Translations under genes and position numbers: made by a program | NCBI GenBank assembly: GCA_029258735.1 | Contig: JAPDKD010000036.1 | Location: 1 to 33,020, forward strand | Length of the DNA stretch: 33,020 bases | From: an archaeon | Lineage (GTDB): Archaea > Thermoproteota > Thermoprotei > Thermofilales > JAPDKD01 | Direction of reading: 5' to 3' | The notes under the pieces: generated by a model | Database searches by the model: none | What the model saw: the letters and a program-made list of their open reading frames with translations, nothing else | Told to the model about the DNA's origin: nothing | Part shown: piece by piece, positions 1 through 33,020 of the stretch | Layout: each line of letters starts with the position of its first letter | Position numbering within the stretch: the stretch's first letter is position 1

Positions 1-11
1 TTTTTCCCTGA

Positions 12-119
12 GCCGGGGTGCCCGAGTGGACCAAAGCCTCAAAGGCTGTCCAAAGGGGTTGGCCTGGAGAGCCAATGCCCCTCTGGGGCTCCCGGGTTCA
101 AATCCCGGCCCCGGCGCCA
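12..119 (+). tRNA. tRNA-Ser(GGA) with encoded CCA and a D-loop intron
   Basis: The acceptor stem is GCCGGGG/CCCCGGC with discriminator G116 and an encoded CCA at 117-119. The anticodon stem TTGGC/GCCAA (59-63/71-75) encloses the loop CTGGAGA, giving anticodon GGA at 66-68. The long variable arm GCCCC-TCT-GGGGC marks a class II tRNA, and the G discriminator fits archaeal serine tRNA. The T-arm is CCGGG-TTCAAAT-CCCGG. The D-arm closes with CCC/GGG, but its loop is about 19 nt longer than in normal serine tRNAs, which is explained by a small intron. The gene converges on cbf5 with no spacer: the cbf5 stop codon starts at the base after the CCA. Confidence 0.93.
34..53 (+). other. Putative intron in the D-loop of tRNA-Ser copy 1
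   Basis: The D-loop contains two copies of CCAAAG with a 19-nt period (31-36 and 50-55), so removing 19-20 nt restores a standard serine D-loop. The insert folds as helix GGAC(28-31)/GTCC(48-51), bulge CAA, then helix AGCC(35-38)/GGCT(44-47) with loop TCAAA, and has AAA (52-54) on the 3' side. This is a relaxed bulge-helix-bulge substrate of the archaeal tRNA splicing endonuclease. The exact cut sites are inferred and could shift by a base. The insert is identical in copy 2. Confidence 0.75.
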
Positions 120-1128
120 CTACTTTTTCCACATAGGGGGGTATGTTCCGGGCTTCATTACGACAAATCTCGTTTTCACGGCAAGGCCTTTAGATGAGAC
201 GATCATTTTTTCGTCGCGCATCAACGCTTTTCCTATTGCTACAAGCTCACTCTTCTGGGTGAAGATTGCTACCCAGTCTCCGCGTCTTATGGGAGTCTCT
301 ACTCTAAGTATTCCTGGAACAGCAAGAGACGCGCCGTGTGCTATTGCGTCAACCGCACTATCTCTGATAACTACTTTAGGCAGGTGCTGCATGGCATATT
401 CGCCCGGAAGAACAACTTTCCGTATAAATTTCTCTATTCCCTCCTCTTTCCAAATGAAATAAGCATCTACCAAGTCATGAAGATTAGCGGAATTCTCATT
501 CTCCGAGAGGCTTCCAGAACGTATTCTCCTTAGTTCCTGCATGTGCGCTCCTACGCCAAGGATTTCCCCTATATCGTGACATAGCTTCCGCATGTAGGTT
601 CCAGCTTCGCACCATACTCTCATTAAAACGTTTCTTCCATCAATTTCCAAGACATCAAGCTTATAGATACGCCGAATCCTGATAGCCCTTTTTACTGCCG
701 ATCTAAGCGGTGGGCGCTGATATATAGGGCCTTCAAATTCCTTTAAAAGGCTGATTAGCTTTTCGCGTGAAACGTCTCCGTGAAGTCTCATTACGCAAAC
801 ATACTCTTTATCCTCTTTTAGAAGGACAGGTATTAGTTTAATTGCCCTATTGAAAGTAACTGGCAGGACTCCGGATACCTTAGGGTCTCCCCCTCCCAGC
901 CTGGGAGTCTAGGGTCCCCGCATGAGCAACTCTCTCTATGCCCAGAATCCTTCTAATCCAAGCCACAACTTCGTGGCTACTTGGACCTACTGGTTTATCG
1001 AGATTCACTACTCCAAAATCTAAAAGCTCCTCAACACTCCGCTCCTCGGGTCTTTTCCCGTATCTAGGATCTGTTTCCTCCTCATCCCTAACCAAAATAC
1101 CCCTTTTTACCAAGGAATTATTTTTCAA
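120..1128 (-). CDS. cbf5: Cbf5/TruB-type RNA pseudouridine synthase, interrupted by a 22-nt intron
   Basis: Catalytic subunit of archaeal H/ACA ribonucleoproteins (with Nop10, Gar1, L7Ae), converting uridine to pseudouridine in rRNA and tRNA. Read directly it looks like two ORFs: an N-terminal piece ending soon after HAGTLD and a C-terminal piece. Removing 887-908 joins exon 1 (909-1128) to exon 2 (120-886) and gives one 328-residue protein with no residue missing: HAGTLD followed by PKVSGVLPV, as in other Cbf5 proteins. The catalytic Asp is D74 and its GAC codon is split by the intron. The C-terminal part holds the RPPLRSAVKR segment and a PUA domain (about residues 240-320). The start is a TTG, the only start codon after an in-frame stop. 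It follows rpl14e by 23 nt, the usual archaeal pairing. Confidence 0.93.
887..908 (-). other. 22-nt BHB intron in cbf5 mRNA
   Basis: On the coding strand the fold is a canonical bulge-helix-bulge: bulge AGA (910-908), four-base-pair helix CCCU (914-911) with GGGG (892-889), second bulge AGA (888-886), inner hairpin CUCCC-AGGCU-GGGAG, and outer pairing of GGGG (919-916, A915 bulged) with CCCU (885-882). Cutting after the second base of each bulge removes exactly 22 nt and regenerates the reading frame through TLDPK. Cbf5 introns spliced by the tRNA endonuclease are known in several Thermoproteota. Splicing here is inferred from structure and frame restoration. Confidence 0.92.
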
Positions 1129-1151
1129 AAATATACACCCAACATTTTAGT

Positions 1152-1439
1152 TTATGCCAGAATAGGCTTAATTTTTTCTCTCATAAAATCTAAGAGACCG
1201 GCCTTTTCAAGGGCCTCCATAACTTCCTCGTCGCTAGCACCTTTAGGAATATCAATTTTATGCTCTGTAGGCTCTAAGTGTTTAATGTTAACTCTACGCC
1301 TTTTGACTCCAGATGCTGCTTTTGGCCCTGTAATAAGGACAAAGTTATCGTCGATAATATCTACTATTACGCACTTCTTGCCCGCTTCTCTTCCCATCGT
1401 TTTTACGCATACCCTTCCCACATCGAAAACCCTAACCAT
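1152..1439 (-). CDS. rpl14e: 50S ribosomal protein L14e
   Basis: A 95-residue protein starting [20 protein letters not shown], the KOW-type SH3 barrel of the eukaryote/archaeal-specific large-subunit protein L14e. The conserved GRxCxKxxGREAG opening, a [14 protein letters not shown] strand and the [12 protein letters not shown] segment are all present, followed by a short acidic helical tail. Length is normal for the archaeal family. It lies between DUF106 (upstream) and cbf5 (downstream) on the same strand, a conserved archaeal ribosomal-protein/pseudouridine-synthase pairing, and is probably cotranscribed with both. Confidence 0.93.
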
Positions 1440-1493
1440 ACCTATCCCTCGCTCCTTTCACTATCCCAAAAGCTTTTAAAATACCTTTCCTGC

Positions 1494-2027
1494 CTAGCTA
1501 GCTTTTTCTAGCAGCCTATTAAGAAGAGGTGCAAACCACAAGCTTATAACAATATACCAAACGGCGAAGTTAACTTTAGAATATCCGAACAACGGAAACA
1601 CTACCACTGGCTCCCCTCGAAAAATATCAGACATGAATTTGAAAAGAATGAACCAGAGCACCATGCTCACAATACTTCCCTTCATTCTTTCTGCAGCTAG
1701 CTGATTTTTCAAGCGGTCAATCCGCGGCTTAGACCTTAGAATTTGACGATACGCTTTAATGTCTTTTTTCTCGATGGCCGCTTTCCTGCGCTCCTCCCAC
1801 TCTCCGATCTCTCTAAGCATAGCATCGATTTTTTCTTTATTCATTAAAATGTTCGAGGAAATCCTAGAAACAAAGACACAAATCATAGCAGTAGCCGTAG
1901 CAACTAGCGATAAGAAAGGCCAAGCAATAAGCGGGCCTAAAATGGTTCTGATTTCAAGTATAAGCCACGAGTACGGATCCATCCAAAACCCCACAAAATC
2001 TGTCCATAGGTTCAATATAATATTCAC
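1494..2027 (-). CDS. DUF106 / EMC3-like membrane protein (Oxa1 superfamily)
   Basis: A 177-residue integral membrane protein. A hydrophobic segment at about 28-53 is followed by a charged, helical, coiled-coil-like stretch (about 60-112, rich in Glu, Arg and Lys) and two further hydrophobic segments (about 118-136 and 150-172). This is the layout of archaeal DUF106 proteins, distant relatives of Oxa1/YidC/EMC3 insertases, thought to help insert membrane proteins. The start is GTG at 2027, chosen because GGAGG lies 7 nt upstream. In many archaea DUF106 is followed by rpl34e-cmk-rpl14e-cbf5. Here rpl14e and cbf5 follow it, but rpl34e-cmk are divergent. Insertase activity is inferred from the family. 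Confidence 0.85.
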   Translation of the reverse strand: MNIILNLWTDFVGFWMDPYSWLILEIRTILGPLIAWPFLSLVATATAMICVFVSRISSNILMNKEKIDAMLREIGEWEERRKAAIEKKDIKAYRQILRSKPRIDRLKNQLAAERMKGSIVSMVLWFILFKFMSDIFRGEPVVVFPLFGYSKVNFAVWYIVISLWFAPLLNRLLEKAS

Positions 2028-2105
2028 GGCAATCCTCCATGTGCCGTAATCCTTAAAAATGCTTGAAACCTAAGTATTCATCGCAGTAGCACGCAGGTGC
2101 ACGGT

Positions 2106-2372
2106 ATGCCGAGACCATCCCTCCGCTCGAGAACAACAAAACGGAAGAAAGTGCGCACGCCCGGAGGTCGAGTAGTAATACACGTAGTCAAGAAAAAGCA
2201 CAACGTTCCCAAATGTGCAGTCTGCAAAAAACCTCTGCACGGCTTTCCTAAAATGACCGCTAAGGAGGAAAGGAAAGGGCACAGACCACCTGGAAGGCCT
2301 TACGGAGGATACATTTGCTCTAACTGCCTCAAAAAAGGAATAAAACAAGCAATTAGGTTAATTCAATCATGA
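2106..2372 (+). CDS. rpl34e: 50S ribosomal protein L34e
   Basis: An 88-residue basic protein starting MPRPSLRSRTTKRKKVRTPG, the signature N-terminus of L34e. Two CxxC pairs (CAVC and CSNC) form the zinc-ribbon site, with the RPYGGYIC segment between them. The ATG at 2106 is preferred over an in-frame GTG at 2097 because AGGTG (2094-2098) is well spaced as a ribosome-binding site for the ATG and overlaps the GTG. The stop overlaps the start of cytidylate kinase by 4 nt (ATGA), so translation is coupled. Confidence 0.93.
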   Translation: MPRPSLRSRTTKRKKVRTPGGRVVIHVVKKKHNVPKCAVCKKPLHGFPKMTAKEERKGHRPPGRPYGGYICSNCLKKGIKQAIRLIQS

Positions 2373-2923
2373 GAAAAATAGTAATTGCAGTCAGCGGCGT
2401 TCCAGGTGCGGGAAAAACCACTTATGCACGTTTTATCGCCAAAGAGTACAATTTAAGATATGTTTCCAACGGCCAACTTTTTCGCCAATACGCCAAAGAA
2501 AAGGGCCTCACGCTCATAGAACTCCATAAAATGGCCGAGAAAGACCCCTCCATAGACAAAGAAATAGACATGCGAGCAGTAAAAGAAGCAGAAAAGGGAG
2601 GAGTCGTTATAGACGGGCATTTAGCGGTCTGGATTCTCAAAGACCTAGCGCATCTAAAAATAATATTTACGGCTCCCCTCGAGGTTCGCGCCTCTCGTGT
2701 AGCAGGCAGAGACAAAAAGCCCATGGAAGAAGCTATAAAGGAGCTATTAACCCGCGAGAATAGCAACAGGATGCGCGCCAAGAAGTATTATAACATAGAC
2801 ATTGGAGATTTTTCTGTTGCCGATCTAGTGGTAAACACGGAGAAACTTGATGTAATTGGCGTTAAACAAGTGGTCGAGACGTTTATTGATGAATATAAAC
2901 GTCTTCACCCAGAATTATTCTAA
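2369..2923 (+). CDS. cmk: Archaeal cytidylate kinase
   Basis: A 184-residue P-loop kinase of the archaeal CMP kinase family, phosphorylating CMP/dCMP with ATP. The Walker A motif GVPGAGKTT sits at about residues 10-18. It is followed by the NMP-binding region SNGQLFRQYAKEKG and VVIDGHLAVWILKD, then the lid-type segment AGRDKKPMEEAIKEL and the RENSNRMRAKKYYNID segment typical of this family. It overlaps rpl34e by 4 nt. The rpl34e-cmk pair is conserved in archaea, which supports the assignment over adenylate kinase. Confidence 0.9.
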   Translation: MRKIVIAVSGVPGAGKTTYARFIAKEYNLRYVSNGQLFRQYAKEKGLTLIELHKMAEKDPSIDKEIDMRAVKEAEKGGVVIDGHLAVWILKDLAHLKIIFTAPLEVRASRVAGRDKKPMEEAIKELLTRENSNRMRAKKYYNIDIGDFSVADLVVNTEKLDVIGVKQVVETFIDEYKRLHPELF

Positions 2924-2947
2924 TTTTTCATATGCGCATCTAAAGTA

Positions 2948-3024
2948 TCAAATAAGACTTAAATAAGCCTTAAATAGTTGTATAGACGTCAAATAGGACG
3001 CTTAATAGGTAAATTTGAGGTGAG
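2948..3024 (+). promoter_or_regulatory. Promoter and SD of EF-1alpha with repeated TCAAATA elements
   Basis: The spacer between cmk and EF-1alpha carries two similar units, TCAAATAAGACTTAAATA from 2948 and TCAAATAGGACGCTTAATAG from 2989. The cttaaatag at 2969-2977 is the likely TATA box, which would place transcription start near 3000. A strong Shine-Dalgarno stretch GAGGTGAG (3017-3024) precedes the ATG at 3031. Multiple TATA-like units fit a very highly expressed gene. The exact start point is inferred. Confidence 0.6.
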
Positions 3025-3030
3025 AAGAAA

Positions 3031-4335
3031 ATGTCAAGTGCAAAGAAGCCCCACCTAAACTTGATAGTAATAGGCCACGTAGACCACGGCAAAAGCACCC
3101 TAATGGGCCGCTTCCTATACGAAGTAGGCGCGGTAGACGATAGAATAATCAGAGAATACGAGGAAGAAGCCAAAAAACTAGGAAGAGAAACATGGAAATA
3201 TGCATGGGTCCTCGATAGGCTAAAAGAGGAAAGGGAGAGAGGCTTAACAATCGACCTAGGCTTCTACAAATTCGAAACCAAAAAGTACTTCTTCACATTA
3301 ATCGACGCTCCCGGGCATAGAGACTTCGTCAAAAACATGATCACCGGAGCAAGCCAAGCAGACTGTGCGCTGCTTGTAGTCTCTGCGAAAACAGGCGAGT
3401 ACGAGGCAGGCATCAGCCCGGGAGGCCAGACAACAGAACACGTATTCCTAGCGAGAACAATGGGCATAAACCAGCTAATAGTAGCAATAAACAAAATGGA
3501 CGCAACCGAGCCACCCTACAGCAAAGAAAGATATGAAGAAGTAAAAAACGGCGTAGCCAGAATACTTAGGCTGGTAGGATATGATATAAGCAAAATACCC
3601 TTTGTACCAACTTCAGCGTGGTACGGTGACAACGTAACCAAGAAGAGCGACAAAACACCATGGTACGATGGCCCAACCCTCCTCGAAGCATTCGACACAT
3701 TCCAAGAACCGCCTAAACCCATTGACAAGCCACTCAGAATACCAATCCAAGACGTATACTCAATTAGAGGAGTAGGCACAGTACCCGTTGGCAGAGTAGA
3801 AACCGGCGTCCTAAAAGTAGGCGACACAGTAGTCTTCATGCCACCAAACGTGAAAGGTGAAGTAAAATCCATAGAAACTCACCACGTACGAATAGAGCAA
3901 GCCGTACCAGGCGACAACATAGGATTCAACGTTAAGGGCGTCAGCAGAGACCAGATAAAGAGAGGCGACGTCGCAGGACATCCAGACAACCCGCCAACCG
4001 TAGCTGAAGAAATAGTTGGAAGAATATTTGTACTCTATCATCCAACTTCAATAACTGCTGGTTACACACCAGTCCTACATACTCATACAGCAACCGCTCC
4101 AGTGAGGTTTGAAGCCATAGAGAAGAAAATCGACCCTAAGACAGGTTCAACCATAGAGGAGAATCCACAGTTCATTAAGCAGCGTGACGCCGCTATAGTA
4201 AGATTAAAACCGCTTAAGCCTGTGGTCATAGAAAAATATGCAGAAATACCGCAGTTAGGTCGATTCGCAATAAGAGATTCTGGCAGAACAATAGCTGCTG
4301 GAACTGTAATTGATATAAAGAAAGCTCAGATTTAA
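3031..4335 (+). CDS. tuf: Translation elongation factor 1-alpha
   Basis: A 434-residue GTPase that delivers aminoacyl-tRNA to the ribosome. G1 is GHVDHGKST (residues 15-23), G3 is DAPGHRDF and G4 is NKMD; domains 2 and 3 follow. The segment [16 protein letters not shown] carries the insertion typical of TACK archaea and eukaryotes, which supports a Thermoproteota-type host. Length is normal. The ATG is well supported by GAGGTGAG 7 nt upstream. rps10 follows 52 nt downstream, the tail of the classic archaeal S12-S7-EF2-EF1A-S10 string, but S7 lies separately at 7.3 kb and EF-2 is not in the window. Confidence 0.98.
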
Positions 4336-4387
4336 GCAAAATAATTTAAACTTAATTTTTGTACACGTTTTTTAAGGGTTTGAATCT

Positions 4388-4696
4388 ATGCCTCGATACG
4401 TAAGAATAAGGCTAGCGGGGACCTCCATAGATGATATAAATAGAGTATGTGAAGACATAAAAAATGTAGTCAGACGTGCAGGCGTAAAAATGCGCGGACC
4501 AATACCATTACCAACAGAAAAGCTGAGAGTCACTGTAAGGAAAGCACCGTCAGGACAGGGAACACACACGTTCGACCACTGGGAAATGAGAATACACAAA
4601 CGCCTCATAGACATAGACATCGACGAGCGAGCCCTAAGACAGCTAATGAGAATAAGAGTGCCCAGAACAGTAAGAGTAGAAATAAAAATAATCTAA
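4388..4696 (+). CDS. rps10: 30S ribosomal protein S10
   Basis: A 102-residue protein starting [13 protein letters not shown], the S10 family of the small-subunit head. The [19 protein letters not shown] segment and the [16 protein letters not shown] segment are the family hallmarks. Length is normal for archaea. It follows EF-1alpha with a T-rich spacer containing a TATA-like stretch (about 4341-4350), so it may be read from both the EF-1alpha promoter and its own. A T-run (4711-4715) downstream is a likely terminator before tRNA-Ser copy 2. Confidence 0.96.
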
Positions 4697-4723
4697 AACT
4701 ATTCAAAAACTTTTTCTCACAAA

Positions 4724-4737
4724 AACCTAATAAATCT
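4724..4737 (+). promoter_or_regulatory. TATA-box promoter of tRNA-Ser copy 2
   Basis: The sequence aacctaataaatct lies 22-35 nt before the first base of the tRNA, the expected distance for an archaeal TATA box with purine-rich BRE. The equivalent region of copy 1 is outside the window. Confidence 0.55.
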
Positions 4738-4758
4738 CTGCACCAAATTTTTCCCTGA

Positions 4759-4866
4759 GCCGGGGTGCCCGAGTGGACCAAAGCCTCAAAGGCTGTCCAA
4801 AGGGGTTGGCCTGGAGAGCCAATGCCCCTCTGGGGCTCCCGGGTTCGAATCCCGGCCCCGGCGCCA
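4759..4866 (+). tRNA. tRNA-Ser(GGA), second copy, with D-loop intron
   Basis: Same gene as copy 1 apart from G instead of A at tRNA position 57, both allowed in the T-loop. The anticodon GGA is at 4813-4815, the long variable arm and encoded CCA are present. It lies between rps10 and archease. Archaea usually carry one gene per tRNA anticodon, so the second copy is unusual. Confidence 0.93.
4781..4800 (+). other. Putative intron in the D-loop of tRNA-Ser copy 2
   Basis: Identical to the insertion in copy 1: a GGAC/GTCC helix, a CAA bulge, an AGCC/GGCT stem and an AAA on the 3' side. Removal of 19-20 nt gives a normal serine D-loop. Confidence 0.75.
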
Positions 4867-4918
4867 CTACCCATCTAAAAATTAATCTTCATACAACATT
4901 TAACAATTAGGGGTCGCG

Positions 4919-5347
4919 ATGAAAGGCTACGAATTTCTGCCCCATACAGCCGACGTGTATATTGCGGCATATGGATGTACATTAGAGGAAGCATTCGAAA
5001 ATGCGGCCAAAGCCATGATGGAGGTCATGACCGATCCAAACAAAGTTAGGGCAGAAAAAGAGGTTGAAATAAACGTAGAGGGGCATGATTTGGAGTCTCT
5101 CCTCTACAATTGGCTGGAAGAGTTGCTCTATATTTTTGAAACTGAGGGACTCGTATTTTCGAAATTCCGAGTGCTTTCAATTAAGAAATCGAATGGCAAA
5201 TATTCGCTTAAAGCTAAAGCCTGGGGAGAAAAATTTAACCCAGAAGTTCATGAATCAAGAACCTTAGTAAAGGCGGCAACCTATAACCTCATGGAGATAA
5301 AAAAGGACGAGAAGAAATACACGTTAAAATTCGTCCTAGATATTTAG
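4919..5347 (+). CDS. Archease, RtcB activator
   Basis: A 142-residue protein with the archease fold. It starts MKGYEFLPHTADVYIAAYG, the family opening with the HTAD motif, and ends with the EVHESRTLVKAATYNLMEI segment. Archease speeds up guanylation and turnover of the RNA ligase RtcB, which joins tRNA exons after intron removal. RtcB lies 440 nt downstream on the same strand, separated by a gene on the other strand. The gene sits directly after an intron-containing tRNA. Its stop codon overlaps the stop of the convergent HTH gene by 4 nt. Confidence 0.93.
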   Translation: MKGYEFLPHTADVYIAAYGCTLEEAFENAAKAMMEVMTDPNKVRAEKEVEINVEGHDLESLLYNWLEELLYIFETEGLVFSKFRVLSIKKSNGKYSLKAKAWGEKFNPEVHESRTLVKAATYNLMEIKKDEKKYTLKFVLDI

Positions 5348-5721
5348 TCAACCTCAACCCTTATCTCCTCTAATAGCAGAATGGGTATCTTAACGCTTCC
5401 CATCTTTCTAAGATAAATTATTCGATGCTTCTCCATGAACTGCAGATCATAGTAAACATTAGGGATGGATCTCCCGAGTTTTCTGGCTAACTCGCTTATA
5501 TTTATCAACTCTCCTCGTTCTAGAATCTCAAGAATCTCCACCATTCTCTTGGACATTAATCGGCGCAGCACCTCAGGCGATAATTCTTCTTCAACATTAG
5601 CCGCTATCTCTCCCTCTTCTTCATACTCCTTAACTATCATACCGTATTGAGGATGAATCCTAAGCTTCTCATTGACCTCCAAATCCTCCGGCACAATTTT
5701 TCTACGCATAACTATTCGCAT
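5344..5721 (-). CDS. Winged-helix DNA-binding protein, function unknown
   Basis: A 125-residue protein. The N-terminal half is charged and without recognisable domain. The second half (about 58-115) is a winged helix: VEILEILERGELINISELARKLGRSIPNVYYDLQFME, then a wing around YLRKMGSVKIPIL. This resembles archaeal ArsR/MarR-like transcription regulators. It lies on the opposite strand between archease and RtcB and is divergent from RtcB. A shared AT-rich spacer (5722-5790) carries TTTAAATAG on its strand (5749-5757), about 28-36 nt before its start, so it is probably leaderless. Regulation of RtcB or itself is a guess from position. Confidence 0.75.
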   Translation of the reverse strand: MRIVMRRKIVPEDLEVNEKLRIHPQYGMIVKEYEEEGEIAANVEEELSPEVLRRLMSKRMVEILEILERGELINISELARKLGRSIPNVYYDLQFMEKHRIIYLRKMGSVKIPILLLEEIRVEVD

Positions 5722-5790
5722 AATACTTTATGGTAAAATCATAAAACTATTTAAATATTATTTGCTGGTAATAATAACTGCGTGAAAATT

Positions 5791-7242
5791 ATGCCGCATG
5801 TACCATTAAAACGTATAGATAAATACGTTTGGGAAATACCCCAAAACTTCAAGCCTGGAATGCGTGTACCAGCGCGGGTATTCGCCGATGAGGTTCTCCT
5901 AAAGAAGATGCAAACAGACCTAACATTGGAGCAAGTAGCTAACGTGGCCCATCTCCCAGGAATTTATAAGTACTCCATCGTCCTGCCAGACGGACACCAA
6001 GGCTACGGTTTCCCCATAGGAGGAGTCGCGGCCTTTGATGCTGAAAATGGCGTTCTAAGCCCAGGAGGAGTAGGGTACGACATAAACTGTGGCGTCCGAG
6101 TATTAAGAACAAACCTAACAATAGATGACGTCAAACCCAAGCTCTCCGTGCTCATCGAAACTCTATTCAGGTTCGTTCCCTCAGGTCTGGGCTCCTCTTC
6201 TAAACTAAGGCTCTCCAACTCGGAGCTGAACAAGGTGCTAGAAGAGGGCGTTCAATGGGCGGTTAGACAGGGCTATGGATGGAGTGAAGATCCAAACTTC
6301 ATTGAAGAGGGAGGTGCAATGGAAGGAGCAGACGCCAGCAAAGTCTCGGCACGAGCAAAAAACAGGGGAAGAAATCAGCTCGGAACCCTAGGCAGCGGCA
6401 ACCACTTCCTTGAAGTACAATATGTAGACAAAATATACGACCCACAAACTGCTAAAGTACTCGGAATAGAGCACGAAGGACAAATCACCGTTATGATACA
6501 CACCGGAAGCAGAGGACTAGGACACCAAGTATGCAGCGACTACCTAAAGATAATGGAAATAGCAATGCGCCGCTACGGGATAAGAGTACCAGACAGGGAG
6601 CTCGTATGCATACCTGCAAACAGCAAAGAGGCAGGCGACTACTTTGCAGCTATGAAAGCAGCCGCCAACTTCGCGTGGACAAACAGGCAGCTTATCACGC
6701 ACTGGACTAGAGTTGCCTTTGAACGAGTATTCCAAACATCCGCCGACAACTTAGACATGCACATAATCTACGACGTAGCTCACAACATAGCTAAGCTTGA
6801 GGAACACGAAGTCAACGGCAAAAAAGTAAAAGTATACGTTCACCGGAAAGGAGCAACAAGAGCCTTTCCACCTGATCACCCAGTAGTACCAGCAAAATAT
6901 AAAGCCATTGGACAGCCAGTTCTCATACCAGGCTCCATGGGAACTGCAAGCTACATACTAGTTGGAACACACACATCCATGCGCATCACATTCGGCTCGG
7001 CCCCTCACGGAGCGGGACGAATGCTAAGTAGGGCAAAAGCAATTAGAGAATACAGGGGTAGCGCCGTGAAAAGCGCCCTAGAACGACAAGGCATTCTCAT
7101 AAGAGCGGCCAGCCTAAGAGTAGTCGCGGAAGAAGCTCCCGGCGCCTATAAAGATGTGGACAGAGTGGCCGACGTAGCTCACGGAGTAGGGATAGCAAGG
7201 AAGATAGTTAGACTTCGCCCACTGGCGGTAGCTAAAGGCTAG
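5791..7242 (+). CDS. rtcB: tRNA-splicing ligase RtcB
   Basis: A 483-residue 3'-phosphate/5'-hydroxyl RNA ligase that joins tRNA exons after endonuclease cleavage using GTP and Mn2+. The metal-binding Cys is C100 in GYDINCGVR, and the guanylated His is H406 in PHGAGR. GSGNHFLEVQ, HTGSRGLGHQ and the C-terminal RVVAEEAPGAYKDVD segment are all present, and the length matches archaeal RtcB. The ATG at 5791 is preferred to an in-frame GTG at 5782 because GTGA there serves as ribosome-binding site. With the tRNA and cbf5 introns and archease nearby, this is the expected exon-joining enzyme. Confidence 0.97.
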   Translation: MPHVPLKRIDKYVWEIPQNFKPGMRVPARVFADEVLLKKMQTDLTLEQVANVAHLPGIYKYSIVLPDGHQGYGFPIGGVAAFDAENGVLSPGGVGYDINCGVRVLRTNLTIDDVKPKLSVLIETLFRFVPSGLGSSSKLRLSNSELNKVLEEGVQWAVRQGYGWSEDPNFIEEGGAMEGADASKVSARAKNRGRNQLGTLGSGNHFLEVQYVDKIYDPQTAKVLGIEHEGQITVMIHTGSRGLGHQVCSDYLKIMEIAMRRYGIRVPDRELVCIPANSKEAGDYFAAMKAAANFAWTNRQLITHWTRVAFERVFQTSADNLDMHIIYDVAHNIAKLEEHEVNGKKVKVYVHRKGATRAFPPDHPVVPAKYKAIGQPVLIPGSMGTASYILVGTHTSMRITFGSAPHGAGRMLSRAKAIREYRGSAVKSALERQGILIRAASLRVVAEEAPGAYKDVDRVADVAHGVGIARKIVRLRPLAVAKG

Positions 7243-7253
7243 ATTGAAATAAC

Positions 7254-7259
7254 TTTTTT
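7254..7259 (+). terminator. T-run after rtcB
   Basis: Six consecutive T residues 12 nt after the rtcB stop codon fit a simple archaeal oligo-T terminator. The following AT-rich stretch also carries the start region of rps7. Confidence 0.45.
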
Positions 7260-7293
7260 ATATTTAGTTTCTTTCTCATGTTAGGTGTCTGAA

Positions 7294-7917
7294 ATGTCTG
7301 AGAATCAGCAAGAAGAAGTAGAAGTAAAACCCGTACTCACAACGTTAGACGGCAAAGAGATCAAGCTATGGGGGAGATGGTCACTATCAGAAGTGGAAGT
7401 TAGAGATCCAGGGCTAAGAAAGTACATCAGCCTTAAGCCAGTCCTGCTGCCGCACACTGAAGGGAGACATGAAAAGAGGCGGTTTGCCAAGTCCAAGGTC
7501 CCTATAGTTGAAAGGCTAATAAACCAGATGATGAGGCCCGGTAAAAACGCGGGCAAGAAAATGCTCGCGATGAATATAGTGAAAAGAGCCTTCGAAATAA
7601 TCGAGCTCAGAACAGGCAAAAACCCCGTCCAGGTTCTCGTGTGGGCTATTGAAAACGCTTCCCCAAGGGAAGAAACCACTAGAATAGCCTTCGGCGGGAT
7701 CCTATACCACGTATCAGTCGACGTAGCTCCACAGAGACGAGTAGATCTGGCGCTACGCTTCATCTCCGAGGGCGCGAGAAACTGCTCCTTCAACAATCCT
7801 AAGACCATAGAGGAATGCTTGGCTGATGAAATAATAGCTGCCGCATATGGAGAGCCTACAAGCTACGCTATTAAAAGAAAGGAGGAAATAGAAAGAATAG
7901 CCTACGCAGCAAGATAA
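7294..7917 (+). CDS. rps7: 30S ribosomal protein S7
   Basis: A 207-residue archaeal S7, the primary assembly protein of the small-subunit head. An acidic N-terminal extension (about 1-20) precedes the family core: [51 protein letters not shown], and [16 protein letters not shown]. The ATG at 7294 is preferred over a GTG at 7285 because AGGTG (7283-7287) is a good ribosome-binding site for the ATG. It is apart from EF-1alpha/rps10, with which it is linked in many archaea. Confidence 0.95.
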
Positions 7918-7977
7918 AACTAAACGACACTCTCTTTTACTTCTCTCACGTAATATTCATTGCTACGGTGAATGCTA

Positions 7978-8961
7978 ATGGGCATTGAGTTATGGACAGA
8001 AAAGTATAGGCCAAGAACACTGGATGAAATCGTTAATCAAGAGGAAATCGTATCAAGGCTTAAAGAATTCGTAAAAGAGAAAAACGTTCCTCACCTCCTG
8101 TTCGTGGGCCCGCCTGGCACGGGGAAAACTACGGCAGCTCTATGTCTCGCTCATGATTTATATGGAGAGCATTGGAGGGACAACACTCTTGAACTGAACG
8201 CCTCCGACGAGAGAGGAATAGACGTTATACGAACGAGGATAAAGGATTACGCTAGAACAATACCTCTCGGCGAAGTACCATTCAAACTTATAATTCTAGA
8301 TGAAGCCGACAACATGACCAGCGACGCCCAGCAAGCCCTAAGACGAACAATGGAGCTATTCTCGAGGTCAACCCGATTTATATTAATAGCGAACTACGCA
8401 TCCAAGATAATAGAGCCAATACAGTCCAGATGCGCAGTATTCCGCTTCCAGCCCCTTCCAAAAGAAGCAGCAAAAGATAGGTTGAGATACATAGCGCAGA
8501 ACGAGGGAGTAAAGGTAACCGAGGAAGCTCTCGAAGCCATATGGGTTGAAAGCGAGGGAGACCTTAGAAAAGCCATAAATATTCTGCAGGCCGCTGCAGC
8601 GCTGCGAAAAGAGGTCACCGAAGAAGTAGTTTACGAAGTACTGGGCAAGATATCCCCCAAAGAAGTAAGAGAAATAATCAAGCTAGCAATAGCTGGGAAA
8701 TTCCTAGAAGCCAGGGACAGGCTAAGAAGCTACATGTACTCCTACGGTCTCTCAGTAGTAGACGTCCTCAAAATGATGCACAAAGAACTACTCTCAGCTA
8801 AGCTTGACCTAAACATAGACGAATATACAAGAGCGGAGCTACTAGACCTAATAGGCGAAATAAACTTCAGGCTAGTCGAAGGCTCGGACGACGAGATACA
8901 GCTCAACGCGCTCCTAGCCAAGTTTGCCTTAATAGGATCTAAATCAAGGAGGACAGCATGA
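7978..8961 (+). CDS. rfcS: Replication factor C small subunit
   Basis: A 327-residue AAA+ clamp-loader subunit that opens and loads PCNA onto primed DNA. RFC box WTEKYRPRTLDEI at the N-terminus, Walker A GPPGTGKTT (44-52), Walker B LIILDEADNM (D108/E109), and the SRC motif IQSRCAVF (arginine finger) are intact. The ATG at 7978 fits GGTG at 7967-7970; another in-frame ATG at 7972 is too close to it. The stop overlaps the rfcL start by 4 nt (ATGA), so the two subunits are translationally coupled. Confidence 0.96.
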   Translation: MGIELWTEKYRPRTLDEIVNQEEIVSRLKEFVKEKNVPHLLFVGPPGTGKTTAALCLAHDLYGEHWRDNTLELNASDERGIDVIRTRIKDYARTIPLGEVPFKLIILDEADNMTSDAQQALRRTMELFSRSTRFILIANYASKIIEPIQSRCAVFRFQPLPKEAAKDRLRYIAQNEGVKVTEEALEAIWVESEGDLRKAINILQAAAALRKEVTEEVVYEVLGKISPKEVREIIKLAIAGKFLEARDRLRSYMYSYGLSVVDVLKMMHKELLSAKLDLNIDEYTRAELLDLIGEINFRLVEGSDDEIQLNALLAKFALIGSKSRRTA

Positions 8962-10187
8962 GCGCTCGTATTCCCTGGGTTGAAAAATATAGGCCGAAAA
9001 GGATAGCAGACGTAGCTGGTAATGATAAGGCAAAAAAGGCCTTCATAGCGTGGCTAAACTCCTGGGTGAGAGGAAGACCCTCCAAAAAGGCCGCGCTCCT
9101 TTATGGTCCGCCTGGTACGGGCAAAACCAGCATAGCTCACGCGGCGGCAATAGAATACAACTTAGATCTCGTTGAAGCCAACGCCAGCGACGTCAGAACC
9201 TCACAAGCTTTGAGAACAAAAATTTTTAGGGCAGCAAGTGAACAGAGCCTCTTCGGAAAACGGGGGCGTTTGATACTTCTAGACGAAATAGATGGAATAA
9301 GCCCGAGAGAAGACCGAGGAGGCCTAGAAGTAGTTAAAGGGTTAATAAACATTTCTAGACACCCAGTCGTATTAACGGCAAATAATCCCTGGGATCCGAG
9401 GCTAAGAAGCCTACGAGAACTTTGCGAAATGATAGAGTTCAGAAAGCTTGGGAAGCGAGACATAATCAGAGTATTGAAAAGTATATGTGAAAAGGAGGGA
9501 ATAGAATGTCCCTACGAAGTGCTCGACTATATAGCTAGGAGGGCAAAAGGAGACCTAAGAGCAGCCATAAACGATTTGCAATCCATAGCTGAGGGTAAAA
9601 CGCGCATAACGCTTCATGACCTCGAAATATTAGGCTATAGAGCTGAACAGGCCGACATGTTCACAATTGTAAGATATATTCTAACTGCTAGAACACCTCT
9701 TCAAGCCCGCGGAGTACTTTCATATCCTTCTCTAGACTACGAAATGCTCATTCAATGGCTAAACGAAAACATACCATACCAATACTCTCCGAGCCTAGTT
9801 GCTATCGCAGACGCGTATGACGCGTTATCGAGAGCCGACGTATTTCTTGGAAGAATGAAAAGAAGACAACAATGGTCCTTACTAACATACGTTCTGGATC
9901 TCATTACAGTTGGAGTGGCTAGTGCGCGAGAAAAACCTCCCTTCAAGTTTGTAAAATACAGTTTCCCCCAAAAACTAAGAATATTAGCAGCTACAAAATA
10001 CAAAAGAGAAGCAGCTCAACGGGTCCTCAAGCAAATAGCTAAAAACACTCACATGTCAACCCGTAAAGTTCGCCTCGAACTGCTTCCATTCCTCAAAATA
10101 ATAGACGAATCGAACCCAGAAATGATGAGAAAAATACTTAAAAGCCTAGATATAAGCAAAAAAAGCTTCGAGGCAATACTTAGTTAA
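8958..10187 (+). CDS. rfcL: Replication factor C large subunit
   Basis: A 409-residue AAA+ protein, the single large subunit of the archaeal RFC complex. The N-terminus has WVEKYRPKRIADVAG, Walker A GPPGTGKTS (50-58) and Walker B LILLDEIDGI (D109/E110). The sequence lacks the SRC arginine finger, as in other large subunits. Archaeal RfcL proteins often end in a PCNA-interacting motif of the QxxLxxFF kind. None is visible here: the protein ends with KKSFEAILS. It overlaps rfcS by 4 nt. Confidence 0.95.
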   Translation: MSARIPWVEKYRPKRIADVAGNDKAKKAFIAWLNSWVRGRPSKKAALLYGPPGTGKTSIAHAAAIEYNLDLVEANASDVRTSQALRTKIFRAASEQSLFGKRGRLILLDEIDGISPREDRGGLEVVKGLINISRHPVVLTANNPWDPRLRSLRELCEMIEFRKLGKRDIIRVLKSICEKEGIECPYEVLDYIARRAKGDLRAAINDLQSIAEGKTRITLHDLEILGYRAEQADMFTIVRYILTARTPLQARGVLSYPSLDYEMLIQWLNENIPYQYSPSLVAIADAYDALSRADVFLGRMKRRQQWSLLTYVLDLITVGVASAREKPPFKFVKYSFPQKLRILAATKYKREAAQRVLKQIAKNTHMSTRKVRLELLPFLKIIDESNPEMMRKILKSLDISKKSFEAILS

Positions 10188-10203
10188 CCCTACTCTTTCT
10201 GCT

Positions 10204-11421
10204 TCACTTTCGCTTCCTTAACAGTTTTTCCTCAACGCGCTTAATAATCTCATCTCTAAGTTTTCTAAGCGGTACTCCTTGCAGAGTAATCTTTGTAGTT
10301 CTCCCCCTACCCTTAGTGGAAGGTTCTGTCGAAATTATACCCATAATACTTAGTCGTTGAATATACTCCCAAAATGTGGTGTGGGCTCTGGGCTTAGTAC
10401 CATATTCTTCGCATATTTCCCTATAATGTCCTTCAACCATGCCTGTAGAAACCCACCTAACGTATTTCTGTGCGCTTAGAAGCTCAACTAGGGCTAGCAA
10501 GAATAGCAGCTCGTGCAGGTCTAGGTAGTCTAGAAGGCTTACGGGGAAAGGCATAATAAGGCTAAACGCCTCATTTACATCTTCTATGCTTATAGCTCCT
10601 CTACCCTGCCTTTCAGCTCTTCTGCCAGCTATGAGGAGTATTTCTAAGGCTATTCGAGCATCGCCAGGCCCCATCTTGTCATGTCCCACTAAGTCGCCGA
10701 TTGTTGCAACTATCTCGTCACTTATAGCAGATTCATAAATGGCGCCCTCCTCAACACGCCCCCATATGATATCCTCAATCTCCCTCTTAGTGTAGGGTTC
10801 AAATCGAATTACGTGGTGAGCTAAAGTACTCCTAATTGATCCATCAAGGGAGCGTATCGAAAATGGGTCTCTCAGTATCATTATCAATGATATACGGTAT
10901 TTAGTAGTATAGCCTGCCTCGCCTAAACGTGTTAAATCATATAATATGTTTTCTTTCTTATCGAAACGTGCAATGTAATCAAGTTCGTCGAGAACAAGTA
11001 TAAGATATTTATCATTATCCTCAAGATACTGCAGTATAAGGCGCAAAACATCATCCTTAGAGAGCCCCTTATCCGGTATGGTCAACCCTATGTTTCTCGC
11101 TAAGAACCTATAGATGGCAAAAGTCGTTCGGTGAATAAAGCAATTTGTGTAAACGAACTCAAACTTCAGGGTTCTCTTTATTCTACGCGCTTTTAAAGCT
11201 TCTCCAAACTTATTGGCGATCATCGTCTTGCCAGTACCGGGAGGTCCTATCATAAGAACCCTTACAGGCACAACGCCAGGCCTAAGCACAAAGGGTCGCA
11301 TAGCCTGAAAAAGCTGGGCAAAATGTTCTTTCCTATGTGGAACACGCCGCGGTATATACTCCGGAAAAAGCTTCGTTTCATCTCTAAATATTCTTGAAGG
11401 ACTATGAACGCTTCCTACCAC
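10204..11421 (-). CDS. cdc6: Orc1/Cdc6 replication initiator
   Basis: A 405-residue archaeal origin-recognition protein. The N-terminus FRDETKLFPEYIPRRVPHR is the family signature, Walker A is GPPGTGKT (59-66), and Walker B is LILVLDELDYI (D145/E146). A lid/sensor-2 region follows (GDARIALEILLIAGRRAE), and about residues 310-400 form the DNA-binding winged helix. The start is a GTG at 11421, with an in-frame stop 27 nt upstream and no better codon between. It converges on rfcL with a 16-nt gap, so replication genes form a cluster. It may sit near an origin; see the palindrome upstream. Confidence 0.93.
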   Translation of the reverse strand: MVGSVHSPSRIFRDETKLFPEYIPRRVPHRKEHFAQLFQAMRPFVLRPGVVPVRVLMIGPPGTGKTMIANKFGEALKARRIKRTLKFEFVYTNCFIHRTTFAIYRFLARNIGLTIPDKGLSKDDVLRLILQYLEDNDKYLILVLDELDYIARFDKKENILYDLTRLGEAGYTTKYRISLIMILRDPFSIRSLDGSIRSTLAHHVIRFEPYTKREIEDIIWGRVEEGAIYESAISDEIVATIGDLVGHDKMGPGDARIALEILLIAGRRAERQGRGAISIEDVNEAFSLIMPFPVSLLDYLDLHELLFLLALVELLSAQKYVRWVSTGMVEGHYREICEEYGTKPRAHTTFWEYIQRLSIMGIISTEPSTKGRGRTTKITLQGVPLRKLRDEIIKRVEEKLLRKRK

Positions 11422-11447
11422 GTATTCATCGGTCAGAGTCCATCACA

Positions 11448-11455
11448 CCCCGGGG
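11448..11455. repeat. GC-rich palindrome upstream of cdc6
   Basis: CCCCGGGG stands out in the 125-bp AT-rich spacer between the THUMP gene and cdc6, with flanks cacaCCCCGGGGgagaa. Origin recognition boxes near archaeal orc1/cdc6 genes contain a G-run beside an inverted repeat, but I see only one such element and no clear match to the full box. Confidence 0.3.
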
Positions 11456-11546
11456 GAGAACCTTACTAATATTATAGTGGCACTCTTTCTTAAGCCTTGT
11501 TTTCGACGATGCGACATACCAAATAATCGAAAGACGTCTTAGAACT

Positions 11547-12047
11547 TTATGGTTTAAATACTAGCGCTATACCAGCCAAATCGCCGACTATCTCAACGCT
11601 GGCAACGCAATCTTGCTTTCTACGCCTATATAAATTAGAAATTATCCTCCAAAGCTTATCACTATTAAGATTAGAAAGCCTAACGTGAACCTCAATTTTC
11701 TTACACTCAGTAGCCCTTAAATGCTCGGCTAGGAGCTTTGCCAGCTCTTCTTCTTTACACCTAAATTTTATCCAATAAAGTAGCGGTCTATAACTGGCAA
11801 TTCCCCTTATAGGGTAACAGGTAAAAAGCATTCTAACCAGCTTAAGTGGAGGAAGAGAAGTCTCAAGTATAAGGAGTCCTTTAAGCCCCAGGTCTAAAAC
11901 CCTAACATTTGGATCGTGGGGGAAAATCGCATCTTCAAGGTCGCGTGCAATTCTTTTCTCGCTTCCAACTTTTATGGTAACAATAACTATGTTCTTGCCT
12001 TTCTGTATTCTCTCTGCCACTCCAAGTATTTTTTTAGTGCCCCCCAT
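11547..12047 (-). CDS. Tan1-like THUMP-domain RNA-binding protein
   Basis: A 166-residue protein. The body (about 20-166) follows the archaeal Tan1 pattern: a ferredoxin-like start (NIVIVTIKVGSEKRIARDLEDA), GLLILETSLPPLKLVRML, and a THUMP-type end (VASVEIVGDLAGIALVF). In yeast Tan1 helps acetylate C12 of serine and leucine tRNAs. Here a tRNA-modification role is inferred from the fold. It is last in an operon with the racemase and acyltransferase, overlapping the racemase end by 61 nt if it starts at ATG 12047. A GTG at 12020 is also possible. No catalytic motif is visible, so it is likely a tRNA-binding partner. Confidence 0.7.
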   Translation of the reverse strand: MGGTKKILGVAERIQKGKNIVIVTIKVGSEKRIARDLEDAIFPHDPNVRVLDLGLKGLLILETSLPPLKLVRMLFTCYPIRGIASYRPLLYWIKFRCKEEELAKLLAEHLRATECKKIEVHVRLSNLNSDKLWRIISNLYRRRKQDCVASVEIVGDLAGIALVFKP

Positions 12048-13105
12048 TTCACCTCGACACCTATGCCAGACTTATTAGGAACGTCAATGTAACCATTTCT
12101 CTGAACCCATAGAGGCTCAACAATATCTTCTTTCCAATACCTACTGCTAGCAGAAATATCGTTAGGATAAGAAACCCCTGGCAGCGACGCTAAAGCCACT
12201 AAGTGTCCACGGCCTATGCCTGTCTCCAACATCCCCCCAATCCAAAAACCAAGCCCAACATCGACAGCAAACCTGTAGATAGCTAACCCCTCAGTATATC
12301 CTCCAACTCTTCCAGGCTTAAGATTCACAACTTCAACTGCACCAAGCTTATAGGCCGTCTTTAAAGCATTTAAACTAGTAATGCTTTCATCCAAACATAT
12401 AGGAGTTCGAAGCTTTCTCGATAAAATAGCGTGTCCGTTTAGGTCGTCGTGCTCGAAAGGTTGTTCAAGCATCAACAGATCAAACTCGTCAAGTTTAAGC
12501 AGAGTCTTTAAGTCGCGCAGCCTATACGCGGCATTAGCGTCTACCTGCAAAGGTACGTCAGGATATTCCCTTCGAACCCTCGATAAAACGTCAACATCCC
12601 ATCCAGGCTCGATCTTTAGCTTAATCCTTAAGTATCCTTCATCTAGTCTAGTCCCTATAATTTTCAAAAGTTCGCTTACAGAGCCAGCAATTCCTATACT
12701 AACTCCAGACTCTATCCTGCTCCTTACACCCCCTATAAAGCGGCTTAACGGCTGGGAAGCAAGCCTCGCCTCCAAATCCCAGACAGCCATCTCCAAAGCC
12801 GCCTTAGCCATATTATGTCCCTTAACGCGGGACATAACCGCCCAAACATTGTTTTTCGAGATGTCCTCACAGTCGAGAACGTTTTTAATCAAAAACTTGT
12901 CAAGAACATAAAGAGCTGTCTCATAGGTCTCGTAGCTATACCACGGGCCTTCCCCAGCTACAACTTCTCCCCACCCCTCTTCGCCACCCCTCTCAATAAC
13001 CCTAACAAGTATAACATGGCGCGAAGAAGTGACCCCAAAGCTAGTTCTAAAAGGACGTGCCAAAGGCATTTGAACGCCATAAAGCTCTATCTTCTCTATT
13101 TCCAA
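11987..13105 (-). CDS. Enolase-superfamily enzyme: N-acylamino-acid racemase / OSB-synthase-like
   Basis: A 372-residue protein with an N-terminal capping domain and TIM barrel of the muconate-lactonising-enzyme subgroup. Catalytic Lys pair KLK (K162/K164), metal ligands D189 (VDANAAY), E214 (LEQPF) and D239 (CLDES), and the opposite Lys K263 (NLKPGRVGG) are all in place, so a 1,1-proton-transfer or OSB-synthase reaction is expected. The partner gene is a GNAT acyltransferase overlapping by 10 nt. In some Bacillaceae an N-succinylamino-acid racemase and a GNAT succinyltransferase work together to turn D- into L-amino acids, which I favour here. No other menaquinone gene is nearby. The start is TTG at 13105, supported by GGTGAGG just upstream. 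Confidence 0.82.
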   Translation of the reverse strand: MEIEKIELYGVQMPLARPFRTSFGVTSSRHVILVRVIERGGEEGWGEVVAGEGPWYSYETYETALYVLDKFLIKNVLDCEDISKNNVWAVMSRVKGHNMAKAALEMAVWDLEARLASQPLSRFIGGVRSRIESGVSIGIAGSVSELLKIIGTRLDEGYLRIKLKIEPGWDVDVLSRVRREYPDVPLQVDANAAYRLRDLKTLLKLDEFDLLMLEQPFEHDDLNGHAILSRKLRTPICLDESITSLNALKTAYKLGAVEVVNLKPGRVGGYTEGLAIYRFAVDVGLGFWIGGMLETGIGRGHLVALASLPGVSYPNDISASSRYWKEDIVEPLWVQRNGYIDVPNKSGIGVEVKWGALKKYLEWQREYRKART

Positions 13106-13977
13106 GGAACCTCACCACGAAGAATCTTATCAAGAGGCGATTTCCAAAGCACATAGAAATTTCTACGGCAACCATCTACTTTAGCGCTAACAAACTCCAT
13201 AGCTACGTAGCCTCTGGAAAAATACTCTTGAAAAGCGCTTCTAAGCTTCAATTTCCACTCATTAGCCAAATCGAGACTGTACCGCTTCATTTCATTAATA
13301 TCTCCAGGTATCTCAACAAGCAATACTTCACTATCCAAGTCAAGTTTAACTTTTTCAATCCGCCTAATACAGCTGTCGACAACAACGGTTTCAAAAACAG
13401 AATCTGCAATCCCTCGCACATCCTCTAAAGATGGGGGTGAGAGCTCTCCGTTAACCCTTTTTTTCACGCGCTCGCTCTTTATCCACCATTCAACCTTAAA
13501 GCGGTCGCTGATCATGCCTCTATTAATACTATCCCTCATTTCGCCGTAGTAGTTGGGATAGTACCTTCTACACACAACGCCCAACTTCGCAAAGTTAAAC
13601 TTCGCGTTTAACCCCTGAGCGGGGTCATACGTCCACTCAATAAGGTCTAATCCCTGCGCCAGAACAGCCTCCCGCTGAGCCAGCTTCAAAGCAAGAGCTA
13701 TTCCGCGCCCCCTATAGGCGCGCCTGACGCCAACCATGTGCGAATAATGATACAAGCTTCCATTAGGCTTCAACGCTGGAAACCCTAGAACAAAGCCCAC
13801 AATCCTGCCGTTAACCTCGGCAACCCTCAAAACACCTCCATTATCATCAATTGCTTTAAGAAGATGAGCCGGAACAGCCTCAGTGTAATCGTCCATGCCC
13901 CACGCGTCCTTCATAACATCCATTATTTCCCAATATTTAGAAGGATCTTTCACCCGCCTAATAATCCAGCTACTCAT
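13096..13977 (-). CDS. GNAT-family N-acyltransferase
   Basis: A 293-residue protein. The N-terminal half is a GNAT domain with the acyl-CoA pyrophosphate loop RRAYRGRGIALAL (from residue 85) after the strand LYHYSHMVGV; the C-terminal half (about 160-293) is an extra domain with no recognised motif. This build matches a conserved group of GNAT proteins (COG3375 type) often beside MenC-like enzymes. It is the first gene of a three-gene overlapping operon with the racemase-like enzyme and a THUMP protein. A plausible reaction is acylation of an amino acid that the racemase then uses; substrate and acyl donor cannot be read from sequence. A TATA-like stretch (about 14002-14011) 25-35 nt upstream suggests a leaderless start. 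Confidence 0.78.
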   Translation of the reverse strand: MSSWIIRRVKDPSKYWEIMDVMKDAWGMDDYTEAVPAHLLKAIDDNGGVLRVAEVNGRIVGFVLGFPALKPNGSLYHYSHMVGVRRAYRGRGIALALKLAQREAVLAQGLDLIEWTYDPAQGLNAKFNFAKLGVVCRRYYPNYYGEMRDSINRGMISDRFKVEWWIKSERVKKRVNGELSPPSLEDVRGIADSVFETVVVDSCIRRIEKVKLDLDSEVLLVEIPGDINEMKRYSLDLANEWKLKLRSAFQEYFSRGYVAMEFVSAKVDGCRRNFYVLWKSPLDKILRGEVPWK

Positions 13978-14072
13978 GCCAAAAATAGAGAAGGAGTATC
14001 GAATAAATCTTCACTACCTTTCTTCGAAAAATTTACTGTACCAGCATTTAGACTATTTCGAACTCCTCTAAA

Positions 14073-14098
14073 TGCAGTTTTGTGGAAGCAAAACTGTG
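14073..14098. repeat. Perfect hairpin upstream of the hydrogenase operon
   Basis: CAGTTTTG (14075-14082) and CAAAACTG (14089-14096) form a perfect 8-bp inverted repeat around the 6-nt loop TGGAAG; two wobble pairs extend it outward in RNA. It is not followed by a T-run good enough for a terminator on either strand. It could be an operator or part of a small RNA. Confidence 0.5.
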
Positions 14099-14294
14099 CT
14101 TTCTTGTCCTTTCTATTAGCATTATGTAGCAATGTATGAAAAGAGAGGTGAAACAGTATTTTAAGTCGAATTTCTGAGCTATCTACAATCTATATTTTTA
14201 TTTTCGCTATTAGACATTGAATAGCTAGCTTGATTTGATTAAGGTTTCTCCGCGTCTTTTAATTGTACAGAAATGTTTTACAAAAATAAATAAG

Positions 14295-14303
14295 TTATAA
14301 ATA
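14295..14303 (+). promoter_or_regulatory. TATA box of the hydrogenase operon
   Basis: ttataaata, preceded by an A-rich BRE-like stretch (aataaataag), lies 33-41 nt before the ATG at 14336. Transcription would begin about 10 nt before the ATG, and no Shine-Dalgarno is seen, so the first gene is probably (nearly) leaderless while the later genes have strong SD sequences. Confidence 0.65.
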
Positions 14304-14335
14304 CTCCAGAATTTCGGATATGTAAACGAATTGTC

Positions 14336-14860
14336 ATGTCTATAAAACCACGTTCTAAAGAGCCTAAAACACCGCTAGAAGAAAATAATATGTTCAGAGG
14401 ACTTAAAAGAGCACCACATAATCTCATCGAGGCTCTACGCCGAGTTCAAGCGCGATACGGCTACTTGCCTCCTGAGGGTATAAAACAGGCTGCAGAATAC
14501 GTGGGGGTTCCTTTCTCACAAGCCTATAGCGTAGCAACCTTCTATCACCAATACAGCCTCGAGCCAGTAGGTAAATACCGGATATTAGTATGCATGGGCA
14601 CTGCCTGTCATCTCAGAGGCAACGACTTAAACTTCGAATTCTTACGCATGCTACTAGGCCTTAAAGAAGGCCAAAAAACAACCAAAGACGGCTTGTTCTC
14701 GTTAGAAGTTGCCAGATGCTTCGGATGTTGCGGCCTGGCCCCCGTAGTAGTTATCGAAAAACCAGATGGAACCAGGCAAATAATCGGAAACGCTAACGCC
14801 CGCGTACTCAGGGCAGCGATAATCAAATATAGAAGACAGGAAGCGGGTGGGAACGAATGA
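14336..14860 (+). CDS. hydC: NuoE/HydC-like [2Fe-2S] subunit of the hydrogenase complex
   Basis: A 174-residue protein. An N-terminal helical region (about 25-75) precedes a thioredoxin-like [2Fe-2S] domain with ligands C86, C91, C128 and C132 (CMGTAC and CFGCCGLAP). This is the NuoE/HoxE/HydC family, the electron-carrying partner of the flavin subunit. First gene of the five-gene operon; its stop overlaps the next start by 4 nt (ATGA). The gene name follows bifurcating hydrogenase nomenclature. Because it is linked to hydrogenase genes and no membrane complex-I subunits are nearby, it is a soluble diaphorase component rather than part of a respiratory complex I. Confidence 0.9.
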   Translation: MSIKPRSKEPKTPLEENNMFRGLKRAPHNLIEALRRVQARYGYLPPEGIKQAAEYVGVPFSQAYSVATFYHQYSLEPVGKYRILVCMGTACHLRGNDLNFEFLRMLLGLKEGQKTTKDGLFSLEVARCFGCCGLAPVVVIEKPDGTRQIIGNANARVLRAAIIKYRRQEAGGNE

Positions 14861-16857
14861 GCTGGACGCTGCTCGACAAATGCTGTGAAAAATGTACCCA
14901 CTCTTTAGACAATCCTTGTCCCGACTACATAGAGTGCAGAGTTAACGGACCCCTATGTCATTCCGACAAAAAGTGCAAAGAGCTGCGAAAGAAGAGGCTG
15001 GAAGAAATCCAGTACGGCGCGGTGGGCGCGAAAATAAAGATACCATTATCCAGCTGTACGCTTGCAAGCGGCGCCGAAAACATATACGAAGCAGTGAAGG
15101 ACTACGTAGAAAAGAATGGGCTCAAAATATCAATAAGCATCTCAGGTTGCTTCGGGCTAGACTTCCTAGACCCATGGATAGAGTTTACTTCCAAAGGTAT
15201 GCCTACAGCCATCTACGCTAACGTAAAGCCCAAAGACATTCCGCGCCTAATAAAGGAGTATTTTGAAGAACACGACGTAAGCAGCGCATATGTTCTGAAA
15301 AACAAAACTGGCAAGGCGAAAGGCGAGGACAAAGTACCCCTGCTCGATGAACTAGACGTTTGGAAGAAGCAATACAGGTGGGTGTCTAGAAACTGCGGAA
15401 TAGTCAACCCCGAGTCCCTGGAAGAATATATAGCCACAGGAGGCTATAGAGGACTAAGCCGAAGCCTAAAAATGAGCCCCGAACAAGTCATAGATGAGAT
15501 ACTGAAAAGCGGGCTTCGGGGCAGAGGCGGAGCTGGCTTCCCCACGGGAATCAAGTGGAGAATAACCAGAGAGCAGAAAGTCACGCCGAAATATGTCGTA
15601 GCCAACGCTGACGAAGGAGACCCCGGAGCATTCATGAACAGGCTCCTCGCCGAATCCGACCCCTTCAGAATAATAGAGGGACTAACAATAGCGGGCTACG
15701 CGATAGGAGCCAACCAAGGATACATCTTCGTGAGAGCAGAAAAGCCCCTAATGGCTAGCAGACTCCAAAAAGCCGTAGAAGAAGCGAGAAAATACGGCCT
15801 ACTAGGAAAAAACATACTAGGCTCAGGATTTGACTTCGACATCGAAGTCATACTGAGCGCTGGCGCCTTCGTATGCGGAGAAGAAACCGCGCTTCTAGCA
15901 GCCATCGAGGGTCGAAGAGCCTGGCCGAGGCAAAGGCCACCCTACCCCGCGCAGAAGGGGTTGTGGGGTAAGCCGACAGCCATAAACAACGTAGAAACAC
16001 TTGCACATGTAGCCACGATAATGGCCGAAGGAGCAGAAGCGTTCGCTTCTGTAGGGACCGAGAAGACAAAAGGCACAAAAATGTTCTGCGTAACAGGCTC
16101 CGTAAAAAGACCCGGAGTCTACGAAGTACCAGTCGGAACCAGCATTAGATACCTAGTAGAAGAATTGGCTGGAGGAGCAGTCGAAGGCAGCGCAATCAAG
16201 GCGGTCCAGATAGGTGGCCCCTCTGGTGGCTGCATACCCGCATCAAAGCTAGACCTGCCCCTCGACTACGAAACCCTGCAAAGCGCTGGCGCCATAATGG
16301 GCTCAGGTGGCATAGTCGTAATTAACGATAAAAACTGCATGGTGGATGTTGCAAAATTCTTCTTAACATTCACTTCTGCAGAGTCGTGCGGCAAATGCTT
16401 CCCCTGCCGAGTTGGGCTTAAAATACTGTGGGATATCCTAGACAAAATTACAAGAGGTCAAGGAACAGAGGAAGACCTAGTAGTGCTTAGGCACGTTGCA
16501 AACACAGTAAAATACGCAAGTCTCTGCGCGCTTGGAGGAACCGCTCCTAATCCCGTATTGTCAACTCTTAGATATTTCATGGATGAATATGAAGCACACA
16601 TAAAGGATAAGACATGCCCAGCGAAGGTGTGCAAAGCTCTAATCACCTACACTATTAACGAGGATAAATGCATAGCCTGCGGGCAATGCGCAGCAAACTG
16701 CCCCGTTAACGCGATATCCAAGCAGGAAAGCGGCAAGTATTCGATAGACGTAGACAAGTGCATTAGATGCGGGACCTGCTATGTTGTTTGTCCAGTTGGC
16801 GCTGTAGAGAAGCATAGTAGAGGGAGAAGAAGGAGCGGGGGTGAAATGAAATGGTAA
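14857..16857 (+). CDS. hydB: NuoF/HydB-like flavin subunit, NAD(P)-linked, with C-terminal ferredoxin domain
   Basis: A 666-residue protein close in layout to HydB of bifurcating hydrogenases. It has a Cys-rich N-terminal extension (Cys at 9, 10, 13, 21, 27, 34, 40), a degenerate thioredoxin-like domain (about 58-140), the FMN/NAD(P)H domain with GRGGAGFP (222-229) and GAFVCGEETALL (336-347), the N3-type [4Fe-4S] site C511/C514/C517/C557, and two [4Fe-4S] clusters in a C-terminal ferredoxin domain (C605-C615 and C635-C645). It should exchange electrons between NAD(P)(H), FMN and the Fe-S chain. The thioredoxin-like domain keeps only C67 and C98 of the usual four [2Fe-2S] ligands. It overlaps the next gene by 7 nt. 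Confidence 0.93.
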   Translation: MSWTLLDKCCEKCTHSLDNPCPDYIECRVNGPLCHSDKKCKELRKKRLEEIQYGAVGAKIKIPLSSCTLASGAENIYEAVKDYVEKNGLKISISISGCFGLDFLDPWIEFTSKGMPTAIYANVKPKDIPRLIKEYFEEHDVSSAYVLKNKTGKAKGEDKVPLLDELDVWKKQYRWVSRNCGIVNPESLEEYIATGGYRGLSRSLKMSPEQVIDEILKSGLRGRGGAGFPTGIKWRITREQKVTPKYVVANADEGDPGAFMNRLLAESDPFRIIEGLTIAGYAIGANQGYIFVRAEKPLMASRLQKAVEEARKYGLLGKNILGSGFDFDIEVILSAGAFVCGEETALLAAIEGRRAWPRQRPPYPAQKGLWGKPTAINNVETLAHVATIMAEGAEAFASVGTEKTKGTKMFCVTGSVKRPGVYEVPVGTSIRYLVEELAGGAVEGSAIKAVQIGGPSGGCIPASKLDLPLDYETLQSAGAIMGSGGIVVINDKNCMVDVAKFFLTFTSAESCGKCFPCRVGLKILWDILDKITRGQGTEEDLVVLRHVANTVKYASLCALGGTAPNPVLSTLRYFMDEYEAHIKDKTCPAKVCKALITYTINEDKCIACGQCAANCPVNAISKQESGKYSIDVDKCIRCGTCYVVCPVGAVEKHSRGRRRSGGEMKW

Positions 16858-17513
16858 ACGTAAAACTTGATGGTGTGGAAGTTGAAGTAGAACCAGGCAC
16901 AACCGTACTTGAAGCTGCTAAGAAGGCGGGTATTGAAATACCGCATCTCTGCACCTTAAAAGACCTATACAATGGTGCAAGCTGCAGGCTATGCCTAGTA
17001 AAAACCACGCGCGGCAAGCTGGTCCCAGCCTGCGCATACCAAGTCTATAGGGACGAGGAGTTCACAGTAAACTCTCTGGAATTGAAGAGAATAAGGAAAG
17101 TAAACTTTGAGCTCCTCCTGTCGTTTCATAAAATCGAATGCTGGAAATGCGAGAGAAAAGGCGACTGTCTCCTAGCCAGCCTTTCGCAAGAACTAGGAGT
17201 TGAAGGAATACCTGTGTGCTCGCAGTGCCCGCTGCCACCAGAGGAATGCTTGCTAACCAAGGGGATACTGTGCCTAGGCATGATAACAAGCTCCGGCTGT
17301 GACGCCGAATGCATAACGAGCGGTGGACAGTGCTGGGGATGCAGAGGGCCGATAACCAGAAGGGACGTCCTTGAGAGGGCGTTCAAGCGGTATGAGGAGC
17401 TAGGCTTTAACATCGACGACGTCCTATTCCGAGCTGAGATTTTCTGGAATTCTGTTCCCGCGTTTGAGAAGCTGAAAAAGGTAGCTGCTGAGGTGAGAGG
17501 TGGGAAGAAGTGA
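16851..17513 (+). CDS. Chimera A: HydA/HoxU N-terminal Fe-S domains joined to a [NiFe] small-subunit C-terminal cluster domain
   Basis: A 220-residue protein built of two origins. Residues 1-110 match the start of HydA/HoxU/NuoG: a [2Fe-2S] domain (C34, C45, C48, C61) and a His-Cys3 [4Fe-4S] site (H93, C97, C100, C106). Instead of the two ferredoxin clusters expected next, residues 121-170 read like the C-terminal medial/distal cluster segment of group 3 [NiFe] small subunits: PVCSQC, LCLGMITSSGCDAEC and CWGCRGP (Cys 123, 126, 133, 141, 150, 154, 161, 164). A helical tail follows. The strong SD GGGGGTGA precedes the ATG, and it overlaps the large-subunit start by 4 nt. It probably links the diaphorase to the NiFe module. 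The fusion reading rests on motif order, not alignment. Confidence 0.82.
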   Translation: MVNVKLDGVEVEVEPGTTVLEAAKKAGIEIPHLCTLKDLYNGASCRLCLVKTTRGKLVPACAYQVYRDEEFTVNSLELKRIRKVNFELLLSFHKIECWKCERKGDCLLASLSQELGVEGIPVCSQCPLPPEECLLTKGILCLGMITSSGCDAECITSGGQCWGCRGPITRRDVLERAFKRYEELGFNIDDVLFRAEIFWNSVPAFEKLKKVAAEVRGGKK

Positions 17514-18799
17514 AAAGCTTCTATATAGAGTTTGGAATAGAAGAGGTACCCGCAGTAGCGGGCAGGCTGGATATCTACGTTAAAGGCGACGAAGTCTCAG
17601 TCAAGGTGCGGTTCGGAGTCCTACAAGACCCCCGATTCTTCGAAAAATTCGTAAAAAAGAGGGACCCGATAGAAGTCCCCTATATGATGTCCAGAATATG
17701 CGGAGTCTGTAGCGTAGTTCACCTCACGTGCTCTACAATGGCGATAGAGAAAGCCATGGGAATCAAGCCGGAAGAAAACTCCCTAAAAATAAGAGAAATA
17801 GCAAAGGGCATGGAAATTTTACAAAACAACCTTATTCACGTTCTAATGTCAATACCAGACTTCACGGGCACGAAAAACGCACTAGAATTCTCCAAGAAAT
17901 ATCCAAACATATTCTCGAAAATAATGGAACTAAACACTAGAACTCTAGACGTCTACAGAAGAATAGGAGGAAGATTTATACATACACCCAGCATTGGCGC
18001 AGCATTTCACGGAAAGCCAATCTACAGGTACGAGCTTGAAGGCATAAGCAGGGAGCTCTCTAACCTATCGGAGGAGCTCCATTCTCTAGCTTACGAACTC
18101 GCAGAAATATGGAAGCCCCTAGCTCCCGGCTTTAAAGATCCCGTTCCGTCGTACTGTGTCCTGCAGGCCGATGACGGCTACCCGTTTTTCAGCGAAAAAC
18201 TCCTCTTCTCCGACGGTCAAGTAGTTCCAGCCGAAAAATACTACGAAACAATAGAAGAGCTGAAAATCGAATACTCCAACGCTCACTACACGCTATATAA
18301 GGGGAAGCCCTTCTACACCGGCTCCAGAGCCCGGTTACAAGCCTACTCTCACTTGCTCACTGATAGGACGAGGGAGGTAATTAAACTCTTAAAAATAGAC
18401 TATGATAATCCCTTTGAGAACGTTAAAGCACAATACGCTGAGGCGGTTCAAGTAACAGAGGTCCTTGCCCAAGTTGCTGCCGAGCTAGCCGCAAAAGTCA
18501 AACACAGCATTAAACCATTCTATCTGGAAAGGAGGAAAGACTGCACAGGCGAAGGTATAGCATTTGCCACCGCTCCTAGGGGTACTCTCATACATCACTA
18601 CCGTATAAGAAATGGAAAAATGGACTACGCCAACGTTATCACGCCGACCGTAATGAACGCTAGACACGTAGAAGTAAACGGCGAAGCGCTTATACGATGG
18701 CTCGCTAGCTCTGGCCAGCCAGACGAGGAAGAAGTGAAGCCGATTATAGCCGCGCTTCTCAGGGCATATGATCCGTGCCTTCCATGCGCAGTTCACTGA
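17510..18799 (+). CDS. hydL: [NiFe] hydrogenase large (catalytic) subunit, group 3-like
   Basis: A 429-residue protein carrying the Ni-Fe active site: RICGVC with following His (R62-C67, H71) near the N-terminus and DPCLPCAVH at the very end (C423, C426, H429). All four Ni ligands (C64, C67, C423, C426) are present. The protein stops at the His that is normally exposed only after a protease removes a C-terminal extension, so it appears ready without that step. No signal peptide is visible, so the enzyme is cytoplasmic. The start is GTG at 17510, overlapping the previous stop by 4 nt with AGAGGTGGG upstream. Its partners indicate a soluble NAD(P)-linked enzyme, comparable to HydABCSL or HoxEFUYH complexes. 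Confidence 0.95.
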   Translation: MKSFYIEFGIEEVPAVAGRLDIYVKGDEVSVKVRFGVLQDPRFFEKFVKKRDPIEVPYMMSRICGVCSVVHLTCSTMAIEKAMGIKPEENSLKIREIAKGMEILQNNLIHVLMSIPDFTGTKNALEFSKKYPNIFSKIMELNTRTLDVYRRIGGRFIHTPSIGAAFHGKPIYRYELEGISRELSNLSEELHSLAYELAEIWKPLAPGFKDPVPSYCVLQADDGYPFFSEKLLFSDGQVVPAEKYYETIEELKIEYSNAHYTLYKGKPFYTGSRARLQAYSHLLTDRTREVIKLLKIDYDNPFENVKAQYAEAVQVTEVLAQVAAELAAKVKHSIKPFYLERRKDCTGEGIAFATAPRGTLIHHYRIRNGKMDYANVITPTVMNARHVEVNGEALIRWLASSGQPDEEEVKPIIAALLRAYDPCLPCAVH

Positions 18800-18809
18800 G
18801 GTGGTGAGA

Positions 18810-20108
18810 ATGAAGGTTGCGTTTTTCTCGTTTGGAGCTTGCGAAGGATGCAGATATAGAATAGTAAACGAGTTCGCCAAGATAGCAACGTTGCTCGAAA
18901 AACACGGGATAGAAATAGTCAGAGAACCTCTACTAGGAGTAAAGACAGAGAAGAACTACGACGTTGCAATAATAGAAGGAGCAGTAACATCGCTAGACGT
19001 AGAAAGAGTTAAAGAAATAAGACGTAAAGCAAAGTTTCTCATAGCCCTTGGAAGCTGCGCCTTTCTAGGCGGTATAGCAACGCTTGGATACAAATATGGA
19101 GTGCAAGCTGATGAATACTTAAAGAAAGGCTATTCTCTCGGCGTTCCCCTGCACCAGATAGTCAAGGTTGATGGCTATGTTAGGGGCTGCCCCGCCTCCG
19201 TCGACGAACTGGTTAACGTCCTAGAGGAAATAGCGGTAACTGGGTCAATATCGAAGTACGAAAGGCGGTTCGAATACGAGAAGCAGACGGATCTCGTGTT
19301 AGATGACGGCTTCCTACGGCTCGACACGGGTAAGTGTATAGTGTGCGGTAGATGTATCGAATTGTGCTCAAAAATCTACGCGAACGTTTTAACGCAGGCA
19401 TTCAGAGGCTACCGCGTAATTGTAACAACCCCAGCTCAAATCAGTTTTCTCGAGGCAGGATGCATTAGATGCGGCCTCTGCGCCGCTTACTGTCCCGTAG
19501 CAGCTATAACGTATAGGAACGACGTAGAAGCTGCGCTGAAAACAGCGAAAAACGGTGGACGGGTCGTTATAGAGCGGCAGGCCGTTGAGGCATTAGCCGA
19601 AGCCTTAGGGATAAAGCCGGGACAGGTAATACCGCTGCTAAAGACTCTTGGCTTCTCTAAGGTGGAGATAGTTAATCCACTTTCCCTTATAGACTTTGAA
19701 AAGACCGGGATAGTGCCCTATAGTTCTGCCGAGAAACGGCTTGTCGAACAGGTGTTCCCCGAGGCCAGCAAATATTTGCTTGAATATCCTAAGCTAAGTC
19801 TAGACAAAGATACAGTATTAGTGACTGTCTGCGTAGCCAGGAAGGAAGATCATTCTCCAGTTCTCACGGTTCACGAGCTGGTGGGCTTGGCCAGAGACAT
19901 GTTGATAACTTTTAAGGATCTGCCCGAAGAACAGCTAGAATCTAAGAACAATGATTGTAACGTTAAAATAGCCAAAGGACCCGAAGAAGTGAAAGCAGCT
20001 ATACGGGACTTTCTCAGCAACCCTAGGGGTATAGTAGTATTACAAATATGTCCAGGAGGCTGCGCGAAAGGCTCAGGCCTGCACTTCCCTATCCTAAATG
20101 ATTATTAA
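18810..20108 (+). CDS. Chimera B: [NiFe] small-subunit N-terminal half fused to a two-[4Fe-4S] domain and a shrunken [FeFe]-hydrogenase H-domain
   Basis: A 432-residue hybrid. Residues 1-145 are the flavodoxin-like part of a [NiFe] small subunit with all four proximal-cluster Cys (C11, C14, C83, C127: CEGC, GSCA, RGCP). Residues 170-235 are the two-[4Fe-4S] domain of HydA-type proteins (C176-C186, C218-C228). Residues 250-432 resemble the H-domain of [FeFe] hydrogenases: ALGIKPGQV then LLKTLGFSKVEIVN, the L2-like VTVCVARKE (C341), TVHELVGLARDMLITFKDLPEEQ, and the L3-like ICPGGCAKGSG (C414, C418). The L1 motif TSCCP is replaced by YSSAE (304-308), so one cluster ligand and the proton-relay Cys are absent. 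The ATG at 18810 has a strong SD (GAGGTGGTGAG). Catalysis by the H-domain is unlikely; an electron-transfer or structural role is inferred. Confidence 0.82.
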   Translation: MKVAFFSFGACEGCRYRIVNEFAKIATLLEKHGIEIVREPLLGVKTEKNYDVAIIEGAVTSLDVERVKEIRRKAKFLIALGSCAFLGGIATLGYKYGVQADEYLKKGYSLGVPLHQIVKVDGYVRGCPASVDELVNVLEEIAVTGSISKYERRFEYEKQTDLVLDDGFLRLDTGKCIVCGRCIELCSKIYANVLTQAFRGYRVIVTTPAQISFLEAGCIRCGLCAAYCPVAAITYRNDVEAALKTAKNGGRVVIERQAVEALAEALGIKPGQVIPLLKTLGFSKVEIVNPLSLIDFEKTGIVPYSSAEKRLVEQVFPEASKYLLEYPKLSLDKDTVLVTVCVARKEDHSPVLTVHELVGLARDMLITFKDLPEEQLESKNNDCNVKIAKGPEEVKAAIRDFLSNPRGIVVLQICPGGCAKGSGLHFPILNDY

Positions 20109-20117
20109 AAATTAATA

Positions 20118-20123
20118 TTTTTT
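20118..20123 (+). terminator. T-run after the hydrogenase operon
   Basis: Six T residues 10 nt after the chimera B stop codon, in an AT-rich 13-bp spacer before the convergent isomerase gene. The same spacer gives a run of five T on the minus strand (complement of 20107-20111), so it may end transcription in both directions. Confidence 0.45.
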
Positions 20124-20997
20124 ATATATTATTGATTATTTCTTTCAAGAATTTTACGTCATTCTTCAATATGGTTAGAGGGTCTTTGTAGGCTCCCAGC
20201 GACTCGTCCTCAATGTTAATGTCGTAGTCGTATCCCTTCGACTTCAGCGTCTTAATTACTTTCTTCAGGTCTATGTCGCCCTCGTAAAGCGGCATCATCT
20301 TGACCTCGCCTGGTTTCCGTTGAGTCTCCCTCAGGTTTTTCGGTACGCTAGCGTTCTTCACGTGTGTGTGCTTGACGAGGTGGGCGTATTTCTCGATGAT
20401 CTCGTAAACTCTTGAAAGCGGGTAGCCGTACCAGTAGAAGTTGCCCGTGTCTAGAGTTAGGCCAAAATACTCGCTGCCAATCTCATCAGTCAGCTTCTCT
20501 ATAAACTCGTCCCTGTTTCCTATTACGCCATGGTTTTCCATTGCCAGGCTAACCCCAAGGTCGCTGCAGGTCTCGAGGCAGGGGGACACTGCCTTAACCA
20601 TCCTCTCGATGTAGTCCTCTATGGTGTAGCCTGGCAGCTCCCTCATCATGGCGTTAATTCTGACCACTGGCACGCCAAGGTCTCCAGCTACGCGACACGC
20701 GTCTACAACGTACTTAATCTCTGCGTCCATGTCGAGGCGCGAAAAATCGTTTTCGATTAGAATCGCGCTTATCGTAAACCCTTCGTCCTCCAGGAGCCTT
20801 CGCAGCTGTACTCGGTACTCTCTAGAGGAGACATCAAGGCCGAGAAGGGTCTTGTGTCCCATATCTACATATGCGTTGGGCTTAAGTTCCCTGCTGACGT
20901 ATAGTTCGAAGCTGTTAATTCCGAGGTCGCGCAGCCCGTCGAAGAGGTCTTTGTAGCCGACCCATTTCACGGTAAAATCTCTTATGGAGAGAAACAT
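20122..20997 (-). CDS. Sugar phosphate isomerase/epimerase-like TIM-barrel protein
   Basis: A 291-residue protein of the xylose-isomerase-like/AP-endonuclease-2 TIM-barrel family. Metal-site strands are visible: SLAMENHG (Glu), GLTLDTGNFYWYG (Asp), HLVKHTHVKNAS (His) and, near the C-terminus, YDINIEDES (Glu). These residues match the divalent-metal-binding set of the family. The substrate cannot be told from sequence; members isomerise or epimerise sugars, sugar phosphates or inosose. It lies between the hydrogenase operon (convergent) and hypF (same strand, 59 nt upstream), without obvious functional link to either. Confidence 0.8.
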   Translation of the reverse strand: MFLSIRDFTVKWVGYKDLFDGLRDLGINSFELYVSRELKPNAYVDMGHKTLLGLDVSSREYRVQLRRLLEDEGFTISAILIENDFSRLDMDAEIKYVVDACRVAGDLGVPVVRINAMMRELPGYTIEDYIERMVKAVSPCLETCSDLGVSLAMENHGVIGNRDEFIEKLTDEIGSEYFGLTLDTGNFYWYGYPLSRVYEIIEKYAHLVKHTHVKNASVPKNLRETQRKPGEVKMMPLYEGDIDLKKVIKTLKSKGYDYDINIEDESLGAYKDPLTILKNDVKFLKEIINNI

Positions 20998-21056
20998 CTC
21001 CGTTCACGTCAACACTGAAGCTGGGGAATATTAGCTTTACCGTTTTTAGAATCCTT

Positions 21057-23366
21057 TTACTCGGTTAAGGTGGAGGCAATAACTGCCTGCCCGAGCGCTA
21101 TGCCTCCATCGCCTGGAGGTACGCGTCTTTGAAGCTGCAGCCGGATACCATCCTCTTCCAGCCTCCTCCTCATGCCTCTGATTATTATGTCGTTGACGGA
21201 TGCGCCCCCGGAAACGTACACGACGCCATGTCTCCGCGCAGCCGGAGAGCGCGCAGCAATGCTGGCTAAGGCTTCGCCGAGCCTAAACAGTAGGGTATAG
21301 GCGAGCCCGGCCATGTCTCCATCTAGCTTCTCTAACATGTATTCAAAGGCCTCGGTAGTGTTCACTACGTAGACTCCATCCCGTTCTCCTACGGGTAAAT
21401 GTAAATCATCGTAAAGACGCCCACGCCTAGCATATGCTTCAAGCCTTATGGCCGGCTCTCCCTCGTAGGTTCTCGCGTAGCAGACGTTCAGCAAAGCGGA
21501 CGCTGCGTCGAGGACTCTTCCGGTGCTAGAAGTTAGAACGCTTTTTCTGGCTATGCGGTAGCTTACCCTTGCCTCTCGCTCTCCATGCTTCAGCTTATCT
21601 ATTAGATTCCTCTTCTTCAACAGATTTACTACCTCGTCTTCGCTGAGAAATCTCGATAAAACGCCTATCAGCATGCGGACAGGGTTTCTCGCGGCAGCAT
21701 CTCCACCAGGCATGGGCTGATAGGCTAAGTGACCGATCCGCCTAAACGATCTGTAGCAAGCCTCTAGAACTTCGCCTCCCCATATCGCTCCGTCGACGCC
21801 GTAGCCTGCTCCATCTATCGTAATTACAGCTCGCGTTTCTCCGGGTTCTACGCCTCGGTCGGCGAGAACAGACGCAGCGTGGGCATGGTGGTGCTGAACA
21901 TCCATAACTTCTGCCCCGTACTTTCTACTCCACATTACGCCTGCTAGCCGAGAGGTGTATCTGGGATGCTTATCAACAACTAACAGGGCGTTAGAGGGGT
22001 TGATCCTGTATACTTTTACGAAGAACTCCAGATACCTTTCCAAGTCCGTCAAAATGTCGTAGTCGTCTAGGTCTCCAATGTACTGAGTGAGGACTACCTT
22101 ATCCTCGAACGCTACGGCGCCGGCGGACTGGAAATCCGCTCCGAAGGCTATCACAGGCTTCTTAAAAACTAGGGGCACACGTATCCACATGGGAGCGTAT
22201 CCCCTGCTCCGCCTAAGAAATACAGGGGACCCCTCGGTGAGGCGGACGACGCTGTCATCTACCCTATTAACTATTCGCCTGTCGTGTAGGAGGAAGAAGT
22301 CTACGAAGCTGCTTAGCTCTCTGAATGCGCATTCTTCATCAATGCACATGGGCTTGCCTCTCTTATTGCCGCTAGTCATTATCAGGAACTTGTCCTTGGT
22401 AGACTTTAGGAGAAGGTAGTGGAGAGCGGTGTAAGGAAGCATAACCCCTATTACGTCGAGGCCTGGGGCTACGAGGCTGGCTAGATGTTTTTTTCTAGCC
22501 TTCAGCAAGACTATAGGCTTCTCGGGAGATGTGAGAAGCCTTCTAGATACGTCGTCTAGATATGCTATTTTCTCGACGATACGAATATCTAAGGCCATCA
22601 GCGCGAACGGCTTAGAGGGCCTATTCTTCCTCTCCCTAAGCTTGGCTACGACCTCTTCGTTAGTGGCTAGGGCAGCTATGTGGAATCCACCGAGCCCCTT
22701 CACTCCCACAATGTATCCTTCATCTATTAACTGGCCGGCCGTCGCGATAGGGTTCTTTGTTTGAATCTTCAAGCCTTTATTGTCGGTAAGCCAAACCTTA
22801 GGTCCACAGTTCGGACAGCTTATTCCTTGCGCGTGGAATCTCCTGAGATTCTCGGGGTCGGAATATTCTTGCTTGCAGTCCTCACACAGCGGAAAATCTC
22901 TCATAGATGTGTTAGCCCTATCGTATGGGACACCGTACATCATTGAGAACCTGGGCCCGCACCATGCACAGCTATTAAATGGATAACCGTGCCAACGACT
23001 CCCCGGCTCGAGGACTTCACGAAGGCAGTCTTCGCATATACCGATGTCTGGGGGAATCATTGACCGCCTTCCCATGCCTGTGAGGCTAGGTAGTATCTTG
23101 AACTCGCTCAAGTGGTCGATACACGTCTCTTCTCCAGAGATCTCCTCTATGCGTGCGGGTGGAGGCATTTCCGAAGCCAGGAGATGTAGAAACTTGTGAA
23201 CATTTTCCACGTTTCCTTGGATGAGGACCTCGACTTCGCTTCCTCCGAGGTTTCTAACGTAGCCTTTTACGCCGGCCCTGGAAGCCGCTCGGTATATGAA
23301 GGGTCTAAACCCTACTCCCTGTACTATCCCTATAACCAAGAGCTTTAAAGAATACTCGCAAATCAT
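21057..23366 (-). CDS. hypF: Carbamoyltransferase HypF, [NiFe] hydrogenase maturation
   Basis: A 769-residue protein that uses carbamoyl phosphate and ATP to load a carbamoyl group onto HypE, the first step of CN ligand synthesis. Domains in order: acylphosphatase (1-90, with GIVQGVGFRPFIYR), two zinc fingers (CEDC/CAWCGP and CEDC/CPNCGP, about 111-190), a YrdC-like nucleotide-binding domain (about 205-390), and a Kae1-like C-terminal domain with QHHHAHAAS. Length is normal. It is downstream of hypD on the same strand, with a 15-nt gap, and probably cotranscribed. It supports the hydrogenase operon 1 kb away. Confidence 0.96.
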   Translation of the reverse strand: MICEYSLKLLVIGIVQGVGFRPFIYRAASRAGVKGYVRNLGGSEVEVLIQGNVENVHKFLHLLASEMPPPARIEEISGEETCIDHLSEFKILPSLTGMGRRSMIPPDIGICEDCLREVLEPGSRWHGYPFNSCAWCGPRFSMMYGVPYDRANTSMRDFPLCEDCKQEYSDPENLRRFHAQGISCPNCGPKVWLTDNKGLKIQTKNPIATAGQLIDEGYIVGVKGLGGFHIAALATNEEVVAKLRERKNRPSKPFALMALDIRIVEKIAYLDDVSRRLLTSPEKPIVLLKARKKHLASLVAPGLDVIGVMLPYTALHYLLLKSTKDKFLIMTSGNKRGKPMCIDEECAFRELSSFVDFFLLHDRRIVNRVDDSVVRLTEGSPVFLRRSRGYAPMWIRVPLVFKKPVIAFGADFQSAGAVAFEDKVVLTQYIGDLDDYDILTDLERYLEFFVKVYRINPSNALLVVDKHPRYTSRLAGVMWSRKYGAEVMDVQHHHAHAASVLADRGVEPGETRAVITIDGAGYGVDGAIWGGEVLEACYRSFRRIGHLAYQPMPGGDAAARNPVRMLIGVLSRFLSEDEVVNLLKKRNLIDKLKHGEREARVSYRIARKSVLTSSTGRVLDAASALLNVCYARTYEGEPAIRLEAYARRGRLYDDLHLPVGERDGVYVVNTTEAFEYMLEKLDGDMAGLAYTLLFRLGEALASIAARSPAARRHGVVYVSGGASVNDIIIRGMRRRLEEDGIRLQLQRRVPPGDGGIALGQAVIASTLTE

Positions 23367-23381
23367 TTAATCCGTCAGCCT

Positions 23382-24578
23382 CTAAATATCGATTCCCAAC
23401 TCCTCGGCAATCTTTCTAGCTATGCCTGCGCCTCCATACCTAGCCCATACCGAGCAGGTTCCCTCAAGACTGACCATGCATGGTCCATAGGGGTTGGAGG
23501 GCGTGCAGCCCTTCAAGTACATAGGGCAGTCAGTCGGCTTAGCCTTACCCAGCGTTACCTCCGCGCACCTGCAGCCCGCCGGGATATCGTAACTCCATTT
23601 ATCGGGGTCAATGTCTTCGATGCCGTATGCGTTCAAAGCGTCCAGTGCAGCATATTTTTCCCTGAATTTTAAGCCGCTCTCGGGTACGAAGCCTATGCCG
23701 CGCCAAGCCGAATCCACCACTTCACAACACTCAGCTATGATCTTTTGTGCACCAGTGTTCCCCTCCCACGTAACAGCCCTCCTGTACTCGTTTACGAGCT
23801 TCGCCTCTCCAGCTAGGTTTTGTCTCAAAATCTCCAGTATTGCTAACATAACGTCAATTGGCTCGAAGCCAGCGACTACCACTGGTATCCCATAATCTTC
23901 GGCCACAAAGCTCCAAGCTTTAGCGCCAGTTATAGTGGATACGTGGCCTGGAGCCAAGACGCCATTGAGCCTTACTTCAGGAACGTTATCGAAAATGTAG
24001 CGCATAATCGGCGGTGTCAGCCTATTCACATTTATTATCTTAAGGTTAGGAGGCACTCTGCCCTGCACAGCTGGGGCAGCTGTGGCTGTCATTGTTGTTT
24101 CGAAGCCCACTGACAGAAACACCGAATCTCTGCCGTAGCTCCTAGCGCTTCGTATAGAATCTAAAAAGCTGTACACGACTTCCACGTTTCCGCCTTGAGC
24201 CCTGGCCTCCGCGAGGCTTCGCGGCAATTTGCCTTGCCTATAAAGCGAGCCTGGAAGCTTATAGACGTCTCCATACGAGTAAACTTTCACGCCGTCCATG
24301 GCTAAGCGTATAGCCACATCAACGTAGTATGCTGGCGTTATACAAACAGGGCAGCCCGGCCCCGCCAGTAGTTCAACGTTAGGCGGCATTATGCTGCGGA
24401 GCCCGTAATTTGTTATTGTCCACTCATGCGTTCCGCAAAAATTCATGATCTTAATAACATAGTCTTCTCCCTTTTTCTCTCTTATTTTGTCGCTAATCTT
24501 GTCTATGGCCTTCTTTATTTCATGGGCTAGCGAAGCGTCCCTAAAGAATGCCGTAACGCGTTTAACGCCGCTGTCCAT
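23382..24578 (-). CDS. hypD: HypD, Fe(CN)2CO assembly protein for [NiFe] hydrogenase
   Basis: A 398-residue iron-sulfur protein that, with HypC, builds the Fe(CN)2CO unit. Conserved Cys motifs are NFCGTHEW, GPGCPVCITP, PAGCRCAEV and the [4Fe-4S]-region CPMYLKGC. The ATG at 24578 is preferred: a TATA-like stretch (24608-24618) on this strand would place transcription start near 24587, which excludes the in-frame GTG at 24602. An imperfect palindrome (24585-24606) lies directly before it. It heads a hypD-hypF operon, divergent from hypE-hypC with a shared 168-bp control region. Confidence 0.93.
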   Translation of the reverse strand: MDSGVKRVTAFFRDASLAHEIKKAIDKISDKIREKKGEDYVIKIMNFCGTHEWTITNYGLRSIMPPNVELLAGPGCPVCITPAYYVDVAIRLAMDGVKVYSYGDVYKLPGSLYRQGKLPRSLAEARAQGGNVEVVYSFLDSIRSARSYGRDSVFLSVGFETTMTATAAPAVQGRVPPNLKIINVNRLTPPIMRYIFDNVPEVRLNGVLAPGHVSTITGAKAWSFVAEDYGIPVVVAGFEPIDVMLAILEILRQNLAGEAKLVNEYRRAVTWEGNTGAQKIIAECCEVVDSAWRGIGFVPESGLKFREKYAALDALNAYGIEDIDPDKWSYDIPAGCRCAEVTLGKAKPTDCPMYLKGCTPSNPYGPCMVSLEGTCSVWARYGGAGIARKIAEELGIDI

Positions 24579-24584
24579 GAATAT

Positions 24585-24606
24585 CCGGGTGGTGATATCC
24601 ACCTGG
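24585..24606. promoter_or_regulatory. Imperfect palindrome at the hypD start
   Basis: CCGGGTGG-TGATAT-CCACCTGG forms a 22-bp inverted repeat with one mismatch in the arms. It lies over the inferred hypD transcription start and 7 nt before its ATG. A DNA-binding regulator could sit here, but a role in mRNA folding is equally possible. No second copy was noticed near the hydrogenase operon. Confidence 0.4.
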
Positions 24607-24703
24607 TATTCTAAAAAGTTTCTCGTCTTCGCTCATCTGCCATAAGTTTTGATTCAACTAGGCTACGCCAAATGTTGCAGCGGAGAGTATGCGGCTAAAA
24701 CTA

Positions 24704-24712
24704 ATTATATAT
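24704..24712 (+). promoter_or_regulatory. TATA box of hypE-hypC
   Basis: attatatat lies 35-43 nt before the hypE ATG at 24747, which places transcription start around 24735. The leader includes aaagggg, a weak ribosome-binding site about 8 nt before the start. Confidence 0.55.
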
Positions 24713-24746
24713 CCCGTTGGCATGAAAAACAAAGGGGCTTAGTTTA

Positions 24747-25783
24747 ATGAAGGGAAGAATATTGTTGACGCACGGTGCTGGCGGCAAGGAAACAGGGGAG
24801 CTGCTTAACGCCTTGATAGTGTCTAGAATATGGGAGAATCTTAAGCGAGTCGAGGGAGGCTATGGTATAGATGTACTAGACGATGGCGCCACCATACCAC
24901 TGGGCGACGGAAGGCACATGGTGCTATCTATTGATTCTTTCACGGTCAATCCTATCTTCTTCCCAGGCGGAGACATAGGAAAGCTAGCCGCAACAGGCTC
25001 CGTAAATGACGTAGCCGTAATGGGGGCTAAGCCTATAGCGCTCATGGACTCGATAGTCGTAGAGGAAGGCTTCTCCATGGAAGACTTGGAAAAAATAGTC
25101 AAGTCTATGATAGCGGTGCTGAGGAAGAAGGCATAGCCATCATAGGCGGAGACTTCAAGGTAATGCCCAAAGGTCAAATAGACAAAATAGTGATATCCAC
25201 CGTCGCCGTAGGCATAGCTTCTAAACCTATCATAGATAAGCATCTCAAGCCCGGAGACAAAATAATAATCTCAGGAACAGTGGGCGAACACGGAGCAACA
25301 ATAATGGCCCTGCAGCAAGGGCTGGGCATCGAAGCAGGGGAACTGAGAAGCGACTGTCAACCTCTCACTAAGCTTATGCTCCCGCTAGTTGAGAAATATT
25401 CCGACAATATACATGCAGCCCAAGACCCTACGAGAGGAGGAGTAGCCCAAGTTCTAAACGAATGGGCGCAGAAGACGGGGAACATAATCGTGATAGAAGA
25501 AGAAAAAATACCCATACGAGAACCTGTGAGAGCCTACTCTGAGATGCTCGGCGTCGACCCACTCTCCCTGGCATGCGAGGGCCGCGTCCTGCTAGGAGTA
25601 GAACGCGAAGCTGCGGAAAAAGTCTTAAAGTATATTCGAAACCTAGGCTACGTCGATGCAGAGATTATAGGCGAAGTACACGAGCCGAAAAAGCACAAAG
25701 GACTAGTACTAGAGAAAACAATAGCCGGCGGAATAAAAGTTTTAGAACCTCCAAGCGGTGAAATAGTGCCTCGAATATGCTAG
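24747..25783 (+). CDS. hypE: HypE, hydrogenase maturation, interrupted by a -1 frameshift
   Basis: HypE dehydrates the carbamoyl group on its C-terminal Cys to make the cyanide ligand. The N-terminal part (24747-25136) begins MKGRILLTHGAGGKETGELL with ATP-site DDGATIPLGDG, but runs into a stop after MIAVLRKKA. The rest (to 25783) continues in the -1 frame: reading GAG from 25121 gives EEEGIAIIGGDFKV and then an intact HypE end with the essential C-terminal PRIC. One base is missing around 25119-25121 relative to a full gene of about 345 residues. No extra sequence exists to suggest an intron. Sequencing error, true mutation or -1 frameshifting are all possible. Followed by hypC with a 10-nt gap. 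Confidence 0.9.
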
Positions 25784-25793
25784 GCGAATACTC

Positions 25794-26015
25794 ATGTGTC
25801 TAGGCATCCCGGCACGGGTAGTAAAAACTAAAGGAGTAACAGCAATAGTCGACATGGGAGGTGTACTCAAAGAAGTAGATGCCAGCTTCACTCCCGTCAA
25901 GCCAGGCGAATACGTAATAGTACACGCCGGAATAATCATAAGCAAGCTTGACCCTAAAACCGCGGAAGAAACGCTAGAACTATGGAAAGAAATACTGCAA
26001 AACCTGCAATCATAA
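25794..26015 (+). CDS. hypC: HypC/HupF-type hydrogenase maturation chaperone
   Basis: A 73-residue protein starting MCLGIPARVV. The second-position Cys is the key residue that binds the iron centre and the large-subunit precursor, and the GEYVIVHAGIIISKLD segment is the family core. It works with HypD to deliver the Fe(CN)2CO unit to the large subunit encoded upstream. It follows hypE by 10 nt, in the same operon. Length is normal. Confidence 0.95.
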   Translation: MCLGIPARVVKTKGVTAIVDMGGVLKEVDASFTPVKPGEYVIVHAGIIISKLDPKTAEETLELWKEILQNLQS

Positions 26016-26073
26016 GTTTCTACGAAAAGCTTAAGAACCCTAAACAATAACGCACATTCGAAGGTGCAACGCC

Positions 26074-26418
26074 GTGCTATACAGTACACTCATAGAACCT
26101 CGCTATGAGCTTCTAATAGGGCCTATTGGTACAACAGAAATCCTAATCATAATACTCATAGCAATAATACTCTTCGGCCCGCAAAAAATACCCGAACTCG
26201 CGAAAAGCCTAGGCGAAGCAGTCAGAATTTTCAGAGAAGAATCGAGAAAGCTTACCGAGCCTCCTAAAAGTGAATCTTCGCCGCCTCAAAAAGGTAAGGT
26301 TACAGAAGAACAGCTTGCAAAGCTGGCCGACGCGCTCGGAGTCGAGAAAGAAGGTAAAACAAGAGAAGAACTCATCGAGGAGATAATAGAAAAGGCAAAA
26401 GAGAAAGGCCTACTTTAA
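26074..26418 (+). CDS. tatA: TatA-type Sec-independent translocase subunit with a SAP-like tail
   Basis: A 114-residue protein. One transmembrane helix (about 19-35, TTEILIIILIAIILF) is followed by the FGPQKIPELAKSLGEAVR amphipathic helix that defines TatA. After a Pro/Ser/Lys linker (about 60-76) comes a helical C-terminal module (about 78-114: VTEEQLAKLADALGV, then GKTREELIEEIIEKAKEKG) with the helix-turn-helix spacing of SAP/HeH domains. TatA oligomers form the pore for folded proteins with twin-arginine signals. tatC follows 11 nt downstream. No protein in this window shows a twin-arginine signal, so the link to the hydrogenase is probably only positional. Confidence 0.88.
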   Translation: MLYSTLIEPRYELLIGPIGTTEILIIILIAIILFGPQKIPELAKSLGEAVRIFREESRKLTEPPKSESSPPQKGKVTEEQLAKLADALGVEKEGKTREELIEEIIEKAKEKGLL

Positions 26419-26429
26419 CCGGTGCATAA

Positions 26430-27287
26430 ATGGTCGATGAAGAACGTCCCCTAATCGAACACGTTATAGAGCTCGTAGAAAGGCTGAGAATATCGCTCTA
26501 TGCGTTAGTATGTTCAATGGTTCTAGTATATATTCTGCCGTCAGGCGTTTTACGCATCCTTAAAATAGAATCCCCGGCTGCGCAGCCTCTCGTATTTTAT
26601 CTGATGAACTTGATTAGAAACTACATGCTGGACTTTTCGAAGCCCTACCTGACAAGCCTTTCGCGCATTCTAGGCGTAAAAGACAAGCTAAACGTAAAGC
26701 TCATCGCGAGCGGAATGTTTGACTCCTTTATAGCTAGCTTCCATGTTTCTCTCATAGTCGCGCTCTTCACAGCTGTCCCCATCGTAATATATGAAATGTA
26801 TAGGTACGTAGAGCCTGCCCTATACCCCCACGAAAAACGCGTAATAAAGAAATACTTAGTAGCGAGCTACGTGCTCTTCGGAGCCGGGGCGCTTTACGCC
26901 TACGTTTTCCTTCTCCCCCTAACTTTCTACATTATGACTTGGCTAGCCGTCATCAGCGGCGCCGAGCCCGTTTTCACGATATCTAGTTTTTTTGAAACAG
27001 TGCTCGTAGGAATCATTTTAACGGGAATTTTCTTCATGTTCCCGCTATTCTTCATTGGCTTAGTCAGCATTGGGCTGGTTAACGCCGACGTTCTGCGTAA
27101 AAAGTGGAGATACGTTGTGCTGGCTATGGGCATAATAACCGCCATTACAACCCCCGATCCAACACCAATCACGATGACCCTGTTGCTTTTCCCCTTTATA
27201 GTCCTGTATTTCATGACAATTGCAATAGCAGAGAAGGTTCAAGCAAGCAGGAGCACAATAGAGAACGCGAGGCAAGGCAATCTTTAA
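26430..27287 (+). CDS. tatC: TatC, twin-arginine translocase receptor subunit
   Basis: A 285-residue polytopic membrane protein. The N-terminus has the cytoplasmic EERPLIEHVIELVERLR signature and the first cytoplasmic loop YEMYRYVEPALYPHEKR, both used in signal-peptide recognition. Six hydrophobic segments can be counted. The region between the first two membrane segments (about 47-95, with basic and polar residues) is longer than in bacterial TatC. It is cotranscribed with tatA. The YkgJ gene is convergent, with 3 nt between stop codons. Confidence 0.93.
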   Translation: MVDEERPLIEHVIELVERLRISLYALVCSMVLVYILPSGVLRILKIESPAAQPLVFYLMNLIRNYMLDFSKPYLTSLSRILGVKDKLNVKLIASGMFDSFIASFHVSLIVALFTAVPIVIYEMYRYVEPALYPHEKRVIKKYLVASYVLFGAGALYAYVFLLPLTFYIMTWLAVISGAEPVFTISSFFETVLVGIILTGIFFMFPLFFIGLVSIGLVNADVLRKKWRYVVLAMGIITAITTPDPTPITMTLLLFPFIVLYFMTIAIAEKVQASRSTIENARQGNL

Positions 27288-27290
27288 CCG

Positions 27291-27701
27291 CTAACGAATT
27301 CTAAGTTCGTTTAATATAATTTTCAAATATTTTCGCGCGCGAATCAACTCCTCCTTTAAAGTCTCTCCCGCCAAGGGGCATTCATCATCTACAACTAATC
27401 TACGAAGTGAAACATCGTAGACTATTGGGTACATGGAGCATCCTAAAGGCCGAAAATCGTAGATTCGGCATTTCCCGTTCTCGGAATCATAAAAGAAGCA
27501 GCGTCCATCTACGTTTTTAAGCCTATAGTACCTCCCGTCAAAAACCGCGAAGTCGGCAAATCTGAAGCCGAGCCTTCGCAGCTTTGAAATGTCGCTGCTG
27601 AGGAGAATCATTTCAGTATTTTGACAGCACTTTCCGCAGCTAAGGCAGAATTGCCTAGCTTTCCAAATAGTAGGCGTACGCTTGGCAACTCCTTTTTTCA
27701 T
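27291..27701 (-). CDS. YkgJ-family cysteine-cluster protein
   Basis: A 136-residue protein with the motif CLSCGKCC and later Cys (GRCFFYDSENGKCRIYDFRPLGC), which define the YkgJ family (zinc or iron-sulfur binding, function unknown). The ATG at 27701 is chosen because the longer in-frame start (TTG at 27779) would overlap the upstream PadR gene. No good ribosome-binding site is seen, so the start is uncertain. It follows the PadR-like regulator by 32 nt and is probably cotranscribed with it. Confidence 0.8.
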   Translation of the reverse strand: MKKGVAKRTPTIWKARQFCLSCGKCCQNTEMILLSSDISKLRRLGFRFADFAVFDGRYYRLKNVDGRCFFYDSENGKCRIYDFRPLGCSMYPIVYDVSLRRLVVDDECPLAGETLKEELIRARKYLKIILNELRIR

Positions 27702-27733
27702 AGGGAAAAGTATCGAATAGACTAAAGCTAAGC

Positions 27734-28126
27734 TTAACTTCGACCGAACCTTTTTTTGCTTAAGTATTCGTCTGGACAAGCTTGAGGGCCGACGGCCTTA
27801 ACAGCGGCGCGAATAATGTTCAGCGACTTCATTAACAGTTCTTCAACGAAGCGACGCCCCTCTTCTGTCAGCTTATATACGCGTTTATCCCTTGTTCCCA
27901 CTTCAGTTATTTCGAGAAGGCCTTCATCGCGGAGCTTGTGAAGGAAGGGGTATACTTGGGATGAACCTATCTTCGTCTCTAGAACTTTTTCCAAGTTCTT
28001 GAGTAAATCATAGCCGTGCCGGGGACCTTCGTATAAGAGAACCAAGATGTAAAGCTTAATGAGCGTATTTACCTTTATGCCCATATACCTGTGGGCGGAA
28101 ACGGGTCCAGTTTTACTCTCCAACAT
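27734..28126 (-). CDS. PadR-like winged-helix transcription regulator
   Basis: A 130-residue protein with the PadR hallmark: LYILVLLYEGPRHGYDLLKNLEK, IGSSQVYPFLHKLRDEGLLEI, then a wing KRVYKLTEEGRRFVEELL. PadR proteins are dimeric repressors of stress or efflux genes. The ATG at 28126 has AGGTGGT close upstream, which supports it over an internal ATG at 28084. It is divergent from the alcohol dehydrogenase; the 193-bp spacer contains inverted repeats. Regulation of the dehydrogenase by this protein is inferred from position. Confidence 0.85.
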   Translation of the reverse strand: MLESKTGPVSAHRYMGIKVNTLIKLYILVLLYEGPRHGYDLLKNLEKVLETKIGSSQVYPFLHKLRDEGLLEITEVGTRDKRVYKLTEEGRRFVEELLMKSLNIIRAAVKAVGPQACPDEYLSKKRFGRS

Positions 28127-28236
28127 AGACCACCTAATTCCCTTGGGGAGACTGTTCCCAACAATAATTTAATAACTTTGAAAAGTATTAATGATTACTA
28201 TATTTATATTTCTAAATTTTTACTAAATATTCTAAG

Positions 28237-28275
28237 GCTCAAAAGCTTAGCTGAAGCTTCTTCAAAATTTTGAGC
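28237..28275. promoter_or_regulatory. Inverted repeats (operator candidate) upstream of the dehydrogenase
   Basis: GCTCAAAA (28237-28244) and TTTTGAGC (28268-28275) form a perfect inverted repeat around 23 nt, which encloses the perfect 8-bp palindrome GAAGCTTC (28253-28260). It ends 6 nt before the TATA box of the dehydrogenase, so a bound protein would block or recruit transcription factors. The PadR-like protein encoded to the left is a natural candidate. Confidence 0.55.
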
Positions 28276-28281
28276 AAATTG

Positions 28282-28291
28282 CTATATAAAT
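28282..28291 (+). promoter_or_regulatory. TATA box of the dehydrogenase gene
   Basis: ctatataaat lies 29-38 nt before the ATG at 28320. Transcription would begin about 8 nt before the start codon and no ribosome-binding site is present, so the mRNA is nearly leaderless. Confidence 0.65.
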
Positions 28292-28319
28292 CGGTAAATA
28301 GTTATTTATTGATCGAAAT

Positions 28320-29360
28320 ATGAAGAAAATGAAGGCGGCTTATATCTATGGGCCTTATGATTTAAGGCTTAAAGAAGCTGAAATCCCCGAGCCCACAGCC
28401 GACGAAGTTCTTCTCAGAGTAAAAGCTGTAGGCGTATGCGGATCCGACATACACTTCTACCTTACCGGTCGAAGCGGCGCATTTACAATAACTCAGCCAT
28501 TCGTAATGGGGCACGAGTTCGCGGGGGAAATAGTTGAAGTAGGAGAAGACGTAAAGGACTTTAAAAAGGGGGACAGAGTCACGGTTGAGCCCGGCGTACC
28601 CTGTGGATCATGCTTCTACTGCCGCATTGGCAGGTATAACCTATGTGAAAACCTCAAGTTTTACGGCGCGCCCCCCTACGATGGAGGCTACAGAGAATAC
28701 GCAGCAGTAAATCATCGAGTTATCTTCAAGCTTCCGCCTAGCCTATCCTTCGAAGAAGGAGCATTAATGGAACCTCTCGCCGTAGCGGTTCAAGCAGTCA
28801 AGAGGAGCGGGCTATCGGCAGGCGATTCCGTGGCCGTTTTCGGCTCAGGCCCCATAGGCCTTCTAATCCTTCAGGCTGCGCGCGAGGCAGGCGCAACCCT
28901 GACTATTGCTACGGATATTCTGGACTATAGGCTCAAGTTGGCTGAGAGTCTAGGCGCTGACCACGTGGTCAACGTTAGCAGCGAGGACGCTGTAAAATCA
29001 ATAAGAGAAATGACTGGGGGAAGAGGCGTTGACGTGGTTTTTGAAGCCTCAGGAGCTCAAGCAGCTTTCAAAGCTGCTTTTGAAGCTGTTAGAAGCGGGG
29101 GTGTGATAGTTCAAGTCGGAATATTCGAGCACGAAGAGATAAGCTTTAAACCTGTTTTCTTAACAGCCAAGGAGCTCGACATAAAGGGTGTTTTCAGGTA
29201 TGCTAATGTTTTTCCAGCTGCTATAAGCTTAGCCTCCCAGGGCAGGGTTAAACTGAAGCCCTTGATAACCCACATCTTCCCTCTAGAACAAATTAAAGAA
29301 GCCTTTCAAATGATAGTCGAGAAAAGAGGAAATCCCGTTAAAGTTATAATAAAACCGTAA
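28320..29360 (+). CDS. Zinc-dependent medium-chain dehydrogenase (polyol/threonine type)
   Basis: A 346-residue NAD(P)-dependent dehydrogenase. Catalytic zinc ligands lie in VGVCGSD and MGHEFAGE; four structural-zinc Cys are in PCGSCFYCRIGRYNLC; the Rossmann nucleotide site is VFGSGPIGLL. The sequence resembles sorbitol/xylitol and L-threonine dehydrogenases; the substrate cannot be fixed from motifs. The first ATG is used; an internal ATG three codons later is equally possible. The serine-kinase-like gene begins 14 nt downstream, so the two may be cotranscribed. Confidence 0.88.
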   Translation: MKKMKAAYIYGPYDLRLKEAEIPEPTADEVLLRVKAVGVCGSDIHFYLTGRSGAFTITQPFVMGHEFAGEIVEVGEDVKDFKKGDRVTVEPGVPCGSCFYCRIGRYNLCENLKFYGAPPYDGGYREYAAVNHRVIFKLPPSLSFEEGALMEPLAVAVQAVKRSGLSAGDSVAVFGSGPIGLLILQAAREAGATLTIATDILDYRLKLAESLGADHVVNVSSEDAVKSIREMTGGRGVDVVFEASGAQAAFKAAFEAVRSGGVIVQVGIFEHEEISFKPVFLTAKELDIKGVFRYANVFPAAISLASQGRVKLKPLITHIFPLEQIKEAFQMIVEKRGNPVKVIIKP

Positions 29361-29373
29361 AGGTCGAAGCGGG

Positions 29374-30204
29374 TTGAAGCTGCCGACAGCATACCTGGAG
29401 ATAAACATTGGCAAGAGAGCGCGAACGTCGAAGATTATACTCGCACTAGTCGAGCTTAGCTCGCTGAAGCCACACGAGGAAATTAACCTGACGGCGGCTA
29501 AGATAATCGCTAAGTCTATAAAAACGACTGGTTTTCAGAAAAACCCCGTCATAGCGGACGCGGAAAGCGGCGTAATATTAGACGGCATGCACAGGTGGAA
29601 CGCCCTTAAAACGCTCAAGGCTAGGTACATCGCAGCCTGTCTAGTTAACTACTACGACGAAAGGATAAAGCTGGGAAGATGGGCTAGACACTACCCCAGA
29701 GCTTCCGCTCTCCCGGCATGGCTAAGGGGGTGGGTAGGCCCGCCCGAAGATCCCCGCAAAGTTCTCGAAAAAGGCGACGCTTTTATATACTACAAAGGCG
29801 CGGCTAGGCGGCTTAGACTGCCAAAAAACAGGGTGAGAGCATTGAAAAGACTAAAGAAGCTGGAGGCTCGACTAAAAAGAACCTACGGCCAAATAGTCTA
29901 TACGGAGGATGAACTAAGGGATGACGGGCTAATGCTTTTCCCATCAAAACTGAGCAAAAAGGAGGTTGTAGAATTGGCTTCAAAGGGTGTTCTTCTGCCC
30001 CCCAAGTCGACCCGCCACGAAATTCCCTGGAGGCCGCTACACGTGAATGTTCCCCTAAACCTTTTAAAATATGGCGGAGAGCCTCACGTAGCCTACGAGG
30101 CGATGGCCGCCCTTGTTTCCCGTAAAAACGTTTTTGAAGCTCTTCACGGCTTCACTTTAGACAGAGAATATAGGGAGGGTGTTCTCATATTCCTAGGGAC
30201 ATGA
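29374..30204 (+). CDS. ParB/Srx-fold protein, probable free L-serine kinase (SerK-like)
   Basis: A 276-residue protein. The first 100 residues have the ParB/sulfiredoxin-type fold with E27 in LVELSSLKPHEEIN and the nucleotide-loop motif ILDGMHRWNALKTL (68-81). This matches archaeal SerK, which makes O-phosphoserine from serine and ADP. The rest (about 110-276) fits SerK-type C-terminal regions, including YPRASALPAWLRG and a segment with STRHEIPWRP. The start is TTG at 29374. Stop and next start overlap (ATGA). Phosphoserine is a precursor of cysteine in such archaea; ApgM, which handles the serine precursor 3-phosphoglycerate, lies two genes downstream. Confidence 0.7.
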   Translation: MKLPTAYLEINIGKRARTSKIILALVELSSLKPHEEINLTAAKIIAKSIKTTGFQKNPVIADAESGVILDGMHRWNALKTLKARYIAACLVNYYDERIKLGRWARHYPRASALPAWLRGWVGPPEDPRKVLEKGDAFIYYKGAARRLRLPKNRVRALKRLKKLEARLKRTYGQIVYTEDELRDDGLMLFPSKLSKKEVVELASKGVLLPPKSTRHEIPWRPLHVNVPLNLLKYGGEPHVAYEAMAALVSRKNVFEALHGFTLDREYREGVLIFLGT

Positions 30205-31388
30205 CCCGCAAGCTCCTCCTTTCCAAATTTAAAGTTATACCGTTTGACCCGACGATACTCATCAAGCTTATCGATAAAGCAGTAAAAAAGCTGGCTAAAA
30301 ATGTCCTTGTATACGACTGGTTCCTAGACGAGGAAGCATCAGAAGTATACTTTATCCTCGAAGGCTTCGAATCCGACGCAGAACACTTCACCGAGAAAAT
30401 AGCTGCGTATTTGCGGGGAGAAGGAATATGGGCAGACGTGGAGAAGGCAGGACTACTGCAGAAACTTGCTTCCATTAGGCCTGCCAAAGCAGAAATAAAG
30501 GTGATCATAAAGGGAGAAAAAACAGGTAAACCATTTCTCGCATGGCCCGACGGAAACTTGCAGCCGCTCGAAAGCGAAACATTAACTAAGCTACTCCTTC
30601 AGTCAAACTTCAGCTTAGACGAGGCTACACAGATATCACATAAAGTCCAAGAGATCTTCGCAGGTCGAAACGCCATCTCCCCCAAGGAACTATACGAAAA
30701 AATAGTCGAAATAGTGGGCGAACGGTCTCGCTTAGACGAGCTAGTCCTATTAAAAGCAAACCTAATGCCATACCTATACGTCGTCATAGAAGACCATGGG
30801 CTAATAAGGTACCCAACCCAAAACTACCTTGCAGCACTTGCGCGGCAAGCAGCATCTATCTGTGGACTAAAGCCTACAAGGCACCTTATAGAGGAACTCG
30901 CCGACCACGTCCTCAACCATCTTCGAAGGGAAGCAGCATTAAAGGCCAGAAAGTTCCTCCTAGAGCCTCTCTATCCAGATAGTGTTCTCCCCTGGTCGAT
31001 GATAATTTCCACTATGAGAAAATGGCTTAAGGAACACGTGGTCTTCTACGAGGAGCTGAGGAAAAACTGCTCTATAGAGGACGTGCTAAATAACTTACGC
31101 GCACGGATTCACCAAGCCGAACACAACTATTGGACAGCCTTCAGTCTAGCAGAAAAGAAGGCTTTAGCCTTCGAAGTAGCATATAATTCCCTAACATATC
31201 TTTCCATAGCTTCTGGCCATATTACCTCAGGAAGCTTCGAAGACCTAGCAGAAGCCTCCGGGAAAATCGAAATACTAAACCTGCTAAACCGCACGCTGAA
31301 AGTTAGGTCCAGCGAGGAAGCTCTACGCCTACTAGACAAGATCGTGGAAGAAAGCGTTAGCCTACTTAAGCAGCTTAGACGGGAATAA
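30201..31388 (+). CDS. Unknown protein with an ATP-cone-like segment
   Basis: A 395-residue protein I do not recognise. Residues 1-90 are an alpha/beta region with VYDWFLDEEASEVYFILEG. Residues 112-175 have the layout of an ATP-cone domain: LAWPDGNLQPLESETLTKLL, then FSLDEATQISHKVQEIF and NAISPKELYEKIVEIV. The remaining part is mostly helical, including a conserved-looking WLKEHVVFYEEL and a Leu-rich C-terminus. No signal peptide, membrane segment or catalytic motif is visible. It overlaps the SerK-like gene by 4 nt, so the two are translationally coupled and may act together. An ATP/nucleotide-sensing role is only a guess. Confidence 0.6.
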   Translation: MTRKLLLSKFKVIPFDPTILIKLIDKAVKKLAKNVLVYDWFLDEEASEVYFILEGFESDAEHFTEKIAAYLRGEGIWADVEKAGLLQKLASIRPAKAEIKVIIKGEKTGKPFLAWPDGNLQPLESETLTKLLLQSNFSLDEATQISHKVQEIFAGRNAISPKELYEKIVEIVGERSRLDELVLLKANLMPYLYVVIEDHGLIRYPTQNYLAALARQAASICGLKPTRHLIEELADHVLNHLRREAALKARKFLLEPLYPDSVLPWSMIISTMRKWLKEHVVFYEELRKNCSIEDVLNNLRARIHQAEHNYWTAFSLAEKKALAFEVAYNSLTYLSIASGHITSGSFEDLAEASGKIEILNLLNRTLKVRSSEEALRLLDKIVEESVSLLKQLRRE

Positions 31389-31435
31389 TTAACATTAAAA
31401 ATGTCCCGATAGTATATCAGTGAAGTGAGAAAAGT

Positions 31436-32710
31436 ATGAAGATTTTATACTTAGTATTAGATGGCGCGGCCGACTCGCTCGAAGACCCAAAAACAAGCTA
31501 TGAACTGGCAGAAAAACCCGGCCTCGATAAACTCGCGAAAATGGGCGTCTGCGGGTTAATGTACCCGATAGGAAAGGGAGTTGCGCCCGAAAGCGACTCA
31601 GCCGTATTTTCAATACTAGGCTACGATCCTCACAAGGAGTATACTGGAAGGGGACCTATAGAAGCCTTAGGAGCCGGTATCAGGATAAAAGAGGGCTACG
31701 AAGTAGCGTTTAGAGCCAATTTTGCAACAGTAAAGGATGCGACGAGAATACTCGTAGACAGGCGCGTAGGCAGGAACCTTCGAAGTGACGAAGCCAAAAA
31801 GCTAGCCAGAACTCTAGACAACATGGAGCTTGGTCTCTACGATGGCTACGCGAGAGTAATAGCCACTGTAGGCCATAGAGCTGTCGTAGTGATCGGAAGC
31901 AGGAAATACAGGCTTTCCGGAAACGTGAGCAACACCGACCCCGCCTACGAAAAAAGAGGCAAAATCTCCGTAGCAAAGCCCAGCTACAAAATGGTGATCG
32001 AGGAATGCAAGCCCTTAGACAATAGCGAAGAAGCCAAAAGAACGGCCGAGCTGGTGAACATCTTTACGGAGCGCGTAATCGAGCTCCTCAACGAGCACCC
32101 AGTCAACCTAGCCAGAGAAAGAAAGGGTTTCCTAAAAGCCAACGCCATACTACTCCGCGACTCAGGAGACGCCCTTCCCAAGGTCCCATCGTTTAAGGAG
32201 AAGTTCGGGCTAAAAGCTGCCGCTGTAGCGGAAATGCCCGTAGAGATAGGCATAGCCAGGTTGCTTGGAATGGACATCGCGTCAGTGCCCCCACCGACCC
32301 AGGACAAGAAGACCGACTATGCCATTAGGCTTGACGCCACATTCAAGCTCCTAAAAGAAAACGACCTAGCATACGTGCACTTAAAAGGTCCCGACGAGCC
32401 TGGACACGACGGTGACCTAAACGCCAAGGTGAAAGCAATAGAAGACATAGACAAATATTATGTCCAGCCGTTTCTCGAAAAAGCAGACCTAGAAAACACA
32501 GCAATACTGATCACGTCCGACCATGCCACCCCGCCGTCTAAAAAAGCTCATACAGGAGACCCCGTGCCGGTCATATTCTACGCTCCAGGACTTCAGCCAG
32601 ACGACGTCGAGAAGGTCTCAGAGAAAGAATGCGGTAGAGGCAGGCTGGGAACAATAAGCCACGGCTGGGAACTTCTACCCAAAATACTCGGCCTAATAAG
32701 AAGTCAATAA
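31436..32710 (+). CDS. apgM: Archaeal 2,3-bisphosphoglycerate-independent phosphoglycerate mutase
   Basis: A 424-residue alkaline-phosphatase-superfamily enzyme interconverting 3- and 2-phosphoglycerate in glycolysis and gluconeogenesis. The start MKILYLVLDGAAD carries the metal Asp, the catalytic Ser is S55 in APESDSAVFSILGYDP, TGRGPIEALG follows, and the C-terminal metal ligands are in HLKGPDEPGHDGD and ITSDHATP with HTGDPVPV. Length is normal for the archaeal form. It has an AT-rich spacer of 47 nt upstream and may have its own promoter (aattaacattaaaaatg, 31386-31402). Confidence 0.94.
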   Translation: MKILYLVLDGAADSLEDPKTSYELAEKPGLDKLAKMGVCGLMYPIGKGVAPESDSAVFSILGYDPHKEYTGRGPIEALGAGIRIKEGYEVAFRANFATVKDATRILVDRRVGRNLRSDEAKKLARTLDNMELGLYDGYARVIATVGHRAVVVIGSRKYRLSGNVSNTDPAYEKRGKISVAKPSYKMVIEECKPLDNSEEAKRTAELVNIFTERVIELLNEHPVNLARERKGFLKANAILLRDSGDALPKVPSFKEKFGLKAAAVAEMPVEIGIARLLGMDIASVPPPTQDKKTDYAIRLDATFKLLKENDLAYVHLKGPDEPGHDGDLNAKVKAIEDIDKYYVQPFLEKADLENTAILITSDHATPPSKKAHTGDPVPVIFYAPGLQPDDVEKVSEKECGRGRLGTISHGWELLPKILGLIRSQ

Positions 32711-32773
32711 TTTTTTCTCATCTATCCGTAAGGAAAATTAAAATCCGCTTCTACTCATCAACAGTGAGAAGAA

Positions 32774-33020
32774 TTGAGCAGCGTAGACGAAAACCACATA
32801 GAACGAATGGTGCACCGTGCATTTAGGTCAGTCTGGGAGGAAGACCGCGGAGGCCGCATAACGCCTCCAAACTTGATATACGTAACGGACGTGACTCAGT
32901 GCCTGCTTAAAAGCTGGTACCAGAGAACAATCGGCGAGCCCCCTTCAAACGAGAAAATAGTCATACTTGTCTTAGGAGATGACGTACACTACATCCTCAG
33001 CGAGCGCTTCCCAATAGGTG
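32774..33020 (+). CDS. Cas4/Dna2-like nuclease family protein, N-terminal part only
   Basis: An open frame runs from TTG at 32774 (or ATG at 32807) to the window end without a stop (82 codons). The segment IYVTDVTQCLLKSWYQRTIG followed by ILVLGDDVHYILSERF resembles the start of Cas4/Dna2-type PD-(D/E)XK nucleases, where a Cys just after VTD is an iron-sulfur ligand and the His marks the nuclease fold. The catalytic part lies outside the window. No CRISPR repeats are in view, so a CRISPR role is not implied; standalone members of the family are common in archaea. Confidence 0.55.
   Translation, partial: MSSVDENHIERMVHRAFRSVWEEDRGGRITPPNLIYVTDVTQCLLKSWYQRTIGEPPSNEKIVILVLGDDVHYILSERFPIG

Follow-up and report, generated by a model that had tools for sequence, protein, structure and literature searches.

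The C-terminal domain encoded by the last gene of a hydrogenase operon from a heat-loving archaeon was confirmed to be a shortened [FeFe]-hydrogenase H-domain of HydA descent. In the same protein, here called chimera B, this domain follows the N-terminal domain of a [NiFe] hydrogenase small subunit. We consider it moderately probable that the domain is a maintained remnant of the HydA H-domain in an archaeal enzyme resembling NiFe-HydABCSL, and that it has kept a plain, A5-like [4Fe-4S] cluster. Conservation of the potential cluster-holding residues among related archaea suggests that an ordinary iron-sulfur cluster persists at the former active site. The absence of an H-cluster from chimera B is well supported. 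The presence of the [4Fe-4S] cluster, its ligation by Ser and electron bifurcation by the archaeal enzyme we infer from sequence and by analogy. The window referred to below is the whole stretch of 33,020 nucleotides that was analysed, and the features discussed are collected in Table 1.

Table 1. Features of the hydrogenase operon and of chimera B, with positions in the window
Feature	Position	Strand	Basis or remark
HydC/NuoE-type [2Fe-2S] subunit	14336..14860	+	PF01257, E=2e-38
HydB/NuoF-type NADH/FMN subunit with C-terminal 2x[4Fe-4S]	14857..16857	+	7t2r_B, E=2e-205
Chimera A, HydA N-terminus plus Cys-rich tail of a group 3 NiFe small subunit	16851..17513	+	Homology (see text)
[NiFe] large subunit, group 3b-like	17510..18799	+	PF00374, E=7e-32
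Chimera B residues 1-156, N-terminal domain of a group 3 [NiFe] small subunit	18810..19277	+	PF01058, E=7e-21
Chimera B residues 176-228, 2x[4Fe-4S] ferredoxin-like HydA segment	19335..19493	+	Eight Cys
Chimera B residues 251-432, compact, degenerate H-cluster domain	19560..20105	+	Profile, PF02906, AlphaFold/Foldseek
L1 remnant YSSAE (Y304-S305-S306-A307-E308)	19719..19733	+	Ungapped to the YPEL anchor in HMMER and MAFFT alignments
C341, L2 Cys (TVCVARK vs MPCTAKK)	19830..19832	+	Invariant in 18 archaeal and 23 bacterial sequences
C383, proposed substitute ligand, rejected	19956..19958	+	Cys solely in the window protein
C414 and C418, L3 Cys (CPGGC)	20049..20063	+	Invariant in 18 archaeal and 23 bacterial sequences

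Chimera B lies in a plus-strand frame from 18768 to 20108. The ATG at 18810 (MKVAFFSFGACEGC) is the likely start, giving a protein of 432 residues in which the NiFe small-subunit domain is followed by the 2x[4Fe-4S] segment and then by the C-terminal domain. Nineteen archaeal chimera B proteins were placed in the tree, and 18 were aligned for the conservation counts. In the first domain, the putative ligands of the proximal [4Fe-4S] cluster are C11, C14, C83 and C127. C83 was present in 17 of the 18 homologues and the other three were invariant; the copy in the genome G063 has Asp at the equivalent of C83. The family profile matched residues 4-157 of the delta subunit of P. furiosus sulfhydrogenase 1 with E=7e-38. 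All eight Cys of the ferredoxin-like segment (C176, C179, C182, C186, C218, C221, C224 and C228) were invariant among the 18 archaeal and 23 bacterial relatives.

The Pfam match of the H-domain (Fe_hyd_lg_C, PF02906) in chimera B was faint, with E=0.03. The profile of the 18 homologues matched the HydA structures of T. kivui, A. woodii and T. maritima with E values from 5e-48 to 8e-42, and these matches spanned both the 2x[4Fe-4S] segment and the H-domain. A scan of genome contigs with the single chimera B protein gave no match, whereas a tblastn scan with the family alignment detected dozens of bacterial HydA in genome contigs through residues 172-378. The AlphaFold model had a mean pLDDT of 81, with block means of about 86-96 at residues 231-370 and about 79 at residues 371-390. 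Its top Foldseek matches were HydABC and CpI (E=4e-16 to 1e-14). The G063 homologue scored above the PF02906 cut-off (positions 9-245), which was passed in 5 of the 398 genomes of the phylum sample, G063 among them. Full H-domains are rare in this sample.

The operon comprises five genes, all on the plus strand, with chimera B last. HydB aligned over its full length to HydB of the A. mobile NiFe hydrogenase (7t2r_B), and the alignment covers CALGGTAPNP, HIKDKTCPAKVC and the two C-terminal CxxCxxCxxxCP motifs. It also matched NfnB (9n5u_B, E=9e-207) and T. maritima HydB (7p5h_B, E=4e-186), and it keeps the FMN/NADH core and the region of the 3Cys-1His metal site. Its N-terminal thioredoxin-like part (14857-15180) retains SSCTLASG and GCFGLD; unlike in A. 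mobile and others, Asp stands at the second Cys of GCxGxC. A CCxxC prefix domain (NF040902) stands before this part.

The two genes on either side of the large subunit carry complementary pieces of two proteins. Residues 1-122 of chimera A, with a [2Fe-2S] and a NuoG-type [4Fe-4S] site, matched A. woodii HydA1 5-125 (E=1.5e-23), and residues 120-208 matched sulfhydrogenase 1 delta 160-249 (E=2.5e-10). The NCBIfam assignments were HydA6 over residues 1-121 and ShyD/HydD over the tail. Chimera B has delta 4-157 first and then HydA from residue 123. HydA and the NiFe small subunit have thus exchanged halves. The large subunit between them matched P. furiosus sulfhydrogenase 1 alpha over its full length (E=7e-50), with both CxxC motifs (RICGVC and DPCLPC) and all four Cys intact. 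In the window and in six Thermofilales relatives, the large subunit ends exactly at DPCLPC(A/S)VH and has no cleavable C-terminal extension; other family members are 5-11 residues longer. The minus-strand genes past chimera B are, as we recognise them from their sequences, presumably hypF and hypD. The hypE gene is split over two frames (24747-25136 and 25163-25783), and the frameshift near 25130 could stem from the assembly or be genuine.

Compared with canonical enzymes, the H-domain of chimera B is strongly reduced. The L2-L3 spacing of the window protein is 73 residues, and its archaeal family ranges from 69 to 84; 23 bacterial HydA have 139-156, in agreement with the original prediction that the spacing was roughly halved. 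The L1-L2 spacing is 36 residues versus 55 in the same bacterial set. It had also been proposed that much of the domain is missing. This holds for the stretch between L2 and L3, and the loss can now be narrowed to one specific segment. In the alignment, the deletion is a single segment (SGAG-IFG-TGGV-EAALRT plus VRG) between LTTREL and the GLxNA helix, rather than a general erosion. The deleted stretch contains much of the [2Fe] pocket.

Other features of the active site have also changed. Chimera B ends directly past L3 and the canonical C-terminal extension is missing; within L3, GSG replaces GGG. Thr and Arg stand at the equivalents of CpI Met353 and Lys358, which we take to be functionally relevant positions of the H-domain, and Gln stands at that of Met497. 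Y304 occupies the position of the proton-transfer Cys, where the archaeal family is variable (Y, F, A, K, R and others). The first L1 Cys is missing from the window protein and from most archaeal copies. In CpI, the roles of Cys299 in proton transfer and of Met497 have been described (PMC11376134). The L1 motif TSCCPxW, the full L2 motif MPCxxK and the full L3 motif ExMACxxGCxxGGGxP, all features of [FeFe] catalysis, were not found in chimera B. Since several defining features are missing, the protein is no working [FeFe] hydrogenase.

The residues of the former cluster site were examined for conservation. C341, C414 (codon 20049-20051), C418 (codon 20061-20063) and the L1 sequence YSSAE were all present at the numbering given in the original prediction. 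In the HMMER and MAFFT alignments, S305 (19722-19724) falls at the position of the cubane-ligand Cys of TSCCP. The Cys directly before the Pro of this motif was assigned as the cubane ligand in CpIII (PMC12138974). Ser was found in this column in 17 of the 18 aligned archaeal homologues and Cys in G063, and E308 was kept in 17 of the 18. The Pro after S305 is retained in some archaeal copies (S-P-x-E). In bacterial HydA the equivalent column holds Ser in 12 and Cys in 11 of the 23 sequences, with Ser also in A. woodii HydA1, and it was exclusively Ser or Cys among all 18 archaeal and 23 bacterial sequences. About half of the sampled bacterial HydA carry TSCSP, and the first L1 Cys is invariant there.

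Only 14 of the 182 H-domain columns were conserved in at least 17 of the 18 homologues, mostly in the cluster loops; among them were S305, E308, P317, C341, T353, E356, C414, G417, C418, G421 and G423. The mean column conservation was 0.49 in the H-domain versus 0.66 in the ferredoxin part. This concentration on the cluster loops was read as selection on the cluster pocket. A [4Fe-4S] cluster with a non-Cys fourth ligand, as suggested earlier, still appears likely, and S305, at whose position the basal G063 has Cys, is probably the fourth ligand of such a putative cluster together with C341, C414 and C418. C383, which had been named as a possible substitute ligand, was rejected because it is not conserved; other homologues have N, S, K, E, G, Y, F, A, I or V at this position. 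The S-x-x-E pattern is known as a helix N-cap box. S305 and E308 fit this pattern and a helix begins at residue 306 in the AlphaFold model. The Ser may accordingly have a structural role, with a cluster held by three Cys or no cluster at all. S305 may then be only a helix cap.

The maturases of the H-cluster were searched for in the genomes of the family. HydG had no match in 23 genomes, 19 with chimera B and four with hybrid or full HydA. No HydE was found above the cut-off in 23 genomes, and none matched at all in the genome of the window, which is a MAG of 139 contigs and 85% completeness. No HydF was found above the cut-off in 19 genomes. Matches to the HydF family were generic GTPase G-domains, far below the cut-off in the window genome, and were rejected. 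In each of the maturase searches, 1 of 14 control genomes passed the cut-off. The deletion of the [2Fe] pocket segment, the absence of HydG and the lack of HydE or HydF above the cut-off together argue that there is no H-cluster. With no maturase above the cut-off, the H2 chemistry therefore falls to the NiFe large subunit. The original prediction had named hydEFG in the genome, together with conserved alternative L1 cysteines in close homologues, as signs of a working H-cluster. Neither sign was found: no maturase passed the cut-off in the genomes searched, and the sole homologue with two L1 Cys, that of G063, has them at the canonical positions.

The 19 chimera B copies formed a single clade (support 100/99). 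Within it, G063, whose L1 is Cys-Cys (IIPCCYSAKKFVE), was sister to the 18 Ser305 copies (98/99). With the root placed on the HydA side, this position is consistent with one change from Cys to Ser. Three other genomes of the phylum encode an unswapped HydA of about 550 residues beside whole NiFe small and large subunits. These HydA have the four cubane Cys, lack the first L1 Cys (SAECP/SPACP) and have an L2-L3 spacing of about 131-132. Within the limits of the contigs, 15 of 18 loci shared this operon order. No large-subunit gene lies between the chimeras in G024, G056 and G016. G024 and G056 have open frames for both chimeras, whereas numerous stops and frame changes disrupt the operon of G016. 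In G024 and G016 a large subunit is found elsewhere, with no small subunit within the stretch fetched. The three operons without a large subunit imply that there is no strict link between the fate of the H-domain and a neighbouring NiFe site.

The archaeal enzyme resembles NiFe-HydABCSL of Acetomicrobium mobile (7T2R/7T30) in combining HydA-, HydB- and HydC-type modules with NiFe small and large subunits that retain their metal-ligand Cys. In A. mobile, the H-cluster motif is missing and is 'replaced by the A5 [4Fe-4S] cluster', and electrons pass from the NiFe site through S and HydA to HydB/HydC, reducing NAD and ferredoxin (PMC8880783). The HydA H-cluster is lost in both systems; the [4Fe-4S] cluster is present in A. 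mobile, and in the archaeal protein it is suggested by the conservation of C341, C414, C418 and S305. The likeness between chimera B and A. mobile HydA lies in this loss, whereas the visible shortening of the H-domain is seen here in the archaeal family. The architecture also differs. HydA and HydS are separate whole proteins in A. mobile but cross-fused in the archaeal enzyme, and A. mobile HydS has one cluster whereas the archaeal enzyme retains the small-subunit Cys tail on chimera A. For the archaeal large subunit, the match to 7t2r_D (E=2e-20) was weaker than that to P. furiosus sulfhydrogenase alpha.

Other relatives each match part of the system. The HydABC enzymes (T. kivui 8a6t, A. 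woodii 7q4v and T. maritima 7p5h) are kin of residues 1-122 of chimera A, residues 160-432 of chimera B, and HydB/HydC. Unlike chimera B, these enzymes possess the [2Fe] pocket, the first L1 Cys, the full L2-L3 stretch, the C-terminal domains and the H-cluster. The large subunit and both small-subunit pieces matched P. furiosus sulfhydrogenase I (group 3b; 9nez/9e15) best. This NADPH enzyme does not bifurcate; its delta subunit is whole, and beta/gamma partners take the place of HydBC. Greening et al. in 2024 (Cell 187:3357) reportedly described fused [FeFe]/[NiFe] hydrogenase complexes in several archaeal orders. The chimera loci are very probably hybrids of this type, so that they represent a variant among archaeal hybrids already published.

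These comparisons show that the C-terminal parts of an ancestral HydA and of a NiFe small subunit of group 3 were swapped, giving chimeras A and B, which flank the NiFe large subunit. The H-domain has shed the [2Fe] pocket segment and the proton-transfer Cys, and the H2 chemistry falls to the large subunit. The remaining pocket may bind a plain [4Fe-4S] cluster through C341, C414, C418 and probably S305. Such a cluster would form an A5-like terminus on an A4/A5 branch, with a structural or electron-buffering role. Electrons of NADH and ferredoxin would be bifurcated or confurcated at HydB/HydC, as in A. mobile. A bolder version of this proposal, which we regard as possible but tentative, is that the former H-cluster site was re-tooled once, early in Thermoproteota, into a still-used (Cys)3(Ser)1 [4Fe-4S] electron terminus. 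G063 would be the four-Cys intermediate, the unswapped hybrids would be partly reduced forms, and descendants without the large subunit would work without an operon-borne H2 site.

Several other explanations were considered. That the reading frame is an assembly artefact or a pseudogene of one MAG is hardly credible. The fragmented, incomplete genome and the split hypE frame nearby could raise such a suspicion, but the same protein, with the same length and motifs, is open in 17 other genomes and on one more contig, and the genuine pseudogene copy in G016 is quite different. A working H-cluster with altered L1 chemistry is also very improbable. Three of the Cys are retained, and Ser in L1 is known from bifurcating-type bacterial HydA that keep the first L1 Cys. 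In chimera B that Cys is lost, as are Met353, Met497 and SGAG-IFG-TGGV, and the maturase results in the 23 genomes leave this explanation strongly disfavoured. With the proton-transfer Cys, Met353, Met497, the [2Fe] segment and HydG all missing, the original prediction that a normal H-cluster cannot be bound was borne out.

The H-domain might instead be a structural vestige without a cluster, holding the HydA-derived and small-subunit parts together. The N-cap box would agree with this, and so would the absence of both L1 Cys and of the [2Fe] segment. However, an empty pocket would not be expected to keep C341, C414 and C418 invariant in 18 divergent sequences and S305 in 17, and we regard the vestige as quite unlikely. 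Slightly less doubtful, although still unlikely, is a live second electron port to ferredoxin or another partner, which would couple NADH, ferredoxin or that partner, and H2. The drift of the rest of the H-domain around conserved cluster loops is consistent with such a port. So are the operons without a large subunit in two families, whose chimeras are both open as if used without their own NiFe subunit, and many third substrates have been proposed for the Bfu family (PMC9304861). Against the port, no conserved partner gene was seen beside the domain, and the A5 branch of A. mobile is a terminus off the NiFe path (PMC8880783). Moreover, the genomes without a large subunit in the operon have other NiFe large subunits, which could act in trans.

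Taken together, the full H-domain, the hybrids with four cubane Cys and a slightly shorter L2-L3, the compact four-Cys domain and the Ser305 domain form a graded natural series. The series shows by what steps an H-cluster protein can lose its diiron site and pass H2 chemistry to a NiFe partner, yet keep its electron-transfer frame. The system makes testable the survival of a [4Fe-4S] cluster at a former H-cluster site and the natural replacement of a cubane Cys by Ser, as well as bifurcation by archaeal NiFe enzymes built of chimeras A and B.

Follow-up and report, generated by a model that had tools for sequence, protein, structure and literature searches.

Does a hydrogenase maturation gene that changes reading frame in its middle record a dead gene, a recoded gene, an intron, a divided protein or a fault in the sequence? 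The question is raised by hypE in the window, the whole stretch of DNA analysed here, which comprises 33,020 nucleotides (G000:C7:1-33020) of an archaeal draft assembly of 1,414,698 bases in 139 contigs. This assembly is 84.88% complete and 2.07% contaminated, and its closest available relatives belong to the same order, with nothing nearer. From the draft state in 139 contigs, the completeness and contamination figures and the order-level relatives, we infer that it is a metagenome-assembled genome. A plasmid search and a viral-contig scan were both without result.

As it stands, hypE consists of two pieces in two frames that overlap:

24747-25783, plus strand: hypE overall, broken once, last residues PRIC
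24747-25136, plus strand: 5′ part, frame 0, 129 amino acids, TAG at 25134-25136, AIRS domain, TIGR02124 positions 1-116
25124-25783, plus strand: 3′ part in the second frame, AIRS_C domain, PRIC followed by a stop
25031-25136, plus strand: overlap in which both frames are open, the second frame being open from 25031
25090-25095, plus strand: run of six A (A6) inside the overlap, where a slip would continue the protein but misread the conserved residues before VLR
25121-25124 (about), plus strand: frame break between VLR and EEG of a conserved peptide, one nucleotide short relative to relatives

The open reading frame of the 3′ part spans 25163-25783 (206 amino acids) in another frame than the 5′ part and begins at ATG 25163, the earliest ATG, GTG, TTG or CTG in that frame. 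In a search with the HypE profile TIGR02124 the 3′ piece takes up at position 111 and continues to 332, where the 5′ piece had covered 1-116; the two pieces reach 235.5 and 130.8 bits, each singly below the cut-off of 251.6. Pfam places one domain in each piece, AIRS in the first and AIRS_C in the second, and the AIRS match stops at position 83 of 112. Thus the gene has both domains of a HypE and a C-terminal PRIC with the acceptor cysteine, a motif named for the HypE C-terminus in the accessible portion of PMC12130793, and lacks a single continuous reading frame.

The size of the gap was determined by aligning the two pieces separately and comparing the distance between them in the window with that in each relative. 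Against every one of the 38 loci having both halves, the window lacks exactly one nucleotide. At the site, relatives read through in one frame (SMLAVLREEGVALIGGDLKV in L031, SMMRILREEGVALIGGDFKV in L014), and in the window the first frame reads SMIAVLR and the second EEGIAIIGGDFKV. By tblastn the N piece is 39-76% and the C piece 40-69% identical to the relatives, and the reverse search, with open reading frames of the relatives as queries, recovers the identical break. Because both halves are homologous over their length and the reverse search agrees, sequence comparison confirms that the break is a real property of the sequence as given, with chance excluded. The first-pass annotation had proposed that one base was missing at 25119-25121, within 25107-25165, from an otherwise intact gene. 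The one-nucleotide shortfall and the normal domains on both sides bear this out, and its position was right to a few bases, since homology places the break inside the same interval at no more than 5 bases from that estimate.

The break is not shared by relatives. A family search for hypE across 61 genomes gave a match at E ≤ 0.001 in 60 and a match above the cut-off in 39, these 39 being listed without internal stop. For comparison at the site, 39 loci were assembled, 30 from the family search and nine from a genome-contig scan, one of the nine (L039) being bacterial. The N and C parts share one open frame in 38 of these 39 loci, or in 36 of 37 when the duplicate pairs L021/L033 and L023/L037 are each counted once, and of the 38 loci in which both halves are present, not one has a break like that of the window. 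The exception, L038, lies on a Thermofilaceae metagenome-assembled contig of 22,929 bases with coverage 1.83, apparently G007:C147, whose hypE match ends at base 22929. Its hypE frame meets a TAG close to the contig end, a few codons before the equivalent site; this lesion looks like a substitution and is not the break of the window. G007 also has a match to hypE positions 1-91 on a separate contig, C203. A further genome, G023, has a partial match to positions 1-200.

A second hypE elsewhere, which in the first-pass annotation would have made this copy a pseudogene, was sought and not found in the 84.88% complete assembly, where the two matches at E ≤ 0.001 are the two halves themselves. Likewise, there is no near DNA copy among 27 genomes of the order: DNA matches occur in 23 of the 27 (own genome included), and those in other genomes that span at least 130 bases show 63-73% identity, which is too divergent for a near copy.

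The genes that would depend on HypE lie around it:

25794-26015, plus strand: hypC, intact, right of hypE
23382-24602, minus strand: hypD, intact, left of hypE
21057-23366, minus strand: hypF, intact, left of hypE
17510-18799, plus strand: [NiFe] hydrogenase large subunit with the motifs RICGVC and DPCLPCAVH

HypC, HypD and HypF match their families across nearly the full profile and the large subunit keeps both cysteine motifs, so that, judged from their sequences, all four look functional. This agrees with the first-pass annotation, which found the other hyp genes and the hydrogenase functional in appearance and for this reason would not expect hypE to be dead. The large subunit terminates exactly at DPCLPCAVH (18768-18799), with no C-terminal extension. 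A hydrogenase large subunit usually has such an extension, which is cleaved in maturation. Elsewhere in the genome, close to the edge of a contig, lies part of the C-terminus of a second [NiFe] hydrogenase large subunit (L063, G000:C88:25-384). No hypB was found above the TIGR00073 cut-off of 121.2 in this incomplete assembly, the best match being a weak one at C18:6569-6691 (24.2 bits); another type of HypB is possible.

A second conserved gene of the window has a disrupted frame:

120 to about 1125, minus strand: cbf5/truB, frame broken by an insert
885-906 (about), minus strand: cbf5 insert, 22 nt between HAGTLD and PKVSGVLPV, the latter in another frame

By its peptide context the insert is apparently at the known position of the archaeal cbf5 pre-mRNA intron; the accessible part of PMC2738675 gives 19 to 36 nt as the length of archaeal cbf5 introns, with several species lacking one. 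A CBF5 model search of 31 genomes found the match split at about position 70 in 12, own genome included; three of the others have one match with an internal stop, 14 have one stop-free match and two have none above the cut-off. The minimum-energy fold of 63 nt at the insert is no more stable than shuffled sequences (z 0.19), which leaves a bulge-helix-bulge unconfirmed.

The frequency of frame breaks in the assembly was assessed on 233,020 bases, the window plus ten 20-kb stretches. A homology scan with 893 open reading frames of relatives as queries covered 53,124 of these bases and found hypE as the only one-gene frame break; the cbf5 insert went unreported by the same scan. Its minus-strand rows, all within hypE, are read as antisense shadows of the gene. 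A codon-usage scan of the same sample gave 53 junction candidates, four of them with an extension score of at least 3.0: hypE and three others, L047 (Adenosine_kin/PTH2), L043 (no family/PfkB) and L040 (no family/SDH_protease). These three look like gene boundaries; both families of L047 are full-length, and for L043 and L040, where the upstream open reading frame has no family, a gene boundary is the probable reading. The cbf5 insert is not among the best 25 of the 53 candidates, and a Viterbi-path version of the scan returned no candidates, missing hypE itself. When breaks were simulated, the codon-usage scan, given 140 deletions and 140 insertions, recovered 19 and 17 of them, respectively, at a score of 7.0, and 50 and 40 at 3.0. 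It is in agreement with the homology scan, but with recovery this weak its silence means little. Thus hypE stands as an isolated event in an assembly not shown to be rich in indels, which is compatible with a rare error and with a real mutation alike.

Ranked by likelihood, a sequence error most likely comes ahead of a recent or strain-level indel, and programmed frameshifting, as an unlikely reading, comes after both. The break looks accidental, and nothing found at the site suggests deliberate frameshifting. A full-length HypE would result if ribosomes shifted by -1 or if transcription slipped at the A6 run, and both frames are indeed open over 25031-25136, a stretch that includes the A6 at 25090-25095; -1 frameshifting is moreover known in archaea from fucA1 of Sulfolobus solfataricus, as described in the accessible text of PMC8211752, from which the general and archaeal criteria used here were also taken. 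We nevertheless regard recoding as improbable, because slippery heptamer, downstream structure and conservation in relatives are all absent. The overlap holds no X_XXY_YYZ heptamer in frame 0 and only two half matches, as the first-pass annotation had said of a canonical slippery heptamer. The 100 nt at 25118-25217, folded without pseudoknots, are ordinary (z-score -0.15, 86 of 200 shuffles at least as stable), and the break is missing from all 38 loci that have both halves. The A6, which the first-pass annotation did not mention, is the sole homopolymer run in the overlap (at least 5 A or T, or at least 4 G or C), but runs of at least six A are commonplace, with 22 on the plus strand of the window. 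A slip there would put KNSQVYDSGAE in place of the conserved residues up to VLR, and the frame change is therefore placed after the A6. The more specific case of a real break with a rescued HypE, by slippage at the A6 with a locally altered helix or by a heptamer-free -1 shift at AGG (25122-25124), has a very slim chance; if true, this would add a chromosomal gene to the very few cases of archaeal recoding, with an output measurable as hydrogenase activity. Among the papers found on hypE, frameshift and hydrogenase maturation no title concerns a hypE frameshift, and the whole word hypE is absent from the accessible part of PMC6085454. That hypE is naturally two proteins that assemble would draw on the ATG at 25163, but this first second-frame start, CTG included, lies beyond the conserved EEG-IIGGDFKV, the break cuts the N-terminal domain, with AIRS matched only to position 83, and not one of the 38 loci is divided there; we reject a natural split on these grounds as highly improbable. 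Hardly conceivable is a short pre-mRNA intron cut out by the splicing endonuclease, as seemingly in cbf5, where a 22-nt insert sits in the same window at an apparent known intron position. Splicing only removes sequence, whereas in all 38 comparisons hypE is short by one nucleotide rather than long and contains nothing extra that could be cut out to restore the frame, so the intron is rejected.

The choice is then between a faulty and a mutated sequence. We consider that hypE is probably an ordinary gene from which a mistake in sequencing or assembling this metagenome-type draft removed one nucleotide at about 25121-25124. Of the two causes offered by the first-pass annotation, error or slippage promoted by purine-rich repeats, error is thus the one favoured, and for slippage the A6 run is the sole positive point. 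A genuine recent one-nucleotide deletion that inactivates hypE, giving a young pseudogene or a strain variant, fixed or in part of the population, is possible and clearly less likely. Both halves are free of other frame breaks or stops, and their dN values are 0.18 (N half) and 0.23 (C half) to L031 and 0.21 and 0.23 to L032, so they have diverged about equally from the nearest relatives. Extra stops, frame breaks and raised divergence were thus sought in hypE as marks of further pseudogene decay and not found, although a very young pseudogene would show none either, and the missing second mark is as expected for a very young lesion. The hypE break is also the sole one found in the sampled bases, the cbf5 insert aside, so that its cause is not shown to lie in poor assembly overall; these bases do not give the impression of an assembly riddled with indels, there is no long homopolymer at the break site, and a real recent mutation would give an identical picture. 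Against a mutation stands the lack of a second hypE in an assembly whose hypC, hypD, hypF and hydrogenase are intact. A dead hypE would make these genes purposeless, and the hydrogenase would then be without its cyanide ligands, given the established pathway (accessible portion of PMC12130793). It is on this basis that error, rather than mutation, is taken as the probable source of the missing nucleotide, and the weighting of the two is a matter of judgement. The accessible text of PMC3711429, which supplied the scheme for classifying isolated frameshifts, notes that a singleton confirmed by BLASTp and Pfam may be an error in a functional gene or an indel in a pseudogene. That of PMC8021871 states that long-read indel errors, if uncorrected, cause frameshifts, in contrast to Illumina data.

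If the error reading holds, HypE is probably one continuous protein in the organism; it would convert the carbamoyl group from HypF into a thiocyanate on its own C-terminal cysteine, from which cyanide would be delivered to HypC-HypD. For annotation, the genome is not to be counted as lacking hydrogenase maturation for one broken draft frame.

Set against known systems, the gene is like HypE (TIGR02124; AIRS, AIRS_C) in both domains, in their order and in the PRIC end, and differs from it by one broken frame that leaves each piece under the cut-off alone. The fucA1 gene of Sulfolobus solfataricus, as presented in the accessible text of PMC8211752, resembles hypE in having two overlapping open reading frames with the second in the -1 frame; however, fucA1 combines a slippery heptamer with rare codons and a putative stem-loop, whereas hypE has neither heptamer nor unusual fold. 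The archaeal cbf5 pre-mRNA intron (accessible part of PMC2738675) likewise disrupts a conserved gene's frame in related archaea. The cbf5 interruption is apparently processed and recurs across relatives: the insert adds sequence and is common to many of them, whereas the hypE break is a missing nucleotide and has no counterpart among the loci compared.
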